From: Anaerolineaceae bacterium
Lineage (GTDB): Bacteria; Chloroflexota; Anaerolineae; Anaerolineales; Anaerolineaceae
Length of the DNA: 64,000 nt
Direction: 5' to 3'
NCBI GenBank assembly: GCA_016841365.1
Contig: JAENZI010000002.1
Span: 124,001-188,000 of the forward strand
Of this stretch, positions 1-64,000 are shown in pieces (positions within the stretch are counted from its first letter, which is position 1; every line of letters begins with the position of its first letter). The notes beneath the pieces are model-generated. The model saw only the letters and a list, made by a program, of their open reading frames with translations, had not been told where the DNA came from and did no database searches. Both the position numbers and the translations under genes were made by a program.

Positions 1-227
1 TCTGATGCGCTGATCCACAGATCGTTGGCAAATACCGTTACGCCAAATTCCTTCGCCAGAAAGATTGAAGTGATGCCCTTTCCACAACCCATATCCAGAA
101 CCTTCATTCCCGGTTTCAATTCCATGTGCTCGCACAATTCCTCAAGCAGCCACAGCGGATTGGGTCCCATCCAGTTCTCACTGACCCAGTTTTTATCGTA
201 TTTTTCTGTTCTCGAGTATATTTTCAT
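1..227 (-). CDS. Class I SAM-dependent methyltransferase, N-terminal part (cut by window edge)
   Basis: Reading leftward from an ATG at 227, the frame stays open to the edge and gives about 75 residues. It carries the motif I glycine loop KVLDMGCGKG followed by ITSIFLAKEFG, the SAM-binding start of a Rossmann methyltransferase of the methyltransferase-11 type. The substrate cannot be told from this part. The start lies 4 bases after the stop of the RNA methyltransferase gene upstream, so the two are probably one transcript. Confidence 0.75.
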   Translation of the reverse strand, partial: MKIYSRTEKYDKNWVSENWMGPNPLWLLEELCEHMELKPGMKVLDMGCGKGITSIFLAKEFGVTVFANDLWISAS

Positions 228-231
228 GCTT

Positions 232-1470
232 TCACTCTTGTATCCTTGACATTATTACCACAGTCTCAATGTGCGCAGTATGAGGGAACTGATCAAAGGG
301 CGTGACGGATACCAAGCGGTAACCCTTGTGGATGATCTTTCTCACGTCACGAGCAAGTGTAGCCGGGTCACAGGAGATGTAGGCGATCTGTTCGGGAAGC
401 ATTTTACCTATGGCATCATGCACATCAGGTGCTAATCCAGAACGCGGCGGGTCGGCGATCAAAACATCCATGTTCATATTCAGGCTTGGCATGACGGCTT
501 CCGCTTCGGCTTCATACAGTACGACATTGTCAAAATCATCCAGGTTGATGGTGAAATCGTGGCAGGCTGACCCGGAACTCTCAACTGCAGTGAGATGTCC
601 CACGTGTGGCGCAACAAATGCGCTAAACAGTCCTGCGCCAGCATATAGTTCAATCACCCGGGAATCCTTTTCGAGCCTGAGATTTTCTCCCAGATGGGTG
701 ACCATTTTCTCAGCAATAGGGATATTGACCTGGAAAAAGGACCGAGAGGATACCTGGAAATCCCGGTCGAAAAGCGTATAGGTCAGGTGGTCATCACCCG
801 CCAGCACCGTCAGGTTTGCGTCGGGAGGCGTGTAAACAGCAGAGATCGGCAGGTCGACGCTGAATTCGGGTGCTTCGGCGCCTTCACCTTCAAGGACCAG
901 CATCAGCGAGCCATAGGAATCGTAGCGGATGCCTAAACGATTGATATCGCAATCTTCGCCAAGGTCAATTTGCGGCCACAAGGTGTTGATTGGTTCCTCA
1001 GGCAAGTGGCACTCATGCACCGGCATCAGGTGCTCACCATCGGCGTGGATGTAGCCCAATTCTGATTTGGGGCCGAGATGGAATTGCACCGTATTGCGAT
1101 AGTTCCAGGGATTGGGCGAGGGGACAATGGGTTGGATCGGCGGATTTTCTATCTTCCCGATGCGGACAAGTTGATCTCGCAGGATGGATTCCTTCAAGGT
1201 TAGTTGTTTCGTATAGGTTAGGTTTTGATACTGGCAGCCCCCACAGTCGCCAAAGTGCATACAGCGCGGGGGAATGCGGTCCGGGGAAGGTTGGATGATC
1301 TCAACTAGCCAGCCTCTGGCGTAGCGTTTCTTTTCATCTACAATCTCAATGCGGACGAGCTCGCCAGGCAGAACAAATGGGACGAAAACAGCACGCCCAT
1401 CGGGCAGGCGGCCCATACAGTCACCGCCAAACACCATCTTGTCCATTGTGATTTCGAATATATCCGTCAT
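232..1470 (-). CDS. 23S rRNA (uracil-5-)-methyltransferase, RumA/RlmD family
   Basis: Transfers a methyl group from SAM to C5 of a uridine in RNA. About 412 residues: N-terminal TRAM-like beta domain (about 1-60), an iron-sulfur ligand set C70-x5-C-x2-C with a fourth Cys near 154, then a SAM-binding domain with VIELYAGAGLFS, the DPPRSG motif and the nucleophile in YISCDPATLARD (C about 367), plus the base Glu in HIETVVIM. All catalytic and cluster residues are present, so it should be active. I chose ATG 1470 over the upstream TTG 1476 because an AGG core sits at a normal distance. The family includes RlmD and the dual-site RlmCD; which uridine is modified cannot be read from sequence. Confidence 0.9.
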   Translation of the reverse strand: MTDIFEITMDKMVFGGDCMGRLPDGRAVFVPFVLPGELVRIEIVDEKKRYARGWLVEIIQPSPDRIPPRCMHFGDCGGCQYQNLTYTKQLTLKESILRDQLVRIGKIENPPIQPIVPSPNPWNYRNTVQFHLGPKSELGYIHADGEHLMPVHECHLPEEPINTLWPQIDLGEDCDINRLGIRYDSYGSLMLVLEGEGAEAPEFSVDLPISAVYTPPDANLTVLAGDDHLTYTLFDRDFQVSSRSFFQVNIPIAEKMVTHLGENLRLEKDSRVIELYAGAGLFSAFVAPHVGHLTAVESSGSACHDFTINLDDFDNVVLYEAEAEAVMPSLNMNMDVLIADPPRSGLAPDVHDAIGKMLPEQIAYISCDPATLARDVRKIIHKGYRLVSVTPFDQFPHTAHIETVVIMSRIQE

Positions 1471-1514
1471 AATCAACCTGCTTCATTAAGTATTTTTAGT
1501 GATTCTACTTGTTA

Positions 1515-1550
1515 AAAGAATACCCGGCCACCCTAATTGATGACCGGGCA
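1515..1550 (-). terminator. Rho-independent terminator of the aminotransferase gene
   Basis: On the minus strand a 7-bp stem (1544-1550 with 1521-1527, TGCCCGG/CCGGGTA) is followed by a T-rich stretch ATTCTTTTA. It sits 24 bases after the aminotransferase stop and before the RNA methyltransferase start. Confidence 0.65.
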
Positions 1551-1573
1551 TTTCGTCATTTCATTTTCTGCGT

Positions 1574-2644
1574 TTACATCGTCTTGAGGAAGGTTTCAAA
1601 GGCTTCCAGCAGTTCGTCAATGTGGTGCATTTGGGTTTCACCCATGTGTGCAATGCGGAAGGTCTTATTCTTCAAGTCACCATAACCATTGGCGATGCGC
1701 ATACCCCTATCGAGCAGGTATTTGTTCAGGGCGGCAATATCCACCCCGCGCAGGTTCTTGATGGTTGAAACCGTCTTTGAGCGGTAACCTTCGGCAGCCA
1801 GAGGCTCCATGCCGTTTTCCTTAGCCCAGGCTTGAACCCGCTCTGCCATCGCCGCATGATGTGCATAGCGGTCATCCAAACCTTCTGCCAGCATGTGATC
1901 CAGCTGGACATCGAGCGCCCAGATCAGGGACATGGTTGGCGTCATGGCGGTGGAGTTCTTGACGCGATGCTTTTCCATCCGCAGCAGGTCAAAATACCAG
2001 CCGCGATTGTCGACGGTTTCGGCCTTTGCCAGTGCGCGGTCAGAGGCTGCTGCAAAGGACATGCCGGGTGGGAGTGCCAGGCATTTCTGGGAGGATGTGA
2101 GGATGAAGTCTAATCCCCAGGCGTCTGTTTCAATTTTGACGCCGCCTAAGGATGACACAGCATCTACCAGGATGAGCGTGTCGGGGCTGACTTCGTGCAC
2201 GACGGCAGCCAGCTCTTTGAGAGGATTTTCTACGCCTGTTGAGGTTTCATTGTGCACAATGGTGACTGCTTCGTAGGATTTTTTCTTGAGGGCATCTGCC
2301 AGTTTATCGGGTTCGATGATATCGCCCCAGGTTGCTTCTAGGCGGTCTGCCTGCTTGCCGTTGGTGACGGCAACCTGGTACCAGCGTTCGCTGAATGCGC
2401 CATTTACACAGGAGAGGATATCCTTTTGAGCGAGGTTGCGCACGCCAGTCTCCTGCATGCCTGAGCCGGAGGATGGGGGCTGGAAAACACGTGTTTCAGT
2501 TAGAAAAACTTTCTTGAGTTTCGCTTCTGTCCCGCGGAAGATCTGCTCAAATTCAGCAGAGCGGTGCGGGATCATCGGTTTGGTCTGGGCGTCCAAAACT
2601 TCAGGATCGACATCCACTGGACCGGGGATAAACATGTGAGACAT
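1574..2644 (-). CDS. Class V PLP-dependent aminotransferase (serine-pyruvate / alanine-glyoxylate type)
   Basis: 356 residues, typical length of the AGXT/SerC-like class V fold. Visible features are the N-terminal FIPGPVDVDPEVL signature, the cofactor Asp in LILVDAVSSLGG (D161) and the Schiff-base lysine in TSSQKCLALPPG (K187). It should move an amino group between alanine or serine and glyoxylate or pyruvate; in anaerobes such proteins can also act as phosphoserine or serine-glyoxylate aminotransferases, and sequence alone does not decide. ATG 2644 is preferred over GTG 2650 because the GTG lies inside the AAGGAG ribosome site, whereas the ATG is 5 bases from it. Single-gene unit with its own promoter and terminator. 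Confidence 0.85.
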   Translation of the reverse strand: MSHMFIPGPVDVDPEVLDAQTKPMIPHRSAEFEQIFRGTEAKLKKVFLTETRVFQPPSSGSGMQETGVRNLAQKDILSCVNGAFSERWYQVAVTNGKQADRLEATWGDIIEPDKLADALKKKSYEAVTIVHNETSTGVENPLKELAAVVHEVSPDTLILVDAVSSLGGVKIETDAWGLDFILTSSQKCLALPPGMSFAAASDRALAKAETVDNRGWYFDLLRMEKHRVKNSTAMTPTMSLIWALDVQLDHMLAEGLDDRYAHHAAMAERVQAWAKENGMEPLAAEGYRSKTVSTIKNLRGVDIAALNKYLLDRGMRIANGYGDLKNKTFRIAHMGETQMHHIDELLEAFETFLKTM

Positions 2645-2693
2645 AAACACTCCTTATTGGTGAGAAATTGAGGTGGTTCCTTTTCCTGCCCTA

Positions 2694-2722
2694 ATCTTAG
2701 CATGCACTGAAAATGCTGACAA
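2694..2722 (-). promoter_or_regulatory. Promoter of the aminotransferase gene
   Basis: Minus-strand TTGTCA (2717-2722), 17-base spacer, TAAGAT (2694-2699), about 50 bases upstream of the start codon. Confidence 0.6.
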
Positions 2723-2965
2723 GGCAGAACTTTTAGAACCAATTTGGTAACAGAAAGATGGGTTGAGTAATTAAGGACGGATCAAGAAAATGTTTTATGC
2801 AATGGCATGATGTGGCTAAAGAGAATAAGACAATTTGTGTATTAATGGTATTTTTATATTGATACCGTATAATTATTAAATAGTGCCGAATAAAATCATT
2901 GCGGTAAGCAAAGCAAATCGGCAAATAAACAATAAATTTTAATTTTCTACGGAAAGGACAAACGA
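2723..2965. other. AT-rich intergenic region between divergent genes
   Basis: No convincing coding frame. A TATAAT at 2868-2873 could be the -10 box for the downstream SRPBCC gene, but I see no good -35 at the expected distance. GGAAAGGAC just before 2966 is the ribosome site. Confidence 0.5.
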
Positions 2966-3412
2966 ATGCCAAAATTTGAACGAGAAGTTGAAATTGACGC
3001 CCCGGTCGAAAAGGTGTGGGAAGTTATGACCGATCCCAATCACTGGTCGGAGTGGTTCCCGGGAATCGAGTCTGTTACAAATGTGACCGCAGTTGCTAAG
3101 GAAGGTCAATTTGAGTGGACCGATGAAGGCAAGTCTGGCAGAGGGACGATCGTAGATTTTGAGCCTCATAAGCGGCTAGAGATTGTCACCCAGTTGGGCG
3201 ACGATAAGGACTCCCATGTTTTTGAGTTGAAAGCCTCTGGCGGTTTCCTCGGATTAGGTGCCGATGAGACCAAAGTCGAATATACCCTCGATACGCTGAT
3301 GGGCGGCGGCATTCTGGCAAATTTTGTTGCCGGCGGCAACCCGAAAGATGCCATCCGTGTAAAGAAGGCAACGCATGCCCTGAGAAGGCTGGTCGAAAGT
3401 CTGACTCTTTAG
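2966..3412 (+). CDS. SRPBCC (START-like / polyketide cyclase-type) family protein
   Basis: 148 residues matching the length and layout of the helix-grip fold: an opening beta strand REVEIDAPVEKVWEVMTDPN, then WSEWFPGI, and a C-terminal long helix (DAIRVKKATHALRRLVESL). The fold makes a hydrophobic pocket for lipids or other small ligands. No enzyme motif is visible, so the role is unknown. It is followed by a terminator, so it is probably monocistronic. Small SRPBCC proteins of this kind are common in Chloroflexota. Confidence 0.8.
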   Translation: MPKFEREVEIDAPVEKVWEVMTDPNHWSEWFPGIESVTNVTAVAKEGQFEWTDEGKSGRGTIVDFEPHKRLEIVTQLGDDKDSHVFELKASGGFLGLGADETKVEYTLDTLMGGGILANFVAGGNPKDAIRVKKATHALRRLVESLTL

Positions 3413-3457
3413 CGTATTGCATAACTTAATCAGTGATTTGGTGTTGTATTAATCAGC

Positions 3458-3492
3458 ACCTTCACAAATAATCACTATTGAAGGTTTTTTAA
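3458..3492 (+). terminator. Rho-independent terminator after the SRPBCC gene
   Basis: ACCTTCA (3458-3464) pairs with TGAAGGT (3479-3485), followed directly by a run of T. Confidence 0.75.
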
Positions 3493-3538
3493 TTAATTAA
3501 CTCAATTCAATATCCTATTAAGGAGAAAAGGAACAAAA

Positions 3539-3784
3539 ATGGGTTTACTTTCTACAATTCTTGTCGGTTTAGTTGCTGGTTTATTAGCCTCGTGGGTAAT
3601 GAAAGCCAAAACACCCTGGTATGTTGACATCATCCTTGGCATCATCGGTGGTGTGCTGGGTGGATGGATCTCGACCCTGATCACAGGTGCAGACCTGGTG
3701 AGCGGTTTCAACCTTACAAGCATCCTCGTGGCATTTGGTGGCGCAATATTGGTCATCTGGCTCTATCGCCTGATCAAGCGCTAA
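3539..3784 (+). CDS. GlsB/YeaQ/YmgE family small membrane protein
   Basis: 81 residues with three hydrophobic segments (about 3-20, 29-50, 58-76) and the Gly-rich pattern GIIGGVLGGWIS typical of transglycosylase-associated stress membrane proteins. The name is historical; no glycosylase activity is known. AAGGAG precedes the ATG. It follows a terminator and has its own downstream hairpin, so it is likely a single-gene unit, perhaps stress-induced as in relatives (family knowledge). Confidence 0.85.
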   Translation: MGLLSTILVGLVAGLLASWVMKAKTPWYVDIILGIIGGVLGGWISTLITGADLVSGFNLTSILVAFGGAILVIWLYRLIKR

Positions 3785-3797
3785 TCTTTAAAATTGA

Positions 3798-3836
3798 AAT
3801 CACCCACAATCGCGAGATGTTTGATTATGGGTGATT
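3798..3836 (+). terminator. Terminator-like hairpin
   Basis: AATCACCCA (3798-3806) pairs perfectly with TGGGTGATT (3828-3836). The following bases are AT-rich but not a clean T run. Confidence 0.5.
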
Positions 3837-3883
3837 ATTCAATTAAATAGTTAAAAAAGATGCCTTGTTTAGCCAGTTTGTAC

Positions 3884-3912
3884 TTGATTTTTAAGTTTGC
3901 AGGCTGTATAAT
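3884..3912 (+). promoter_or_regulatory. Promoter for tRNA-Val and probably thrS
   Basis: TTGATT (3884-3889), 17-base spacer, TATAAT (3907-3912), 12 bases before the tRNA. No second promoter is evident between the tRNA and the T-box, so the tRNA and the thrS leader may share a transcript. Confidence 0.65.
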
Positions 3913-3924
3913 GCTAAGGCTAAT

Positions 3925-3998
3925 GGGTGGTTAGCTCAGTTGGTTAGAGCGTCGCGTTGACATCGCGGAGGTCGTAGGTTCGAGCCCTATACCACCCA
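3925..3998 (+). tRNA. tRNA-Val (anticodon GAC)
   Basis: 74 bases folding into a full cloverleaf: acceptor GGGTGGT/ACCACCC, D stem GCTC/GAGC, anticodon loop TTGACAT giving GAC, T arm GTAGG-TTCGAGC-CCTAT, discriminator A. The CCA end is not encoded. Confidence 0.95.
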
Positions 3999-4007
3999 CT
4001 GAATAAC

Positions 4008-4258
4008 TAAATGCAATGACCGGGACGAGTAGCCGGTTCGATGCCACAAGAGAGAGAAGATCATTGGCTGGAAGTCTTCTTTGGCAGACCCGAGCGAAAA
4101 CCCCCCGAGAGCATGAACCTGAAAAACCAATTGGTCGAGTAAGGGAAACGGATTGCTCCGTTATCGGCACCAAGAGATGTCCTATCGCAAGGCGGATGGG
4201 ATAATCTGGGTGGAACCGCGTGAGAGTACTCTCGCCCCAGTGGGCGAGGGTTTTTTGT
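4008..4258 (+). promoter_or_regulatory. T-box riboswitch controlling thrS
   Basis: The leader begins with a stem I region containing GACGAGTAG and an AGAGAGA loop, and has a plausible specifier ACC (threonine) at 4117-4119 in the context GAACCTG. The conserved T-box TGGGTGGAACCGCG is at 4207-4220 and overlaps the left side of a strong terminator (CTCGCCC 4231-4237 with GGGCGAG 4242-4248, then six T). By the known mechanism, uncharged tRNA-Thr pairing with the specifier and the T-box bulge would disrupt the terminator and allow thrS transcription. The stem I folding is my reading by eye. Confidence 0.9.
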
Positions 4259-4334
4259 TTAATCCAAATGAATTGTCACCGGTGAGGATCTACAATTTGC
4301 CGGTGATTGATACCGAATCCTAAGGAGGATGATG

Positions 4335-6116
4335 ATGGCTGAAAATTATGAAGAATCAAAACTGTACCGTTTAAGACACTCTGCTGCGCATGTGATGGCG
4401 CAAGCAGTCCTGGAGAAGTTCCCGGAGGGCAAGGTGGCGATTGGGCCACCCATTGAGGATGGTTTTTATTACGACTTTGACCTGCCAAGGCCCCTGACCC
4501 CGGAAGACCTTGAAGAGATCGAAGCCCGCATGCGCGAAATTATCAAGAACAACAGCGATTTTGTGCGTGAAGAAGTTTCTGCTGAAGAAGCCCGTGAAAT
4601 TTTTGCTGACCAACCCTACAAACTGGAATTGATTGATGGGTTGGAGCATGGCGATGTGGATGAACACGGTAATCCGGTGGATGAAAAGCCAGTGATCTCG
4701 ATCTATAAGAGTGACGCATTTGTTGACCTGTGCCGCGGCCCGCACCTTGAAAGCACGGGCAAGATTCACCCTGCCGCCATCAAATTGATGAATGTGGCAG
4801 GCGCATATTGGCGCGGCGATGAGCACAACCCCATGCTGCAGCGAATCTACGGGACGGCCTGGCTTTCGCCAAAGGATCTGAAAGACTACTTGTGGCGTCT
4901 GGAAGAGGCGAAAAAACGCGACCATCGCAAATTAGGGCGTGAACTGGACCTTTTCAGCGTCAGTGAAAATGTGGGTGCAGGGCTTGTGCTCTGGCATCCA
5001 AATGGCGCGATGGTTCGTTTTTTGGCAGAGCGCTTTTGGGAGGATGAGCACCTTAAGCACGGCTATGATTTTGTCTACACGCCTCATATCGGGAAGGCAG
5101 ATCTGTGGAAGAAGAGCGGGCATCTTGGTTTTTATGCGGAGAATATGTATTCACCGATAGAGATCGAGGATCAGCAATATTATCTAAAACCGATGAACTG
5201 CCCCTTCCATATTGAGATCTATAAATCCGATATCCGCTCTTACCGGGACCTGCCGCTGCGCTATGCAGAAAAAGGCACGGTTTACCGGTATGAGCGCAGC
5301 GGTGTGATGCACGGCTTGATGCGTGTGCGCGGTTTCACGCAGGATGACGCCCATCACTTCTGCGCCCCCAGCCAGATGCCGGCAGAGATTGATTTTGTGC
5401 TGGATTTCAGCCTGAATATTCTGCGCTCCTTTGGCTTCAACGAAATCAAAGCCTACCTCAGCACGCGGCCTGAAAAGGCTGTAGGTGAGCCTGAGCGCTG
5501 GCGGGATGCCGAAGCTGCCCTCGAGGCGGCATTGAAGCGGGCGGAACTGCCCTACGAAGTGGATGAAGGCGGCGGCGCTTTTTATGGCCCCAAGATCGAC
5601 TTGAAGATCAATGATGCCCTTGGGCGCGAGTGGCAGCTGTCCACGATTCAGTTTGACTTCAACGAGCCTGAACGCTTTGATATGACGTATATCGAAGAGG
5701 ATGGTCAGGCATATCGTCCATACATGATCCACCGGGCACTGCTGGGCAGTATTGAGCGATTCTTTGGTGTGCTGATCGAGCACTATGGCGGCGCCTTCCC
5801 GGTGTGGCTGTCTCCGATGCAGGCGGTGATCATCCCGATTGCCGACCGGCACGTGGATTATGCCCGACAGGTAGCGGCGGAGTTAAAGGAAGCAGGCTTG
5901 CGGGTGGAAGTGGATGACCGCAGCGACCGGATGAACGCGAAGATCCGCGATGCCGAAAAACGCAAAGTACCTTATATGCTCGTGGTAGGTGATCGTGAGA
6001 TGGAGGATCAGAAGGCGGATATCCGCCGGCGAAGCCGTGAAAGATTAGGCGCGATGCCGATTGCGGATTTCAAAGCCCTGGCGCTTAAAGAGGTTGAAGA
6101 AAAGGTTGAAGGTTAG
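4335..6116 (+). CDS. thrS: Threonine--tRNA ligase, form lacking the TGS domain
   Basis: Charges tRNA-Thr with threonine. About 593 residues. It starts almost directly with the editing domain (HSAAHVMAQ and CRGPH, which together form the editing/metal-site signature), then the class II catalytic core with the zinc Cys in KPMNCPFHIE, motif 2 YRYERSG...RVRGFTQDDAHHFC, motif 3 GSIERF, and a C-terminal anticodon-binding domain. The usual 60-residue N-terminal TGS domain is missing; in-frame ATGs exist at 4329, 4332 and 4335, none adding a TGS. I prefer 4335, 6 bases after AAGGAGG. Controlled by the T-box in its leader. Confidence 0.95.
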   Translation: MAENYEESKLYRLRHSAAHVMAQAVLEKFPEGKVAIGPPIEDGFYYDFDLPRPLTPEDLEEIEARMREIIKNNSDFVREEVSAEEAREIFADQPYKLELIDGLEHGDVDEHGNPVDEKPVISIYKSDAFVDLCRGPHLESTGKIHPAAIKLMNVAGAYWRGDEHNPMLQRIYGTAWLSPKDLKDYLWRLEEAKKRDHRKLGRELDLFSVSENVGAGLVLWHPNGAMVRFLAERFWEDEHLKHGYDFVYTPHIGKADLWKKSGHLGFYAENMYSPIEIEDQQYYLKPMNCPFHIEIYKSDIRSYRDLPLRYAEKGTVYRYERSGVMHGLMRVRGFTQDDAHHFCAPSQMPAEIDFVLDFSLNILRSFGFNEIKAYLSTRPEKAVGEPERWRDAEAALEAALKRAELPYEVDEGGGAFYGPKIDLKINDALGREWQLSTIQFDFNEPERFDMTYIEEDGQAYRPYMIHRALLGSIERFFGVLIEHYGGAFPVWLSPMQAVIIPIADRHVDYARQVAAELKEAGLRVEVDDRSDRMNAKIRDAEKRKVPYMLVVGDREMEDQKADIRRRSRERLGAMPIADFKALALKEVEEKVEG

Positions 6117-6129
6117 GAAAAACCTTTTA

Positions 6130-6218
6130 AAACACCTGAGATAGGGCGATAAAAATTCGGATGAGGGGCGTCTAACCTGACGCTCCTCACCCTGTAAATT
6201 GATTGGCAGGTGTTTTTT
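6130..6218 (+). terminator. Large branched terminator after thrS
   Basis: AACACCTG (6131-6138) pairs with CAGGTGTT (6207-6214), directly followed by T. Nested inside is a hairpin, GAGGGGCGTC (6163-6172) with GACGCTCCTC (6179-6188), with a further AGGG/CCCT match between the layers. Unusually long for an intrinsic terminator. Confidence 0.6.
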
Positions 6219-6267
6219 CGTCTCCGTCATACAGCGCTCCGAATTTATAATAAACTAAATTAGCCTG

Positions 6268-6297
6268 TTGACGATTCTGCCTGGTTTATGGTAATAT
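6268..6297 (+). promoter_or_regulatory. Promoter of infC-rpmI-rplT
   Basis: TTGACG (6268-6273), 18-base spacer, TAATAT (6292-6297). The leader to the infC start would be roughly 70 bases. Confidence 0.7.
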
Positions 6298-6374
6298 AAA
6301 GCTCGTTCCCTAATCGGGAAAATTGTTATGTTTTAAGAAGTGATGCTGATTGTGTCAGAAGGAGAAAGTAAACT

Positions 6375-6890
6375 ATAAGTAACAAGGATGATTATCGAGT
6401 AAATAAGCAAATTCGTGCCACAAAAATTCGTCTGATTACTGAAGACGGCGATAATGTGGGTGTGGTCAGCCTCAGGGAAGGTTTGGAAAGAGCCGAGCAA
6501 GCTGGTCTCGACCTGGTTGAGGTTGCTCCCGGTGCAGATCCTCCCGTCGCCAGAGTGATGAATTTTGGCAAGTTTCTTTACGAAAAAGAAAAGAAGGAAC
6601 GAGAAGCACGAAAATCACAAACGAAAATTGAGATCAAGGAGATCCGTTTACGCCCTAAAACGACAGACCATCACAAGGGTTTCAAAGTAAGAGATGCCCG
6701 AGGTTGGCTGAAGGATGGGATGAAAGTTCGTGTGACGATCCGCTTTAGAGGACGCGAAATCACTTACCCTGAGATTGCACTTGAGGACTTGCGTGAGATC
6801 GCAGAGGAATTAACGGATGTAGCTGATGTTGAACAAGCCCCACAAATGGAAGGGCGTACGATGTTCATGATGCTGGCACCGAAGAAGTAA
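6375..6890 (+). CDS. infC: Translation initiation factor IF-3 with AUA start codon
   Basis: Binds the 30S subunit and enforces start-codon fidelity. 171 residues with the N domain (RVNKQIRATKIRLI...VSLREGLERAEQAGLDLVEVAP), a lysine-rich linker helix and the C domain (EIRLRPKTTDHH...VRVTIRFRGREITYPE). The conserved N-terminus is in frame from ATA at 6375; an in-frame TAA at 6369 blocks any further upstream start, and no ATG, GTG or TTG occurs before GTG 6456, which would delete about half of the N domain. AAGGAG (6359-6364) lies 10 bases before the ATA. Rare AUU/AUA/AUC starts are the known basis of infC self-regulation. First gene of infC-rpmI-rplT. Confidence 0.9.
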   Translation: MSNKDDYRVNKQIRATKIRLITEDGDNVGVVSLREGLERAEQAGLDLVEVAPGADPPVARVMNFGKFLYEKEKKEREARKSQTKIEIKEIRLRPKTTDHHKGFKVRDARGWLKDGMKVRVTIRFRGREITYPEIALEDLREIAEELTDVADVEQAPQMEGRTMFMMLAPKK

Positions 6891-6938
6891 AACGGAATCG
6901 ATAATCGAATCACCAGGTTACAATAATTATGTAGAAAC

Positions 6939-6967
6939 CCTACGGCTCAAAATCAACGCGCCGTAGG
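6939..6967 (+). other. Intercistronic hairpin between infC and rpmI
   Basis: CCTACGGC (6939-6946) pairs with GCCGTAGG (6960-6967) followed by ATTTTCG. Could be an attenuator or mRNA-stability element; the weak T tract argues against full termination. Confidence 0.45.
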
Positions 6968-6989
6968 ATTTTCGTGAAAGGAGTTTAGA

Positions 6990-7226
6990 ATGCCACGAAA
7001 ACAAAAAGATGGCAAGTACAAAATGAAGACTCATAAAGCGACATCGAAGCGGTTCAAAATGACAGGCTCCGGGACGATCATGCGAACGAAAATCGGCAAA
7101 GGCCACCTGCGCCGCCGTACACCTGATCGGACCAAACGCTTATTTGAGCGGATGCTCCCTGTCAAAACCCGATCCCTTCAGAAGAAGGTTCGTCGACTTG
7201 CGCCATATATGAGCAAGAAAAAATAA
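6990..7226 (+). CDS. rpmI: 50S ribosomal protein L35
   Basis: 78 residues, very basic, with the family pattern KMKTHKATSKRFKMTGSG and the C-terminal RRLAPYM. Part of the large ribosomal subunit. Ribosome site AAAGGAG lies before the ATG. It sits in the standard infC-rpmI-rplT order. The 97-base gap to rplT is GC-rich and could fold, which would suit known L20 feedback on this operon, but I cannot define a structure. Confidence 0.95.
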   Translation: MPRKQKDGKYKMKTHKATSKRFKMTGSGTIMRTKIGKGHLRRRTPDRTKRLFERMLPVKTRSLQKKVRRLAPYMSKKK

Positions 7227-7323
7227 TCTACTGAACTAATTTTTATGGTTGCGGCTGTTGGGTGTTTGCAACGGGTGATAGGAACAAGTCGCCGACGCCC
7301 AGGGGCTCGCAAAGGAGAGTGAC

Positions 7324-7671
7324 ATGGCACGTGTAAAAAGTGGACCGCATGGGTACAAGCGCCACAAGAAGTTATTAAAGCTCAACAAGGGCTACTATGG
7401 TAGTAAGAGCAAGCTGTTTCGCCGGGCAAATGAGCAATACCTGAAGAGCCAATGGTATGCTTATCGTGACCGCCGAAATCGCAAACGAGACCTGCGAAAA
7501 TTATGGATCGCACGCATCAATGCTGCTGCCCGGCAGAATGGTACAACCTACAGCCGGCTGATCCATGGTTTGCGAGAGACCAAGATCAACCTCAATCGCA
7601 AGATGCTGGCTGACCTGGCTGTCCGCGAACCGGAAGCATTCGCAGCCATTGTTGAAAAAGCAATGGAATAA
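7324..7671 (+). CDS. rplT: 50S ribosomal protein L20
   Basis: 115 residues, normal length. Shows the basic N-terminal extension ([30 protein letters not shown] in outline) and the conserved core [24 protein letters not shown]20 binds 23S rRNA early in 50S assembly and in many bacteria represses its own operon. AAAGGAG precedes the ATG. Last gene of the operon, followed by a strong terminator. Confidence 0.95.
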
Positions 7672-7693
7672 GATTACACAAAAGAGAATAAAA

Positions 7694-7725
7694 AGAGGCT
7701 GCTGATCGCAGCCTCTTTGCTTTTT
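7694..7725. terminator. Bidirectional terminator between rplT and the Agl23-NHL gene
   Basis: AGAGGCTGC (7694-7702) and GCAGCCTCT (7708-7716) form a perfect 9-bp stem. It is followed by TTGCTTTTT on the plus strand and TTTTTATTC on the minus strand, so it can serve both converging genes. Confidence 0.85.
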
Positions 7726-7740
7726 AACCTGATCTTGTTC

Positions 7741-10700
7741 TTATTCTTGCGGCCGGTCACCGCTGCTATCGAAGAAGATATCCTGATTATTTTGTGACTC
7801 TTCCACGCCTGCATTCTCAAGGGGGAGTTCGGGTAGTGTGAAGCGCATCAGACGGTCATTGCCCGCATCAGATACCCACACCCGTCCATCTTCATCCACT
7901 GCTAAGCCGCCGACGACAGCGATCTCACCCGGACCACTGCCATAGCTGCCCCAGCCAGCAAGAAAATTTCCGAACTCATCAAAGGCTAAGATCCTGCCAA
8001 TGATCGGGTCAGCAACAAATACGTTATTGTTGGAATCGATTGCCAGGAAGGGTTTATTATCGAGCGAATCGCCATACCAGGCTTCGACATCCCAGGTGAT
8101 GTTCGATGGGTAATTAAGACTATCATCCTGGGGAATCATGATCTGAATGCGTTTGTTCCATGTGTCCGCAATATATACGCGCCCATCAGAATCGACTGCG
8201 ATGCCGACAGGTTCATCAAACTGACCGATTCCCAGGCCAGCACCACCAAAGGCGGCCAGGTCGTTGCCGTTACTGTCAAAGATGACCACACGTTTGTTAC
8301 CGGTATCGGTGACAAATACCCGTCCCTGGTCATCAACAGCCACGCCGCGCGGCCCCCAAAAGTGATAACGCGATTCGGCAGCGCCGAACTGACCCCACAT
8401 GGAGATAAATTCACCCTGGGCGGTGAACTTCTGGATGCGGTTATTCCAGGTATCGGCAACATATACCGACCCATCAGGCCCGACGGCAATTCCCCAGGGT
8501 TCATTGAGTGCGCCTTCAGGTGCCATTACGTTGGTGTTGTAATCGCTTGCGCCAAATGTGCCCCATTCGTGCAGCAAGTTGCCTTCGCTGTCGAGATGCA
8601 AGATGCGGTGGTTGAGCGAATCGGCTACATAGAGGGTGCCGTCCGGTGCAAACGCGATATCTCTGGGGGAATTAAATTGGTATTGTCCATCGCCATAAAG
8701 CATCAGGTCCGATTCGAGGGTGATGGTGTTCGCCTCGTAAGGGTCAATCGAGGGTTCAAGTGTGACGGGTGTGGCGCCATATTCCCAGATTTGCGAAACC
8801 ACATCATTGCGGATATACATGCGGAAGGAGTCTGAAGGCTGCCAGTTTTCCAATGTCAGCGTATCGACATTTGCCAATTCAGCATAAGGCGCGTAATCCC
8901 GGTTGAACCAGATCTCCCACAGGGCAGCGCGCATCTGACGGTTAGAAAGGGCATTCCAGGCTCGCTGGAAGGATAGGTTGTAATATGCCTGGCTGGGCCA
9001 CCACAGGCGGTGATAGTCGAACCGGACGTAGTCATCAGCGACAACAGGTTCAATCAGTCCATAATTGCCGCTGCCGACCAATATTATTTCAGAATCAAGC
9101 AGATCGCGGGTGGGGTTGGTGGAATACCAGACCTTATTCGGGTAATCTCGGAAATACCACCAGTAGGGATAGAGCAAATCGCTGTCATAGGCAACACGAA
9201 TTTCTTTGCCGCCGGTCAGCCGGTGGCTGATTTCTTCTACCTGTTCAAGTACATCCTTTGGGTCAGGGGCGGCGTGTGCGTAAACCAGAAACTCCTTTGC
9301 GGTATCGTAAAGGATGAAGTTTGCGCGGAAGGATGTGCGGATGGTAATCACTGACAGGATGGCGGCAAAGATGATCAGGGCTAAATTACCCATTTTCTTA
9401 AAGGACCAGTTCGCAGCGAGGAAATATAAGACTGCTGACGAAGCGACCATCCCCACGAAAGCGATCAGGAAGGTGCTGGTAGCTTCAAGTTGAGATAATT
9501 CATTCCCTTGAAAGGGTGGTGTGGCGCCTAAGAGTGAACCAAAAGTGCGGAAGGTTGTCAGGAAGAATAACCCGCCGAGGAGCACCACCAGCCAGCCCCG
9601 ATGCTGCTTGAAGAAAGACCAATCGTAGGAATCCAGCAGCCTGCCGATGCTCCAGCCGCTGGCCAGGATCATGGGCATAGTGATATGGGTGGTGAGCCAG
9701 GGCATGCGCTCGCCCGCAAAGCTGAAGGCAATCAGGCTCATCACTGACCAGTAAAGCAGCAGCGCAAGAACGGGTGTGTTTCTGACTTCGCCTTCGTTAT
9801 CCACAATGCGTGCGGGCTTTACTTCTTCAATTTCCTCGATATCTAACACTTCCGGTTCAGGTAGATCAGATTCAAGGACCTCTTGTGGTTCAGTCTTTTG
9901 ATTTTCGTCTGTTCGTTTTTTGAGCGCTTTCCTCAGTATAGGGATGCCCATGAAGGCTGCCAGCAGGGTGCCGAAGGCAGGCAGGAATTCATATATGGGG
10001 ATTTGGACAAGCGCATAATAATACAGTGGTTGTGTGCCGCGGGTGACGCCTTGCTGTGCCATCCAATAGCCCAACGCACCCATCAAGCCCATTGCAAAGC
10101 CGCTGCCCTGGGTGAAGATCGTTGTATAGAAGATGACGAAGATCGCCCAAAAGGTGCTGATATTCAGCGCCCAAACCTTCCAGTTCCACCAGATGCCGAT
10201 CAGGACGGCGATTAACAACAACGGCAAAACGAAGAGCAGGGAGGTGAGGATGCCATTGCTGCTATAATCGAGTGGATTGAAACCCAGGATGTCCATGGGC
10301 AGGGCGGCTAAAAGGGGTAGGACGATGGTGCCCTGCAAGATCAGGAGGTCAAATGACCGTTCATCGCGGATGCCGCGCCAGCCGATGCCTTTGATCAGGA
10401 AATAAACTGCCACCCCTAAACCAATCAGCAAACCCAAAACCAAGCCGCCGATCAAAAAGCGGGTGGCAGGTGCCAGCTCATTGAACATCACGCCAACACT
10501 CTCTTCACCTTCGGAAGCGGGGGCATTGGTTAAAGCGTGGTAGCTGAAACCAAAGGCAGCCATACCGAACAAGAAGGTGATGCCGACCACGATCAGAAAA
10601 ATCGTGCGCAGATGCTTGGAACGCCAGGGTTTGGTGAGAATTTTTTCGATGAAGATCACCGCCAGGAAGATCAATAACTCGGCGGTGAAGATATAGGATG

Positions 10701-11271
10701 TGGCTTTATCTGAAAAGTGCAGCGCCGTGATGATGGTGATAAATAACAGGGTGCGTTTATGGCCGTATTCCAGGTAGCGCAACACGCCCCAGATCAGCGC
10801 CATCCCCCAGAATACGATGTAAATTTCATTGCGGGTGTAGCGGCTATAAAATGAAATGAAGGGTGAAATTGTGAATAGAAAGCCAGCGACAAGGGATCCT
10901 GTCCGGCCGAGGTATTTCTTGAAAGCAAAAAGCGCAAAGGCAACAACAGCAACGCCGAAAAGTGCATCGGGGATGCGAGCTGAGAAGTCGCTGTCTCCGA
11001 ACAAGGTGTAGGAGAGGGCGATCAGGTGAAATTGCAGCGGCCCGTGGGTGATGGGATCATAGCGGTATCCGCCGCCCTGGTAGAAGGTGTAAGCCGGCAC
11101 AACATGGTTGACCTCATCGTGGCTCATCACTCGTTCGCCCAGCAGTGTGAAACGGCTGAGGACGGTTGTCAGCAAGATCAACGCAACGATCAGGTGATAT
11201 ATTGTTAATTGCGGCCAAAAAGAGAAAACAGGTCGGTCTAACCAGGTGTTGATTTTTGGATGACTGTTCAT
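7741..11271 (-). CDS. Agl23-type membrane glycosyltransferase fused to an NHL beta-propeller
   Basis: 1176 residues. The N-terminal ~700 residues hold a dozen or more membrane segments and resemble the GT-C type Agl23 (flippase-activity-associated, TIGR03663) family: the first extracytoplasmic loop carries the acidic motif MSHDEVNH (D52, E53) expected in dolichyl- or polyprenyl-phosphate-sugar-dependent transferases. An acidic loop at about 455-490 is probably cytoplasmic. From about residue 850 there are repeated NHL units such as GTLYVADSLNHRILHLD and GRVYIADTWNKRIQIM, predicting a six-bladed propeller outside the membrane. It likely transfers a sugar onto a lipid or protein at the cell surface; the acceptor is unknown. 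Single gene, convergent with rplT. Confidence 0.8.
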   Translation of the reverse strand: MNSHPKINTWLDRPVFSFWPQLTIYHLIVALILLTTVLSRFTLLGERVMSHDEVNHVVPAYTFYQGGGYRYDPITHGPLQFHLIALSYTLFGDSDFSARIPDALFGVAVVAFALFAFKKYLGRTGSLVAGFLFTISPFISFYSRYTRNEIYIVFWGMALIWGVLRYLEYGHKRTLLFITIITALHFSDKATSYIFTAELLIFLAVIFIEKILTKPWRSKHLRTIFLIVVGITFLFGMAAFGFSYHALTNAPASEGEESVGVMFNELAPATRFLIGGLVLGLLIGLGVAVYFLIKGIGWRGIRDERSFDLLILQGTIVLPLLAALPMDILGFNPLDYSSNGILTSLLFVLPLLLIAVLIGIWWNWKVWALNISTFWAIFVIFYTTIFTQGSGFAMGLMGALGYWMAQQGVTRGTQPLYYYALVQIPIYEFLPAFGTLLAAFMGIPILRKALKKRTDENQKTEPQEVLESDLPEPEVLDIEEIEEVKPARIVDNEGEVRNTPVLALLLYWSVMSLIAFSFAGERMPWLTTHITMPMILASGWSIGRLLDSYDWSFFKQHRGWLVVLLGGLFFLTTFRTFGSLLGATPPFQGNELSQLEATSTFLIAFVGMVASSAVLYFLAANWSFKKMGNLALIIFAAILSVITIRTSFRANFILYDTAKEFLVYAHAAPDPKDVLEQVEEISHRLTGGKEIRVAYDSDLLYPYWWYFRDYPNKVWYSTNPTRDLLDSEIILVGSGNYGLIEPVVADDYVRFDYHRLWWPSQAYYNLSFQRAWNALSNRQMRAALWEIWFNRDYAPYAELANVDTLTLENWQPSDSFRMYIRNDVVSQIWEYGATPVTLEPSIDPYEANTITLESDLMLYGDGQYQFNSPRDIAFAPDGTLYVADSLNHRILHLDSEGNLLHEWGTFGASDYNTNVMAPEGALNEPWGIAVGPDGSVYVADTWNNRIQKFTAQGEFISMWGQFGAAESRYHFWGPRGVAVDDQGRVFVTDTGNKRVVIFDSNGNDLAAFGGAGLGIGQFDEPVGIAVDSDGRVYIADTWNKRIQIMIPQDDSLNYPSNITWDVEAWYGDSLDNKPFLAIDSNNNVFVADPIIGRILAFDEFGNFLAGWGSYGSGPGEIAVVGGLAVDEDGRVWVSDAGNDRLMRFTLPELPLENAGVEESQNNQDIFFDSSGDRPQE

Positions 11272-11405
11272 AACGTTTATCTTTGTAAATGTGAATTATT
11301 TTGCTGGTTGATTGTAAAACTATACTTGAATCTGGATGTCCTGACAAGCCGGTGTCTACCTCTGATCAGGGGATACCCTATTAGGTTAATTAAGGTAGAA
11401 TCCCG

Positions 11406-11419
11406 ATAGGTATACCTAT
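11406..11419. promoter_or_regulatory. Perfect 14-bp palindrome overlapping the lipoprotein start
   Basis: ATAGGTATACCTAT ends inside the ATG at 11418, and a possible -10 box TAGAAT (11396-11401) lies just upstream. The position suits an operator, but no -35 is clear and the AGG inside it may simply be the ribosome site. Confidence 0.35.
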
Positions 11420-12437
11420 GATTAAAAAATTACTGATCTTAGGCTTGTTGCTATTCCTGGCAACAGCCTGTAAAGAGAATTCTATCACAGCTGTTCCCAG
11501 CTTAGACCCGACTGCATTAAATGAAACCGCGGTTTGGCTGGCGACGGCTGATGTTGCCCAACCAACGGAGATCCCACCCACGGTAACCCTTGCCCCTGCC
11601 GCAACCTGGACGATGCTGCCGACGATAGACCGCACGCGCCCATCGAATGCAACGCCTACAGCAGAATTAGCCTGTAACCTGGCTGGCGCAGGCACACCGA
11701 TTGACGTCACCATCCCTGATGGGACGGTTATGGCGCCTGGCGAGAGCTTTTTAAAGACCTGGCGGCTGGAGAATGTAGGTTCATGCACCTGGACACGGCT
11801 TTATACAGTGACCTTCTTTTCTGGTAACAGCCTGAATGCATATCAATCCCATAACCTGATGCAAGAGGTTCAGCCCGGAGATATGATCGATGTGACCGTG
11901 GAGATGGAAGCGCCTCAGGCAGCGGGTGTCTACCAGAGTAACTGGATGTTGAGTAACGCCGAGGGCGAGATTTTTGGCATCGGACCAAATGGGGATGCAC
12001 CATTTTATGTGTTGATCGAAGTGGCGTCACCTGCTACAGAAACACCGCAGCCTTCGCTGACTCCAACACCGACACCTGTGGTTTATGTGACCGGATCGGC
12101 AGAAGTGGTTGATGGGGATTTGTTTGATCTGGATGCGGCTGAAATCAACCCTGAGGATAATGTCCAAGCAGATTTCGTTTACCGTTTTAGCGAGGAAAGT
12201 GGGGCAACCCTTTCATTGATGAACGGGGCTGAATCGGTGGTATTTGGCAAGGAAGAACCCAGCTTTCAAGATTGTACTCAGGCGGATTTAACGGATGAGG
12301 ACGTCGTTTTGAATGAAACGCTACTCGGGTCCTACATTTGCTACCGAACATCCGATGTTCTGCCCGGTTGGTTAAGGGTCGAAGGTTTGGACGATGGGGC
12401 TTTTGCCTTCAGCTTTTTAACCTGGGCTGTGCCTTAA
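11418..12437 (+). CDS. Lipoprotein with an NBR1-like Ig domain
   Basis: 339 residues. Signal peptide with lipobox LATAC (C18), then a Thr/Pro/Ala-rich stalk (about 30-85), then a domain of about 110 residues with the pattern FLKTWRLENVGSCTWT...GVYQSNWMLSNAEG...FGIG, which matches the NBR1-type Ig-like fold often found in secreted Chloroflexota proteins. After a second Thr/Pro linker comes a C-terminal domain of about 120 residues that I do not recognise. Likely displayed on the outer face of the membrane. No catalytic motif. It diverges from the Agl23-NHL gene. Confidence 0.75.
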   Translation: MIKKLLILGLLLFLATACKENSITAVPSLDPTALNETAVWLATADVAQPTEIPPTVTLAPAATWTMLPTIDRTRPSNATPTAELACNLAGAGTPIDVTIPDGTVMAPGESFLKTWRLENVGSCTWTRLYTVTFFSGNSLNAYQSHNLMQEVQPGDMIDVTVEMEAPQAAGVYQSNWMLSNAEGEIFGIGPNGDAPFYVLIEVASPATETPQPSLTPTPTPVVYVTGSAEVVDGDLFDLDAAEINPEDNVQADFVYRFSEESGATLSLMNGAESVVFGKEEPSFQDCTQADLTDEDVVLNETLLGSYICYRTSDVLPGWLRVEGLDDGAFAFSFLTWAVP

Positions 12438-12526
12438 GGCTCATGATATCCTTCTGAAAAATTGTACACCGTTGGAAAACGATTAGTTTAGGGTTTTTGT
12501 CTCTTTCGGTTGCACAAAGAGGTTTC

Positions 12527-12535
12527 TGATATAAT
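12527..12535 (+). promoter_or_regulatory. Extended -10 promoter
   Basis: TGATATAAT forms a TGn-TATAAT extended -10 box; a -35 at normal spacing is not evident. It would give a leader of about 140 bases for the gene at 12680. Confidence 0.45.
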
Positions 12536-12679
12536 CAAATTGTAGATTTACAATCTCAAATAACTTAAGTTTTTCCATTTTGTTCAGTTAAAAATATCTG
12601 AAGTTGGTTGAGGCAATTGTGACTTTGCCCGCTTGTTTTAAACAACCAGTTTGTGCCTGTTTAAAGAAAGGTGCTTTAG

Positions 12680-13351
12680 ATGACAAAAAATGCGGACGGA
12701 AAAATGAAGTTAAAGGGCGGGTGTTTTTGGAATACCTTGATGGTGATTGGCGTTCTGTGTATCATTTTTTTCTGCCTGGTAATTACGATATTAATCTTTG
12801 AGGGCGGTTCCCCTATTCAAATGGATATTGTTATTTTCCTGGTTGTTGCACCCATCCTTGGTGGTGTTCTTCTTTATTTTGCAAACAAACATACCGCCTG
12901 GTGGACGAAAAGTGAGCCTGCAAAAACCCCAGCAACTGCCGGATCAACGTCTAAACCTGCTCCCGGCAAGTTTTCGTTTCAGGAAAACGACATTCTATGT
13001 ATGGCGGTGATTTACGAAGGTTATTTGCCGCAAGGCCACATTTTAGATGGGCGTGCGCTGGCTGAGGAGATCATGGAGAATGCCCATCGTCAGGGTTTGC
13101 CGGGGGAGATTAAATTAACACCGAGTACTGTCTTAAACATCAAGCGGGCAAATGAGGCTGCTTATTATGCCGAAGGGCTTGAGCCAAAGGATGAACTTCC
13201 TCAAATGCTGCAAGAAACGGTTAACTGGTTGCGGACTGGACTTCAAGCTCAGGGAGTTGATGCTGGCCGTTTGAATGTTAAAGAGATGGCGTTTAAGACA
13301 CATTCAAACCTTGTCAGTACCGTTTGGGTTGGGCTGATGGTGATGAGATAA
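12680..13351 (+). CDS. Unrecognised two-TM membrane protein
   Basis: 223 residues. Two membrane segments (about 16-38 and 47-66) are followed by a Pro/Thr/Lys-rich linker and a soluble domain of about 125 residues with mixed helices (DILCMAVIYEGYLPQGHILDGRALAEEIM...). I do not recognise the domain. AAAGGTG lies before the ATG. With both termini probably cytoplasmic, the soluble part would face the cytoplasm. It has its own upstream promoter candidate and a strong hairpin after it. Confidence 0.65.
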   Translation: MTKNADGKMKLKGGCFWNTLMVIGVLCIIFFCLVITILIFEGGSPIQMDIVIFLVVAPILGGVLLYFANKHTAWWTKSEPAKTPATAGSTSKPAPGKFSFQENDILCMAVIYEGYLPQGHILDGRALAEEIMENAHRQGLPGEIKLTPSTVLNIKRANEAAYYAEGLEPKDELPQMLQETVNWLRTGLQAQGVDAGRLNVKEMAFKTHSNLVSTVWVGLMVMR

Positions 13352-13398
13352 ATCAATTTATTCAGTTTTGATTATTAAAAGTTAATTTACGGCATATC

Positions 13399-13447
13399 AC
13401 GAGGATCTTGCACGCTAACATCATTTGCATGCGTGCAAGATCCTCGT
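13399..13447. terminator. Perfect 17-bp inverted repeat between convergent genes
   Basis: The arm at 13399-13415 (ACGAGGATCTTGCACGC) is exactly complementary to 13431-13447, with a 15-base loop. It lies between a plus gene ending at 13351 and a minus gene ending at 13463. Only weak T-rich flanks, but the position fits a bidirectional terminator. Confidence 0.6.
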
Positions 13448-13462
13448 TATTTGATTAAAGTG

Positions 13463-13690
13463 CTAAAAAAGGCTGCGGACGATCAGCATGAACCCGAAGA
13501 TGATCAGGGGAATGCCGATCAGCGCGCCGACGACCGTGATCGTGAGGATCACACCTGCCACCATCAAGGCCAGTCCCAAAATTGCGCCGACCAGCCGGCC
13601 TGTGACCTCGATGATCCAGATCACCAGGCGCCAAACCAGCCAGAAAGGATAGAGCAACCAATACACACGTTTTGTACGATGTTCTGTCAT
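13463..13690 (-). CDS. Small Gly/Ile-rich membrane protein
   Basis: 75 residues from ATG 13690. It begins with a basic-aromatic segment TKRVYWLLYPFWLVWRLV, then two hydrophobic stretches (GAILGLALMVAGVILTITVV and ALIGIPLIIFGFMLIV) typical of small membrane proteins of unknown function. The listed ATG is 5 bases from GGAGG; the more upstream ATG 13702 overlaps that site and is unlikely. Convergent with the preceding gene. Confidence 0.65.
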   Translation of the reverse strand: MTEHRTKRVYWLLYPFWLVWRLVIWIIEVTGRLVGAILGLALMVAGVILTITVVGALIGIPLIIFGFMLIVRSLF

Positions 13691-13768
13691 CATTACCTCC
13701 ATTTAAGTATACGCTGTGGTATGCGAAAAGTTGCAAAATCATTCGGGATCAGCTTGCGGAATTTGGGC

Positions 13769-13797
13769 TTAACATCTTTAGTTGATTCTGGTATAAT
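13769..13797 (+). promoter_or_regulatory. Promoter of tRNA-Ser
   Basis: TTAACA (13769-13774), 17-base spacer, TATAAT (13792-13797), 43 bases before the tRNA. Confidence 0.6.
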
Positions 13798-13840
13798 TTT
13801 CGTCGCTTGAAATTCAGAAAAATTGGATGACAGGCAGTTT

Positions 13841-13932
<92 letters not shown>

Positions 13933-13938
13933 AAACAA

Positions 13939-13970
13939 AAACCACCCGTGAACATGCGGGTGGTTTTGCG
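13939..13970 (+). terminator. Terminator of tRNA-Ser
   Basis: ACCACCCG (13941-13948) pairs with CGGGTGGT (13957-13964), followed by TTTGCGTTT. Confidence 0.7.
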
Positions 13971-14169
13971 TTTATTGTGCATAAATATTCGTTAAATTTA
14001 AGAGAAAAGGGCTAATATGATGCTGCGCCCTCTGCTTGTTTGGCCTGAAATAATATGCTAATATGGATTCAGCAATATTTCTTGCTGAATGCTGCTCGAA
14101 CACCCTTCCCAAACACAGCTGGTGCATCGAATATCTTTTACCTTGAGGTCGTTACAAGGAGAGTGTCAT

Positions 14170-14826
14170 ATGTTCCCATTTACCCTTCAAGAATTTTTAG
14201 ATTTGATTGGCAGTTATAACACTGCCTATTGGCCTTTGCCCCTGATCACTTATGGTTTAAGCATCGTTGCCGTGATTCTGGCCTGGCTAAAATCTGGTTC
14301 CGCCAGTAAAGCGGTCACCGTAATCCTAAGCCTTTTTTGGCTATGGATTGGCATCGTTTTTTATGGTTTTTGGCTAAGCAAACTTTCAATCTTAGCTTTG
14401 ATTTTCACAGTTCCGTTGATTATTCAGGCTGTTCTGTTCGCATGGAAGGGAGTGTTTCGGTCTGATCTCACCTTTAAACCCCGTGCGGACGTTTTTGGAC
14501 TGGTAGGAGGTTTGGCAATCCTTTACAGCCTTGCAGGTTATCCGCTCATCGAAAGCCTGTTAGGCCGGGGTTATCCGCAGACCTTGCTGATAGGGATGGC
14601 CCCTTGCCCTACGGCTGTCTTTACATTAGGGCTCCTGCTGTGGAGCGCGCATCCAACGCCCTGGCTTGTGGCCGCTTTTCCTGTTTTCTATGCTATTGTG
14701 AATGGGATTATCGTTCCCACAATGGGGATTGTTGAGGATTTGGGGATGCTGGCGGTGGGTTTGATCACCTATAGCCTGCTCCTGTACCGCAATCGAAAAA
14801 ACGGAAAACGATCACATCAAGGTTGA
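14170..14826 (+). CDS. DUF6064-like integral membrane protein
   Basis: 218 residues with about seven hydrophobic segments. The opening FPFTLQEFLDLIGSYNTAYWPLPLI and the internal GMAPCPTAVFTLGLLLW resemble the DUF6064 family, whose function is unknown. I chose ATG 14170, 8 bases after AAGGAG; the frame is open further upstream to 14089 but without a ribosome site. Monocistronic, located between tRNA-Ser and the hydrogenase operon. Confidence 0.7.
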   Translation: MFPFTLQEFLDLIGSYNTAYWPLPLITYGLSIVAVILAWLKSGSASKAVTVILSLFWLWIGIVFYGFWLSKLSILALIFTVPLIIQAVLFAWKGVFRSDLTFKPRADVFGLVGGLAILYSLAGYPLIESLLGRGYPQTLLIGMAPCPTAVFTLGLLLWSAHPTPWLVAAFPVFYAIVNGIIVPTMGIVEDLGMLAVGLITYSLLLYRNRKNGKRSHQG

Positions 14827-15039
14827 TATTCGAAGATTTAATAAAACGACAAAATAAAATCATATTCATTCTACAGTGTAAACCTAACCTATGTCTTTGC
14901 CGATTCCTAAAATCAGGCGGGTGAGTTGGTTGTTGTGTTAATTAATTATCGACTGCACTTATGTCGTCGATGTTCTTGGGGTTAACGTGCCAATTCATCA
15001 TTATCAAATATGACATTTTTCCTGAAACAGTTTAGTTTA

Positions 15040-15068
15040 TTGACTTAAAAAATCTGATTCTGTATAAT
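15040..15068 (+). promoter_or_regulatory. Strong promoter of the hydrogenase operon
   Basis: TTGACT (15040-15045), exactly 17 bases, TATAAT (15063-15068), near-consensus. The transcript would start about 15075. Between the preceding gene (ends 14826) and this promoter I see nothing coding. Confidence 0.85.
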
Positions 15069-15077
15069 CATTCTCAG

Positions 15078-15240
15078 CCTCGTCGAGCCGTAATATTGAG
15101 GATTATCGTAAGCAAGACCTTTTACGATGGCGACTTGACCTCAGGAGATTTACTTAATTGAGTCAAGAAGAATAGACAAATAAATATTGATTGAACAACC
15201 TCGTTAGATATATTTCGACGAGACGCACAACAAATGGAGG
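15078..15240 (+). promoter_or_regulatory. Structured leader RNA of the hydrogenase operon (unidentified)
   Basis: Three helices can be drawn: a closing stem CTCGTCGA (15079-15086) with TCGACGAG (15215-15222), a hairpin ATCGTAA (15105-15111) with TTACGAT (15122-15128), and a hairpin CTTGACCTCA (15134-15143) with TGAGTCAAG (15159-15167), one bulged C. The 3' arm of the closing stem can instead pair locally with CTCGT (15200-15204), giving a mutually exclusive fold next to the GGAGG ribosome site (15236-15240). No known riboswitch consensus recognised by eye. Confidence 0.5.
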
Positions 15241-15246
15241 ATCTTT

Positions 15247-15504
15247 GTGTCTGTTGGCGCCTGGTTTATGTTGATCTTAACCACAGGTTTTATGCTGACT
15301 TCTTTGCTGGTGTTATTTGCGCGCAAATTGGTCATGATCATCACTGCGATTGGCATGGGCAGTGTTCTTTTGGCTGTTATGTTTTTTATTTTTGGCGCAC
15401 CTTTTGCTGGCGCGATTGAACTGAGCGTTGGCGCTGGTTTGATCAGTGTGTTGTTCATCGTTGCCACCAGCATCACGGACCCCACTGCAGATCAGGCGGA
15501 TTGA
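15247..15504 (+). CDS. MbhD/DUF4040-like membrane subunit of group 4 hydrogenase
   Basis: 85 residues, three membrane segments, matching the short MbhD-type (DUF4040) subunit also found in Mrp antiporters and energy-converting hydrogenases. The pattern GMGSVLLAVMFFIFGAPFAGAIELSVGAGLISVLFI is characteristic in outline. It starts with GTG, 6 bases after GGAGG. First gene of the 12-gene operon running to 24335. It is expected to sit between the antiporter-like and hydrogenase modules of the complex. Confidence 0.8.
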   Translation: MSVGAWFMLILTTGFMLTSLLVLFARKLVMIITAIGMGSVLLAVMFFIFGAPFAGAIELSVGAGLISVLFIVATSITDPTADQAD

Positions 15505-15505
15505 T

Positions 15506-15736
15506 ATGAACAGGAATAAACTCGTTATTCTTGCCGTGGTGATAGTGCTGTTGATCGCTGGTTTTATTTTATACCGGGTGATCAACGCTGACACAGGAAT
15601 GCCAGTAGACCAAAATGGGTTCAGGGCCTGGTTTTGGGAACACCGTGGATTAGACCTGGTTGTGCATGTATTGCTGGTTTTTGCTGGTGCTTTGGGTATC
15701 GCTGCCATTCTGCCCCGAGAGGAGGAACATGATTAA
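15506..15736 (+). CDS. MbhE-like membrane subunit of group 4 hydrogenase
   Basis: 76 residues from ATG 15506, one base after the preceding stop. A hydrophobic N-terminal helix is followed by a conserved-looking loop FRAWFWEHRGLDLVVHVLLVF and a second helix, as in MbhE of membrane-bound hydrogenases. The open frame runs upstream into the previous gene but that part is out of register with any function. Translation is probably coupled to the first gene. Confidence 0.7.
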   Translation: MNRNKLVILAVVIVLLIAGFILYRVINADTGMPVDQNGFRAWFWEHRGLDLVVHVLLVFAGALGIAAILPREEEHD

Positions 15737-16073
15737 CCTGATGCTCCCTGCGTGGTTAGCGGGTTATATCCATGTCTGTATTCTGTTCGTATTTGCAGTG
15801 GGGCTGTTGTGCTTCTTTTTGCGAAGAGAATACATTCGGCAATTGGTGGGGCTAAAGCTGATGCTGCAGAGTGTCAGCCTGGGTTTGATCATGACCGGTT
15901 GGGAAAGCGGCGAGTTGAATTTATCGCAGTCTATGGTGATTTCAGCGCTCGTGATCGAAGCGGTTGTGATTGGGTTGGCATTGACCATGATCATTCATAT
16001 GGCAAAACACGCCGATGAAGAAAATAATGTAAATCGAGAAACTGGATCAATTTCGGAATTAAATGATATTTGA
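15729..16073 (+). CDS. NuoK/MrpC-like subunit of group 4 hydrogenase
   Basis: 114 residues, three membrane helices with a buried acidic residue in the third (SALVIEAVVIGLALTMII) and a small insertion between helices, as in NuoK, MrpC and MbhG. These subunits form part of the ion path near the antiporter modules. It overlaps the previous gene by 8 bases and is preceded by GAGGAGG at 15719-15725 within that gene. Confidence 0.8.
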   Translation: MINLMLPAWLAGYIHVCILFVFAVGLLCFFLRREYIRQLVGLKLMLQSVSLGLIMTGWESGELNLSQSMVISALVIEAVVIGLALTMIIHMAKHADEENNVNRETGSISELNDI

Positions 16074-17742
16074 CCTAAGTTTGCTATTTTTCTTAATCAT
16101 TCTGTTGGTTCCCCTGGCAGCAGGGTTTTTAGGTGTTCTATTAAAGATATCAAACCAACGGCATGTGCTTTTGTTTGAAGTCCCGTTAATGATCGTTTTT
16201 CTGAGCCTATTGTGGTTTATGGGCGAAAGCACGATCTTAACGGGTCTTTCTTTTATGGGGGAAGTGATTTACTTTAGCATTTCTTTGAATGGTATTTTGC
16301 TTTATTTTGGGCTGCTTGTTGCATTGTGGGTGATGGTATGGCGTACCACAAAGAAAGATCATAAAACGATAACCCGGTGGCAATTCGTGCTGGTGCACTT
16401 GGCTCTGCCTTTCGGGTTTGTGGCATTGATGAGCGGTCAATTTATGATCCGCTACATCGCCCTGGATGTGGTCGGTTTGCTGGTTGCCACCAGCGTTCTG
16501 AATTCATTTTCAGACAAATCACGCTTCAGGGATTTTTCTGCGATCTTTGTACTCTTGCGTCTTGGAGACCTCTTTCTCTTAGTCTCAATATTGTTGCTTA
16601 ATTACCATGCAGGCACATTGGATATTTCACAGATGATCGATGCAGGTGCGAAATTGGACCTGTGGCCGAAAATCTGGGTTTATGGTGGGCTTATCTCTGC
16701 AGTAATGATCAAATCTGCGGTATGGCCTTTTAGCACATGGCTGCGACGCTCAAAAAGGTCAGCACAGGGCGTGTCTTTTTGGATTGCCGGGTTTATGATG
16801 CCAATCTTGGGCTATTACTTGTTGTATCGTATCCTCCCAATAGTTAATTCGAGTATTTTGTTTCAACTCATCACGCTCATTTTGGGCGTGCTCGTGCTGA
16901 TTTTATCCATACTGCTTTCCTATGGGCGGCTGGGTGAACAGGATCGTTTTATCCGTATGGGGTCTGTATCTGGCGGGTTTATTCTTATCGCAGCCGCATT
17001 CATTGGGGGTAAGGCTTTTGGATATTACTTGCTTGCCTGGGTGATCCACCGATTAATCCTTTTATTTACTGAAGACAACAATAGTTCTGTTCCGTCCGCG
17101 ATCAGCGACGCATATCCAGCGATTATCAACATCGTCTATATTGGATTTAATATTAGTGAGGCGCCGGCAATCATCACGGTGATCTGGTTGTTCCTGACTG
17201 GGTTGAGCATCTATTGGGATATTACACAAAACGCAAAACAAAAGGCAAAAAACATTTCTATAGACGGCTTAGGAAAATTATCAAAAAAGCCGTACTTTGA
17301 GAAGAACCTTGCTGGGTTTGCCGGGTGGTTGAACCAAAAATTGGAACATAATATCTTAACTTTGGGTTTTATGAAATTGAGTGCGGGTTTGGTCGGTTTT
17401 GCTCATTGGCTGCACCGAAATTTAGAGATGAATGTTCTTACCCGGGGGATTGGGAATTTAGGAAGAGTCTTCAAAAGCATTGCGGATTGGACGCAGTCGC
17501 ATGTTGAGCAAGGCATTGATAATGTATTGATTTGGATCGGGCGTGAATTTGTGCATGTATCTGAGGATGCCTTTGACTTGCTGGAGACAGAGATCCCGGC
17601 AAGGACGGCTAATTTGATGGATGGCACCCTGCATTCTCTGGAGGGTTACGAAAGACGTATGCTCAAAAAGAAGCTGCGCTGGGATCTGGCTTTGATTCCA
17701 CTGTTTTTTGTCGTTATTTTGGTATTTTTGCTCATTTTCTAA
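16063..17742 (+). CDS. Degenerate NuoL/antiporter-like subunit with C-terminal amphipathic region
   Basis: 559 residues, overlapping the NuoK-like gene by 11 bases. About 12 membrane segments in the first 390 residues follow the antiporter layout, with the TM7 lysine motif kept as MIKSAVWPFSTWL. The TM5 glutamate is replaced by Asp (YIALDVVGLL) and the His/Lys region of TM8 reads FWIAGFMMPILG without a charged residue. Residues about 395-530 form a long amphipathic stretch with two similar blocks (NLAGFAGWLNQKLEHNILT and GFAHWLHRNLEMNVLT), ending in one more helix, reminiscent of the lateral arm of NuoL. It may be a structural rather than ion-pumping subunit (inference). Confidence 0.7.
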   Translation: MIFDLSLLFFLIILLVPLAAGFLGVLLKISNQRHVLLFEVPLMIVFLSLLWFMGESTILTGLSFMGEVIYFSISLNGILLYFGLLVALWVMVWRTTKKDHKTITRWQFVLVHLALPFGFVALMSGQFMIRYIALDVVGLLVATSVLNSFSDKSRFRDFSAIFVLLRLGDLFLLVSILLLNYHAGTLDISQMIDAGAKLDLWPKIWVYGGLISAVMIKSAVWPFSTWLRRSKRSAQGVSFWIAGFMMPILGYYLLYRILPIVNSSILFQLITLILGVLVLILSILLSYGRLGEQDRFIRMGSVSGGFILIAAAFIGGKAFGYYLLAWVIHRLILLFTEDNNSSVPSAISDAYPAIINIVYIGFNISEAPAIITVIWLFLTGLSIYWDITQNAKQKAKNISIDGLGKLSKKPYFEKNLAGFAGWLNQKLEHNILTLGFMKLSAGLVGFAHWLHRNLEMNVLTRGIGNLGRVFKSIADWTQSHVEQGIDNVLIWIGREFVHVSEDAFDLLETEIPARTANLMDGTLHSLEGYERRMLKKKLRWDLALIPLFFVVILVFLLIF

Positions 17743-17756
17743 CAAAGGGAAATCTG

Positions 17757-19232
17757 ATGGAGAATTACGAATTGTTATTATCTGGAATTACATTAGTGCC
17801 CATTATGGGGGTCGTGGTTTTATTGATCTGGCGGAATGCGACCAAAAAACAAGCTGCAGCGATCGGCATTCTCAGTGAAACTTTTGCCCTGATTGTGCCA
17901 TTGGTTCTGCTATCTGTGCTTCGTAAGCAAGACCAGGTGGTGTTTTCACTGCCCTGGATCAGGAATATGGGGATCTCATTCAGATTGTCATTGAACTGGC
18001 TTTCGCTGGTTTTCTTGATGACTGAAATCTTGGTGACCCTGGCTGCGATGATCTATTCACTGGGTGAAAAAACCGGCGAGAAGCACAGCAACTATTATTA
18101 TGCTCTCCTTCTGCTGTTCAGCCTTGGCATGTCAGGCACCACGCTCGCCGATGATGCGTTTTTGTTTTACATCTTTTGGGAGCTGATGCTGGTGGCATCG
18201 GTGCTCTTGTTACTGGTGTGGGGGCACGGCGAAAAACGTTTCGGTGTCGCCCTCAAGTATTTCATTGTGACTCATCTCGGCTCGTTGATGGTTCTGGTGT
18301 GCCTGATCACACTTTATGTCAATTTTGGCACAGCGGATATGACCGAATGGATGACGCAAGCCGTAATGCTGCCCGGAACTTTGCAGGCTTTTCTGATTGC
18401 CTTTTTCCTGATCGGCTTCTCGGTAAAAATGGCGATCTTCCCGCTGCATATCTGGCTGCCGGATGCCCATACTGTAGCGCCAATGCCGGTGACGATCATC
18501 CTGGCTGCCGCGATGCTCTCCATGGGGACTTATGGGATCTTGCGGTTTCCCTTTGCACTCTTTCCGCTTGAAAACCTGCAACCTTTTGCCATCTGGATGA
18601 TGATTGCAGGGTTGATCTCTGAGGTATACGGGGCTTTGATGGCGCTGGCGGAAAAAGACATCAAGCGGATCATCGCGTTCAGTTCTGTCAGCCAGATGGG
18701 TTATATCTTGTTTGGGATGGGGACTCTCACTTTGCGCGGCATGGAAGGCGCGGTGATGCATGTTGTTTATCATGCCATCGTCAAAGCGTTGCTGTTCATG
18801 GTGGTTGGCATCATTGTGAATATTACCGGAAAGCGCGACATCCAGGAGATAGGTGGGTTGGGGTTCAAATATCCAGCATTGTGCGTGAGTGCGGCAATCG
18901 GTGTGCTGGGAATTTCAGGAATGCCGCCTTTAGGAATCTTCAATAGCGAATGGATGATTTTCGCTGGCGGTTTTGATTCAGGGATCTCGATTGCGCTGAC
19001 TGTCATGACCTTAATCGGGTCTCTGTTCACGGTGATCTATGCCCTGCGGTTTTTTGGCGGCATCTTTTTTGGTGAGAAGAAACATGCCGATTTGCCTGAA
19101 AAAGCACCCCTTGCATTGGTTGTTCCAACCCTTGCTGTGACAGCCTTCCTGATCATTGAAGGGCTCATACCTGGACCATTACTTCAGTGGGCAATGCAGG
19201 GGCTGACCAGCATCATCGGAGGTTTGAATTAA
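17757..19232 (+). CDS. NuoM/MrpD-type proton-conducting subunit
   Basis: 491 residues, about 14 membrane helices. Carries the key residues of the antiporter family: TM5 Glu in FYIFWELMLVAS, TM7 Lys in SVKMAIFPLHIWLPDAHTVAP, the loop EKDIKRIIAFSSVSQMGYI and the TM12 Lys in YHAIVKALLFMVV. It should form a functional ion half-channel in the hydrogenase complex, linking H2 chemistry to a H+ or Na+ gradient. Third to fifth genes of the operon are all antiporter-related and closely packed. Confidence 0.88.
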   Translation: MENYELLLSGITLVPIMGVVVLLIWRNATKKQAAAIGILSETFALIVPLVLLSVLRKQDQVVFSLPWIRNMGISFRLSLNWLSLVFLMTEILVTLAAMIYSLGEKTGEKHSNYYYALLLLFSLGMSGTTLADDAFLFYIFWELMLVASVLLLLVWGHGEKRFGVALKYFIVTHLGSLMVLVCLITLYVNFGTADMTEWMTQAVMLPGTLQAFLIAFFLIGFSVKMAIFPLHIWLPDAHTVAPMPVTIILAAAMLSMGTYGILRFPFALFPLENLQPFAIWMMIAGLISEVYGALMALAEKDIKRIIAFSSVSQMGYILFGMGTLTLRGMEGAVMHVVYHAIVKALLFMVVGIIVNITGKRDIQEIGGLGFKYPALCVSAAIGVLGISGMPPLGIFNSEWMIFAGGFDSGISIALTVMTLIGSLFTVIYALRFFGGIFFGEKKHADLPEKAPLALVVPTLAVTAFLIIEGLIPGPLLQWAMQGLTSIIGGLN

Positions 19233-20704
19233 TGGCTGGAACGATCGAAATCATCATCCCCGCCATCATATTGATGGCTGGCGCTTTTATGGTGTACATG
19301 AGCGCCAGATTGTTGGGTTTAAATAACAAGGCAGAGGCAATTTTGACCATAATGGTATTGTTGGCTGCCTTGATATCGTTGGTATTGAATTTTAATGATC
19401 TGTCGGATCTGATCAATAATCCTGATGTTTATTATGGATCGTACGAACCGGGTGCAGTATTGCTGGTGCCCAGTGCGGTCGGGGTCTTCATCATGATCGT
19501 CTCAGTGATTGTGTCAATCCTGGTCACACTCTATTCAGGTGAGTATTTGGCAAGGGACACCCGATATTTGGTCTATTACCCCTTGATTTTGCTCCTTCAA
19601 GCAGGGCTGTTTGGGATGTTTTTGTCCAACAATTTGTTTCATCTTTTCCTGCTAACGGAATTGACAACAATAGCCGCAAGCGCGCTGATTGCCTTCCGCT
19701 TCAAACAGGAGATTGCGATCAAAGCCGGATTTAAGTACCTCATCATGAGCAGTTTGGGGACGATGATGATGCTGCTGGGAATTTATTTTTTCTATCGCAG
19801 CACGGGGGATATGCACCTCACGGAAATTTTGGCCTTACCTGATCGGTTTACACGCATCGCCGCTGCGTGCTTTTTGTTGGGCTTCAGCTTGAAAGCTGGC
19901 GTTTTCCCGCTGCATACCTGGGTTGCCGATGTTTATGGGAATGCACCCAGCGCAATCAGCGGTTTGTTAGCAGGTGTTTTTTCAAAAAGTATGTTGTTTA
20001 TTCTGCCGGTCATCTGCTTGCGACTTGGGATGACCAAGTCTGAGCTGGGCATGTATTTAATGATTTTCGCGTGTTTCAATATGCTGATCGGTTCAATTCG
20101 GATGCTCGGACAAAGCCAGCTCAGGCGCTTTTTTTCATTTTCAACGATTGCCCAGACTGGCTATCTTATGTTCAGCCTGGGGATTGGTTTTTATTTCGGC
20201 TTAGAACGGGCATTTTCTGCCAGTTTGTTTCTTTTCCTGGTGATAGCGATCATGAAAAGCCTCGCTTTTTTGGCTTCTGGCGTCTACCAATTTCATTTTG
20301 GAACACAGGATATTGAAAAGCTGCGTGGCGCAGGCCACAGAAGTCAGTTGATTGGTCTATGCTTGAGTATTGCATTGGCTGGCTTAGCCGGCATTCCTTT
20401 GTTAGCCGGGTTCACGGGTAAGTGGCTGGTCTTCTCAGCCGCATTGGCGACGGGTGATCTGTTCGCCTTTGTTTGCCTGATGATCTTTCTCCTGGCAACC
20501 GTGATTGGCCTGGCGGGCTATCTGCCAGTGATTGTAAAGCAATATTTACGAGATGATGCTGGCGCAGTTTCTCATCCTGTAAGTCTATCTTGGTGGATGG
20601 CCGCCCCGGTTACCCTGTTGAGCCTGCTGGTAGTCGTGATTGGCCTTTACCCCGAACCCTGGCTGAATCTTGTCAATTTTGTTGTCGCATGGATGGTTAT
20701 CTGA
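19232..20704 (+). CDS. MrpD/NuoN-type proton-conducting subunit
   Basis: 490 residues. TM5 Glu in LFHLFLLTELTTIAAS, TM7 Lys in FSLKAGVFPLHTWVADVYG, TM8 Lys in LLAGVFSKSMLFIL, loop GQSQLRRFFSFSTIAQTGYL and a TM12 Lys in VIAIMKSLAFLASG are all present. The ATG overlaps the last base of the previous stop, and GGAGG lies just before it, so the listed start is preferred over the earlier in-frame ATG inside the previous gene. Second canonical ion-translocating module of the complex. Confidence 0.88.
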   Translation: MAGTIEIIIPAIILMAGAFMVYMSARLLGLNNKAEAILTIMVLLAALISLVLNFNDLSDLINNPDVYYGSYEPGAVLLVPSAVGVFIMIVSVIVSILVTLYSGEYLARDTRYLVYYPLILLLQAGLFGMFLSNNLFHLFLLTELTTIAASALIAFRFKQEIAIKAGFKYLIMSSLGTMMMLLGIYFFYRSTGDMHLTEILALPDRFTRIAAACFLLGFSLKAGVFPLHTWVADVYGNAPSAISGLLAGVFSKSMLFILPVICLRLGMTKSELGMYLMIFACFNMLIGSIRMLGQSQLRRFFSFSTIAQTGYLMFSLGIGFYFGLERAFSASLFLFLVIAIMKSLAFLASGVYQFHFGTQDIEKLRGAGHRSQLIGLCLSIALAGLAGIPLLAGFTGKWLVFSAALATGDLFAFVCLMIFLLATVIGLAGYLPVIVKQYLRDDAGAVSHPVSLSWWMAAPVTLLSLLVVVIGLYPEPWLNLVNFVVAWMVI

Positions 20705-21051
20705 TGTTGAAGATATTGCTCAGTCCGCCAATAGCTTTCATTATATTTTTATTGCTCGTGTCCGCGGCATATGTGTATATCCAGCGTCACACAGCAAAGG
20801 GGCTGGATCATCCCGAAAAATATTTGCCTTATTCCGGGGGTCAAAAACTCCCACCCAAAGAAGTACGTTTGTCGTATAAGACTTTTTTCAGGCTGGGCTT
20901 GTTATTTGGGATTGTGCATGTGGCGGTACTGGTGTTGGCGACTGTGCCATTGCGGGCAGATTCTTTATTAATTGCACTGTTATATGTGGTAGGTTTGTCG
21001 GTCAGCGCTTTTGTGCTTGCCAGATCAGCCGATGATGAAACCGAGGAGTGA
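20704..21051 (+). CDS. NuoA/MbhI-like subunit of group 4 hydrogenase
   Basis: 115 residues with three membrane helices and a conserved-looking loop KYLPYSGGQKLPPKEVRLSY between the first and second, in the place where NuoA/MbhI has its ordered loop near the membrane arm. The ATG overlaps the previous TGA. Its position just before the small hydrogenase subunit copies the order MbhI-MbhJ in archaeal membrane-bound hydrogenase. Confidence 0.7.
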   Translation: MLKILLSPPIAFIIFLLLVSAAYVYIQRHTAKGLDHPEKYLPYSGGQKLPPKEVRLSYKTFFRLGLLFGIVHVAVLVLATVPLRADSLLIALLYVVGLSVSAFVLARSADDETEE

Positions 21052-21059
21052 CGAAATTG

Positions 21060-21503
21060 ATGTTAAAGCAATGGATGAAAAAGACATACCGCTGGGCTCA
21101 GAAAAAATCGCTGTGGGTGATACATTTCAACTCTGGCGGGTGCAATGGTTGTGATATTGAGATTTTAGACCTTCTAACACCCCGCTATGATGTGGAACGC
21201 CTGGGGATCATTGCTGAAGCTTCGCCGCGCCATGCGGATGTTTTGTTGTGTACCGGGCCGGTGACAAAGCAGACTAAAGATGGCTTGTGGCAAATCTACA
21301 CCCAGATGCCGTCGCCCAAATGGGTGGTAGCTGTGGGCAGTTGCAGCAATACTGGCGGAGTCTTTCACGGTAGCGACACGGTTTTAGGCGGTGTGGATAA
21401 GATCTTGCCAGTAGACCTGTATCTACCTGGCTGCCCCTGCCGGCCTGAGGCAGTGATTGAGGGTCTGTTGGAACTACAAAAGAGGATTTCGGAAAATGAC
21501 TGA
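21060..21503 (+). CDS. Group 4 [NiFe]-hydrogenase small subunit (NuoB/MbhJ-like)
   Basis: 147 residues. Holds the proximal [4Fe-4S] ligands CNGC (C28, C31), Cys in VAVGSCSNTGG (C95) and Cys in LYLPGCPCRPE (C125), the set found in NuoB and energy-converting hydrogenases. It passes electrons between the ferredoxin-like subunit and the NiFe site. The frame is open from GTG 21048, but that codon lies in the GAGGAG ribosome site; TTG 21057 or ATG 21060 is more likely. No long N- or C-terminal extension, as usual for group 4. Confidence 0.9.
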   Translation: MLKQWMKKTYRWAQKKSLWVIHFNSGGCNGCDIEILDLLTPRYDVERLGIIAEASPRHADVLLCTGPVTKQTKDGLWQIYTQMPSPKWVVAVGSCSNTGGVFHGSDTVLGGVDKILPVDLYLPGCPCRPEAVIEGLLELQKRISEND

Positions 21504-21948
21504 AATAAATCTAGATCATCTGTGTAATACATTGAAATCAAACCTGGGTTGTGACTGCCATGTCTTTGAAGAGATCATGAATGATAAAACCCTCGTGATT
21601 GATGCTGACAGCCTGAAAGATGCGGTGAAGTTGTTAGATTGTGAATTTGACAACCTTCATTTATCAGCGATCACAGCACAGCAGCGAGATCCGCAGGCGG
21701 ATGATATAGAAGTGATTTACCATTTCTACCTGGGTGAAGGGTTCTCTTTGCTCACATCTTTGCTCGGGGAGGAGCATGTTTTGCCTTCGCTCATCAGCAT
21801 CATCCCGGGAGCGGATTTTTATGAGCGTGAGATTGCAGAGATGTTTGGCATAACGTTCAGCGGGCGAACAGAGACACCGTCGCTATTACTCCCCGAGGAT
21901 TGGGATCAGGGTCCGCCATTCATTCGAAAAGAGGACAAAGATGAGTAA
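21496..21948 (+). CDS. NuoC/MbhK-like subunit of group 4 hydrogenase
   Basis: 150 residues, overlapping the small-subunit gene by 8 bases. The conserved C-terminal signature IIPGADFYEREIAEMFGITFSGR is plainly NuoC-like (the ERE(x)xDxxG element), with a more variable N-terminal half rich in Asp and Cys. It clamps the large and small subunits. Not fused to the large subunit, unlike in some relatives. Confidence 0.88.
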   Translation: MTEINLDHLCNTLKSNLGCDCHVFEEIMNDKTLVIDADSLKDAVKLLDCEFDNLHLSAITAQQRDPQADDIEVIYHFYLGEGFSLLTSLLGEEHVLPSLISIIPGADFYEREIAEMFGITFSGRTETPSLLLPEDWDQGPPFIRKEDKDE

Positions 21949-23023
21949 GATTTCCATTCCGATTGGACCGCAGCACCCGCTTTTGAAGGAACCGCTTTCG
22001 ATGATGGTGGATATTTCAGGAGAACGGGTTTTGGGTGCGTCGCTGCGTTTGGGTTATGTTCACCGGGGGATCGAGCGGTTGGCCCAGACGCGGACCTACA
22101 CGCAAAATGTTCATCTCATCGAGCGGATTTGCGGAATTTGTTCACATATCCATACGACCACTTATTGCCAGGCGGTTGAGGCTGTGCTCGGTGTTGAGAT
22201 CCCGTTGCGCGCCAGTTACCTCAGAGCGTTGATGTGTGAACTGGAACGAGTGCACAGCCATTTGCTTTGGCTGGGAATTCTGGCAAAACACATCGGGCTG
22301 GATACGATCTTCATGCATGCCTGGCACGACCGGGAATCCGTGCTGGATGTGATGGAGGAGATTTCTGGCGGTCGTGTATTGCACGCTGCCAACCAGATCG
22401 GTGGGGTGCGCTTTGATATTGACCATGATCATGATTCGATGATTCGATCAGCGTTGAAAAAACTGCATGAGCAGGTTGCTGGCTTGCTGGACGTAATTGA
22501 AAACGAACCTGCTCTAATCGCACGCACCAAGGGTGTCGCGCCGGTTTCACCTGAGGTGATCAAAAAGTATTGCGTGGTTGGGCCGATGGCGCGTGCTTCT
22601 GGTGTGAATGTGGACATGCGCAGAGAAAACCCCATTCCGCCCTATGATCAATTGGATTTTTCTGTGGTAACACACCCTGATGGTGACGCCTGGTCGCGGA
22701 CGTATGTGCGCGTGGAGGAGATCCGCGTCAGCCTGAACCTATGCGAGAGCATTCTCGAACAGTTGCCTGAGGGTCCCGTCAATATTCGTGTACCAAGACG
22801 GGTTCCGGCAGGTGAGGTCATCATTCGCTCGGAAGCACCGCGAGGCGAATTGTTCTACTATCTGCGCAGTGATGGAACGGATAAGCCTGCCCGGCTGAAA
22901 GTTCGCACGCCGACCCTTGCCGCATTGAGCCTGCTGCCGGAACAACTCTCAGCAATTCATGTTGCTGATATCCCGGTTGTGTTGGCTGGGGTTGACTTAT
23001 GTGTTGCATGTGCGGATCGATGA
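21941..23023 (+). CDS. Group 4 [NiFe]-hydrogenase large subunit (NuoD/MbhL-like)
   Basis: 360 residues, short as in group 4. The N-terminal site motif is ERICGICSHIH (C64, C67) and the C-terminal one is VDLCVACADR (C354, C357), so all four NiFe-ligand cysteines are present; this separates it from NuoD of complex I, which lacks them. The residue before the third Cys is Leu instead of the usual Pro (DPC). It ends three residues after C357 with no cleavable tail, as in group 4 enzymes that need no C-terminal protease. It should catalyse H2 evolution or uptake coupled to ferredoxin. Maturation genes (hyp) are not in this window. Confidence 0.92.
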   Translation: MSKISIPIGPQHPLLKEPLSMMVDISGERVLGASLRLGYVHRGIERLAQTRTYTQNVHLIERICGICSHIHTTTYCQAVEAVLGVEIPLRASYLRALMCELERVHSHLLWLGILAKHIGLDTIFMHAWHDRESVLDVMEEISGGRVLHAANQIGGVRFDIDHDHDSMIRSALKKLHEQVAGLLDVIENEPALIARTKGVAPVSPEVIKKYCVVGPMARASGVNVDMRRENPIPPYDQLDFSVVTHPDGDAWSRTYVRVEEIRVSLNLCESILEQLPEGPVNIRVPRRVPAGEVIIRSEAPRGELFYYLRSDGTDKPARLKVRTPTLAALSLLPEQLSAIHVADIPVVLAGVDLCVACADR

Positions 23024-23035
23024 GGAGCGTTTGTT

Positions 23036-23962
23036 GTGATTGAAGGATTATTTTATTTGCTCCTGTTCCCAGGCCTGGTCTTTCAAGTTGTATGCGGGCT
23101 TGGCTTTGAGTGGGTGGATCGCAAATTGCTTGCCCTCTTTCAGCGGCGGGTCGGTCCGCCCTGGTATCAGCCTTTGGCAGATATGATCAAGTTGTTTGGC
23201 AAGGAAGATCTTTTACCCACGCAGGCGAACGATCTGATCGCCAGCCTGCTGCCCTTGATCTCTTTAAGTGCGGTATTGACCGCAGGGTTGTACGTGCCCA
23301 TTGCGGGGTTCAGCCCCTTTTCATTTGAGGGTGATCTGATCGTGATCTTATTTTTGATGAGCGTGCCGACTCTCTCCTACTATCTTGCTGGCATTCTCTC
23401 AATCGGCATCTACAGCGTGTTGGGCGGCGGACGGTCGTTGCTGCAATACTTCTCTTACGAAGTCCCCTTTCTGATTGCGCTTAGTGGACCTGCTGTGGCG
23501 GCTGGATCATGGTCTGTTGAAGGCATCATGAACGCTCAATTTTCACTCGGTTCGTTTATCCTTTTTCAGCCATTGGGGTTTTTGCTGGCACTGATAGGGT
23601 TGATCGGCAAGCTGAAGCGGGACCCTTTGGATATCCCCAGTGCTAAATCGGAGGTGATTGGCGGTTCACTGACCGAATATACCGGGGCAAAACTTGCCTT
23701 TTGGCACCTGGTGATGAATGTGCAGGCTGTGGTGGGCATTTTCCTGATGATCAACTTGTTTTTAGGGTGGACCAAGTTCCATAACCCTGCAATTGCATTA
23801 GCCGTATTTGTTTTGGAAGTCTTGTTAATCACCGGGGTGCTCAGCACGACCAGTGCAGTATTTGCCCGCCTGCGCATCGATCAACTGGCTGGCTTTGGCT
23901 GGCGGATATTGGTGCCGCTTTCGATTGCCCAATTGACCTTTGTGATTTTGATGGGAGCGTAA
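23036..23962 (+). CDS. NuoH/MbhM-like membrane anchor subunit
   Basis: 308 residues, about eight membrane helices. The signature ERRxGPxxxQPLADMIKLFGKED is clear in the form FQRRVGPPWYQPLADMIKLF, and a later loop carries LKRDPLDIPSAKSEVIGG with the acidic residues that couple quinone/ferredoxin chemistry to ion movement in complex I relatives. It starts with GTG after GAGGAG. It connects the peripheral arm to the antiporter-like modules. Confidence 0.9.
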   Translation: MIEGLFYLLLFPGLVFQVVCGLGFEWVDRKLLALFQRRVGPPWYQPLADMIKLFGKEDLLPTQANDLIASLLPLISLSAVLTAGLYVPIAGFSPFSFEGDLIVILFLMSVPTLSYYLAGILSIGIYSVLGGGRSLLQYFSYEVPFLIALSGPAVAAGSWSVEGIMNAQFSLGSFILFQPLGFLLALIGLIGKLKRDPLDIPSAKSEVIGGSLTEYTGAKLAFWHLVMNVQAVVGIFLMINLFLGWTKFHNPAIALAVFVLEVLLITGVLSTTSAVFARLRIDQLAGFGWRILVPLSIAQLTFVILMGA

Positions 23963-23963
23963 C

Positions 23964-24335
23964 ATGAAGCGATTGAAGAAACAATTCAGCTTATTTTCAG
24001 CCATTGTTGACGCGTTTGTTGAGCCGCCGGAGACGATTCGTTATCCCTTTGAACCGCTGAATCTGCCGGATGTGATTCGGGGGGCGCTTGTGCTGGATAC
24101 GGAGAAATGCTCCGGCTGTGGGCTGTGTGTGCGCAACTGTCCGGCAGATGCCCTTGAACTGGACAATAAATCACGAGACGAATTCAGGCTGATTCATTAC
24201 CCAGCACGGTGTGCATACTGCGGGCAGTGTGAAGACAGCTGCCGGAGCGGCGCGATCTACCACACGAATCAGTTGGTCAAGCCAATCACAGACCCTGAGA
24301 CCTGTGTAGTGATTCTGCATGATAAGCGGGGATAG
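23964..24335 (+). CDS. NuoI/MbhN-like 2[4Fe-4S] ferredoxin subunit
   Basis: 123 residues with two [4Fe-4S] motifs: C49-x2-C-x2-C-x3-C in CSGCGLCVRNCP and C83-x2-C-x2-C-x3-C in CAYCGQCEDSC. It relays electrons between soluble ferredoxin and the proximal cluster. The start is one base after the NuoH-like stop, and it closes the operon. No diaphorase (NuoEF) genes accompany it, so ferredoxin rather than NADH is the expected partner (inference). Confidence 0.9.
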   Translation: MKRLKKQFSLFSAIVDAFVEPPETIRYPFEPLNLPDVIRGALVLDTEKCSGCGLCVRNCPADALELDNKSRDEFRLIHYPARCAYCGQCEDSCRSGAIYHTNQLVKPITDPETCVVILHDKRG

Positions 24336-24358
24336 AGAAATGCTGATGGTAAATAATT

Positions 24359-24382
24359 ACCGCCCAGGTTATCCTGGGCGGT
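24359..24382. terminator. Terminator at the end of the hydrogenase operon
   Basis: ACCGCCCAGG (24359-24368) and CCTGGGCGGT (24373-24382) form a perfect 10-bp stem with loop TTAT. It is followed by TGTGATTCTTT on the plus strand and can also serve the convergent gene. Confidence 0.8.
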
Positions 24383-24406
24383 TGTGATTCTTTATAGAAT
24401 TGTGTT

Positions 24407-25216
24407 TTATGGGCGTCTGCCATTGCCCTGGCCGCGGCCACCTTGGGCGGTGTCAGCAGTAATGATCTGCTCGTAAGCTTCTTCGGTCATGTATTGGGGT
24501 TGGTAGGTTTCGCCCGTATTGCGCAAAAGCGTGGAGGTGAATGCCCGCAGATGATTTTCTGAGCCGCGCAATAAGTTTTCATAAACACGTTGGATATTTG
24601 TGTTTTGCACTTCTGTTAAGGATTCTTCCAGATCCAGGATGTCGATTTCTTCAATCGCTGCGCCGACTTTGAGGGCATCGCCCAGGGATTTTTCACCGAT
24701 TGCAATCAGTTCATCATAGAGGGCTTGCAAATCTGGGTTCGTGAAGGTGCCAGCAGGTGAAGTGTCTGCTGGGTCGGGGATATTGAAGGTGTCCAGCAGT
24801 TGTTTGACTGCGTTGGTGTGGGTTTGCTCGCTGCCAGCAATGTTCTGAAATAGGGGCAGTCCCCACACATCATACAACGCTAAATAGACGTCGTGCGCCA
24901 GTTTTTCTTCTTCCCTCATGTAGATCAAGCCGGCAATTTCGGCTTCGGTCAGATCAGCAGTCGATTCGGGTTGATCAGGGGTGATGATTTCTTCCTCAAC
25001 TTCAACCTCTGCAGGTGTTTCGACTTCCTGTACGACGGTCTCGATCTCTACCTCAATTGGCTCGCTTGAGGTCAGGTTTTCAGCAGGTGAGGTTGCTTCT
25101 TCTAGGACCGGCTGATCTACTACAGCTGCAGACTGTGGGGAACATGCCTGCAAGCCGATCAACGCGATCGCCAGCAGGAGTGTGAATTTGAAATTGTTTG
25201 TATTTTGTTTTTTCAT
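24407..25216 (-). CDS. Lipoprotein with DUF2202 (ferritin-like) domain
   Basis: 269 residues. Signal peptide with lipobox GLQAC (C25), an acidic Glu/Val/Pro-rich stalk (about 30-90), then a helical domain starting LIYMREEEKLAHDVYLALYD and continuing FQNIAGSEQTHTNAVKQLLD, the DUF2202 pattern. The spaced EE and E-x2-H residues resemble a ferritin-like di-metal site, so iron or oxidant handling outside the membrane is possible (inference). The C-terminal tail is Gly/Arg-rich. Single gene, convergent with the hydrogenase operon. Confidence 0.85.
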   Translation of the reverse strand: MKKQNTNNFKFTLLLAIALIGLQACSPQSAAVVDQPVLEEATSPAENLTSSEPIEVEIETVVQEVETPAEVEVEEEIITPDQPESTADLTEAEIAGLIYMREEEKLAHDVYLALYDVWGLPLFQNIAGSEQTHTNAVKQLLDTFNIPDPADTSPAGTFTNPDLQALYDELIAIGEKSLGDALKVGAAIEEIDILDLEESLTEVQNTNIQRVYENLLRGSENHLRAFTSTLLRNTGETYQPQYMTEEAYEQIITADTAQGGRGQGNGRRP

Positions 25217-25349
25217 TATAACTTCCTTATAACTGTCAAATTTATCTAATCAATATTTTTGTTATTGAGATCAATTATCGTTTTTGAATGTGAATTAATT
25301 ATGAAGGAGATATCCAGAAGGGATGAGATTTACTATCGTATTCGTTTCA

Positions 25350-25378
25350 TTGACAATGCCTTTGTTGACCATTACAAT
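25350..25378 (+). promoter_or_regulatory. Promoter of the MBOAT-DHHW pair
   Basis: TTGACA (25350-25355), 17-base spacer, TACAAT (25373-25378), about 60 bases upstream of the MBOAT start. Confidence 0.75.
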
Positions 25379-25440
25379 CTTTTCACATCATCGAGTCAAC
25401 CCATTACGGAATTATTGATTAGCGATCACAGAACGGACTT

Positions 25441-26856
25441 ATGTCTTTCGCCAGCCTGCCTTTCATCTTCATTTTCCTCCCCGTTGTTTTGGTACTGTAT
25501 TATGTGCTGCCTAAAGGAAATTGGCGTCAGTTGGCTTTGGTTGGAAGCTCGCTGGCTTTTTTTGCCTGGGCAGATGCCGCACACCTGCCAGCGCTGATCG
25601 TTTTGGTTCTGGTCAATTACGCTGTTGGCAGGTTGATTGACGCATTTCGCGATCGGGATCGAAAATCGGCTGGGCGAGTCGTCATGTGGGTTGGGGTTGT
25701 TTTCAACATCTTGGTGTTGATCTTTTTCCGGTATCTCGGCTTTTTTGAAGACATGTGGTCTGCGGTCACGCATCATCCCCTTGAGTGGCGCAGGAATATA
25801 TTCTTTTTGGGGATTTCTTACATCACTTTTTCCAGCATTTCTTATATTGCTGATATTTATCGCAACAAACTCCAGCCGCAGAAAAACCTGCTTGATTTCA
25901 GCGCCTATTTGATCATGTTTCCAAAGCTGGTTGAAGGGCCGATTGCCATTTATAAGGATTTCAGGGGTCAATTAGCCGGTGGACGGTTTGATGCTGCAGA
26001 ATTTGGTTCGGGCATCAGGCGCTTTATTATCGGGTTGGCGAAGAAGATACTGCTGGCGGATACACTTGCGGTGGCAGCCAATAAGGTGTTTGCAGCGGAA
26101 CCAGATCAGTTGGGGCTGGGCATAGCCTGGTTTGGATTGCTATGTTACAGTCTGGTGATCTATTTTGATTTTTCAGGATACACAGACATGGCGTTGGGTG
26201 TTGGCAGGTTGTTTGGCTTCAAACTGCCTGAAAATTTTGATCATCCCTACATCAGCCGCAGCGTGGCTGAATTCTGGCGGCGCTGGCACATGACCCTGAC
26301 CAATTGGTTCCGTACTTATGTTTTCATGCCGCTTGAGCATTCACGCCGGCGTGCAAAGTTCAGGGTGCAGACCCATATCCTGATTGTTTTCTTCCTGACC
26401 GGCTTTTGGCACGGCGCGAACTGGAATTTCGCCCTGTGGGGACTGTATTTTGGAATCCTATTGGCGGTGGAGGCCAGCGGATTTGGCAGACGATTGAAGA
26501 GAGCCCCCGTGGTTTTCCAGCATGCCTATACCATTTTAGCCGTCATGCTGGGTTGGGTGTTGTTCGGCATCCGGGATATTGGGCGCTGGGGGCCATTTTT
26601 TAAAGCGTTGTTTGGCGCAAACGGTCTGACGGGTGAGTTTACTTTGCGCTCGGCAAATATTTTGTTCTATGTGCCGCTGGCTTTGGCGGGCATTTTACTC
26701 AGCCTGCCAGTTCTTTCATGGCTCAAAAAGGTCGAGTGGTTTACACCTGCTGTGCGGCGGGGGCTGGCGGATTTGTTTTTACTGGCAATGTTTGCACTCG
26801 CCATTGCTTATAACCTGGCAAATGGCTTCCAGCCATTTTTATATGCACAATTTTAG
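25441..26856 (+). CDS. MBOAT family membrane O-acyltransferase (AlgI/DltB-like)
   Basis: 471 residues, about 10-12 membrane segments. Shows the MBOAT landmarks: FPKLVEGPI, YFDFSGYTDMALG, RSVAEFWRRWHMTLTNWFR, and the catalytic His in FLTGFWHGANWNFALWG (H324). It should move an acyl group, usually acetyl, across the membrane onto an extracellular polysaccharide or other cell-surface acceptor, working with the DHHW protein encoded 10 bases downstream. The ribosome site is weak. The acceptor is unknown. Confidence 0.9.
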   Translation: MSFASLPFIFIFLPVVLVLYYVLPKGNWRQLALVGSSLAFFAWADAAHLPALIVLVLVNYAVGRLIDAFRDRDRKSAGRVVMWVGVVFNILVLIFFRYLGFFEDMWSAVTHHPLEWRRNIFFLGISYITFSSISYIADIYRNKLQPQKNLLDFSAYLIMFPKLVEGPIAIYKDFRGQLAGGRFDAAEFGSGIRRFIIGLAKKILLADTLAVAANKVFAAEPDQLGLGIAWFGLLCYSLVIYFDFSGYTDMALGVGRLFGFKLPENFDHPYISRSVAEFWRRWHMTLTNWFRTYVFMPLEHSRRRAKFRVQTHILIVFFLTGFWHGANWNFALWGLYFGILLAVEASGFGRRLKRAPVVFQHAYTILAVMLGWVLFGIRDIGRWGPFFKALFGANGLTGEFTLRSANILFYVPLALAGILLSLPVLSWLKKVEWFTPAVRRGLADLFLLAMFALAIAYNLANGFQPFLYAQF

Positions 26857-26866
26857 TTGAGGACGA

Positions 26867-28141
26867 ATGCAAGAGAAAAAAGCTGGCTATTTTTTGATCA
26901 TCTTTTTTATACTGATCATTTACGCTGTTCCGCTGTATTGGGTGATTAGGGGGCCGAACCCCTATGAACGTTCGTGGCTGGAGGGCAGGTATTTGGCGGA
27001 TTTCTCGCTGACCAATCGCGGTTTTTTCACGGCAATTAAATCTGCGACGCGCGGAGACACATCCCAATTAAGAGAAGTCATTCAGAAAGAATTTGTTGAA
27101 CGGGCTTTTCAGAAGGACTTAGAGAGTGCCGCGGCGGATCAATTTCCATTCAGATACAGGTTGATTGATACAGCTAAGGGGGCAGACCGTTTGATCATCA
27201 AGCTGGCGTATGCTGCCTTGCCCGATCCAGCCATCCCGGCGGATATGCAGTCAGAATACCTGGTGATGCGGGATGGATCGGCGATCCTCTTCCCGCCTGG
27301 CAGTTTTGATGAATCGATTCTGGATGTGATCGACCGCCGGATCAGGAACTACGCGACGTTGATCAAAACTTATCCGGATATCCATTTTTACGTTTATTAT
27401 ATTGAACGCTTGCAAAACACAGCCCATCATCCTTTGGCAACTTTTGTGGGGGAACCGGAGAACGGTCAATATTACGATTATTTTGTGGCACGTAAACCAG
27501 CTGCTTTGCAGGTGGAGAAATTCTCAATTGAATCCTATGATGACCATCTGAAATATTTTTACCGGACGGATCATCACTGGAACATCGAGGGTATTTTGCG
27601 TGCTTACAACCAGATTCACGGGATGCTTGAAGAAAATTACCCCAAGATTTCAGGTGTACGGCAATATGAGAATGTGATTGCGTTTGAGGGGGTTGAATTC
27701 TACGGTGGATTGGCGCGGAAATCTTTTCAAAACATATCTGAAGAGTTTTCAGTGGTGGATTATGCCCTGCCGCCCTATCAGGTTTATGAAAATGATCAGG
27801 CGATCACCTATGGCGACAGCGCAAATTACCTGGCTGGTAGTATCCCACAAGAAGCCTATTTCAATCATTATGAGGGATATTATGGGGGCGATAAAGCGTT
27901 GATGACATTTGTTTTTGAAGATACGCCAGACCGCAATTTGCTGGTGATCGGAAATTCATATGATAATTCGTTACTGCCCCTGTTAGCATCACATTATCAT
28001 TACACCTATAATGTCGACTTCCGCTATTACACCGATTTTTCGCTATCCGCCTTTTTAGCTGAGCATGACGTGGATGATGTGGTAGTGATCGGGGAGAATT
28101 CGGTGGTTTTTGGTTCGGAAAGGTACTTGATCAGACGTTAA
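26867..28141 (+). CDS. DHHW family protein (AlgJ/AlgX-like acetylation partner)
   Basis: 424 residues. One N-terminal membrane anchor (about 8-27), then an extracytoplasmic domain with the defining TDHHW motif (D235-H-H-W238) and, near the C-terminus, LLVIGNSYDNSLLPLL, which supplies the SGNH-type serine block. DHHW/AlgJ/AlgX-like proteins accept acyl groups exported by MBOAT partners and place them on polysaccharides. It is co-transcribed with the MBOAT gene, an arrangement known from alginate and cellulose acetylation. Confidence 0.85.
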   Translation: MQEKKAGYFLIIFFILIIYAVPLYWVIRGPNPYERSWLEGRYLADFSLTNRGFFTAIKSATRGDTSQLREVIQKEFVERAFQKDLESAAADQFPFRYRLIDTAKGADRLIIKLAYAALPDPAIPADMQSEYLVMRDGSAILFPPGSFDESILDVIDRRIRNYATLIKTYPDIHFYVYYIERLQNTAHHPLATFVGEPENGQYYDYFVARKPAALQVEKFSIESYDDHLKYFYRTDHHWNIEGILRAYNQIHGMLEENYPKISGVRQYENVIAFEGVEFYGGLARKSFQNISEEFSVVDYALPPYQVYENDQAITYGDSANYLAGSIPQEAYFNHYEGYYGGDKALMTFVFEDTPDRNLLVIGNSYDNSLLPLLASHYHYTYNVDFRYYTDFSLSAFLAEHDVDDVVVIGENSVVFGSERYLIRR

Positions 28142-28381
28142 TTTTTGGGGGAATGAACGGTTTTAAATAGCGGGGTAACTCAATAGCCTCCAATGTTGAG
28201 ATGCGATCTTCTTCGTAAAACGAATTATAAAAAGAAGGGTGCATTTTGGCTGGTACGATGTTTTCTTATGATATGATTGGTCAGGGATTTTCGGGGAACA
28301 GGTGACTGAAGGCGTCTTATTTATTGATAGAATAAGATGTAACGACAATTATTTTTTAGGGATTCATCGTGTGGAGGTTTC

Positions 28382-29983
28382 ATGGTCGGACTTATCCAGA
28401 TCTTAGGCGGTTTGGCATTATTTCTTTTTGGCATCAATTTATTGAGTTCGGGGATTGAAAAGCTGGCGGGGGATCAAATCCAGATTTGGCTGGAAAAAGT
28501 CACCAATAACCGGATCAAGAGTGCTCTATTTGGCTCTGTCGCCACAGCGTTGGTGCAGAGCAGTAGTTTGATCATGGTCACCATGATTGGTTTGATCAAC
28601 GCCAACCTGATGACCGTGGAACAGGCGATCGGAGTGATGCTGGGGCAGGAAATCGGCACGACGATGACTGCACAAATCGTTTCCTTCCATGTGGGTGATT
28701 TTCGTCTGGTTCTGGTCATCCTTGGTTTGATATTTTTGGAATTCTTTCCCAAGCGAGACTGGAAGAAATTCGGCGAGATCTTCATGGGGTTGGGTGTGAT
28801 CTTTGTCGGGATGGGGTTCATGTCCAACGCTCTGGATGAGCTGATTAAAATCCCGTGGGTTGCCAGTTCTTTGTTGTTGTTAGGTGAACGCACCTGGCTG
28901 GGTGTTTTGGCTGGCATCGTGTTAACCGCGGTCACCCAAAGCAGTTCGGCAGTCTCCAGCCTGGTTGTAGCGATGGGCATCAGTTCTGCAATCACGCTGG
29001 AAGGCGCGATCGGCATCATTTTAGGCGCTAACATCGGCACCTGCATCACCGGCCTTATTGCAGCATTACGGCTTTCACCGACGGCAAAGCAAGCCTCGAT
29101 CGCTCAAATTTTGATCAATATCACGGGTGTGCTGATCTTTTTGCCTTTCATTTCGCCGTTTGCTAACCTGATTGAAGGCACGTCCGGTGCCCTGGCGCGC
29201 CAGATCGCCAATGCCCACACGGTGTTCAATGTGGCTGTAAGCATTATGCTTCTGCCATTTGTTAAGCAGATCGGTGCCGCTGCCAGAAAGCTGGCACCTG
29301 TGGACCGCAGGAAAGAAATCAAACGTGTGACCGAGTTTATCGATGAAAAGCAATACGCTGTGCCTGCCGTGGCAATCAACCAGGCAGCACGCGAGCTTTT
29401 CAGGCTGGGTGAGGTCTCTGCGGAGATGATCCAGTTGAGCTGCGGTGCGCTGATTGATCTGGATTTGGAGGCGGCTCAGCGCGTACTCGTTCTGGAAGAC
29501 AGCGTGGTTGACCCTGTCACCGATGAACTGGAAGGCTTTGTGGATCGTTTGATGCGCTCTGATTTGAGCCAGGCGCAGCAGCGGCGCAGTTTTCAGATCA
29601 AGAACTTGTTGGTGGATATTGAGCGGGTGGGGGATATGGCTGAGGATATCGCACAATACGCGCAGGAGCGTGCTGATCACGATATTCCATTTACCAATGA
29701 AGCCATTGAGACGCTTAAGCATTTGTGCCGTTGTGCCCATTCAAATTATAAGCAAGCGCTGCAGGCTTTTCACGAGCGTGACCGTGCCCTGGCAGAAAGG
29801 GTGTGCGAGGTAGAGAGTGAGTTTGACAGCCTATATCTGCAAGCCCGTCAACGCCACATCCGCCGGCTTGAAGCCGGCACCTGTCAGCCTGAGGCAGATG
29901 TGATCTTCACCGAAACCTTACGCCTGCTGGAGCGGATCAGCGATCATGCGGACAATATCGGTGTGAGTGTGGCACGCAATTAG
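28382..29983 (+). CDS. Na/Pi cotransporter II family protein with PhoU-like domain
   Basis: 533 residues. The membrane part (about 1-300) has two inverted Na/Pi repeats, each with a QSSS motif (ATALVQSSSLIMV and AVTQSSSAVSSLV) and Gly-rich GxNIGTxxT elements (EIGTTMTA, NIGTCITG). The C-terminal ~220 residues are helical with repeated acidic pairs, like PhoU. It takes up phosphate with sodium, possibly gated by the PhoU-like part. GGAGG lies before the ATG. The 240-base upstream gap holds a small hairpin (CTTATT...AATAAG near 28316-28336) and no other gene. Confidence 0.9.
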   Translation: MVGLIQILGGLALFLFGINLLSSGIEKLAGDQIQIWLEKVTNNRIKSALFGSVATALVQSSSLIMVTMIGLINANLMTVEQAIGVMLGQEIGTTMTAQIVSFHVGDFRLVLVILGLIFLEFFPKRDWKKFGEIFMGLGVIFVGMGFMSNALDELIKIPWVASSLLLLGERTWLGVLAGIVLTAVTQSSSAVSSLVVAMGISSAITLEGAIGIILGANIGTCITGLIAALRLSPTAKQASIAQILINITGVLIFLPFISPFANLIEGTSGALARQIANAHTVFNVAVSIMLLPFVKQIGAAARKLAPVDRRKEIKRVTEFIDEKQYAVPAVAINQAARELFRLGEVSAEMIQLSCGALIDLDLEAAQRVLVLEDSVVDPVTDELEGFVDRLMRSDLSQAQQRRSFQIKNLLVDIERVGDMAEDIAQYAQERADHDIPFTNEAIETLKHLCRCAHSNYKQALQAFHERDRALAERVCEVESEFDSLYLQARQRHIRRLEAGTCQPEADVIFTETLRLLERISDHADNIGVSVARN

Positions 29984-30217
29984 ACCGATTTTTCAGTGAC
30001 CCATAAATATTAAGGTATGTTATCCGATTATTACTTCTATGGTGATCCATTATATAAATGGATTTTTTAGCGGGGTTAAAGGATTCGCACCTCAAGCGAA
30101 AATCTCTCAAAAAAATTTGTGAATACCTAAAACCGCATCTAATTTCGTATGATTTCTCCCCTAAGTGGTATGAAACTTGCTCACCTTAATGCAACTTAGC
30201 AGGCAGGAGAGATCAGG

Positions 30218-30955
30218 ATGCGTAAGATCAATTTTGAAAAAATTAAAAAACCGCTGATATTCATCAGTTTGGGCGTGCTGTTTGTCACAGCCGGGTTTTT
30301 GGTTGGATTGCATTATTTTGAGCCGATATCCGCGCCTGATTCACGTGATGGCTTGCCTGTTTATGATTGGATGGTACGGGAAGACCTTGGCATGGGGCAG
30401 GTACCCGGGGGACCCTATGCACAGCGGTTTGTTGTGGGGCATGATGACGGCTGGGAAGTTTTGGCTTATTGCATTGACCCTAATGACCCTGAGCCGGAGG
30501 TGGGCACCGCCTGTCAGTTGATCGATGCGGACACTTTTTGGTGCGGAGATAATGTTCAGCAGTTAAGGCAGTATCAGATAGTGCAGACGCCTGCACCGCC
30601 GACCAGCACGCCGACCCATACCCCAACACACACTGCGACCTCCACCCACACGAATACACCGACATCCACAGCCACCAACACAGCGACCCCTACAGCGACA
30701 GCGACATCAACATCAAGGGCTTTGCCATCGGCAACGGCAGCCCTGCCGCCCACACGCACCGCAACTCTGACTGCCACGACCCAAGCACTGACCCAACCAC
30801 CAGGCCCAACCGCCACTCCCAGGCCCAAAATGGGCGGTGAGGGGAACCTTGGGGTAGGCGAGGTCATCCGCGGCGGCTTGGGGATGCTTCTGTTAGGTTT
30901 AGGTGCTGGGCTGGGGATTGCAGAGTGGAAGAAGCGATCCATCGAACATAGATAA
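30218..30955 (+). CDS. Membrane-anchored protein with long Thr/Pro stalk, unknown
   Basis: 245 residues. N-terminal membrane segment (about 12-32), an extracytoplasmic domain of about 95 residues containing four Cys (EVLAYCIDP, GTACQL, FWCGDN), a low-complexity Thr/Pro/Ala/Ser stalk (about 128-205), and a C-terminal Gly-rich membrane helix (GGLGMLLLGLGAGLGIA) with a short basic tail. That layout suggests a surface-exposed domain tethered at both ends. I do not recognise the Cys domain. It precedes another exported protein gene by 61 bases, perhaps in one operon. Confidence 0.6.
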   Translation: MRKINFEKIKKPLIFISLGVLFVTAGFLVGLHYFEPISAPDSRDGLPVYDWMVREDLGMGQVPGGPYAQRFVVGHDDGWEVLAYCIDPNDPEPEVGTACQLIDADTFWCGDNVQQLRQYQIVQTPAPPTSTPTHTPTHTATSTHTNTPTSTATNTATPTATATSTSRALPSATAALPPTRTATLTATTQALTQPPGPTATPRPKMGGEGNLGVGEVIRGGLGMLLLGLGAGLGIAEWKKRSIEHR

Positions 30956-31016
30956 TATGACCCTCAGAGCCAGGGTTTCGCTTGCTTTACCTGAATTAGA
31001 TAGCCGCAAGGTTTAA

Positions 31017-31940
31017 ATGAAAAATGATCATCGTGCCTGGAAATTAGATAGCCGCTGGCGGGTTGTGCTGCTCAGCCTGTGCATGATTTTCGGCATGTTG
31101 CTGCTTCTATCTGTCAGCCATCTGATCCCGGTGCTCCTGGATGTACTTTCTGTCAGGCTATACAAGGAAAATACGCTGGTTTCACCGCCTTTACAGGTAT
31201 TTCCCATTCAATTGCCCGATCAAGATGAAAACGAAGCTGTTAATGCGGAAGAAACGCTCAATTACAAAGCTTTCTTCCCAATTGTGATGCGTGATGAACA
31301 GGCGGATGAAATACAATCAACTATGCCAAAATCACAGTCAATGTTGGATGGTATTGATTTTACTGTGGGTGCCGCGCCAATCACCCTCAGCCTGCTGCCG
31401 GATGTGAGCCAGATGGATTTTGGCGGTGGGGTTGAGGTTGCCTTTTCGTCCGGTCCGCATTGTGAGTTTGGCGATGGCCAGGCATGCGTGTATGAATTTG
31501 AATCGCCTGAAGGGAGGCGAGTGGTATTCGCCAGCATCCATTCCGGTGTGGGTGGGGATGCGGATGCCTTACGGGACCTGATCGAAGGTACAGGTTTCAA
31601 CCAGGGTTTGTTTATGCCGGAGCAGGTAAGAACCAGACTGGATACATTGATCGGGTCGGAGGTTCATTTGCACCAGGGGAGTGTAACGGTTGATGATCTG
31701 AAACTGATCGCGCTGGTGCGCATCCCGCCTGAGCAGGTGACAACCTACCAGGCGCTGCCGGTCGAGAGAGCGCTTCAATTTGCGGCGGAACTTGCCGGGC
31801 TTGACCTGGCTGTGCTTGCGCAGGACCTGTTCGTTTTTGAAACCTGTGGCTGGCGCCTGCCCGGAGAAGCGCAGATTACTGACCTGCCAGCGACATCCAG
31901 CGCGGTTTACCTTGGTTTAGCGGGCGCCGTGGGGGAGTAG
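31017..31940 (+). CDS. Exported protein of unknown function
   Basis: 307 residues. One N-terminal membrane segment (about 15-40), then a linker containing YKAFFPIVMR, similar to the YLPLVxR element common in secreted Chloroflexota proteins, then two globular halves: a beta-rich one with HCEFGDGQACVYEF and a mainly helical C-terminal one. AAGG sits 5 bases before the ATG. No catalytic motif seen. A 12-base repeat TTAGATAGCCGC occurs just before and inside its start region. Confidence 0.6.
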   Translation: MKNDHRAWKLDSRWRVVLLSLCMIFGMLLLLSVSHLIPVLLDVLSVRLYKENTLVSPPLQVFPIQLPDQDENEAVNAEETLNYKAFFPIVMRDEQADEIQSTMPKSQSMLDGIDFTVGAAPITLSLLPDVSQMDFGGGVEVAFSSGPHCEFGDGQACVYEFESPEGRRVVFASIHSGVGGDADALRDLIEGTGFNQGLFMPEQVRTRLDTLIGSEVHLHQGSVTVDDLKLIALVRIPPEQVTTYQALPVERALQFAAELAGLDLAVLAQDLFVFETCGWRLPGEAQITDLPATSSAVYLGLAGAVGE

Positions 31941-32125
31941 GGCGACAAGGCAAAATTTTGTTGTCCATCCGCATGATTTTCCATATATAATTAATCAGAC
32001 CATCAGAACGCCGCACACCTTTCAGACAACCTTTCACAGCGCCATATCCTGGAAAACGCAGTAGATCATCGTGATCGGTCCAGTGTTAATTCAATTGGAT
32101 AGATGATTTGGTAATGGAGGCAGTT

Positions 32126-32530
32126 ATGGAAAGTAGATTAATTGTCAGCACCGGGGATATCAATAAACCGTATGAGATCATTGGGCCGGTTTATTTCCAG
32201 GTCTCAAACAAGCCCGAAGGCTTTTCAACCAGTGTGTTTCAAGATTTAAAAGATTTTTATGTTGATAAGATCAACAGGATGAAGGTCAGCGGCGAGCTGG
32301 CCGAAGGCGGCGAGGGCAGCAGTAAATGGGCGTGCATGTGGGGGGAGTGGTGCCTGGGGAAAAGCAATTTTGACATCGCCTTTTTTATTGCCGTTGAAGA
32401 GCTGAAAAAGCGGGCACACATGCTTGGCGCCGATGGGATCATTTTCATGCGGCAGGATATTGATTTTGATATCAAGGAAATTCAGTTTTTCTATCTGCAG
32501 ATGTATGGCACAGCGGTCAGGTTTGTGTAG
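32126..32530 (+). CDS. YbjQ-like (heavy-metal-binding fold) protein
   Basis: 134 residues. The N-terminal DINKPYEIIGPVYF and the C-terminal ELKKRAHMLGADGIIFMRQ...GTAVRF match the YbjQ/UPF0145 pattern, a small oligomeric beta/alpha protein of unclear role. A central insertion (about residues 40-80) has two Cys and three Trp near KWACMWGEWCLGK and is longer than in standard YbjQ. Start chosen at ATG 32126, 5 bases after GGAGG; earlier in-frame starts lack a site. Confidence 0.65.
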   Translation: MESRLIVSTGDINKPYEIIGPVYFQVSNKPEGFSTSVFQDLKDFYVDKINRMKVSGELAEGGEGSSKWACMWGEWCLGKSNFDIAFFIAVEELKKRAHMLGADGIIFMRQDIDFDIKEIQFFYLQMYGTAVRFV

Positions 32531-32746
32531 GTTGGTGATTGGTAGAATGGGTATTAGGTGATTGGTTATTGGTAGAGTGGTTATTGGTGGATTGGTTATT
32601 AGGTAATGGGGTGTGTTTATGGGCCACGTAATCTGCTCGAGTCCCCGACATCATCCCTGATGGATTTTCTCAGAAGGATACATTTTTCCTAATAGCCTAA
32701 TACCTAATCACTGTTTTCCCCCATTCACTATTCACCAATCACCAAC
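32531..32746. repeat. MITE-like element with 13-bp terminal inverted repeats
   Basis: GTTGGTGATTGGT (32531-32543) and its exact complement ACCAATCACCAAC (32734-32746) bound a 216-base segment. Next to each end lie degenerate TGATTGGT / TATTAGGT-type repeats in mirrored order. There is no coding frame inside. A REP-like hairpin follows immediately. The rest of the gap up to 32959 holds no recognisable feature. Confidence 0.55.
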
Positions 32747-32748
32747 CC

Positions 32749-32790
32749 GAGATTGCTTCGTCGTCCATACGGCACTTTCTCGCAATGACA
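32749..32790 (+). repeat. REP-like hairpin repeat, copy 1
   Basis: GAGATTGCTTCGTCGTCC...CTCGCAATGACA, an imperfect palindrome whose ends GATTGC and GCAAT pair. The inner stem is degenerate here (CCATACGG). Four further copies in the window are at 34859, 34986, 38355 and 38478. Confidence 0.75.
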
Positions 32791-32959
32791 GGCCTGATAG
32801 CCTGCCCTGGTATTGAAATCAGACTAAAAATATTATAGAATCTAATTAGATTTCCCAAAAATTCTTACAAATGACCCGATTGGAACAAATTTCCTTTTTG
32901 GTACGTCTATGATTTAACCTGCATTGTAAATGTTCACAAAAGCAGAAAGGACGTTGTGA

Positions 32960-33505
32960 ATGCGAGTCAGAATTTGGTTTGTTATTTTAGCATTGATGTT
33001 GTGTGGATGTGGGGGCGGGATCAATGATGTAAAAAATCCAGCAGGAAACCCTGCACCTGGTAACGAGGCTTCCACACAGCCGGCGGTTGTTAATGATCGG
33101 CTTGAAGCAAACGCTGAATTGACGTTGATCAATTTTTTCACTTATCTCAATCAGAAAAATTATCGCCATGCCTCCGAAATTTACGGAGGACCCTATGATC
33201 AGCTTGTCGGATATAACCCCTCGTTATCAGAGGCAGATATAGAGGGTTTGCTTCAGGCTGGCTGTGAATATAATGGGCTGATGTGTCTTAGCGTCTTAAA
33301 ATCCCGATTAGTTGAAGCGAATAGCACGGATGAATATATCTTCGAGGTTGAATTTGCCAATCCGGATGGGAGCCTGTTTGTGCTGGGTCCCTGCTGCGGC
33401 GCAAGTGAAGATGAAATGCCGCCAGTTTCAACCTTTAATGTCCGTGTGCATTGTGAGAACGATGGTGTGTGTAAGGTGTTGGATTTGCCGCCATATGTTC
33501 CTTAA
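32960..33505 (+). CDS. Small lipoprotein, unknown
   Basis: 181 residues. Signal peptide with a lipobox around LMLCGC (C15 or C17), a Pro/Ala-rich linker, then a domain of about 130 residues that opens ELTLINFFTYLNQKNYRHASEIYGG, recalling the NTF2-like fold of lipoproteins, and carries several Cys (CEYNGLMCLS, GPCCGAS, HCENDGVCKV). Possible disulfide-stabilised ligand-binding domain; function unknown. AAAGGA precedes the ATG. Confidence 0.65.
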   Translation: MRVRIWFVILALMLCGCGGGINDVKNPAGNPAPGNEASTQPAVVNDRLEANAELTLINFFTYLNQKNYRHASEIYGGPYDQLVGYNPSLSEADIEGLLQAGCEYNGLMCLSVLKSRLVEANSTDEYIFEVEFANPDGSLFVLGPCCGASEDEMPPVSTFNVRVHCENDGVCKVLDLPPYVP

Positions 33506-33557
33506 GCCAGAATCCAACGCATTAAGTTGAAGGTTTTGCAAGAAAAGGAGTTCGACA

Positions 33558-34649
33558 ATGAAAAAGAAATACATTTTCCTTCCAGTGTTTGTGATGATCC
33601 TTCTGGTGATACTCAACGGTTGTGGCGTGTTCCCAGAAGAAACAGCTGAAGACAATGTAGAACAACGTGTGGCAACCTATCAAGCCCAGACTCAGGAGGC
33701 AGAGACACTGGTTGAAATCATCGTGGCACAGACGATGGTTGCCATCAACAAAGAAATCCAAACCCAGATGTCACCCGAGGCGACCCTGATCCCTACATCC
33801 ACGCCGACAATCGCCAATTCGCCGACGCCGACAGCTACAGCCACACCCACGACTGCCCCGACCTTCACACCAACGACCGCATCGACCTCTGTGTTTGCGG
33901 AAGTCAGTGTGCCCACAAACTGCCGAACAGGTCCAGGGAAAATCTATGACCGTGTCAGTGTGCTCGATGTCAACAAGCGAGTGGAAGTCATCGCGCGTAA
34001 CGCAGATAGCACCTATTGGGTCGTCGAGAACCCCGCAGGGTCGGGCACTTGCTGGCTTTGGGATTATTATGCGACTGTGACTGGACAGACAGCAAATTTG
34101 CCTGTTTGGAGTGCCCCGCCAACACCAACCCCGCAAGCGGTCACAACCCCATCAACCACCGGGGTCGTGCTTAAGGTCAGCGTGCCCACCAACTGCCGGG
34201 TCGGACCGGGTAAGCTGTATGAAAAAGTAAGCATTTTATATGCCGGGAAGGCGGCCAATGTTGTCGCACGTCATCCAACGGAAGATTACTGGGTGATCGA
34301 AAATCCGGCTGGTTCAGGGACTTGCTGGGTATGGGGCTATTATGCAACGGTTACGGGCCCTGTATCCAGTCTGCCGGTCTGGACGCCAAATCCGCCGCCG
34401 GCTCCATCCGCAGTTACTTTGCAAGTGAGAGTGGACACCAATTGCCGGAGCGGACCTGGGAAGGCATATGACATTATCACCATCCTCAGAATTGGCAAGA
34501 CGGCTGAAGTGCTGGCGCGCAATTATGATCAAACCTATTGGGTGATCACGAACCCGGCGGGTTCTGGTCACTGCTGGGTGTGGGGTTATTATGCGACCGT
34601 CACAGGTTCTATCTCCAGCCTGCCGATTTGGGATGCGCCAGACCCGTAA
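33558..34649 (+). CDS. Lipoprotein with three tandem SH3b-like domains
   Basis: 363 residues. Lipobox ILNGC (C22), a short helix, a Thr/Pro stalk (about 75-110), then three units of about 80 residues, each with V-x-TNCR-x-GPGK-x-Y near the start and TYWVV-x-NPAGSG-x-CW-x-W-x-YYATVTG near the end. The paired Cys in each unit probably form a disulfide. SH3b domains bind peptides or cell-wall material, so a wall-associated role is likely. Units are separated by Thr/Pro linkers, suggesting internal duplication. Confidence 0.85.
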   Translation: MKKKYIFLPVFVMILLVILNGCGVFPEETAEDNVEQRVATYQAQTQEAETLVEIIVAQTMVAINKEIQTQMSPEATLIPTSTPTIANSPTPTATATPTTAPTFTPTTASTSVFAEVSVPTNCRTGPGKIYDRVSVLDVNKRVEVIARNADSTYWVVENPAGSGTCWLWDYYATVTGQTANLPVWSAPPTPTPQAVTTPSTTGVVLKVSVPTNCRVGPGKLYEKVSILYAGKAANVVARHPTEDYWVIENPAGSGTCWVWGYYATVTGPVSSLPVWTPNPPPAPSAVTLQVRVDTNCRSGPGKAYDIITILRIGKTAEVLARNYDQTYWVITNPAGSGHCWVWGYYATVTGSISSLPIWDAPDP

Positions 34650-34689
34650 GAATGGGCTGTGACAGGATTGGTTTGATATGGTTATGAAG

Positions 34690-34718
34690 AGGGTAGGTGC
34701 ATCATCTGCGCCTACCCT
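34690..34718 (+). terminator. Hairpin downstream of the SH3b lipoprotein gene
   Basis: AGGGTAGGTGC (34690-34700) pairs with GCGCCTACCCT (34708-34718), with one G-T pair and a 7-base loop. No clean T run, so termination is uncertain. Confidence 0.45.
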
Positions 34719-34858
34719 ATGGCCATACAAACGCTGCACATCAGGAGAGGTTGGGAGGCAGGCTCTGGATGAATTTGCTGCGTTCACACGCGGAGCGCTC
34801 CCTACGGGGAGATTGCTGTTCACCCAATTACAAATCACCAATCACAGTTCACCAATCT

Positions 34859-34900
34859 GAGATTGCTTCGTCGTCCCTGCGGGACTTTCTCGCAATGACA
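34859..34900 (+). repeat. REP-like hairpin repeat, copy 2
   Basis: GAGATTGC then TTCGTC, inner stem GTCCC/GGGAC around TGC, then CTCGCAATGAC. It is flanked by TCACCAAT-type repeats on the left and a TGATTGCCTATTACCT tract on the right. The gap 34719-35117 has no gene apart from these repeats. Confidence 0.8.
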
Positions 34901-34985
34901 AGCCTGATTGCCTATTACCTGGTACCTTTTACCTGAATTCCCCCATTCACCCAATCACAACACACCAATCACTGTTCACCAATTT

Positions 34986-35027
34986 GAGATTGCTTCGTCG
35001 TCCCTGCGGGGCTTCGTCGCAATGACG
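34986..35027 (+). repeat. REP-like hairpin repeat, copy 3
   Basis: Second unit in tandem with copy 2, about 127 bases on: GAGATTGCTTCGTCGTCCC, TGC, GGGGCTTCGTCGCAATGACG. The same flanking low-complexity tracts occur between the two copies, so the repeated unit is larger than the hairpin. Confidence 0.8.
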
Positions 35028-35117
35028 GATTAATTTTTTCCTAATTGCCTATTACCTGCTAACTATTACCTGTATTCCCCCATTCATTTTTTACCATTTA
35101 CTATATTAAACCAAAAA

Positions 35118-35189
35118 TGAGCGTGGGGAGGCTCGAACTCCCAACCAATGGCTTAAAAGGCCACTGCTCTACCATTGAGCTACACGCCC
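35118..35189 (-). tRNA. tRNA-Lys (anticodon TTT)
   Basis: 72 bases on the minus strand. Acceptor GGGCGTG/CACGCTC (one G-T pair), D arm GCTC-AATGGTA-GAGC, anticodon loop CTTTTAA giving TTT, T arm GGGAG-TTCGAGC-CTCCC, discriminator A. CCA is not encoded. Confidence 0.95.
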
Positions 35190-35204
35190 ATCAATCAGGT
35201 CATT

Positions 35205-35233
35205 ATTGTAGCACGTGACGCCCCCAGCGTCAA
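35205..35233 (-). promoter_or_regulatory. Promoter of tRNA-Lys
   Basis: Minus-strand TTGACG (35228-35233), 17-base GC-rich spacer, TACAAT (35205-35210), 16 bases before the tRNA. Confidence 0.75.
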
Positions 35234-35249
35234 CAGAATTCAGACGAGG

Positions 35250-35843
35250 TTAGTTGGTCTCTTCGATGCTCCCCAGCAGCTTATTGAACAGGTCTGCCAC
35301 ATCGCCGTCGCGCTCGTCGTAGGGCAGTTCGATGGCAAAACTGTAGTAGGCGCTGTCGGTTTCGAAGAATAGGAAGGAAAGCTGCACCTCTTCCTCGCCG
35401 ATGTAGAATTTGTGGTTGAAGCGTTGAATGGTGAGGTCGTTCACTTCCAGGATGTTTTTGCTCATCAGCATGGTCTTTTCGCTGCCTGTTTCTGTCAGCA
35501 GCATATCCCGGCCTACACTGGCCAGGTAGGCTTTTTGATCGAAATTTGAGATGTCCTTGGTGTGGATGGTGAGCGTGATGCAGTTGTCGGCAAAGTCTTT
35601 TTCCTGGTCTGCTGAACAGCGGGGAGGTACCAGAGCCACATCCCACTGACCGGGTACGGCGGCTAAAGGGGCATAATCGACGTACCAATCCGGGGGCAGT
35701 TTGAACTGGATATCAATCGCCGGTTCTTCTTCAATGGCAAAAACACTCCAGTCTTTTGTAGAATTGCCGATGTTGCAGGCGGTCAGAGCGATCATGCTGA
35801 TCAGGGCGAATAAGCAAGCGTGTAAAAGGGGGCGTTTTTGCAT
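35250..35843 (-). CDS. Lipoprotein, unknown (PsbP-like size and layout)
   Basis: 197 residues from ATG 35843, which follows GAGGA and begins a clear signal peptide with lipobox IALTAC (C23). The mature part is a single beta-rich domain: IDIQFKLPPDWYVDYAP..., then FNHKFYIGEEEVQLSFLFFETDSAYYSFAIELP, resembling in outline the PsbP/Mog1-like fold of exported lipoproteins. Two Cys (RCSAD, DNCITL) could pair. Function unknown. The open frame continues upstream to 35966 but without signal-peptide logic. Confidence 0.65.
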   Translation of the reverse strand: MQKRPLLHACLFALISMIALTACNIGNSTKDWSVFAIEEEPAIDIQFKLPPDWYVDYAPLAAVPGQWDVALVPPRCSADQEKDFADNCITLTIHTKDISNFDQKAYLASVGRDMLLTETGSEKTMLMSKNILEVNDLTIQRFNHKFYIGEEEVQLSFLFFETDSAYYSFAIELPYDERDGDVADLFNKLLGSIEETN

Positions 35844-35987
35844 CAATTCCTCAATCCGGTTTGGGGGTTGTGAAAGGTCTCCAATAGTATAATAAGAGGG
35901 TGCGTGCACGATCGCACTCAGTTTAACATACATTAAAGCGCGGCGCTTGTCAATCTCAGGCCGCAAAACAAAGAACAGGAGCCTTGA

Positions 35988-36311
35988 ATGTCCGGTCTGA
36001 TCCCCCTCAGTAAGCGAGAATTTGAAGAAAAAGTGCTGAACGCAGAAAAGCCCGTGCTAGTCGATTTTGGGGCACCCTGGTGCGGACCCTGTAAAATGCT
36101 TGACCCCGTGTTGGCCGAACTGGCGCAAACTTATGCCGACCGTGTCGATTTTTACACAGTTGACGTGGACCAGGACCCGGGATTGGCGATGCAGTTTGGC
36201 ATCATGGGTGTGCCGACAGTACTGATGTTCAAAGGCGGGCAGATGATCGAGCGGATGACAGGTTTCAGACCTAAAAAAGCGCTTGAAAAGATATTTTTTG
36301 CTGATTTATAA
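35988..36311 (+). CDS. trxA: Thioredoxin
   Basis: 107 residues, normal length. Active site WCGPCK in VLVDFGAPWCGPCKML, conserved Asp in VLVDFGA, and cis-Pro in GVPTVLMF. A cytoplasmic dithiol reductant for many enzymes. AGGAG lies before the ATG. The next gene, a peptidase, follows after 38 bases and may be co-transcribed. The C-terminal residues KKALEKIFFADL fit the family. Confidence 0.93.
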   Translation: MSGLIPLSKREFEEKVLNAEKPVLVDFGAPWCGPCKMLDPVLAELAQTYADRVDFYTVDVDQDPGLAMQFGIMGVPTVLMFKGGQMIERMTGFRPKKALEKIFFADL

Positions 36312-36349
36312 AGTCATTAAACACATTAATAGAACAGGAAGGTCAGATA

Positions 36350-38224
36350 ATGACACACACAGATAAAACAAAGCGGGCGTTTGGCGTTTGGCCGAGCCCG
36401 ATTACCCCAGAATTGATCGCTGCATCGATCGGCTTGTCGGACCCGCAATGGGATTCTGACGGGCAGACGCTGGTATGGCGTGAAAGCCGCTCGGGGCAGG
36501 GCGTGCTGCTGGCGCAGCCGATGGGTGAAGCGCCTTATGAGCTTTCGGGTGATTTAAATGTGCGCGGCGGCGTGGGTTATGGCGGCGGCGATTTTACCCT
36601 CCATAACGGCTTGGTGATCTTTGCAGCGATAGACGGCAGGCTTTACCGCCGGAGGCTGGGCTCGGGCTTCCCGCAGGCGATCACGCCGTCCTTTGGCAGC
36701 GTAGCGGCACCTGCAATTTCACCAGATGGTGAGTGGGTTGCCTTCGTACACAATTATGAGGGCAAAGACGTGATCGGGCTGGTGGATGCTGAAGGCCGTG
36801 ATTGGCCAACTAAACTGGTGGAGGGCGCAGATTTTTATATGCAGCCCGTGTGGAATCCTTCAGGTGAGGCGATCGCCTGGGTGGAGTGGGACCATCCCAA
36901 TATGCCCTGGGATGGCACACGCCTGATGTATGGGGTTCTTAAAGGCGTCCCGCCACGGCTTGAGGCGGCGCAAAATTTGGCAGGCGGGGAGGATGTCCCA
37001 ATTTTGCAACCGGCTTTTTCACCGGATGGACGTTACCTGAGCTACATTCAGAACAAGGGGGAGTGGGACCAATTAATCCTGCAAAATTTGGAAGATGGCA
37101 CAACCAAAACGCTGGTGGAGGGCGGTGCGCTGTTGAAACCCGCCTGGATCCAGGGCGTGATTGTGCAGGCCTGGTCACCGGACAGCCGGCAGATTTATTT
37201 CCTGCAATCGCAAAGCGGGGTCAGCGAACTCAACCAAGTGGATGTGGTCACCGGCGAGATCAAGCCGGTGGACCTCAGCCCTTACACGTCATTGGCGCAG
37301 CCTTCCGTTAGCGCGGAGGGACGGGTGGCGCTGCTAGCGAATGCCCCCTCAATTTCTTCACGGGTGATCAGCCTGGCAGGGGGCAAGACCACCATCCACC
37401 AGCGCAGTACGAGTGAATCGATCCCGCAGGAAGATCTGCCCACACCCTATGAGATTAGCTGGACTTCGTCGGATGGTGAAACAGTCTACGGGATTTACTC
37501 ACCGCCCACCAGCGGTCATTTTGAGGGTGACGGCTTGCCGCCGGCAATTGTGTTGATCCACGGCGGGCCGACCAGCAGCGTGTCGATCGGTTACAACCTG
37601 GAGGCAGCATTCTTCACCAACCGCGGTTATGCCTATCTGGAAGTCAATTACCGGGGCAGCACCGGATTCGGCCGTGATTACCGGAATGCCTTGCGTGGTA
37701 ATTGGGGTCATCTGGATGTGATCGACGCAGCGGGTGGCGCCCAGGCATTGGTCGATCAGGGGTTGGCTGACCCTGAGCGTCTGGTGATCAAAGGCGGGAG
37801 TGCAGGCGGCTATACGATTCTCAACGCGTTGATCCGCTTCCCGGGGTTGTTCAAAGCAGGGATTTGCTCTTACGGCGTATCGAATCTGTTCACGCTGGCC
37901 ATGGATACCCATAAGTTCGAAGAACGTTACACCGATTCGCTAGTCGGACCGCTGCCAGAGGCAGCAGAAAAGTACCGTGCCTGGTCGCCGGTGTTCCATG
38001 CAGAGAAGATCAAAGATCCAGTCGCGATTTTCCAGGGCGAAGAGGATAAGGTTGTCCCGCCCAGCCAATCGGAAGAGATCGTCCAGGCGCTTAAGGCGAA
38101 TGGCGTACCACACGAATATCACCTGTATCCCGGGGAAGGGCATGGGTTCCGCAAGTCGGAGACCCGCCGGGCATACTATGAAGCGATTGAACGCTTCTTA
38201 ATGCAGTATGTGATATTTGGGTGA
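36350..38224 (+). CDS. S9 family serine peptidase (acylaminoacyl-peptidase / DPP-like)
   Basis: 624 residues. An N-terminal seven-bladed propeller (about 20-340, with TolB/WD-like strands such as AISPDGEWVAFVH and AFSPDGRYLSYI) caps a C-terminal alpha/beta hydrolase. Triad: Ser484 in KGGSAGGY, Asp566 in GEEDKVVPP and His598 in GEGHGFRK. Oxyanion region HGGPTSS is also present. No signal peptide, so it works in the cytoplasm, trimming small peptides, which suits an amino-acid-fermenting or scavenging lifestyle (inference). Confidence 0.9.
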   Translation: MTHTDKTKRAFGVWPSPITPELIAASIGLSDPQWDSDGQTLVWRESRSGQGVLLAQPMGEAPYELSGDLNVRGGVGYGGGDFTLHNGLVIFAAIDGRLYRRRLGSGFPQAITPSFGSVAAPAISPDGEWVAFVHNYEGKDVIGLVDAEGRDWPTKLVEGADFYMQPVWNPSGEAIAWVEWDHPNMPWDGTRLMYGVLKGVPPRLEAAQNLAGGEDVPILQPAFSPDGRYLSYIQNKGEWDQLILQNLEDGTTKTLVEGGALLKPAWIQGVIVQAWSPDSRQIYFLQSQSGVSELNQVDVVTGEIKPVDLSPYTSLAQPSVSAEGRVALLANAPSISSRVISLAGGKTTIHQRSTSESIPQEDLPTPYEISWTSSDGETVYGIYSPPTSGHFEGDGLPPAIVLIHGGPTSSVSIGYNLEAAFFTNRGYAYLEVNYRGSTGFGRDYRNALRGNWGHLDVIDAAGGAQALVDQGLADPERLVIKGGSAGGYTILNALIRFPGLFKAGICSYGVSNLFTLAMDTHKFEERYTDSLVGPLPEAAEKYRAWSPVFHAEKIKDPVAIFQGEEDKVVPPSQSEEIVQALKANGVPHEYHLYPGEGHGFRKSETRRAYYEAIERFLMQYVIFG

Positions 38225-38301
38225 GAGGGTGATTGGTGAATGGGGAGGGGGGAATGGGGATTAGGTATTAGGTACTGGGCATTTGGAGTTAGGGAGCAGG
38301 C

Positions 38302-38336
38302 TGTAGGGTGGGTTTAAAATCAGAACCCACCCTACA
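38302..38336. terminator. Perfect 13-bp hairpin between convergent genes
   Basis: TGTAGGGTGGGTT (38302-38314) pairs exactly with AACCCACCCTACA (38324-38336), loop TAAAATCAG. It sits 78 bases after the peptidase stop and is followed by TTTATAAAAAATTTATTTG. It may be a terminator or another dispersed hairpin. Confidence 0.55.
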
Positions 38337-38354
38337 TTTATAAAAAATTTATTT

Positions 38355-38394
38355 GTCATTGCGAGACCTCCCGCAGGGACGACGAAGCAATCTC
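38355..38394 (-). repeat. REP-like hairpin repeat, copy 4
   Basis: Inverted relative to copies 1-3: GTCATTGCGAGACC, inner TCCCGCAGGGA, CGACGAAGCAATCTC. It is followed by TATTGGTGATTGGTGA, the complement of the tract flanking copy 2. Confidence 0.8.
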
Positions 38395-38477
38395 GTATTG
38401 GTGATTGGTGAGTTGTGATTGGTGAATAGGGGTGAGCAGGGATTAGGCACCAGGTAGCAGGCAATTAAGAAAAATTT

Positions 38478-38517
38478 GTCATTGCGAGAAGTCCCGAAGG
38501 GAAGACGAAGCAATCTC
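38478..38517 (-). repeat. REP-like hairpin repeat, copy 5
   Basis: GTCATTGCGAGAAG, inner TCCCGAAGGGA, AGACGAAGCAATCTC, 123 bases after copy 4 with the same right flank TATTGGTGATTGGTGA. Together with copy 4 it is a tandem pair in the gap 38225-38653, which contains no gene. Confidence 0.8.
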
Positions 38518-38653
38518 GTATTGGTGATTGGTGAAAGGGGGAAAAGTTATAAGGGATTCGGCCATCAGGTAACAGGAAAAGAATAACCTGTTTCGGCTGA
38601 ACGCTCTATAGTCCAAAGAGTACGTCCTGTATTTGAACCTGCAAGAAAACTCG

Positions 38654-39586
38654 TTAAACGAATTTCTCCTTTTCACCTTCCATTGGCGGGTTTGATTCCT
38701 CCAATGGCTCAACATGTACGTAAGCGCGGTCCACTTCATCAATATCTTCCAGCGCAGCCACAACACGGTCTTCCACAGCATGCACTTCTTCGAGTGAGGC
38801 ATCACCGGGCAGGTTGATGTGCATATCGACGATTAGCTTTGGCCCCACGTAATCGCTCATCATGTGATGCACTTTTTGCACGCCTTCAACGTTGTTCGCT
38901 GTGTTGATGATCCTTTGGCGCAGCGTTTCACTGGCGCCAGCGCCTGTCAGGTAGCTGATATTTTCTTTGCCGGCGTCAAACGCGGCTTTGAAGATCCACA
39001 ACGAGACCAAAAAACCCGCGGCCGGATCTAAAAGGGGATGGAGGAAGTTAGAGCCGAGGATGCCGATGAAGGCTGCCAGGGAGGTGAGGACATCGCTGAG
39101 GTGATCTTTGGCGGTTGCCCGCAAGGAGGGGCTGTTGGTGCGCCGCGCTAATTTCGTGATCAAATAGAACATGACGCCTTTGAGGGCAGCACTGATCAGC
39201 AGAATAATGGTGGGCAAATTGAGCTGGATGGCTTCGCCACCGGTGATAAAACGGTCGATTGATGTCCGCAAAGCTTCATAACCGGCAATCGTCATCATCA
39301 GAGAGACCACCAGGCCGACAAGGGGTTCAAATCGCTCATGTCCCTGTGGGTGGGAGATATCGGGCGGTTGGAGGGAGAGCCAAATACCAAATACCATTGC
39401 AAAGGAATAGATCACATCGGAGATAGAATTAGCCGTGTCTGCGTAAAGGGCAGCGCTGCCCGTGAAATAAGTTGCCAACCCCTTGCCGACAGCCAGGAGG
39501 ATGTTGCCAGCCAGGGTGATGATCAGCGCAGTTTTATAGGCGCTGATTTTTTCAGGATCGGGTTGGTGGTCACGGATCATTTGCAT
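38654..39586 (-). CDS. Cation diffusion facilitator (CDF) family transporter
   Basis: 310 residues. Six membrane helices (about 16-220) with metal-site residues in ALYADTANSISDV and TAKDHLSDVLTS, then a C-terminal cytoplasmic domain of about 90 residues with KVHHMMSDYVGPKLIVDMHINLPGDASLEEVHAVEDRV, the usual regulatory metal-binding fold. It exports divalent cations (Zn, Fe, Mn or Co; not decidable) against protons. It follows the hydroxyacid dehydrogenase gene by 36 bases in the same direction. Confidence 0.9.
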   Translation of the reverse strand: MQMIRDHQPDPEKISAYKTALIITLAGNILLAVGKGLATYFTGSAALYADTANSISDVIYSFAMVFGIWLSLQPPDISHPQGHERFEPLVGLVVSLMMTIAGYEALRTSIDRFITGGEAIQLNLPTIILLISAALKGVMFYLITKLARRTNSPSLRATAKDHLSDVLTSLAAFIGILGSNFLHPLLDPAAGFLVSLWIFKAAFDAGKENISYLTGAGASETLRQRIINTANNVEGVQKVHHMMSDYVGPKLIVDMHINLPGDASLEEVHAVEDRVVAALEDIDEVDRAYVHVEPLEESNPPMEGEKEKFV

Positions 39587-39622
39587 GACAGTTCGTCTCC
39601 GGATAAGGAACCAAAAAGGTGG

Positions 39623-40594
39623 TTAATGTTTTGGCAGATTGACAGGTTTGGGCAGTGGGCGTCCTTCCAGACCGGCGATCAGGTTTTCGACCGCCAGTAA
39701 AGCGATCTGATTGCGGGCAGAACGTGTGGCGCTGCCGATGTGCGGCAGAATGATGGCATTCGGCAGTTTGTATAGTTCGTGAGTGTGAGGCAGGGGCTCA
39801 GGGTCGGTCACATCCAATACGGCGAAGCCGATCTGCCCGGTTTTGAGCGCGGCCACTAAGGCGTTTGTGTCCACCACGGCACCCCGGGCGGTGTTGACCA
39901 GGACCGCATGTGAGCGCATCAGCTCAAACTGGGATGCGCCGATCAAGGTCTGTGTGGCGTCGTTCAGCGGCACATGCAGGCTGACGATATCCGATTGGGT
40001 AAGCAGTTCATCAAGTGAGACATAAATTACACCCAGAGCAGATTCTGCTTCTGCGGCGCGGGAGCGGCTGTGATAAAGGATGCGCATATTGAAACCGCGT
40101 GCTCGCCGGGCGACAGCCTGGCCGATGCGCCCCATACCGATGATGCCAAGTGTAGCGCCGTAGACATCTTCACCAAGCAGGTTGGTCAGCTCCCAGGTCT
40201 TCCAGTGACCGTCGCTGGCATAATCGATCGCCTCGCTCAGGCGGCGGGCACCCGCCAGGATCAGCGCAAAAGCCAGGTCGGCGGTGGCATCCGTCAGTAG
40301 GTCGGGCGTATGACCGACCGGGATGCCATAATCGGCGGCTGCCGCCAGGTCGATATTATCCACACCGACGGCCACCTGGCTGATGACTTTCAGGTTCTTC
40401 GCTTGGCGAATAATCTCACGATCGACGGGATCGGTCAGCAGACATACCAGCCCATCGACAGAGCGGGTCTTTTCGAGCAAGACCTCATACGAGGGCGGGG
40501 TGGTTTCAGGCCAGTATTCTGCGTTGCAGAACGCATTGAGCTTTTCTTCGGCATCCTGCGTCAGGTGGCGGGTCACAAAAACGTTAAAAGGCAT
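39623..40594 (-). CDS. D-isomer-specific 2-hydroxyacid dehydrogenase (glyoxylate/hydroxypyruvate reductase-like)
   Basis: 323 residues. NAD(P)-binding motif [16 protein letters not shown], substrate-binding [10 protein letters not shown], and catalytic residues Arg in NTARGAVVD, Glu in [11 protein letters not shown] and His in [12 protein letters not shown]. It reduces a 2-keto acid such as glyoxylate or hydroxypyruvate with NAD(P)H. A class V aminotransferase of the same metabolic area is encoded far upstream at 1574, but no direct link is visible. GGAG lies 8 bases before the ATG. Confidence 0.9.
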
Positions 40595-40849
40595 AAATAT
40601 TACTCCATCAGCGCTAAGTGTTGATTTGACATTAATTGTAACCCCAAAAAGCAGTTCTCAAAATGTAGGTGTTGATCGCTGCGGAAAAACTTGTCAACTT
40701 TTGATTATTGGAATAGAAATGTGATTTTTGTAAGGTGATCTGGTGTTTTTTGGCGTTAATATATTCAATAAACTGCATATGCTATGTGCTATAATGAGGG
40801 TCTGATAATAATCAGTATGCAGATCATGCCATAAAGGATAAATTGTTTG

Positions 40850-41299
40850 ATGCCATCCATTGAAGAAATCGAAAATGAAATTGTGCAGGAGTTCGATGCT
40901 CTCCCCGATATTGACGCGAAATATGCGCATCTTTTCAGTTTGGGTGAGGCATTGCCCGTGATGGATCCAGCATTGAAAAATGGTGATACTCTGGTCAGGG
41001 GATGCCAATCTGCCTTATGGTTTCACTTCAGTTTGGAAAATGGCCAGTGTCACTTGCAGACGGATAGCGATTCAATGGTGATCAAGGGCATTGCGGCATT
41101 GTTTGTGCGCTTGATCAACGGACAGGATCCGGAGGCTGTTGCCAATATCGCCCTCGATTTTATTGACAGGATCAAGGTCTGGAAGCTGGCTTCTAACCGC
41201 AATAACGGCTTGTTGGCTATGCTGGACCATATCAAAAAAGAGGCAGAGCGTTTGAGTGTGCATGATCAAGCATCGCAAAAGGAATTTTTGGGATCATGA
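40850..41299 (+). CDS. sufE: SufE-like sulfur acceptor protein
   Basis: 149 residues. The SufE core is clear: EFDALPDIDAKYAHLFSLGEALPVMDP, then the acceptor Cys in VRGCQSALWF, and the C-terminal helices NRNNGLLAMLDHIKKEAERL. It accepts persulfide sulfur from a cysteine desulfurase for Fe-S cluster building. No sufS, sufB or sufC is next to it; instead it overlaps a ferredoxin-fusion gene by 4 bases (ATGA). A TTG three bases upstream could also serve as start. Confidence 0.88.
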   Translation: MPSIEEIENEIVQEFDALPDIDAKYAHLFSLGEALPVMDPALKNGDTLVRGCQSALWFHFSLENGQCHLQTDSDSMVIKGIAALFVRLINGQDPEAVANIALDFIDRIKVWKLASNRNNGLLAMLDHIKKEAERLSVHDQASQKEFLGS

Positions 41300-41826
41300 C
41301 AGATTTAAGTTACCGGATGCTGTTTGTTGATGGTGTACCAGCCGGTCTTTTAGGGCTGGATGAATTATTTAAAATATTGTACGAGTCTGAATGCGCACCA
41401 CAGGATGCTGATATTGGGGAGAAGCTCATCCGTGGGGTGCGGCAGCATAATTTTGTCCCCAAGCCTGCCATTGTGGCGTATCAAACTGTGCTTGAACAGG
41501 AGTATCAGAAGTATTACCAGCAGCGCACAGGCGTGGGTGAGGTGAAGGCACCCAATTACGGCACCTGGGAGGGAATTCCACGGGAGCAAATTCCCTGGTT
41601 CCCGACCGTTTCGCCAGAGTTGTGCGATGGGTGCGGCAAGTGTATTGAAGTTTGCCCCAAAGATGTGTTTGAGATGGATGAAGCGAATAAAGCGGTTGTG
41701 ATTGAACCATTCCTGTGCATCGTGGGCTGTTGTTTTTGCAAGAGCGCCTGTGCCCCGCAAGCGATCTTGATGCCTGAAAAAACAATGTTAGACCAATTTC
41801 GTCACGGCCAGCGGCATGCAACCTGA
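41296..41826 (+). CDS. Ferredoxin-type protein with N-terminal helical domain
   Basis: 176 residues, overlapping the SufE gene by 4 bases. Residues 1-80 form a small domain (FVDGVPAGLLGLDELFKILYE...IGEKLIRGVRQHNFVP) that I do not recognise by name. Then comes YGTWEGIPREQIPWFPT and a two-cluster ferredoxin part: CDGCGKCIEVC (x2-x2-x3) and CIVGCCFCKSAC, whose first gap is three residues. This YGTWEGIPR-type ferredoxin is often found alone; here it is fused. Coupling to SufE suggests a role in cluster delivery or repair, or use of a labile sulfur donor (inference). Confidence 0.75.
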   Translation: MTDLSYRMLFVDGVPAGLLGLDELFKILYESECAPQDADIGEKLIRGVRQHNFVPKPAIVAYQTVLEQEYQKYYQQRTGVGEVKAPNYGTWEGIPREQIPWFPTVSPELCDGCGKCIEVCPKDVFEMDEANKAVVIEPFLCIVGCCFCKSACAPQAILMPEKTMLDQFRHGQRHAT

Positions 41827-41891
41827 GATTGTATACCCATTTTGTGACATCTTGATAGAATTCTTAGTGATCAATGGAGATTCCTTTAGCG

Positions 41892-42450
41892 ATGCCAGAT
41901 TGCGATATCATTTATATTTCAGGTAGTCCAAGAAATAACAGTAATACTGATATCCTTTTGAAAATGGCATTATCGGTGACTGGGGGGAAAATATTTTAAG
42001 CTCTCAAAGCTTGATATCAAACCTTGTAACTCATGTTGGAGGTGTCAAACATCTAACGAGTGTCATATCAAAGATGACATGACAGCCACGCTTTTGCCGA
42101 TGATCTTGAAGTGTGATGGAATTGTGTTGGGCAGTCCGGTATATTTTAATAATGTTTCATCATACATGAAAATTTTTATCGATCGAACTTGGTGTGTGAG
42201 GGGGAGTCTAAAAAACAAGATTGGCGGGGGAGTTGTTGTTGGACGAATGAGCGGCGCAGAAGGAGCAATCACAGCAATCAAAGCCTTTTTTACAAAGCAT
42301 GAAATGCTGGTAGCCAACAGAGGTGTCTCTGGAACTGCTTTTGAGCAAAAACAAATTCTTGAAAATACACTCGCCTTAGATGCTGCTAAACGATTAGGAA
42401 CACGAATTATTGATCTACATAGCTTAATAACGAAATCCAATCCTTCGTAA
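41892..42450 (+). pseudogene. Flavodoxin-fold NAD(P)H-dependent FMN reductase, frameshifted
   Basis: The frame from ATG 41892 gives MPDCDIIYISGSPRNNSNTD with the FMN-binding GSPRxxxNT motif, but stops at TAA 41997. The rest continues in the +1 frame as FKLSKLDIKPCNSCWRC, then DDMTATLLPMILKCDGIVLGSPVYFNN and on to 42450. A single extra base in the G6 run at about 41982-41987 restores one product of about 185 residues, an iron-sulfur flavoprotein/FMN reductase with the usual CxxCxxC. Either a true disruption or a homopolymer sequencing error. Confidence 0.8.
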
Positions 42451-42466
42451 GTAAATCATTCATGGT

Positions 42467-42727
42467 TTAGTCTAAATCAAAGCCTTCTCTGGGGTTGTTT
42501 TCATTTATACGGCATTGATTTTGATTTAACAGATCGTATGGGTTGATACTTTCACCATCAACCAGGAATCCTGGAGATGATAAAAATTGATGTTTGTCCA
42601 TTATTTTTTGTTCTTCATCGGAATCCAAATCGATTCTTGAATAAGGGATATTGTTTTCATCCAGATATGAAAGAATTTTTTTGCTCCGCCGGCAGCCTTT
42701 CAATGGCAGGATTATGATAGTCTTCAT
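42467..42727 (-). CDS. Glutaredoxin-like protein with CRRS active site
   Basis: 86 residues. The opening KTIIILPLKGCRRSKKILSYLDENNIPYSRIDLDSDEE follows the glutaredoxin beta-alpha-beta start, with GCRRS where a CxxC or CxxS motif sits, so it would be a monothiol form. The conserved TVP element is replaced by SSPGFLVDG (Ser-Pro in place of Val-Pro). The C-terminal 20 residues are polar. AAGGA lies 6 bases before the ATG. It converges on the frameshifted reductase gene. Confidence 0.7.
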   Translation of the reverse strand: MKTIIILPLKGCRRSKKILSYLDENNIPYSRIDLDSDEEQKIMDKHQFLSSPGFLVDGESINPYDLLNQNQCRINENNPREGFDLD

Positions 42728-42770
42728 TTTTATTCCTTGGTCTTGTCAATGGATGTTTTAATGATTTTTT

Positions 42771-43433
42771 TTAATCTACTGAAGAAAGTTCAGTAATAAT
42801 GGGCGTATGGTCAATTTGTGGGTGATCATTAAAATAGAAATGGGGTGATCGGAATTCCGGAACTTTGTTTCCCTGTGAATCCACAGGGATCAACAGTTGA
42901 TACGATGGAGGTACTTCACTCCAGTGTAATAAAATAGCAGATGAATCATCCACGGCTAATAACATCTGACCCAAGTCATCGTATTAAGATAGATGTGTGC
43001 CGTCTGGCAGCAGGTTCTTTGCGTCCGCATACTCAGTTAAGGTCATAATTTTGAGATTGGGTAAGTCTTGATATCTAATGCCACTTTGAGTTTTCGTAAT
43101 CAGGGTATAGCCGTCTTTTATCCGAATAAACTGGACATTTACATTTATTTCTTGATGGTGTGCGACCCGGCTAGGGAGAACAGCGTGAACGCTTTTTGAG
43201 TTCAGGGCTTGCAAAGCTGATTCAGAATTATTAAACTGAAGAGCGTTTAGATTTAGACCTTTGTTATAAAGATATTGAATATATGGTTTCATTGTAGGGC
43301 AATATCCGATGATGACTTGTGTTTGTGTAGGTGTAACTTGTTGTTCTTTTATTAGTGTGCAACTACTCAAAATCATCATGAAAGCCAGAAGAATAATGCA
43401 AGCTTCATATTTTAATCTCGATAGAAATCGCAT
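42771..43433 (-). pseudogene. Lipoprotein (solute-binding-like) interrupted by an in-frame TAA
   Basis: ATG 43433 (GGGAG 7 bases upstream) begins a signal peptide with lipobox ILSSC, then VIIGYCPTMKPYIQYLY...ALQALNSKSVHAVLPSRV, reminiscent of periplasmic binding proteins that recognise a small anion or peptide. TAA at 42984-42986 stops it after 149 residues. The same frame then continues YDDLGQMLLAVDDSSAILLHWSEVPPSYQLLIPVD (in pieces) to 42771, clearly the rest of the same domain. One nonsense change therefore splits a protein of about 220 residues. Confidence 0.75.
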
Positions 43434-43492
43434 CAATGATCTCCCAATTTAATTTGACATGAAAAAATATTAATATGTTTGTGATAGTATTT

Positions 43493-43528
43493 TACTAAAG
43501 CCTATCAATTTTTTGATAGGCTTTAGTA
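43493..43528 (-). terminator. Perfect 15-bp hairpin after the arsR-acr3 operon
   Basis: TACTAAAGCCTATCA (43493-43507) pairs exactly with TGATAGGCTTTAGTA (43514-43528), loop ATTTTT. It lies 93 bases beyond the acr3 stop. No U run on the minus strand, so termination is probable but not certain. Confidence 0.6.
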
Positions 43529-43620
43529 TCTAATTTACTAATAAGTGGTTTGGAATGTAAAACACAAACAATTTGTGAATTAAATTCTGATCAATTCGTC
43601 ATTTGTTTTTGTGCGTTCAC

Positions 43621-44709
43621 TTAATCTTCTTCAAAGTAACTATCTGGTATCATCTCAGACCCATAACTAGTCGATCTTGTTTTTACTTGTGCTGGAACTG
43701 CCCAAAAGCCTTTCTTCTTAAGATATTTTCCAAATGCAACCAGGCCTAACATAATTGGAACCTCCCAAAAGAGACCCATTGTGGTTCCTAATGCGGCTTG
43801 TGAGCCAACCCCATAAAGTGCGACAGCAGTGGCAATTGCGATTTCAAAATGACTTGATGAACCGATCAAAACAGTTGTTATGGCTTCTTTGTATCTTAAT
43901 TTGAATAATTTTGTCATCATAATGTTGTAACCAACAACAATCACGAAACCTAACAGCAATGGGATTGATACCAATAAGAGCTCATTAAAATTATTCAGTA
44001 ACACCATACCATTAAGCGAAAAGAGCACGATAAGTGTTGTCAGTAATGCAATTATTGAGATTTTCTCGACGATAGGTCTGTAGACACCCTCGAACCACGC
44101 TTTACCTTTTGTGCGAGTTAGTAGATTTTTACTGAGTATGCCCAATACCATGGGCAATCCGATAAATACCAAACCTGAAATAACCAATAAACTACGGTCA
44201 ATTGGGATGCCCTGTAAACCTGTTAAAAAGGTGACAACCGGAACGTACAGAAACAAAATAGTAATTGTATTCAGACTGGTGTTGACGATATTTTGTTCCT
44301 GGTTGCCATTTGCCATTCTTCCCCATACGAGTACCATCGCAGTACACGGGCTTGAGCCAAGGAGAATGACAGCGACAAGCAGTTGTGGGTAATCCTTGAG
44401 AAACAGTGTCGCTAAACCTGCCGTAACAAGTGGTGCAACGATCCAATTTGAAACCATGGTCATGAGGATTGGTTTGGGGTTTTTGCCAATTTTCTTAATC
44501 TCAGAAAATTGAATATTTAGCATCGCTGGGTACATCATTAAAAACAGGCATATTCCGATTGGAATTGATATACCTCGAATTTGCCAGGAATCGATCGTTT
44601 TGCTAATTCCTGGGAAATAGATTGAAAGCAGGATGCCTGCTCCCATGCAAAGCGCAATCCATAGCGCAAGATATTTTTCGAAAACACTTATTTGTTTTTC
44701 TTTAGTCAT
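43621..44709 (-). CDS. acr3: Arsenite efflux permease, ACR3 family
   Basis: 362 residues, about ten membrane helices. The ACR3 hallmarks are present: Cys122 in GSSPCTAMVLVWGRMANG and Glu289 in GSSSHFEIAIATAVALYG, the two residues needed for arsenite transport in characterised members. It exports arsenite or related trivalent oxyanions. Start taken at ATG 44709, preceded by GAGAGG; the frame is open further upstream without a ribosome site. It lies 77 bases after arsR, in one operon from the promoter at 45246-45273. Confidence 0.93.
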   Translation of the reverse strand: MTKEKQISVFEKYLALWIALCMGAGILLSIYFPGISKTIDSWQIRGISIPIGICLFLMMYPAMLNIQFSEIKKIGKNPKPILMTMVSNWIVAPLVTAGLATLFLKDYPQLLVAVILLGSSPCTAMVLVWGRMANGNQEQNIVNTSLNTITILFLYVPVVTFLTGLQGIPIDRSLLVISGLVFIGLPMVLGILSKNLLTRTKGKAWFEGVYRPIVEKISIIALLTTLIVLFSLNGMVLLNNFNELLLVSIPLLLGFVIVVGYNIMMTKLFKLRYKEAITTVLIGSSSHFEIAIATAVALYGVGSQAALGTTMGLFWEVPIMLGLVAFGKYLKKKGFWAVPAQVKTRSTSYGSEMIPDSYFEED

Positions 44710-44786
44710 AAAATTACCTCTCAAATGGTTGGTGGTTTGTGGGTTGGCGCGCGACTTTAGCATGTCAAAAGTCGCACTAATGGGGT

Positions 44787-45146
44787 CTATTTATGATTTT
44801 CCCCCGTAAATTTTGGACCACAAGAATTAAGACAGGGTTGTATCCGTGAGACATCAAAAAAACCATTAATGTGTTTTGTTAATTTGGATATAACATCAAA
44901 GTTAATAGAATAGTAGATCCATCTAGCATCATTCTCATCTCGTTTGGATTGGAGGATATTCGCATCGCACAAGACGGATAGATGGTGCGAAATCAGGTTC
45001 GGTGCAAGAGATAATGATTTTCCTAACTCGCAATTGCACTGCACACCATCCATGATTTTTTCAATTAACATTATTCGGTTGGGTTCGCTCAATATTTTTA
45101 GATAGTGTGCAAATTCTTCAGTTTCCATTTTCTCCATTTTTCTCAT
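44787..45146 (-). CDS. arsR: ArsR family metalloregulator
   Basis: About 119 residues with the winged helix-turn-helix core LKILSEPNRIMLIEKI...LSLAPNLISHHLSVLCDANIL. A CxC pair (QCNCEL) sits at the start of the sensing helix, as in ArsR proteins that bind trivalent arsenic or antimony, and a second Cys pair lies near the C-terminus (QPCLNSC). Metalloid binding should release DNA and derepress acr3 and possibly the divergent redox cluster. Several starts are possible (GTG 45155, ATG 45146, 45137, 45128). Confidence 0.9.
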   Translation of the reverse strand: MRKMEKMETEEFAHYLKILSEPNRIMLIEKIMDGVQCNCELGKSLSLAPNLISHHLSVLCDANILQSKRDENDARWIYYSINFDVISKLTKHINGFFDVSRIQPCLNSCGPKFTGENHK

Positions 45147-45200
45147 TTCCGACACCGATGATAACTCAAGTCGTATTCGAAAGTTGTTCTATGTAAGTGT

Positions 45201-45228
45201 TTGCTTAATCTATCGGCCACAGTATAAT
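45201..45228 (+). promoter_or_regulatory. Candidate rightward promoter toward the thioredoxin-ferredoxin cluster
   Basis: TTGCTT (45201-45206), 16-base spacer, TATAAT (45223-45228). It would read toward 45511 with a leader of about 275 AT-rich bases that hold no other gene. The -35 is imperfect. Confidence 0.45.
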
Positions 45229-45230
45229 AG

Positions 45231-45246
45231 TTCAATGACCATTGAA
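45231..45246. promoter_or_regulatory. Probable ArsR operator
   Basis: TTCAATGACCATTGAA, arms TTCAATG/CATTGAA with a 2-base centre, lies directly after the leftward -10 box and next to the rightward one. ArsR/SmtB operators are imperfect 12-2-12-like inverted repeats of this type. Outer AGTATAA/TTATACT arms are also mirrored but offset by 3 bases. Confidence 0.65.
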
Positions 45247-45273
45247 TTATACTGGTGTCAATCTGTTTGTCAA
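45246..45273 (-). promoter_or_regulatory. Promoter of arsR-acr3
   Basis: Minus-strand TTGACA (45268-45273), 16-base spacer, TATAAT (45246-45251). The probable operator overlaps the expected start point, so bound ArsR would block transcription. Confidence 0.8.
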
Positions 45274-45510
45274 GGGACATTTTGTACTTATTTCGATTTG
45301 ATTGTTTTTTCTTAACCACGCTTCTCCATCAGTTTTAAGGATATCGTGACATACATCATATTGACAGAAGGTTAAATCAACACTAATACATGCGTAAAAA
45401 TATATATATAGAAATCTGAATATATAAATGAGTGTATTAGAGTTTGGCTTATTAATTTTATGTTTCTTATCTTGAGAAAGCCGATTTTATTTCTAAAAAA
45501 GGATTAACAA

Positions 45511-46179
45511 ATGAATAAGTGGTTAAGTCAACTTGTGGCAATATTTTCGATCATCTTATTTGGGTTGTTTTTTCATGAAATGCAAATTATTCATGTATCT
45601 GCACAGGGTAATGCTCCCGATGTCAACATCTATATGTTTTGGGGGGAGGGTTGTCCTCATTGCGAAGTGGCTAAGCCGGTTTATCAGGGCTTGGCGGAAA
45701 GCGATCCGAGAATCAATTTCTATGGGTTTGAGGTGTATCATCATCCTGAAAATCTGGATCTTTTTAGAGAATTTGCCGCACTCCATGGTGGTGAGCCGCA
45801 AGGTGTGCCGACAGTATATGTTGGGGACCGATATTGGGTTGGGTATTCAGAAAATATAAAAAATGCGTTGGAATCTTATCTCAAGTATTGTCTTGCGGGA
45901 GGTTGTTCTGACCCCGGAACAGTTATCCCATCAGCAGAAATGATTCAAGAAATTGATCAACAAAACTTAAGTTATGATTTGGAAGAAAATTCTGGCGAGA
46001 ACAAAATACCCAGGTTTCCCATAGTGGGTGGTTTAATAGATTCTTCAAATTCTCTGGTCAAGATCATATTATGGGTTATTGGCGGCTCTATTGGGATTGG
46101 CGTGATTGCCGCTGTTGTCTCTCGTTCTGTAAAGCCTGGTACAAAAAAGAAGGAAAGCAGAAAAAGACATAAAAAATGA
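45511..46179 (+). CDS. Membrane-anchored thioredoxin-fold protein with CPHC site
   Basis: 222 residues. N-terminal hydrophobic segment (signal or anchor, about 7-22), then a thioredoxin-like domain with WGEGCPHCEVAKPV (C48, C51) and cis-Pro in GVPTVYVG (P100). A second pair, YCLAGGCSDPG (C127, C132), closes the domain. A C-terminal membrane helix (LVKIILWVIGGSIGIGVIAAVV) and a very basic tail follow. The domain should face outside the membrane. It is a paralog of the N-terminal part of the protein at 47463. First gene of the cluster divergent from arsR. Confidence 0.8.
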   Translation: MNKWLSQLVAIFSIILFGLFFHEMQIIHVSAQGNAPDVNIYMFWGEGCPHCEVAKPVYQGLAESDPRINFYGFEVYHHPENLDLFREFAALHGGEPQGVPTVYVGDRYWVGYSENIKNALESYLKYCLAGGCSDPGTVIPSAEMIQEIDQQNLSYDLEENSGENKIPRFPIVGGLIDSSNSLVKIILWVIGGSIGIGVIAAVVSRSVKPGTKKKESRKRHKK

Positions 46180-46225
46180 ATTCAATAAATTACTTATTTA
46201 CATTGAGCATCTCAGGAGATAACAA

Positions 46226-46282
46226 ATGAGTGTAAATCCGACGCCAGTTTGTTCTTGCCATAAATGGCCTCCGTTATTTTAA
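46226..46282 (+). CDS. Possible 18-residue Cys-containing peptide
   Basis: ATG 46226 lies 7 bases after AGGAG, an ideal ribosome site, and encodes 18 residues ending PVCSCHKWPPLF before TAA. The CxCH pattern could bind a metal or metalloid, or the ORF could be a leader peptide for the ferredoxin gene that starts 48 bases later. Too short to judge by sequence alone. Confidence 0.4.
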   Translation: MSVNPTPVCSCHKWPPLF

Positions 46283-46329
46283 TAGCAACAAAAATATTAA
46301 TTAGTGCAAAAAAATTCAAAGGAGTTAAT

Positions 46330-46542
46330 ATGGCGAAAAATTGGTACCCAATAATTGATGAGGATTTATGTATAAATTGCAACACATGCGTGAATTTTTG
46401 TCAGCATAATGTTTATGAAGAAGGGGATGAATTCCCTATTGTGATCAACCCGGAAAATTGTGTCGAATTTTGCCGAGGATGTGGAAAAATTTGTACGGAA
46501 GAGGCAATTTCATACTTCGGTGACAAGTCAATAAAGGAGTAG
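46330..46542 (+). CDS. Small 2[4Fe-4S] ferredoxin
   Basis: 70 residues from ATG 46330, after AAAGGAG. Two cluster motifs: CINCNTCVNFC (x2-x2-x3) and CVEFCRGCGKIC, whose first gap is three residues as in the ferredoxin fusion at 41296. A soluble low-potential electron carrier. Its stop is 2 bases before the HdrA-N-like gene, so the two proteins are probably made together and work as partners. Confidence 0.88.
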   Translation: MAKNWYPIIDEDLCINCNTCVNFCQHNVYEEGDEFPIVINPENCVEFCRGCGKICTEEAISYFGDKSIKE

Positions 46543-46544
46543 TA

Positions 46545-46904
46545 ATGTCAAAAAAAGGTTTTTTGTTATGTGTTTGTCAGGGCACCTGCCCTTCATTTCA
46601 AGAGATGAATATCTTTGAAGTGGGCAATGCCCTCAGGCGAGAAGAATTGATCGATTATGTAGCAGTTCATCCGCAACTGTGTGCATCTGATGGGGATATA
46701 TTCCTTGAAACTTTGTTAGAAGGTGATTCAACCGCTGAGCTGTATGTTGCGGCTTGCGACCCGCTAATGCAAGCGAAAATGTTCAGGGATGCCATGGAGA
46801 AGGCGGGCTTCAATAAAGACAATCTTTATGGGGTCGATATTCGAAACATGACCACTGAACAAGCGGTTGCCGCGATCACAGAACTGATCTCGTCTGAAAA
46901 ATAA
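46545..46904 (+). CDS. Stand-alone HdrA N-terminal-like protein
   Basis: 119 residues. It aligns by eye with the N-terminal domain of heterodisulfide reductase subunit HdrA: a Cys pair near the start (LLCVCQGTCPSF), a Cys in HPQLCASDG, then YVAACDPLMQAKMFRDAMEKAGF and VDIRNMT, matching the VVAACSPRxHExxFRxxxxxAG and NIREH pattern. Four Cys could hold a cluster. HdrA normally carries this domain fused to a flavoprotein; here it is alone, next to a ferredoxin. It may pass electrons or bind a cluster for a disulfide-reducing partner (inference). Confidence 0.75.
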   Translation: MSKKGFLLCVCQGTCPSFQEMNIFEVGNALRREELIDYVAVHPQLCASDGDIFLETLLEGDSTAELYVAACDPLMQAKMFRDAMEKAGFNKDNLYGVDIRNMTTEQAVAAITELISSEK

Positions 46905-46919
46905 TTCATTAATTTCCCT

Positions 46920-46950
46920 GACAGGCAGGTGGATTAATCGCCTGCCTGTC
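46920..46950 (+). other. Intercistronic 10-bp hairpin
   Basis: GACAGGCAGG (46920-46929) and CCTGCCTGTC (46941-46950) pair perfectly, just before the AAAGGTGG ribosome site of the NifX-like gene. No T run. It could protect mRNA, act as a weak terminator, or hinder initiation. Confidence 0.5.
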
Positions 46951-46964
46951 AAAAGGTGGTAACC

Positions 46965-47285
46965 ATGAGAATTGCACTTGCTGTAAAAGGTGCGGGGTTA
47001 GGTGCCTGGCTTGATGATGATTTTGCTCGTTGTGGGCACATCATGATTGTGGGCGATAATAATCGGTTTAGTTCCTGGCCCAATCCATACCGTGATGATA
47101 ACGAAGATCAAGAAATGTTATTAGCAGAGCGAGTGATTGGGGAGAATGTTGATATTTTGATTACTGGCAGCGTGACTCAACAGGCTCAAGTTAAACTTGA
47201 AAATGCGAATGTGACGATTATGCTACGAAAAGGGGGAACTGTCTTTGACCTGGTTGAGGAAGCAAGAAGCACTATAGATAATTAA
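46965..47285 (+). CDS. NifX/NafY-like (dinitrogenase Fe-Mo cofactor domain) protein
   Basis: 106 residues. The fold signature is visible: MRIALAVKGAGLGAWLDDDFARCGHIMIV, then ENVDILITGSVTQQAQVKLENANVTIML, as in small NifX/VnfX/NafY-type cofactor-binding proteins, many of which are not tied to nitrogen fixation. No nif genes are present. It may bind an Fe-S or metal-sulfur intermediate in this cluster (inference). ATG 46965 is preferred to GTG 46956, which overlaps the ribosome site. Confidence 0.8.
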   Translation: MRIALAVKGAGLGAWLDDDFARCGHIMIVGDNNRFSSWPNPYRDDNEDQEMLLAERVIGENVDILITGSVTQQAQVKLENANVTIMLRKGGTVFDLVEEARSTIDN

Positions 47286-47315
47286 TCACCGTTTACTCGT
47301 AAAATTGTAATCTCA

Positions 47316-47344
47316 TTGACAAGTTTATTGATAAACGTTATTAT
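47316..47344 (+). promoter_or_regulatory. Promoter with palindromic spacer for the thioredoxin-CcdA gene
   Basis: TTGACA (47316-47321), 17-base spacer, TATTAT (47339-47344). The spacer contains GTTTATTGATAAAC (47323-47336), a palindrome with 6-bp arms, a typical place for a repressor or activator site. It differs from the ArsR operator. Confidence 0.6.
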
Positions 47345-47462
47345 CTGCAAGATAGAAATCGGAAAAAATTAAATAAAGGCCATGTGTGACTTGCCTGATA
47401 TTATAATTTTTGCTGGTATAAGAGCAGTTTCTTGATCATTGTGACTATTGGAGAAGAAGTTT

Positions 47463-48875
47463 ATGGTAATTAGCCAACGCAAAATTCTTTGGATTGTTAT
47501 TCTGTTGATTATCGTAATTTTTATTATTCCCAATGAGAGTGTGTTTGCTTCCTCAGATGAAACTGATGTGAATATTTATTTGTTTTACGGCGAAGGCTGT
47601 CCGCATTGTGCTCAGGCAAAACCGGTTCTGATAGGTATGGCAGAGGAAAACCCCCGGGTTGGCTATTACGATTTCGAAGTTTATTACAATGAAGAAAACC
47701 AAAAAATATTCTTTGATTTTGGTATAGCCTTTGGGATGGAACCCCAATATGTGCCGACGATTTTTATTGGGGAACGGTATTGGGTTGGTTATTCTGAGGA
47801 TATCCGCCTTGAGATTGAAAACTACATTGAGCAATGCCTGAATTCGGGCTGTGCTAATCCGGGTGCTGAAGTGTTAGGGGTTGGTACGCCAGCGGCTGAC
47901 ACATCCACCCCTGAATCTACACCGACTCAGGAAGAGCCGCCAGCTTTTACTGCTACACCATTACCGCAACCTTCCGCTGAGATTGATCCCTCAATTCCTG
48001 GGGGAGAAGAACCGGAAAGGATGATCACGTTGCCCTTAATCGGCACCGTTGATCTCTCCAATCAATCTCTGCTGTTAAGTACGATTTTAATTGCCCTGGT
48101 GGATGGGTTCAATCCCTGTTCGATTTGGGTGCTCTCGATGCTGCTTGCGATCACGTTGAACACGCGGTCACGCAAAAAGGTGCTCATCATCGGGTTTGTG
48201 TTTATTTTTGTAACCGGGTTAATTTACGCGCTGTTCATCGGCGGGCTGTTCACCGTTTTCAAGATCATCAACTTTGTTGGATGGATCCAGTTGATTGTGG
48301 CACTGGTGGCATTGATCTTTGGATTGGTCAATATCAAAGATTACTTCTGGTATAAGCAAGGCCTATCCTTTACCATCAGTGACGAGAAAAAGCCGGGCAT
48401 TTATAAGGGCATCCGGCGTTTGGCTAAAGCCGATGGCTCGATTATCGGATTGATCACTGGCACCGTTGTGCTTGCCGCAGGTGTCTCACTGGTCGAATTT
48501 TCCTGCACCGCCGGCTTTCCTGTTTTGTGGACCAATTTATTGGCTGCGCAAAATGTGTCTGGGTTGGCGTTTGTGGGATTTTTACTGGTGTATATGCTGA
48601 TTTACCAGATCGATGAGCTCGGGATCTTCCTCGTATCCGTATTCACCTTGCGCAAGTCAAAGCTGGAAGAGAAACATGGGCGCATCCTCAAGCTGCTTGG
48701 GGGGATGCTGATGTTGACGCTGGCGGTGGTGATGCTGGTAAATCCGACATTGATGAACAATGTGAACAGTGCACTGCTTGTGTTTGGGATTGCCTTTGCT
48801 GTGGCGGGGCTGGTTTTGCTGGTGCACCGTGTCATCCTGCCGAAATTCAACATCAAGATTGGCTCAGAGGATTAA
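47463..48875 (+). CDS. Thioredoxin-fold domain fused to CcdA/DsbD-like transmembrane domain
   Basis: 470 residues. Signal/anchor helix, a thioredoxin-like domain with YGEGCPHCAQAKPV (C46, C49), cis-Pro in YVPTIFIG and a second pair ECLNSGC-like (about C125, C130), then a Thr/Pro stalk and a six-helix membrane domain with Cys in DGFNPCSIWVLS and VEFSCTAGFPVLW, the two positions used by DsbD/CcdA to carry electrons across the membrane. It should bring cytoplasmic reductant to an extracytoplasmic thiol. ATG 47463 is preferred to TTG 47448, which has no separate ribosome site. Confidence 0.85.
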   Translation: MVISQRKILWIVILLIIVIFIIPNESVFASSDETDVNIYLFYGEGCPHCAQAKPVLIGMAEENPRVGYYDFEVYYNEENQKIFFDFGIAFGMEPQYVPTIFIGERYWVGYSEDIRLEIENYIEQCLNSGCANPGAEVLGVGTPAADTSTPESTPTQEEPPAFTATPLPQPSAEIDPSIPGGEEPERMITLPLIGTVDLSNQSLLLSTILIALVDGFNPCSIWVLSMLLAITLNTRSRKKVLIIGFVFIFVTGLIYALFIGGLFTVFKIINFVGWIQLIVALVALIFGLVNIKDYFWYKQGLSFTISDEKKPGIYKGIRRLAKADGSIIGLITGTVVLAAGVSLVEFSCTAGFPVLWTNLLAAQNVSGLAFVGFLLVYMLIYQIDELGIFLVSVFTLRKSKLEEKHGRILKLLGGMLMLTLAVVMLVNPTLMNNVNSALLVFGIAFAVAGLVLLVHRVILPKFNIKIGSED

Positions 48876-48974
48876 AAAATCCTGAATTGGTGGCTGATTT
48901 AGGATGAGTTTGTAAAAACCCTTGCTTTTTTAACATAAAATCTACTATAACAGTAAAAAAGGAAGGAGTTTTTC

Positions 48975-49847
48975 ATGGTTGAAAATGAAGCATACTGGCA
49001 CGCGCTGGTCCATAAGATCAAACCCGATCTTGACATCAAAAATGTTGAGCTCTACCAAGAAGGATTGGTGAGCAACATCCTGATTGTCAATCATGAATGG
49101 GTGATTCGATTCACGAAAACAGCCTGGGGGAAAGAACTGCTGGATCAAGAACATCAATTAATGGATTACCTCAAACCGAGGTTGACTCTTTCGATCCCGT
49201 CTTCAGTCAGGCACAGTGATGGGGTTTTGATCTATCCCTATTTGGATGGTGAGACGTTTCGGCGTGAGTTTTGGGAAGCGGCTGATCAGGCAGGTCAGCA
49301 AAGACTCGCAGATCAATTAGGGCAATTTCTAAATGAGCTTCACCATGCACCCACAACTGATCTTGATTGGGAGATCCCGCTCACATTAGCGCCGGTAACG
49401 CGGGAAACCTGGGTTGATATTTATGACCGGCTGGTTGAAAAGGTTCAGCCCCTGCTTTTACCTTATCAGATCAAGTGGATGACTTCTTTGTTTGAACCGG
49501 CGTTATCCATTGATGATTTCTTTGATTTTGACCCAGTGATCATTCACGGCGACCTGGTGCCCTATCACATCCTGTATCGCCCCGATGCAGAAACCTTAAA
49601 TAGCGTGATCAATTTTGGTTCTGCTGGTTTGGGAGACCCCGCCACTGACCTGGGCAACTTGATCAGCGCCTATGGTGAAACACTGGTTTCACGCTTAACC
49701 GCAAGTTATCCGGACTACGAATCGCTGATTACCCGGGCACGGTTCTATGCCCGTGCGCTCGAACTGCAATGGGTGCTGTTGGGTGTTGAATCCAATGAAT
49801 ATTACTGGTTCACATCCCACCTTGGCGGGCCGCGCGATATTCGTTAG
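48975..49847 (+). CDS. Aminoglycoside phosphotransferase (APH)-fold protein
   Basis: 290 residues. The APH/choline-kinase fold is clear, with the catalytic loop HGDLVPYHIL (H191, D193) and the second motif INFGSAGLGDPATDLGNL. Position 198 is His where Asn is common (His also occurs in macrolide kinases), and position 213 is Asn where the metal-binding Asp of DFG is expected. Reduced or altered activity is possible. The substrate is unknown, and resistance should not be assumed. AAGGAG lies before the ATG; single gene with its own terminator. Confidence 0.75.
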   Translation: MVENEAYWHALVHKIKPDLDIKNVELYQEGLVSNILIVNHEWVIRFTKTAWGKELLDQEHQLMDYLKPRLTLSIPSSVRHSDGVLIYPYLDGETFRREFWEAADQAGQQRLADQLGQFLNELHHAPTTDLDWEIPLTLAPVTRETWVDIYDRLVEKVQPLLLPYQIKWMTSLFEPALSIDDFFDFDPVIIHGDLVPYHILYRPDAETLNSVINFGSAGLGDPATDLGNLISAYGETLVSRLTASYPDYESLITRARFYARALELQWVLLGVESNEYYWFTSHLGGPRDIR

Positions 49848-49868
49848 CACTTAAAAGCAAACTTTATT

Positions 49869-49914
49869 CCCTGCCCACAAGGTCTTTCAGGATTCTTGTG
49901 GCAGGGCTTTTTTA
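49869..49914 (+). terminator. Terminator after the APH-fold gene
   Basis: CCCTGCCCACAAG (49869-49881) pairs with CTTGTGGCAGGG (49895-49906), with one bulged C, followed by CTTTTTTT. It overlaps the end of the convergent pncB gene. Confidence 0.8.
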
Positions 49915-51440
49915 ATCAGCGATTGTTTTAAGTCCCAAAGTTTTGCTGAGAGCGAAACGTGATAAATGTGGGGGTTCATCAACCGGCATACGCCCGGGTC
50001 GAGCAAGGCGATATCCTGGTCTCGTCTTGCACGCATTTCAGCAATTTCTTCCTTTTCAACCATAACCCTGCCATCCTCGATAACAGGGATGAGCAGTTTT
50101 TCAATCCGGGTGATCTCCGATGGGGAAAGCGTGCGATGTTTGCCAGCGTTGGTCGGGTGGCGCAGTACGAGCGGGGATTGTGTAGAAACGTCTTCATCAT
50201 AAAGCCCAATCAGGTCGGCTGTGGCTTTACCGCGTTCATCATAGACGCGCCACACCCGCTTATTGCCCGGGTTGAGGATCTTATCTACATTTTCCGAGAT
50301 CTTCAATGTCGGGAGCCACTCACCATCCTGCTGGATTGCGACCAACTTATATACGCCATCCAGGGCAGCATCGCCGCCCGAGGTGATCAGTTTTGTGCCG
50401 ACGCCGTAAACCAGACGCTTGATCAGGCTTTCCGGGTCCACACCATAGCGCTCTGCTTCTTCTTGAATTTGGGTGACGATCTGCCAGATGACCAATTCGT
50501 CCAGATCGTTTGAGAGCACGATTGAAACCTCCGGGAAGCCGGCATCATTGAGCATTTTTGCAGCTTTGATGCTGAGATGTGCCAGGTCGCCAGAATCAAG
50601 GCGGATGCCAACAGGCTGGTGCCCTTTACGGTTCAGATCTTCAAAGACGCGAATAGCATTAGGTACGCCTGATTCAAGCGTGTCGATGGTGTCCACCAGC
50701 AATAAACAGTCATCGGGGTAAATATCCGCATAGGCTTGGAATGCGGCCAGTTCACCCTCACCCAAACCCATAAAGACCTGAACCATGCTGTGGGCGTGTG
50801 TGCCCTTGGGTGGGAAGCCTAACACATGCGACACCCCAACATTGGATGAGAAATCTGCCCCCCCGATCAAGGCTGCCCGAGCGCCCTGAATAGCGCCTAA
50901 ACCCTGAGCGCGGCGCAAGCCGAATTCCAGCAGCATTTGGCCACGCGTGCTTTGTTTGATGCGCGCAGCTTTGGTGGCGATCAGAATTTGGTAGTTGATC
51001 TTATTCAATAGCCCAGTTTCGATGATTTGCCCAATGGCTAAGGGCCCCTCAACCACATGTAAGGGTACATTGGGATGCACCACGCGCCCCTCTGGTATGC
51101 CATACAGGGTGATGGCTTTGGCATCAAAATCATTTTTCAGCCAATCCAGGAAGTCATCCGCAAAGAGTTGTTTACCGGTTGAACTTTTCTGACTGCGCAG
51201 GTAATTAATCTCTTCCTGTCCAAACCTGGCTTGGTCTAACCAATCGAGCAGGGACTCCAGCCCTGCGTTGATGGTGTAGCCGGCTTTGTGCACGCCATAA
51301 TCCGGGTTGCTGCGGTAAAAATGATCAAATTGGGCTTTTCTTTCGTGGAGCCCCATCCTGAAATACAGTTGGGACATAGTCAACTGGTATTGGTCTGTAA
51401 GTAAAACGCCGCTGGCATTAATCAGTTCATTGGGTTTCAT
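49887..51440 (-). CDS. pncB: Nicotinate phosphoribosyltransferase
   Basis: 517 residues. Converts nicotinate and PRPP to nicotinate mononucleotide for NAD salvage. Recognised by [15 protein letters not shown] at the N-terminus, the phosphorylated-His region [11 protein letters not shown] and the ribose-phosphate part [12 protein letters not shown], plus [20 protein letters not shown]. Longer C-terminus as in group with about 500 residues. It follows the OsmC gene by 26 bases in the same direction and is likely co-transcribed. The terminator of the convergent gene lies in its last codons. Confidence 0.93.
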
Positions 51441-51466
51441 GTTCGATCCTTGTATTAATCTGTTTG

Positions 51467-51883
51467 CTAATTTGATTCCACCCGGATACCGCTTTCGAGC
51501 AAGCGCCTGACCGAGCAGGCTTTAGCGACTTTGTGCAGCCGGTCCAATTGTTTTGGGTCCAAATCACCTTCGAAATCCACCGTTTCTGTGATGATTTCCT
51601 CATATTGTTGGTCTTCATCGCAGTCGTCACAGTCATCCGCAAAGACCCTGTCATAGGCGGCATCGACGGTAACCCCTTTCAGGGGAATCCCGTGATTGCG
51701 TGCATAAGAATTGACAACAATCGCCGTGCATGAGGCCACACTGGCGAGGAGCATCCCATAGGGGGTCAGTTCGTGTAAGTGCATGATCGGTTCAAGTTCA
51801 TCAGCTGTTTCGTCATGAGGATCTGAGGCTTTGAATTCCGTCCTGAAACTTTTATCCTGATAGACAACAACTCTTTCTGACAT
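51467..51883 (-). CDS. OsmC/Ohr family protein
   Basis: 138 residues. Family landmarks: [17 protein letters not shown] with one active Cys and [17 protein letters not shown] with the second, the pair that reduces organic peroxides in characterised members. An acidic insertion with two Cys (DDCDDCDED) in the middle is unusual and could bind a metal. ATG 51883 is preferred over 51898 because GAAAGGAC precedes it. Upstream gene of the probable osmC-pncB operon. Confidence 0.88.
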
Positions 51884-51930
51884 GGTATGTCCTTTCAATT
51901 AATTTTGTTTTGTTCTTTCTTCTATTGATT

Positions 51931-51952
51931 ATATTGGCTAATTGACCAATAT
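51931..51952. promoter_or_regulatory. Palindrome in the osmC promoter region
   Basis: ATATTGG (51931-51937) and CCAATAT (51946-51952) with an 8-base centre lie around a minus-strand TATAAT-like box about 45 bases before osmC. The position and symmetry suit a repressor of the MarR/OhrR type, but no such gene is next to it. Confidence 0.4.
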
Positions 51953-51971
51953 TAAATGATCTGCATCAATT

Positions 51972-54173
51972 TTATGGGATGGCAAAGATGTGGATCATCC
52001 CATTTTGGCCGCCAACGGCGAGCTGTAAGCCGTTGCTTGATATATCAAGCGGGATTGTTTCATTATTCTGCTGGAATCGATCTTTATAGGGGTAGGTGGC
52101 TAAGAGCGATTTGGTCAGGGTGTCGTAGATTTCAAGTGAGTCGTTTGTTGCAACAACCAACGTTGTGCTATCAGGACTGAAGCGCAGCGCTTGCCCTACG
52201 TTGTCGCTGTAGAGGGTTAATGCTTCAGGCGACGACAATCCTTCTTCAGCATCGTAATGCAGCAACCAGGTCGCATCACCCGTCAGGGCAAACGTACTGC
52301 CGTCGGGCGAAAAGCCAATATCGTTCAGTTGATCGTCTTCAGGAAGGAGCACTTCCTGTGGGTTAGTCTCCCCCCAAGCGTAGACGCCAATGCGGTTGCC
52401 TGTAAAATACGGGAGTTGCGAGGAAGGCGCTTGCTCAACCGCAGTGATTTGGAAGGGATTCTGGCGGTCCGGATAGATTGTTTCGATCAGGTTGCGGTTT
52501 GTCACATCCCACAACCTGGCTGTGCAGTCTTTGCTTCCTGATAGGATTTGTGAACCGCCGGGTGAAAATTGCAGATCGGTCACTGAGCCTTGATGGGCGG
52601 GTTGTAGATCGTCATATTGCCCTTTCTCCAAATCAAAAATCCTCACGATGCCGTTGGTCAGGCCGGCAGCGAGGTATTGCCCGTCGGGCGAGAATTGCAG
52701 GCTTTGCGCTGTGCCAAACAGGACACCAAGCTCCTGACCATTGTTCGTGTCGAAGAACCGGATCCAGCCGTCACTGTAACCTCCAGCCAAGACACTTCCA
52801 TCTGGCGAATAAGCTAATGATAATAGGCTTTGGGGATGGCGGTGCATACTAATTATCAACTTGCCCTCAACGGTGGAGCGCTTTTCGATGACGCCATCGG
52901 GTGTCAGTCCGAAAAAGAATTCGCCGCCGGGCGAGAAGCTCAGGTCTGTGAAGTGGGCGTTGATTTCCCATGCTAGCTGGCCGTCTGATGCCCGCTTGAA
53001 TTCAGATTTGCCTGTATTGAGTGAGATCAACATCATGATGTTGTCAGGGGTCATCGCAGTTGTCTCAATCGGCGGTGTCGGGGTGCTTTCTTCGCATTCC
53101 CAGGAATAGCCGCCGGCAGTGTTCAGGCAGGTGTTCGGCGCTTGATAACAAGGGTCGGGTAATCTTCCCGGGTAGTCTGTCAGTTGGTAAGAGGTTGTTT
53201 CACTGGAGATTTGCCAGTGTGTGACTGATGAACCGCTGTTGAGGATCAGAAATCCGCCATCGGTTGAAGGCGTAACATCCCCTTGAAGATCAATAAAATT
53301 TTCCCAGTAAGACTCGGGCAAATCGGTGGGGAGAGAAACCGAACGGACATCTTCAGGATAGTAGAGCGAGAGCAGATTTAAATTTGTGTCATCCAGCACA
53401 CCATAAACGCCGACCTGCTGGTTGAAAAATGCTGCTTCACCGGCACTGAAGGTTTGCACGCCTAACGGACGCCATGACCCAGTGTTCCAGCGGTTGATGA
53501 TCAAATCGTCTGTGCTCCGCGCCGCGCTGATCAACAGGCTGCTATCAGGTGTGAACGCCCCAGAGATCGTGTAGTCCTCCGGAAGGCTTTCGATTGAGAA
53601 AAATAGTTGGGCAATTTCAAGGAAATCATAGCGTTGAAAAACCTTAATCCTGTTAGGGTATTGCGCTAAAGCGACGAATTGATTGTTTGGTGAAAAAATG
53701 ATGGCTCGCACCGGGTAGGATGTCGGGATGAGGCGTAAAAGCTGGAAGTTCAGGCTGTTGTAAAAATATGCCCCGATATCCGTTGCGACACCAAGCAGCA
53801 GTCCGTCACTTGAAAGAGCGATATCGTTTGCTGCGCCTGTTCCATAACGGGCAACTTCTTGCAGGCGGTCCGCGTTCGCCCTGGAGAGAACCTTGCTGTC
53901 TGGGGCGTATGCAGTGGTGGTGAGCGTTGGGACTGCGACGGTGTCTTCAGCCGTAGGCTTGGTTGTGGGGGAGGCTTGCGGTGAAGGTGTGCTGCTGGGT
54001 GAAATTGCCGTGGAGGTGGGTGTTGCCTCTGCGAGGATGATGGAAGGCGCAGGTGACGGCAAGGTCTCAGAGGGCGTCTCAGGCGGCGTTATTTTTTGGC
54101 AACCCGTGACCAAAACACCTGCCAAGAGGCAGACCAGCAAGAACCTGAAAGGATGCCTGTTATGGCTTTTCAT
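51972..54173 (-). CDS. Lipoprotein with WD40 beta-propellers
   Basis: 733 residues. Lipobox VLVTGC (C25), a Ser/Thr/Pro stalk (about 30-90), then many repeats such as LQFSPDGQYLAAGLTNGIVRIFD and LQFSPGGSQILSGSKDCTARLWD (in part), enough for two propellers of about seven blades each. Displayed on the outer face of the membrane, it would act as a binding scaffold. The ATG overlaps the stop of the glycosidase-like gene upstream (ATGA), so translation is probably coupled and the two products may act together. Confidence 0.85.
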   Translation of the reverse strand: MKSHNRHPFRFLLVCLLAGVLVTGCQKITPPETPSETLPSPAPSIILAEATPTSTAISPSSTPSPQASPTTKPTAEDTVAVPTLTTTAYAPDSKVLSRANADRLQEVARYGTGAANDIALSSDGLLLGVATDIGAYFYNSLNFQLLRLIPTSYPVRAIIFSPNNQFVALAQYPNRIKVFQRYDFLEIAQLFFSIESLPEDYTISGAFTPDSSLLISAARSTDDLIINRWNTGSWRPLGVQTFSAGEAAFFNQQVGVYGVLDDTNLNLLSLYYPEDVRSVSLPTDLPESYWENFIDLQGDVTPSTDGGFLILNSGSSVTHWQISSETTSYQLTDYPGRLPDPCYQAPNTCLNTAGGYSWECEESTPTPPIETTAMTPDNIMMLISLNTGKSEFKRASDGQLAWEINAHFTDLSFSPGGEFFFGLTPDGVIEKRSTVEGKLIISMHRHPQSLLSLAYSPDGSVLAGGYSDGWIRFFDTNNGQELGVLFGTAQSLQFSPDGQYLAAGLTNGIVRIFDLEKGQYDDLQPAHQGSVTDLQFSPGGSQILSGSKDCTARLWDVTNRNLIETIYPDRQNPFQITAVEQAPSSQLPYFTGNRIGVYAWGETNPQEVLLPEDDQLNDIGFSPDGSTFALTGDATWLLHYDAEEGLSSPEALTLYSDNVGQALRFSPDSTTLVVATNDSLEIYDTLTKSLLATYPYKDRFQQNNETIPLDISSNGLQLAVGGQNGMIHIFAIP

Positions 54174-56542
54174 CGGCGTTCCCTTCCGGCGGTCAACAAG
54201 ACGGGTTTGTCCGAGGTGTGCTCATAAGTTGAGCCATCCGGAAAGACCACCCGGGTTGTGGTTTGGCCGCGTTTTATTGAAAGCCCCTGCCAGTTGATGT
54301 TAATCGGCCAAGGGAAAGGATTTGTCCCCCATAGGGCAACCCGAGATGGTGAGAAAATGCGAACGCCGGCGATTTGCAGGAATAAACGAAGCGGTACAAA
54401 GCCTGTGATCGCATTGCGCTGCCCTGCCGGCTGTCCGTCCTTAGCGTTATAGTAGGGGAAAAAACCGTTGAAGTTTTTTATCCCGTCGATGATGGTAGTC
54501 ATCAGGTCGGAGAACAAGTGCATAGCCTCATCGTGATCGCCCTGATCTGCCAGGCTTTTGATAATCAACGTATTCCACAGCACATTAATCCGGATTGGGA
54601 GCCCATCAGGTAAATCCGCCTGGCAACGCCAGGTTTCCGGGATACCGTAATAGCGTTCCGTGTTTTGCATATTGAGCGGGTGGTCCAGGATCCACTGAAT
54701 CTGGGTTTTTGTCAAAGTTTCGGTCAGCAATGGCAGCAGGCAGGTGATATCGTTCTGTGTGTAATCTGACGTTTCAAGCACAACCTGATCATCCGACTTT
54801 AACCCGCTGATCTCTACCTGGTGTAATGCACTGTAAACAAGTCCTGTGGTCAGGTGTGCCCGGCCGTCAACCCAGCGAATGTCGGCGGGTTTATGTGTTT
54901 CTGTGATCTCGTGGCCGTCGGCATTCAGACCGGTGAGGTGTAGGCTCGCAGCGCGGGTGTGTTCGTCGCCAGCGAAAAGGTGGCATTGCAGCCTTTGCGG
55001 CACGGAAAAGGTTTTGGCAATCTCATGCAGTTCTTGGACTGGTGCTGCATAATAAAGTTCACTAGACGGGGATTGATGAGTCTTGTGATCCAAATAGGTT
55101 AATCCACATTCATCGTCCTGCCAAAAGGTCTTGAGCTTCTTCTTGATTGAATTGCTGATCTTTTCCAGCGGAAGGTCGTCACATTTGATTCCGGTGATGT
55201 CTGAGATCTTTTGCAGGGCGAGGGTTTCGCGGTAAAGCATGGCAGCCAAAGCGGGGCTTTCTGCAGTACGGATGTCCAGCCCGCGTCCGGCCTTATCCCA
55301 ATGGTCAAAATTGAACCCACCGGTATCCAGCTGCATTTGCTGTGGATTGTCCCATGTGATATTTAGTTCATCCGGCTGCTGTGAGATGGCCCAAGACTTA
55401 TAGGTCTGGCACAGCGCGGGGAAAACACGTGCTAAGAAGGTTTGATCCTGGTTGATCTCGTATCGTTCAAGGCACAGGCTGGCAAGCAGCGGACATTCCC
55501 GGATGGGGGGGATGAAAGGTGAGTGATTTCGGTTGATATTTAGTTGGCCTTGTTTGTCAATCCGCCTGATGAATTTCTCCAACATAGCCGAGAGCGCTTT
55601 TTCCTGGCCGGGGAGAATAGCTTGCGCGAGAAATGCCGCTTCAAGTGTGGTCAGGTCATCGACAGGTGATTTGGTTTCTGATGGGAGACCCTGATCTGGC
55701 AATCTGGTGCGCACAAAATGCGGGGAAGACGGATCAGGTGAGGTTATAAAATGAGATGCAGCAGCGATTTGAGATAATTCAAAGGCTGCATCCCAGTCAG
55801 GGTCGCCTGTTTGAATTTCAATACGCTCGCTGGCATGCGCCATGATTCCATTTTGTGCGGTCTCACGCCATGTGGACTCAAGGATGCTTTGTGCGGCTTT
55901 GAGGGATTTCTTTTGGGTGTCCTTTGTAACATACGCCCAGCTTATCTGATGGGATTTTTGTGGTTCTATTGCAATCTGATTGATCAATGCGGGCAGGGGG
56001 TTGCTTGTTCCATGCGGTCCGCCTGTCATGATGAGCACGGGATGAAGGTCTTCTGTGTTGCCAGTGATGATATGCATTCCGTCAACTTTTAGGGGGCGGG
56101 TTGGGGTGCCGCCATTCATCGGGATGAGGATGGCAGCGATCTCTGCGATGATGTTAATTTTTTCATCTGTTCGATTGGTTACTTGCATAGCGCCAACAAG
56201 GATGTCCAGCGCGGCAGCGAAGCAGTCTAATTCAATCTGCAAGCCATGAATTGGCTGGTATTGGACGCGCAGATAAGCAGGCGTGTATTGTGTGATGGTC
56301 GGCAGTTCGAGAAAGCTTTCCGGGGGAGTATTGGGCGAATCGATTAAGCGCAAACCTGGGAGGAGGCGCATGGATTGGGCGCGCAATTTGTAAGTCGTCT
56401 GCAGACGGAAAGGGTGCTGGTCCTCTTTATTGACTATAAATTCCCACACCTGGTCGTTTGCAGGTTGGTAGGGTTCAGAAAGGTGTTGGGCTGCTAGGAT
56501 ATAAGCGTAATCAGAATATAGATCAGAAGATTGCGAATGCAT
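54170..56542 (-). CDS. Large (alpha/alpha)6-barrel glycosidase-like protein
   Basis: 790 residues. An N-terminal beta-rich part (about 1-220) and a C-terminal helical barrel resemble GH63/GH116-type or amylo-glucosidase-like proteins: DDLTTLEAAFLAQAIL, FNFDHWDKAGRGLDIRTAESPALAAMLYRETLAL, WRCQADLPDGLPIRINVLWNTLII and NGFFPYYNAKDGQPAGQRNAITGFVPLRLFL in outline. No signal peptide, so probably cytoplasmic. I cannot assign catalytic acids with confidence. GGAGG ends only one base before the ATG, unusually close. It overlaps the WD40 lipoprotein gene by 4 bases. Confidence 0.65.
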   Translation of the reverse strand: MHSQSSDLYSDYAYILAAQHLSEPYQPANDQVWEFIVNKEDQHPFRLQTTYKLRAQSMRLLPGLRLIDSPNTPPESFLELPTITQYTPAYLRVQYQPIHGLQIELDCFAAALDILVGAMQVTNRTDEKINIIAEIAAILIPMNGGTPTRPLKVDGMHIITGNTEDLHPVLIMTGGPHGTSNPLPALINQIAIEPQKSHQISWAYVTKDTQKKSLKAAQSILESTWRETAQNGIMAHASERIEIQTGDPDWDAAFELSQIAAASHFITSPDPSSPHFVRTRLPDQGLPSETKSPVDDLTTLEAAFLAQAILPGQEKALSAMLEKFIRRIDKQGQLNINRNHSPFIPPIRECPLLASLCLERYEINQDQTFLARVFPALCQTYKSWAISQQPDELNITWDNPQQMQLDTGGFNFDHWDKAGRGLDIRTAESPALAAMLYRETLALQKISDITGIKCDDLPLEKISNSIKKKLKTFWQDDECGLTYLDHKTHQSPSSELYYAAPVQELHEIAKTFSVPQRLQCHLFAGDEHTRAASLHLTGLNADGHEITETHKPADIRWVDGRAHLTTGLVYSALHQVEISGLKSDDQVVLETSDYTQNDITCLLPLLTETLTKTQIQWILDHPLNMQNTERYYGIPETWRCQADLPDGLPIRINVLWNTLIIKSLADQGDHDEAMHLFSDLMTTIIDGIKNFNGFFPYYNAKDGQPAGQRNAITGFVPLRLFLQIAGVRIFSPSRVALWGTNPFPWPININWQGLSIKRGQTTTRVVFPDGSTYEHTSDKPVLLTAGRERR

Positions 56543-56718
56543 ACCTCCATTTTACCAATCAATAGTAAATTATTCATACTTGTTCATGTAGCAAAAAAAG
56601 GAGTGGGTGAGTGATGAAAAAATTCATTAATATTCAAAAATTCATATAATTAAAGAAATTGTGGGTTGGGGTTGCATGGGGGATTATTTTTAGGGGATTA
56701 TTATGTTAAAATGATGGA

Positions 56719-59700
56719 ATGATGAACACAGACGAAAACCAAGAAAATTCATTGCCGCAAGGCGAATCGCCATCAGAGGATATTCAGCCGACTCATTCTG
56801 ATCCAGTGAGTGATGAGGATACGCAAGAAATCATCACCCCTGAAGAAGAAATGCTGGAAAATGAAACTGACCAGGCAGATGTAAAATCACCAACATCTGA
56901 TGAGGGTGCGCCATCCGTTTGGGTGAGAGAAATGGATACTGAGAAGCATCCCGCCAACCCTGAGGAGGACATGCAGGAACATATCATCGAGACGAATGGT
57001 GATACCCAGGAGATCGCGGCATCTGATGATAGCCCAGAACCAGCCCTCGATCCGGATTCACGCCCGCAAGGGGATTGGTGGGGGGATGAACCTTTCACCC
57101 CGATCGAATCGCTTGACGACGAAGATACGCAGCCGCTCAAACCAGTTGGGGATGAGATGGCTGAAACACGTGCTATTCTCCCTGATGAGGATGAAGAACC
57201 ATTATCAGGGATGGATACCCGGGTATTACCGGTTGAGGAAGAAGATCGATCGGGTGTAGAAACGCGGGCAAACCCGGCGGCACCACCAGATGGATCAAAA
57301 GCAGAAACGCGTGCCATACCCTCAGACCCACCAGGTTCACATGAGCAAAAACGTGTGACAGACGATATCCCTACTGTGCCACCGCCCAATGTGCCCCAAG
57401 ATTGGACGCCAGAGAAAGCCAATCTGCCCCGTTATGTCAGTGAAGTTGATCAGCAAGCAACCCGAGTCACACCGGCCGCGTATAAAGGCGCGGCAAAGCA
57501 AAGCAATGCCCAAAAACCGCCATCTGGCGATGGGCCACGCGGACCTGAAAAGAAGGGGAGACGCCCCTCTGAGATGCCCCGGCCGAAAAAACCCGTTGAC
57601 AAGAAAAAGCGGCGCGGGTGTTTTTGGAAGATCTTGCTTGCATTGATATTTTTATTCGTTTTGGCTCTGCTGGTTGCCGGGTCAATTGGGATCTATCAAT
57701 ATTTCCGGATTTCCTCTTCATTGCCGAATGTGGCTGAGCTGAGAGAGAACGCAGCCAAGTTTGAAACCACGCGCATTTTGGACCGGAACGGCAATCTTCT
57801 GTATGAGATCCTCGACCCCAATGCTGGTCGCCGAACCTATGTCCCTTTGGAAGAGATTTCGCCTTATATGATCGCAGCCACGATTGCGACAGAGGATAAG
57901 GATTTTTATACCAATCCCGGGTTTGATTTGTTTGGGATGATGCGCGCCCTTTACCAGAACTACACCGCCGGAGAGATCCGCTCAGGCGCATCAACCATCA
58001 CCCAGCAACTGGCGCGTGCGCTTCTGCTGGACCCTTCTGAAAGATATGAACAGAGTTATGAAAGAAAAGCCCGTGAAATTGTCCTTTCCTATGAAATTAC
58101 TCGGCAATATTCTAAGGAAGAAATTTTAGAGCTGTATCTCAATGAGAATTTTTATGGGAATATGGCTTATGGCGTACAGGCTGCTTCTGAGACCTATTTT
58201 AAGATTTCTGCTGAGGATTTAAACCTGTGGCAGGCATCATTTTTAGCTGGATTGCCGCAAGGGCCATCGATTTATGACATTTACAACAACCGGGAAGCCA
58301 CCCTTTATCGGCAGCGGTCTGTGCTTGTCTTGATGTATGAGTTGAGCGAAGAGCGGAACTGCATTGAAGTCGGCACAGGTCGGCCGCCGATTTGTGTGTC
58401 TTATCCTGAAGCAACCCAAGCCGGGATTGACCTGGCGAATTATGAATTTCCTGAAATTACGTACGACATGACATATCCTCATTGGGTGGTTTATGTCCGT
58501 TCTCTATTAGAAGAACAGTTCGACCCGCAGACCATCTACCGCAGCGGGTTTACGGTGTACACCACCTTAGACCCTGATATGCAGGATACTGCCCAACAGA
58601 TTGTTGCGGAGCAGGTTGCCGCGCTGGCAGAAAATAATGCGAATAATGGTGCCCTGGTTGCACTCGACCCGAACACCGGCGAGATCTACGCGCTGGTCGG
58701 GTCAGCGGACTTTTATGACGACACGATCGATGGACAGGTCAACATGGCGCTGACCCAGAGCCGACAGCCTGGTTCTGCCATCAAACCGCTGACCTATGTG
58801 GCGGCATTTGAAAAGGGTTGGACGCCATCCACTTTGATTTGGGATGTGCCGACCCAATTCCCACCCTCCACAGATCCCTTTGACACCAACCCACCTTATG
58901 AGCCGGTCAATTATGACGGCAAATTTCACGGCCCGGTCACCCTGCGCTCAGCCCTCGCAAACTCCTACAACATTCCTGCGGTTAAAGCGCTGGAATTCGT
59001 CGGGATTTATGACAACCCGGATACACCGGTTGAAGAGGGTTTGATTGCCTTTGCCAGGCGTTTGGGCATCACCAGCCTTGAAGGGGGGCAGTATGGGCTT
59101 TCGTTAACTCTGGGCGGAGGCGAAGTCAGTTTGATGGAGTTAACTGCGGCATACAGTGCTTTTGCAAATGAGGGACGCAAAATGCCGACGGTCGCAATTA
59201 CCAAAATTGTGGACCATACCGGCGAGACGGTTTATGAATATATCCCGCCTGCCGGCGACCAGGTGATCAGAACAGAACACGCCTACCTGATCACATCGAT
59301 CCTGTCTGACACAGCCGCACGTGTGCCCATGTTTGGCACCAACCCGGTGATCAACCTGGCTTTTCCTGCCGCAGTCAAGACAGGCACAACCAATGATTTC
59401 CGTGATAACTGGACAGTTGGCTACACATCAGACCTGGTAGTTGGTGCCTGGGTCGGTAATGCGGATTACACGCCTATGGTCAACACCACAGGACTTACCG
59501 GTGCCGGCCCAATCTGGGCACAATTTATGACCTACGGCATCAATCAGATCAAGGGCGGCACACCCACACCCTTCACGCGTCCGCCTGGCATTGTGGACCG
59601 GGTGATCTGCGCCATTTCTGGCACCGAACCTTCTGACTGGTGCCCGCAACAACGCAGTGAGATTTTTGCCGCCGATCAGCCTCCGCAGCCAAAATCGGAA

Positions 59701-60435
59701 GACCTATGGAAACGAGTCAATGTGGATACCTGGACGGGATTAGCCGCTTCGGATATTTGTTCTGAATATACAGACCAGAAATTCTCAATCAATGTCGAAG
59801 ATCAGTGGGCGCAGCGCTGGCTCAAGGACAACCCGGATGGCAGAGCATGGGCAGAGCGGATGGGCTTTTCAACGCCGCTCTTTTTCGCTCCGCAGCGAGC
59901 ATGCGGTGCAGATGATCCGCGCCCCGTGATCGATATTATTGGCCTTGGCAATGGCCAGACGATTTCAACCAGCCCTTTGATGATCCAGGGTGCGATTTCT
60001 GCAACCCAAAATTTTGAATACTACCGGATTGAGTGGGGGAGCGGCCCAGACCCGCTGACCTGGACAGTCCTGGTGGACGAGCAGCGAACGCCGCAAGAAA
60101 CGGTCGGTGATCTGTATGAGTGGGACCTTGAAGAGATTGAAGCCGGGATTGTTACATTGAGATTCTATATTCACAGCACCGAAGATACCTACGCTGAGAA
60201 GAAAATCAGTTTGAATATTCAGGTGCCGACCCCGACGCCAACCCCCACTGAAACATCTACGCCGACGCTTACGCCAACACCGACCGGAACAGCCACACCG
60301 ACGGAAACGGTCACTCGCACCTCACCGCCAACCCGAACACCAACAGATACACTCACGCCGACGATCACACCGACGGCGACAGAAACGCCTATTCCGATAG
60401 ATACCGAAGTCCCGACGGAGGAAGTCGAGCCGTAA
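56719..60435 (+). CDS. Class A penicillin-binding protein (bifunctional) with long acidic N-terminus
   Basis: 1238 residues, far longer than usual. Residues 1-290 are acidic and low-complexity with many repeated DTQ/ETRA blocks; a basic stretch and a membrane helix follow (about 297-325). The GT51 domain has ATIATEDKDFY (Glu392) and SGASTITQQLARALLL. The transpeptidase domain has SAIK (Ser686), SYN (Ser749) and KTGTT (Lys887). After it comes an Ig-like segment and a Thr/Pro-rich tail (about 1175-1238). It polymerises glycan strands and crosslinks peptides. Single gene, 5 bases from the convergent gene downstream. Confidence 0.92.
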   Translation: MMNTDENQENSLPQGESPSEDIQPTHSDPVSDEDTQEIITPEEEMLENETDQADVKSPTSDEGAPSVWVREMDTEKHPANPEEDMQEHIIETNGDTQEIAASDDSPEPALDPDSRPQGDWWGDEPFTPIESLDDEDTQPLKPVGDEMAETRAILPDEDEEPLSGMDTRVLPVEEEDRSGVETRANPAAPPDGSKAETRAIPSDPPGSHEQKRVTDDIPTVPPPNVPQDWTPEKANLPRYVSEVDQQATRVTPAAYKGAAKQSNAQKPPSGDGPRGPEKKGRRPSEMPRPKKPVDKKKRRGCFWKILLALIFLFVLALLVAGSIGIYQYFRISSSLPNVAELRENAAKFETTRILDRNGNLLYEILDPNAGRRTYVPLEEISPYMIAATIATEDKDFYTNPGFDLFGMMRALYQNYTAGEIRSGASTITQQLARALLLDPSERYEQSYERKAREIVLSYEITRQYSKEEILELYLNENFYGNMAYGVQAASETYFKISAEDLNLWQASFLAGLPQGPSIYDIYNNREATLYRQRSVLVLMYELSEERNCIEVGTGRPPICVSYPEATQAGIDLANYEFPEITYDMTYPHWVVYVRSLLEEQFDPQTIYRSGFTVYTTLDPDMQDTAQQIVAEQVAALAENNANNGALVALDPNTGEIYALVGSADFYDDTIDGQVNMALTQSRQPGSAIKPLTYVAAFEKGWTPSTLIWDVPTQFPPSTDPFDTNPPYEPVNYDGKFHGPVTLRSALANSYNIPAVKALEFVGIYDNPDTPVEEGLIAFARRLGITSLEGGQYGLSLTLGGGEVSLMELTAAYSAFANEGRKMPTVAITKIVDHTGETVYEYIPPAGDQVIRTEHAYLITSILSDTAARVPMFGTNPVINLAFPAAVKTGTTNDFRDNWTVGYTSDLVVGAWVGNADYTPMVNTTGLTGAGPIWAQFMTYGINQIKGGTPTPFTRPPGIVDRVICAISGTEPSDWCPQQRSEIFAADQPPQPKSEDLWKRVNVDTWTGLAASDICSEYTDQKFSINVEDQWAQRWLKDNPDGRAWAERMGFSTPLFFAPQRACGADDPRPVIDIIGLGNGQTISTSPLMIQGAISATQNFEYYRIEWGSGPDPLTWTVLVDEQRTPQETVGDLYEWDLEEIEAGIVTLRFYIHSTEDTYAEKKISLNIQVPTPTPTPTETSTPTLTPTPTGTATPTETVTRTSPPTRTPTDTLTPTITPTATETPIPIDTEVPTEEVEP

Positions 60436-60440
60436 TTTCT

Positions 60441-62678
60441 CTAAAACAGGGCTAATTGGGAAGAACGATATTCGGGTGGATCAACAATTATTTGTTCTTT
60501 GAACAACTCGCGCGATAGGAGAGGATTGACCTCAAGATCGCGTACCAGCCGGAATTTGACGATCAGAAAATCGCGATCCAATCTTTTTACGAGGAGAGGA
60601 TCGCGTTCTCGTTTAAAGGCTAATAAGTTAGCCCGGCTGCCAGGGATAACGAGCAATTTCGTTTTGGCGTTTGTGGATGACTTGCGCAGGTGTTGCGAAA
60701 CGGCTGCTGACGCAAAAATATGAAAGCTGTAATCAGGGATGGTACTCGGATCCTGATACCAGAGCATCGGATCGCCTTCTTCAACGCGGTAATGTAATTG
60801 TTCCCCGATTTTGGCAAGTGATGCCCGGATGCCGCGGATGTCTTCACGCCGTATTTCAGATGATTCTGTTTCGCGCAGTTGCCATAAGTGCTCTTCTGGG
60901 TCGATGCAATCCGCATAGGATTCGAGGCAGTTGAGCAGGACGACATCTTCTGGGGTTAGCAGACCCGGGAAGGCTGCATTGCAGCATTGTCTGATTTGTT
61001 CAGCAGAAGTGGTGTTGTTATCGATCAGGTGCCGGACGATCTCGATCTCGATTTGATCGATCAGCGGTATTTCAGCGCCCTCCGGGTTTTCAAGGAACCA
61101 GATGCCGCTATCCAGTGAGGCTGTGCCGCCAGCGACCCGGGTTAACAGGTTCGGGATTTGGAATAGGGTTTCAAGCCATTTTTGCGTTTCGGAACATGCC
61201 TGATTGCGGTTTTGAATGAAAATATCCATTGCCAGGTTATTGTGATGGGCTAAACCGGTTACTGCGGCAGCATGCACCTGTTGATAGGCGGCTGGTTCAG
61301 CCTTCTGAAGTAGAAAATCCTCAACACTTTTTTGCGCGAGGTTGATCGCCTGGCTGGGCAGCAGCGTGGGCTTCGTTGGGTCTGAGGGTTGCCATGCGCA
61401 TTGCGCCAATTGGTCGTCTGTGGATTGGGCAAATTCGGTTAATTGCCATCCGGAATTGTCTGCGGCTAATAGCGCTGCTAAAAGAAGTAAGGGTTCGTTT
61501 TCAGCGATCAGACCCCAGAATCTTAACTGCGGATGATAAAAGGTGTGAACAGCTTCAAACACGCTGCGCAGCGCATTGGTGTGCCAGTTCCAGTCATATC
61601 GTTGACGTGCGAGCACCTGCCGAATAGGTGTGACAGCTTCCTTTCCCCAGATCCAGCCCGTCCACAGGGCAGACAGGGTCCAAAAAGCCTGGTTGGGACG
61701 TGGGATACCAGCAATGACGGCTGAAAAAAAGTTTTCTTCTGGCATTGGATCAATTTCCTTGAAGCGTCCCTCGAATAAGTAGATGCCTTCGGCAGGTTGA
61801 GCAGTATCGGTCCAATCCCGCACTGGGATGGGGGATTTTACGATTTGCCAGGCGTTGATCGCTTCTTCCATCACCTTCCAGAGATTACGCTCTGTAAAAA
61901 CGGAGGGGATGACAATTTGGCGAGGTCTTTCACGTGGGGTGGGATGCGCCCAGAGCGTATTCCCGCGGTCTGCTGCGGCCAGGATTAGTGCGGTTAACAA
62001 ATCGCGGCGCCTCGGGGATTGTTCCAGGTTTTCAAGTTTATTGATAATTGTCTGAAGGATGATAAGCGGCCGAATGGGATAAGTGCTGAGAGCATTTTCA
62101 ACCTGTTCGCGCAGCGGGTCATCAACATCGGCGATTCGATTGAGTGCGCGCGCCTGATGCAAACGCTTTGGCGGTAATTGGCTTAGCGATTCTTGCGCGT
62201 CCTCAGTCAGGATCTGCTCACCATTTGCCCCGCAAAATGGGCAGGAAACCTGGGCTGCAAAGGGCTGTTCTTCGCCTTTTTTCCATAAGAAACTATCTGC
62301 TTCGACGGTACGCTGGCAGTTGGCGCATTTAACCTCATACAAGCCCCGGATATAAGGTTCCATGCGGTCATCACCCTTGGTTGAAACTGCCAGGTCTTGC
62401 ATTGCTGCGACTAATTCATCCTTCTGGGGCGCACTGGCAATGATTTTCACTAAGAAAGCCTGGATGGGGTTGTTCACGGCTGCCAGGATGGGGTAACCAG
62501 CAGAGGCTATTTCGATGATCGTCATCGGGCTGAAACCGAAGGGGTCTAACACCCAATCACCGAGTTTCAGGTTAGCCTGGCACCATTTTTTAACCATCCC
62601 AGCAGGGATGGGCGGCAGGAACCTGCCGAGGGGGAGCTCGGTAGGAGCTGAATTTCCGGCAATATAAGGTACTTGCAT
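60441..62678 (-). CDS. DNA-methyltransferase-like protein with degenerate catalytic motif
   Basis: 745 residues. The N-terminus ELPLGRFLPPIPAGMVKKWC..LKLGDWVLDPFGFSPMTIIEIASAGYPILAAVNNPIQAFLV follows the DUF1156-type / adenine-or-cytosine-N methyltransferase layout: a motif I (VLDPFGFSP in place of VLDPFxGSG), a zinc-ribbon insertion (CANC...CPFCG) and a later block where the catalytic (D/N)PPY motif should be but reads AGIPRPNQAFWTLSALWTGW. That suggests a non-catalytic relative; the target is unknown. AAAGGA lies before the ATG. No restriction enzyme or helicase is nearby. Confidence 0.6.
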   Translation of the reverse strand: MQVPYIAGNSAPTELPLGRFLPPIPAGMVKKWCQANLKLGDWVLDPFGFSPMTIIEIASAGYPILAAVNNPIQAFLVKIIASAPQKDELVAAMQDLAVSTKGDDRMEPYIRGLYEVKCANCQRTVEADSFLWKKGEEQPFAAQVSCPFCGANGEQILTEDAQESLSQLPPKRLHQARALNRIADVDDPLREQVENALSTYPIRPLIILQTIINKLENLEQSPRRRDLLTALILAAADRGNTLWAHPTPRERPRQIVIPSVFTERNLWKVMEEAINAWQIVKSPIPVRDWTDTAQPAEGIYLFEGRFKEIDPMPEENFFSAVIAGIPRPNQAFWTLSALWTGWIWGKEAVTPIRQVLARQRYDWNWHTNALRSVFEAVHTFYHPQLRFWGLIAENEPLLLLAALLAADNSGWQLTEFAQSTDDQLAQCAWQPSDPTKPTLLPSQAINLAQKSVEDFLLQKAEPAAYQQVHAAAVTGLAHHNNLAMDIFIQNRNQACSETQKWLETLFQIPNLLTRVAGGTASLDSGIWFLENPEGAEIPLIDQIEIEIVRHLIDNNTTSAEQIRQCCNAAFPGLLTPEDVVLLNCLESYADCIDPEEHLWQLRETESSEIRREDIRGIRASLAKIGEQLHYRVEEGDPMLWYQDPSTIPDYSFHIFASAAVSQHLRKSSTNAKTKLLVIPGSRANLLAFKRERDPLLVKRLDRDFLIVKFRLVRDLEVNPLLSRELFKEQIIVDPPEYRSSQLALF

Positions 62679-62759
62679 CGAACCATTCCTTTGTCGATGA
62701 TGTTCGATGAAATTTTTGATTTACTGCAACTCGGCTAATTTTTCATCCGGTTGTTTGTG

Positions 62760-64000
62760 CTAAACTTTCTTTTCTAAAATGCGCACCTGGTAGGGTGCCA
62801 TGCTAATCTTTCCGGTATATGCAGTATTTTTCGTCAACAGACACGTCCAGCCGCCTTTCGGCAGTTCAAAGTTTAGAAGGCGGCTGCTGAAATTTAGTAT
62901 CACAATGACACGGTCGCCTTCATATTGGCGTTCGTATGCCAGGATGAAGCGGGGTTGTTCGGTCAGAGGGGTGAAATCGCCTCGGATTAATGCAGGTGTC
63001 GACCGGCGGATTGAGATCAACTTCATCGAGAAGTTCAACATTGAATTGGGATCTGAAAGCTGCATCTCAACATTGCGCTTCGTATAGTTGTCGTTGACGG
63101 GCAGCCAGGGTTCGGCAAGTGAAAAGCCGGCATGGGGCGCGTTGCGCCATTGCATTGGTGCCCGGCATCCATCTCGCCCTTTATAAAACGGCCAGAAGTG
63201 TTTGCCAATCGGGTCTTTGATATCAGCCCTTTTTCGGATTGGGATGTCGCGCATGCCGATCTCTTCGCCATAATAAAGAAAAGGCGTGCCTTTGAGCGTC
63301 AGAAGCATCGCCAGGGCGACTTTGGCACGGCTGTCATCCTCGCCAAAGCAATAACGGGATGCTGCCCGTTTCATATCGTGGTTACTCAAAAAATTGTTTG
63401 GCCAGGCATCTGCAGCGAGCGCGTCATACCACTTGAGTACCGAATCCAGGAACCGCTGGGGGTGCCAGCGATTTTCGGCAAAATCAAAGTTGAAGGCTGC
63501 ATGAAGTTTATCATTACCACAATAAGAGGCTGTCTGCTGGGTGTCGGCTAAGAAGGTCTCTCCAACCACATAAGATTGTTTGTGCTCATCCACAATGGTG
63601 CGGATTTCTTCTAATAAAGGATACATTTCAGGTTGAGAGACATCATAAATGTGTTCCTGGCGGTCAAAACCCCTGATCCCAAATTTGGGCGGGTTATCTT
63701 TGAATTCGGGGTCTTTGAAATAAGCATTGAACACATCAAGCCGAAAGCCTTCCACACCTTTATCGAGCCAAAAGCGGAACACATCCAGCATGGCAGATCT
63801 CACTTCGGGATTGCGCCAATTGACATCAGGCTGTTCTTTAAAGAACATGTGATAATAATACTGACCCAAGTCCTCGTCATATTCCCATGCTGGACCGCCA
63901 AAAACAGCCTGCCAGTTGTTAGGCGGCTCGCCATCAGGTTTGGGGTCCTTCCAAATATAAAAATCGTGGTGAGCGTTCTCTTTTGATTGCTTCGATTTCA
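62760..64000 (-). CDS. GH13 alpha-glucosidase / oligo-1,6-glucosidase, C-terminal part (cut by window edge)
   Basis: At least 413 residues; the frame stays open through the window edge, so the start lies outside. It carries PPNNWQAVFGGPAWEYDE near the edge, the nucleophile Asp in GVEGFRLDVFNAYF, the acid Glu in YVVGETFLAD and the third carboxylate in FLSNHDMKR, the complete GH13 catalytic set, then a C-terminal beta domain. It hydrolyses alpha-glucosidic bonds in oligosaccharides. No signal peptide can be judged. It lies 81 bases upstream of the methyltransferase-like gene in the same direction. Confidence 0.88.
   Translation of the reverse strand, partial: KSKQSKENAHHDFYIWKDPKPDGEPPNNWQAVFGGPAWEYDEDLGQYYYHMFFKEQPDVNWRNPEVRSAMLDVFRFWLDKGVEGFRLDVFNAYFKDPEFKDNPPKFGIRGFDRQEHIYDVSQPEMYPLLEEIRTIVDEHKQSYVVGETFLADTQQTASYCGNDKLHAAFNFDFAENRWHPQRFLDSVLKWYDALAADAWPNNFLSNHDMKRAASRYCFGEDDSRAKVALAMLLTLKGTPFLYYGEEIGMRDIPIRKRADIKDPIGKHFWPFYKGRDGCRAPMQWRNAPHAGFSLAEPWLPVNDNYTKRNVEMQLSDPNSMLNFSMKLISIRRSTPALIRGDFTPLTEQPRFILAYERQYEGDRVIVILNFSSRLLNFELPKGGWTCLLTKNTAYTGKISMAPYQVRILEKKV

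Follow-up and report, generated by a model that had tools for sequence, protein, structure and literature searches.

Arsenic and thiol defense has mostly been described through enzymes driven by NADPH, glutathione or thioredoxin. Published arsenic gene sets that contain redoxins and CcdA usually include ArsC (7 of 8); the word ferredoxin is absent from the paper that describes them, and its available part names no gene pair like the one described below. Ferredoxin:thioredoxin reductase and ferredoxin-flavin thioredoxin reductase (2puk and 6gnd, which from their match titles we take to be entries for these enzymes) offer an analogy in proposed logic, in which ferredoxin electrons would reach a thioredoxin disulfide through an iron-sulfur or flavin protein. 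An ArsR-linked small ferredoxin gene pair occurs in anaerobes as hgcAB with ArsR, according to the available part of that source (PMC10349881). As far as the portion of the paper available to us goes, HdrA has its N-terminal cluster on the path toward free ferredoxin, and a second subunit supplies one of the ligands in trans (PMC9012536).

The locus we analyzed lies in a 64,000-nucleotide stretch of an Anaerolineaceae genome (the window) and pairs a ferredoxin gene (Fd) with a gene for a free-standing HdrA N-terminal domain, here called HDRN. Proteins of the kinds in the published redoxin and CcdA sets lie beside arsenic genes in many of the 81 HDRN loci that we collected. ArsC, usual in the published sets, is a neighbor of HDRN (≤3.5 kb) in 5 of 81, as counted with the one type that we modeled. 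Unlike the two thioredoxin reductases, HDRN has the HdrA N-terminal fold without a flavin domain, and we claim no homology to them. The top NCBIfam match of the window ferredoxin is HgcB (34.3 bits, far under the cut-off of 99), but its partner is HDRN rather than an HgcA-type methyltransferase.

The arsR-divergent locus and its control region

As the preliminary description had it, trxA and the ferredoxin, HDRN, NifX-like and fusion genes run in one direction, divergent from arsR and acr3 (Table 1), and the 18-codon ORF with its Shine-Dalgarno sequence is present. The ferredoxin and NifX-like assignments were borne out by Pfam scores. ArsR and ACR3, both over cut-off, adjoin on the same strand, as in a classical ars operon. 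Relatives of the NifX-like protein occur in loci L002-L004; we know of no ligand for its GxGLGAW subtype. A crude scan of the loci for short peptides ending in C-x-C-H/K recognized no relative of the 18-codon ORF, returning only the window's own copies and scattered ORFs judged unrelated by eye.

Table 1. Features of the locus, with positions in the window
Feature	Position	Strand	Evidence
acr3, ACR3 family arsenite efflux transporter	43621..44763	-	NCBIfam TIGR00832, 294.7 bits vs cut-off 282.8
arsR, metalloregulator with QCNCEL (CxC) motif and C-terminal Cys pair	44787..45152	-	PF01022, 8.5e-08; NF033788, 56.1 bits vs cut-off 55; CxC alignment column
Palindrome, probable ArsR operator, covering arsR -10	45220..45254	.	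Inverted repeats I5 and I8
trxA: hydrophobic N terminus, CPHC thioredoxin-like domain, C-terminal hydrophobic anchor (ends judged by eye)	45511..46179	+	Weak glutaredoxin/DSBA matches below cut-off; resembles N-terminal part of fusion gene
18-codon ORF MSVNPTPVCSCHKWPPLF with good Shine-Dalgarno sequence	46226..46282	+	Sequence
2[4Fe-4S] ferredoxin (Fd), partner gene of HDRN	46330..46542	+	PF13237, 4.5e-08, above gathering score
HDRN, stand-alone HdrA N-terminal-domain protein, 119 aa, Cys 9, 11, 15, 46 and 71 invariant	46545..46904	+	
NifX-like (Nitro_FeMo-Co) protein, GxGLGAW subtype	46965..47285	+	PF02579, 37.7 bits vs gathering score 26.3
Promoter-like TTGACA-17-TATTAT upstream of fusion gene	47316..47344	+	11/12 consensus; consensus match only
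Thioredoxin-membrane fusion: CPHC thioredoxin domain and multi-helix membrane domain with NPC and SCTAGFPV motifs	47463..48875	+	Thioredoxin fold; relatives in related genomes

The arsR promoter matches the consensus at 12/12 positions (TTGACA-16-TATAAT, 45273-45246, - strand), and its -10 element lies inside the palindrome. By eye, a mirror TATAAT is visible on the + strand (45223-45228), but the promoter scan gave no + strand promoter toward trxA there. Control of both divergent sides from this region is thus inferred. Promoter-like sites in the whole region were not in excess (10 found, 10.8 expected). The site upstream of the fusion gene suggests that this gene may be a separate transcript.

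Ferredoxin and HDRN form a conserved gene pair

Fd and HDRN, separated by 2 nt in the window, are neighbors (≤3.5 kb) in 76 of 81 loci, and in 72 of the 76 the distance is no more than about 160 nt; there is no Fd nearby at L060, L069 and L085. We compared the region near HDRN (≤3.5 kb) with a far control ring (4.7-8.2 kb) in the 30 loci with the full 8 kb of flank, 39 of the 81 loci having less than 3.5 kb on at least one side. Fd was near in 28 of these loci and far in one. Eight cysteine columns are conserved in 75-76 of the 76 HDRN-paired ferredoxins. The preliminary description had tied its proposal to conservation of the five genes as neighbors. The Fd-HDRN core is indeed a conserved pair, often ArsR-linked, and not a chance arrangement, but we observed all five genes together in the window alone; L015 carries four of them, lacking trxA.

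Our genome scan retained 80 of 92 relatives, and the loci span about 20 phylum-level groups, in a tree whose few columns do not resolve the deep forks. Carriers include Chloroflexota, Geobacter relatives, Thermoanaerobacter, Caldisericota, Omnitrophota and Thermococcaceae, among them the cultured Thermoanaerobacterium saccharolyticum and Geobacter sp. OR-1. The latter, an arsenate-respiring strain with a described island (PMC4319506), has two HDRN copies, one of them downstream of arsA-arsD. Occurrence is sporadic: HDRN was found in 3 of 60 relatives of the window genome and in 15 of 195 genomes of OR-1's class. Plasmid records contained no HDRN match, and none of the 52 stretches of viral contigs that matched the search pattern encoded an HDRN relative; these two collections thus give no sign of phage or plasmid carriage. 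Among open-licence PMC papers, we found none on the Fd-HDRN pair.

The AF2 model of HDRN (pLDDT 88.9) matched seven HdrA chains with Z 12.4-14.7 over the whole protein, and the next match scored 8.5. Against the HdrA family model, HDRN scores 22.6 bits (cut-off 1400), and neither Pfam nor NCBIfam contains an HDRN-specific model. All five cysteines are conserved in 81/81 loci, although the search patterns themselves partly impose the invariance of C9, C11 and C15 in the main set. C46 and C71 are unchanged in all 81 HDRN proteins and also occur in 11/11 HdrA proteins. Nine of these 11 HdrA proteins cover the positions of C9 and C11; all nine have both cysteines, and none has C15. Together, the predicted fold and the four HdrA cysteines uphold the earlier assignment of this gene as a stand-alone HdrA N-terminal domain.

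HDRN thus shares with HdrA the N-terminal domain fold, four cysteine columns (CxC...C...C) and a link to ferredoxin. It differs in lacking the flavin, thioredoxin-reductase-like and ferredoxin domains, in its fifth invariant Cys15 and in having a separate ferredoxin gene. The HdrB-type (CCG) domain gave 0 matches in the window genome and was absent from 18 of 25 other carriers, hand-chosen for spread, with 7 of 25 having some. Although HDRN is clearly homologous to the HdrA N-terminal domain, we rejected the idea that it is a leftover HdrA fragment as almost certainly wrong: the five cysteines are kept in every locus over about 20 phylum-level groups, the protein has its own ferredoxin and its own Cys15, 18 of the 25 carriers lack HdrB, and long conservation of a short intact protein argues against decay.

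In the same 25 carriers, thioredoxin reductase had some match in 25/25 and exceeded the cut-off in 21/25. Since the window genome also contains an ordinary thioredoxin reductase, there is no gap for HDRN to fill, and we rejected replacement of thioredoxin reductase by HDRN as a general rule.

Neighbors of the pair and competing readings

ArsR is a close neighbor of HDRN (≤3.5 kb) in 46 of 81 loci (18 near, 5 far in the 30 full-flank loci). The CxC motif, which we take to be a feature of arsenite sensors, is present in 38 of the 48 nearest ArsRs. Redoxins and NifX-like proteins also recur near HDRN: thioredoxin in 29/81 loci (13 near, 0 far), NifX-like proteins in 21/81 (12 near, 0 far), small redoxins in 28/81 (10 near, 3 far) and CcdA in 27/81 (10 near, 3 far), the one CcdA representative checked being PF02683. 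ArsP-type permeases recur less strongly (27/81; 12 near, 4 far) and ACR3 weakly (16/81; 5 near, 1 far; p 0.097, not significant). Enrichment of permeases, CcdA and small redoxins is modest (p 0.02-0.03, Fisher, ignoring relatedness). These counts come from mutually related loci; the neighbor models were built from the same loci and so overlook family members of other types. At least one among an ars gene, a permease, a redoxin and a CxC ArsR occurs in 62 of 81 loci; of the 19 without any, 7 are shorter than 6 kb and 5 have a non-CxC ArsR. In several loci, ArsR, Fd and HDRN are the only modeled families.

The preliminary description had joined all five genes into one pathway, with electrons passing from ferredoxin through HDRN and the NifX-like protein to a CcdA-like membrane domain and on to outward-facing CPHC thioredoxins. 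The thioredoxin part of the fusion held up: residues 33-129 have a thioredoxin fold (Z up to 11.6) with the CPHC motif. The CcdA identity of the membrane domain found no confirmation. No match to DsbD_TM (PF02683) was listed at E up to 1. When aligned by hhalign with CcdA proteins of related loci, four fusion sequences gave a probability of 1.6%, and 23 fusion proteins, those usable among 30 candidates taken from 29 loci plus the window, reached 18% against 32 CcdA sequences, with the fusion NPC aligned to the CcdA SPC motif. The AF2 model of the fusion (four sequences, pLDDT 60) is too poor to judge the membrane domain, and almost every structure match listed is a thioredoxin-type fold, a result that rules nothing out for that domain. 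The frequency of CcdA and thioredoxin near HDRN and the two conserved cysteine motifs in the fusion membrane domain fit a membrane route, but many Fd-HDRN loci lack CcdA (40 of 81, some on short contigs, have no modeled redoxin or CcdA within 6 kb) and most relatives that bear the fusion lack HDRN. We therefore consider this route distinctly unlikely.

These same genomes lend weight to another reading, that two independent modules, an ArsR-ACR3 unit with thioredoxin genes, habitual in the genus, and an Fd-HDRN-NifX cassette, adjoin and share a promoter region without forming one electron chain. Of the 60 related genomes, 25 have a relative of the fusion and only 3 carry HDRN, and a promoter-like site of its own precedes the fusion gene. 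In two same-genus genomes (G002 and G003), thioredoxin gene(s), the fusion and an APH-type gene come after ACR3, and the 3.8-4.1 kb covered there gave no match to Fd, HDRN or NifX, which also speaks against a single five-gene pathway. However, of 13 Chloroflexota loci, all picked by HDRN, four (the window, L015, L016 and L022) have the fusion at a distance of 6 kb or less from HDRN, and in other phyla, too, thioredoxin genes are repeatedly next to HDRN, so we regard separate modules as rather unlikely. Less probable still is a role in metal or iron-sulfur cluster care, with HDRN and NifX binding or repairing arsenic-damaged Fe-S or thio-metal clusters and Fd as the reductant. NifX-like neighbors, SufBD-type proteins near 8 of 81 loci and a very weak similarity between MrpORP and the NifX-like protein (E 0.02) are consistent with it, but around the majority of loci we found neither SufBD nor NifX, and we think it very doubtful.

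A candidate ferredoxin-to-HDRN electron module

At the core of the locus is the conserved Fd-HDRN gene pair, with its predicted fold, its cysteine pattern and its neighborhood of ArsR, redoxins and permeases. We tentatively favor an ArsR-linked module that carries electrons from Fd to HDRN and feeds thiol or arsenic redox chemistry, a reading to which we give somewhat less than an even chance. The pair probably supplies electrons against metalloid stress. HDRN should hold one [4Fe-4S] cluster. ArsR would repress the module until arsenite or another thiol-binding agent appears; arsenic is thus the trigger that we infer. Reduced ferredoxin would then pass single electrons to the HDRN cluster, by analogy with the same domain on the ferredoxin side of HdrA. 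Since the HdrA N-terminal cluster sits on the free-ferredoxin route, the earlier suggestion that this domain handles ferredoxin electrons is reasonable, to the extent of the source available (PMC9012536). Cys15 might complete the cluster within one chain, whereas in HdrA a second subunit contributes a cysteine, or might be the reactive thiol. The next step for HDRN would be to reduce a disulfide in a partner. The likeliest partner is a thioredoxin-like protein, and one is often encoded nearby. Thiols or arsenic species would thereby be kept reduced while ACR3 or ArsP exports arsenic species.

In a bolder form, which we hold as speculative and somewhat unlikely, Fd and HDRN would constitute an unrecognized class of ferredoxin-driven disulfide (or arsenic) reductase, built on an HdrA N-terminal domain that has no flavin and uses its [4Fe-4S] cluster and the extra Cys15 for thiol chemistry one electron at a time, induced through ArsR and present in many phyla. 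With cultured carriers in T. saccharolyticum and Geobacter sp. OR-1, the module is directly testable. If the favored reading is true, it would assign a role to a protein family with no Pfam or NCBIfam model that we could find, and would reveal how low-potential electrons serve anaerobes in arsenic and thiol defense.

Conservation and neighbours of the ferredoxin-HDRN pair

HDRN is a 119-residue stand-alone relative of the HdrA N-terminal domain, encoded in the window next to a 2[4Fe-4S] ferredoxin (Fd). We scanned GTDB species genomes once and kept 80 of 92 relatives, which with the window gave 81 loci. Fd lies within 3.5 kb of HDRN in 76 of these and, in 72 of the 76, on the same strand within about 160 nt. 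The five remaining loci comprise two cut by contig ends (L035 and L038) and three with no Fd near HDRN (L060, L069, and L085). All eight Fd cysteines are kept in 75-76 of the 76 HDRN-paired ferredoxins. The Fd-HDRN core is conserved well beyond the window genome.

Neighbour types near HDRN (within 3.5 kb) and far from it (4.7-8.2 kb), counted in the 30 loci whose two flanks both reach 8 kb; Fisher values ignore the relatedness of loci
Neighbour	Near/far	Fisher test
Fd	28/1	significant
ArsR	18/5	significant
Thioredoxin	13/0	significant
NifX	12/0	significant
ArsP-type permease	12/4	modest
Small redoxin (PF13192 type)	10/3	modest
CcdA	10/3	modest
ACR3	5/1	not significant
DGC	4/2	not significant
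ABC ATPase	4/6	not significant

The gene set named in the preliminary description recurs in part: the pair is conserved and NifX and thioredoxin are enriched, but some loci (e.g., L029, L040, L052, and L058) hold, among the families modelled, ArsR-Fd-HDRN alone. A Pfam check of one representative per neighbour type returned DsbD_TM, Thioredoxin_2, Thioredoxin_3, ArsP_1, DGC, CMD, SUFBD_core, Fer2_BFD, TauE, and DUF2703. The ArsR CxC motif marks arsenite sensing. An ArsR is present within 4.5 kb at 48 loci, and the nearest one carries the motif at 38 of these. At 19 of the 81 loci we found no ars gene, permease, redoxin, or CxC ArsR.

Several neighbours are confined to subsets of loci. Permeases resembling TauE/SafE adjoin HDRN or Fd-HDRN at L017 (Pfam-confirmed) and at L021, L083, and L084 (by clustering or eye), a hint that a sulfur compound may be involved in some lineages. 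DGC-domain proteins (PF08859) lie within 3.5 kb of HDRN at 12 of 81 loci, with examples near Fd-HDRN at L035, L044, L051, L054, L056, L064, L090, and L093. In two bins a 634-residue protein resembling, by eye, a hydantoinase/oxoprolinase-type ATPase begins where HDRN ends or directly beside that point (L038:400-2304; L052:7390-9294), and the two are possibly translationally coupled. In two Spirochaetota (L014 and L018), NifX precedes two permease pieces, an ABC ATPase, and a SufBD-type protein; the complete Thermoanaerobacter wiegelii genome has two ArsR-NifX-Fd-HDRN copies (L059 and L067); and a BFD-like [2Fe-2S] protein (PF04324) lies directly 3′ of HDRN-Fd at L078:2509-2751 (+).

The published description of the Geobacter sp. 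OR-1 arsenic islands includes unnamed ORFs (PMC4319506). There, arsA-arsD is followed after a few genes by one HDRN copy, with another some 13.5 kb beyond it. That ArsR can adjoin hgcAB is already known, according to an excerpt of PMC10349881. Our search of open-licence PMC papers found no publication on the Fd-HDRN pair.

HDRN as a free-standing HdrA N-terminal domain

HDRN corresponds to the N-terminal domain of HdrA standing alone as a protein. Among solved structures, a four-orthologue HDRN profile matched HdrA chains only (five distinct sequences, best E 3.6e-05). Seven HdrA chains held the top Foldseek ranks for an AlphaFold2 model built from the 81-row alignment (pLDDT 88.9). VIA-align gave Z scores of 12.4-14.7 against them over 116-117 residues (rmsd 2.2-2.4), versus 8.5 for the best non-HdrA match. 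An NCBIfam HdrA model matched 68 of the 81 members (best E over HdrA models 5.3e-10), the family cut-offs being 1100 bits or more; no Pfam family matched more than three of the 81 at E up to 0.1.

Cysteines 9, 11, 15, 46, and 71 are invariant in all 81 sequences, an invariance that is partly built in because three of them sit in the search patterns. A pattern-free profile search of the class of Geobacter sp. OR-1, some of whose genomes were already in the 81-locus set, yielded 16 HDRN copies in 15 of 195 genomes (E up to 1e-15), all with the five cysteines. C46 and C71 are common to all 11 HdrA-type proteins from window relatives, C9 and C11 to all nine that cover that part, and C15 to none of these nine. 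An excerpt of PMC9012536 places the HdrA N-terminal cluster along the path of electrons to free ferredoxin and describes one ligand as supplied by a second HdrA subunit. Because HdrA borrows this ligand, Cys15 may complete a putative HDRN cluster within a single chain.

The CCG/HdrB domain had no match in the window genome (98% complete) or in 18 of 25 other HDRN carriers tested; the other seven, including Geobacter sp. OR-1, contain some match. In the window, HDRN does not belong to a heterodisulfide reductase. An ordinary thioredoxin reductase is encoded in the window genome and scores over the cut-off in 21 of the 25 tested carriers.

The window locus and its thioredoxin genes

The window encodes five co-directional genes divergent from arsR and acr3, as the preliminary description had it and as coordinates and strands bear out. 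A perfect arsR promoter overlaps a palindrome (45220-45254), and another promoter-like site lies ahead of the fusion gene; ArsR may control both divergent directions.

Genes of the window locus
Gene	Position	Strand	Basis
acr3	43621-44763	-	curated cut-off passed (ACR3)
arsR	44787-45152	-	curated cut-off passed
trxA (CPHC thioredoxin-like)	45511-46179	+	resembles first part of fusion
ferredoxin	46330-46542	+	several Fer4 gathering scores passed (Pfam)
HDRN (HdrA-N-like)	46545-46904	+	Pfam: no match; NCBIfam: weak HdrA matches only
NifX-like	46965-47285	+	curated cut-off passed
thioredoxin-membrane fusion	47463-48875	+	thioredoxin fold at N-terminus

Downstream of acr3 (42467-43436, -) are a lipoprotein-like and a glutaredoxin-like ORF (PF00462, just under cut-off), separated by a short ORF, perhaps a piece of an interrupted gene. 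An ORF at 51467-51898 (-) looks OsmC-type by eye; OsmC-type proteins lie within 3.5 kb of HDRN at six of 81 loci.

The fusion N-terminus has a thioredoxin fold (Z up to 11.6), and trxA resembles this first part plus a single C-terminal anchor. The membrane part, earlier called CcdA, has CcdA-like motifs, lacks firm profile support, and gave a poor structure model. The genome also encodes a separate DsbD_TM protein at another site. Of 60 relatives, 25 have fusion-protein matches, a few of them partial, and HDRN is present in only three of the 25. In two same-genus genomes (L117 and L122), ACR3 is followed by thioredoxin gene(s), a fusion gene, and an APH-type gene resembling the one 3′ of the window fusion gene. 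L117, read by eye, has a tandem similar to trxA-fusion, and the APH neighbour recurs at L120, L124, and L137. Within the 3.8-4.1 kb examined at L117 and L122, Fd, HDRN, and NifX had no match. Since ars-thioredoxin units exist in same-genus genomes without Fd-HDRN-NifX, the window appears to combine one such unit with a Fd-HDRN-NifX unit.

Spread and proposed electron transfer

In the HDRN tree, where many rows are metagenome bins, labelled rows fall in 20 phylum-level groups and 11 of 81 rows in none. The window's 19-row set (support 100/99) includes 11 Chloroflexota, three Spirochaetota, two Bipolaricaulota, and two more unlabelled rows. Phylum labels need 27 changes versus a minimum of 19. 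Among relatives HDRN is sporadic: it occurs in three of 60 related genomes, six more matching only via long HdrA-type frames. Of 400 genomes from the phylum, only that of the window carries it, and the two further matches in this set are HdrA-type proteins (550 and 575 residues). HDRN was likely transferred between lineages.

The gene pairing, predicted fold, cysteines, neighbourhood, and lack of HdrB in most tested carriers are observations; the HDRN cluster, the regulation, the electron direction, the partner, and the substrate are inferred. That the pair is a true ferredoxin-driven disulfide or arsenic reductase seems to us rather unlikely. As a tentative proposal, with a chance slightly short of even, Fd-HDRN may be an electron-transfer module. 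Arsenite or a similar thiol-binding agent would enter and cause ArsR to release the genes; reduced ferredoxin would feed HDRN, which would pass electrons on to a disulfide whose likeliest location is a thioredoxin-like protein, and the exporter would remove the reduced arsenic species.
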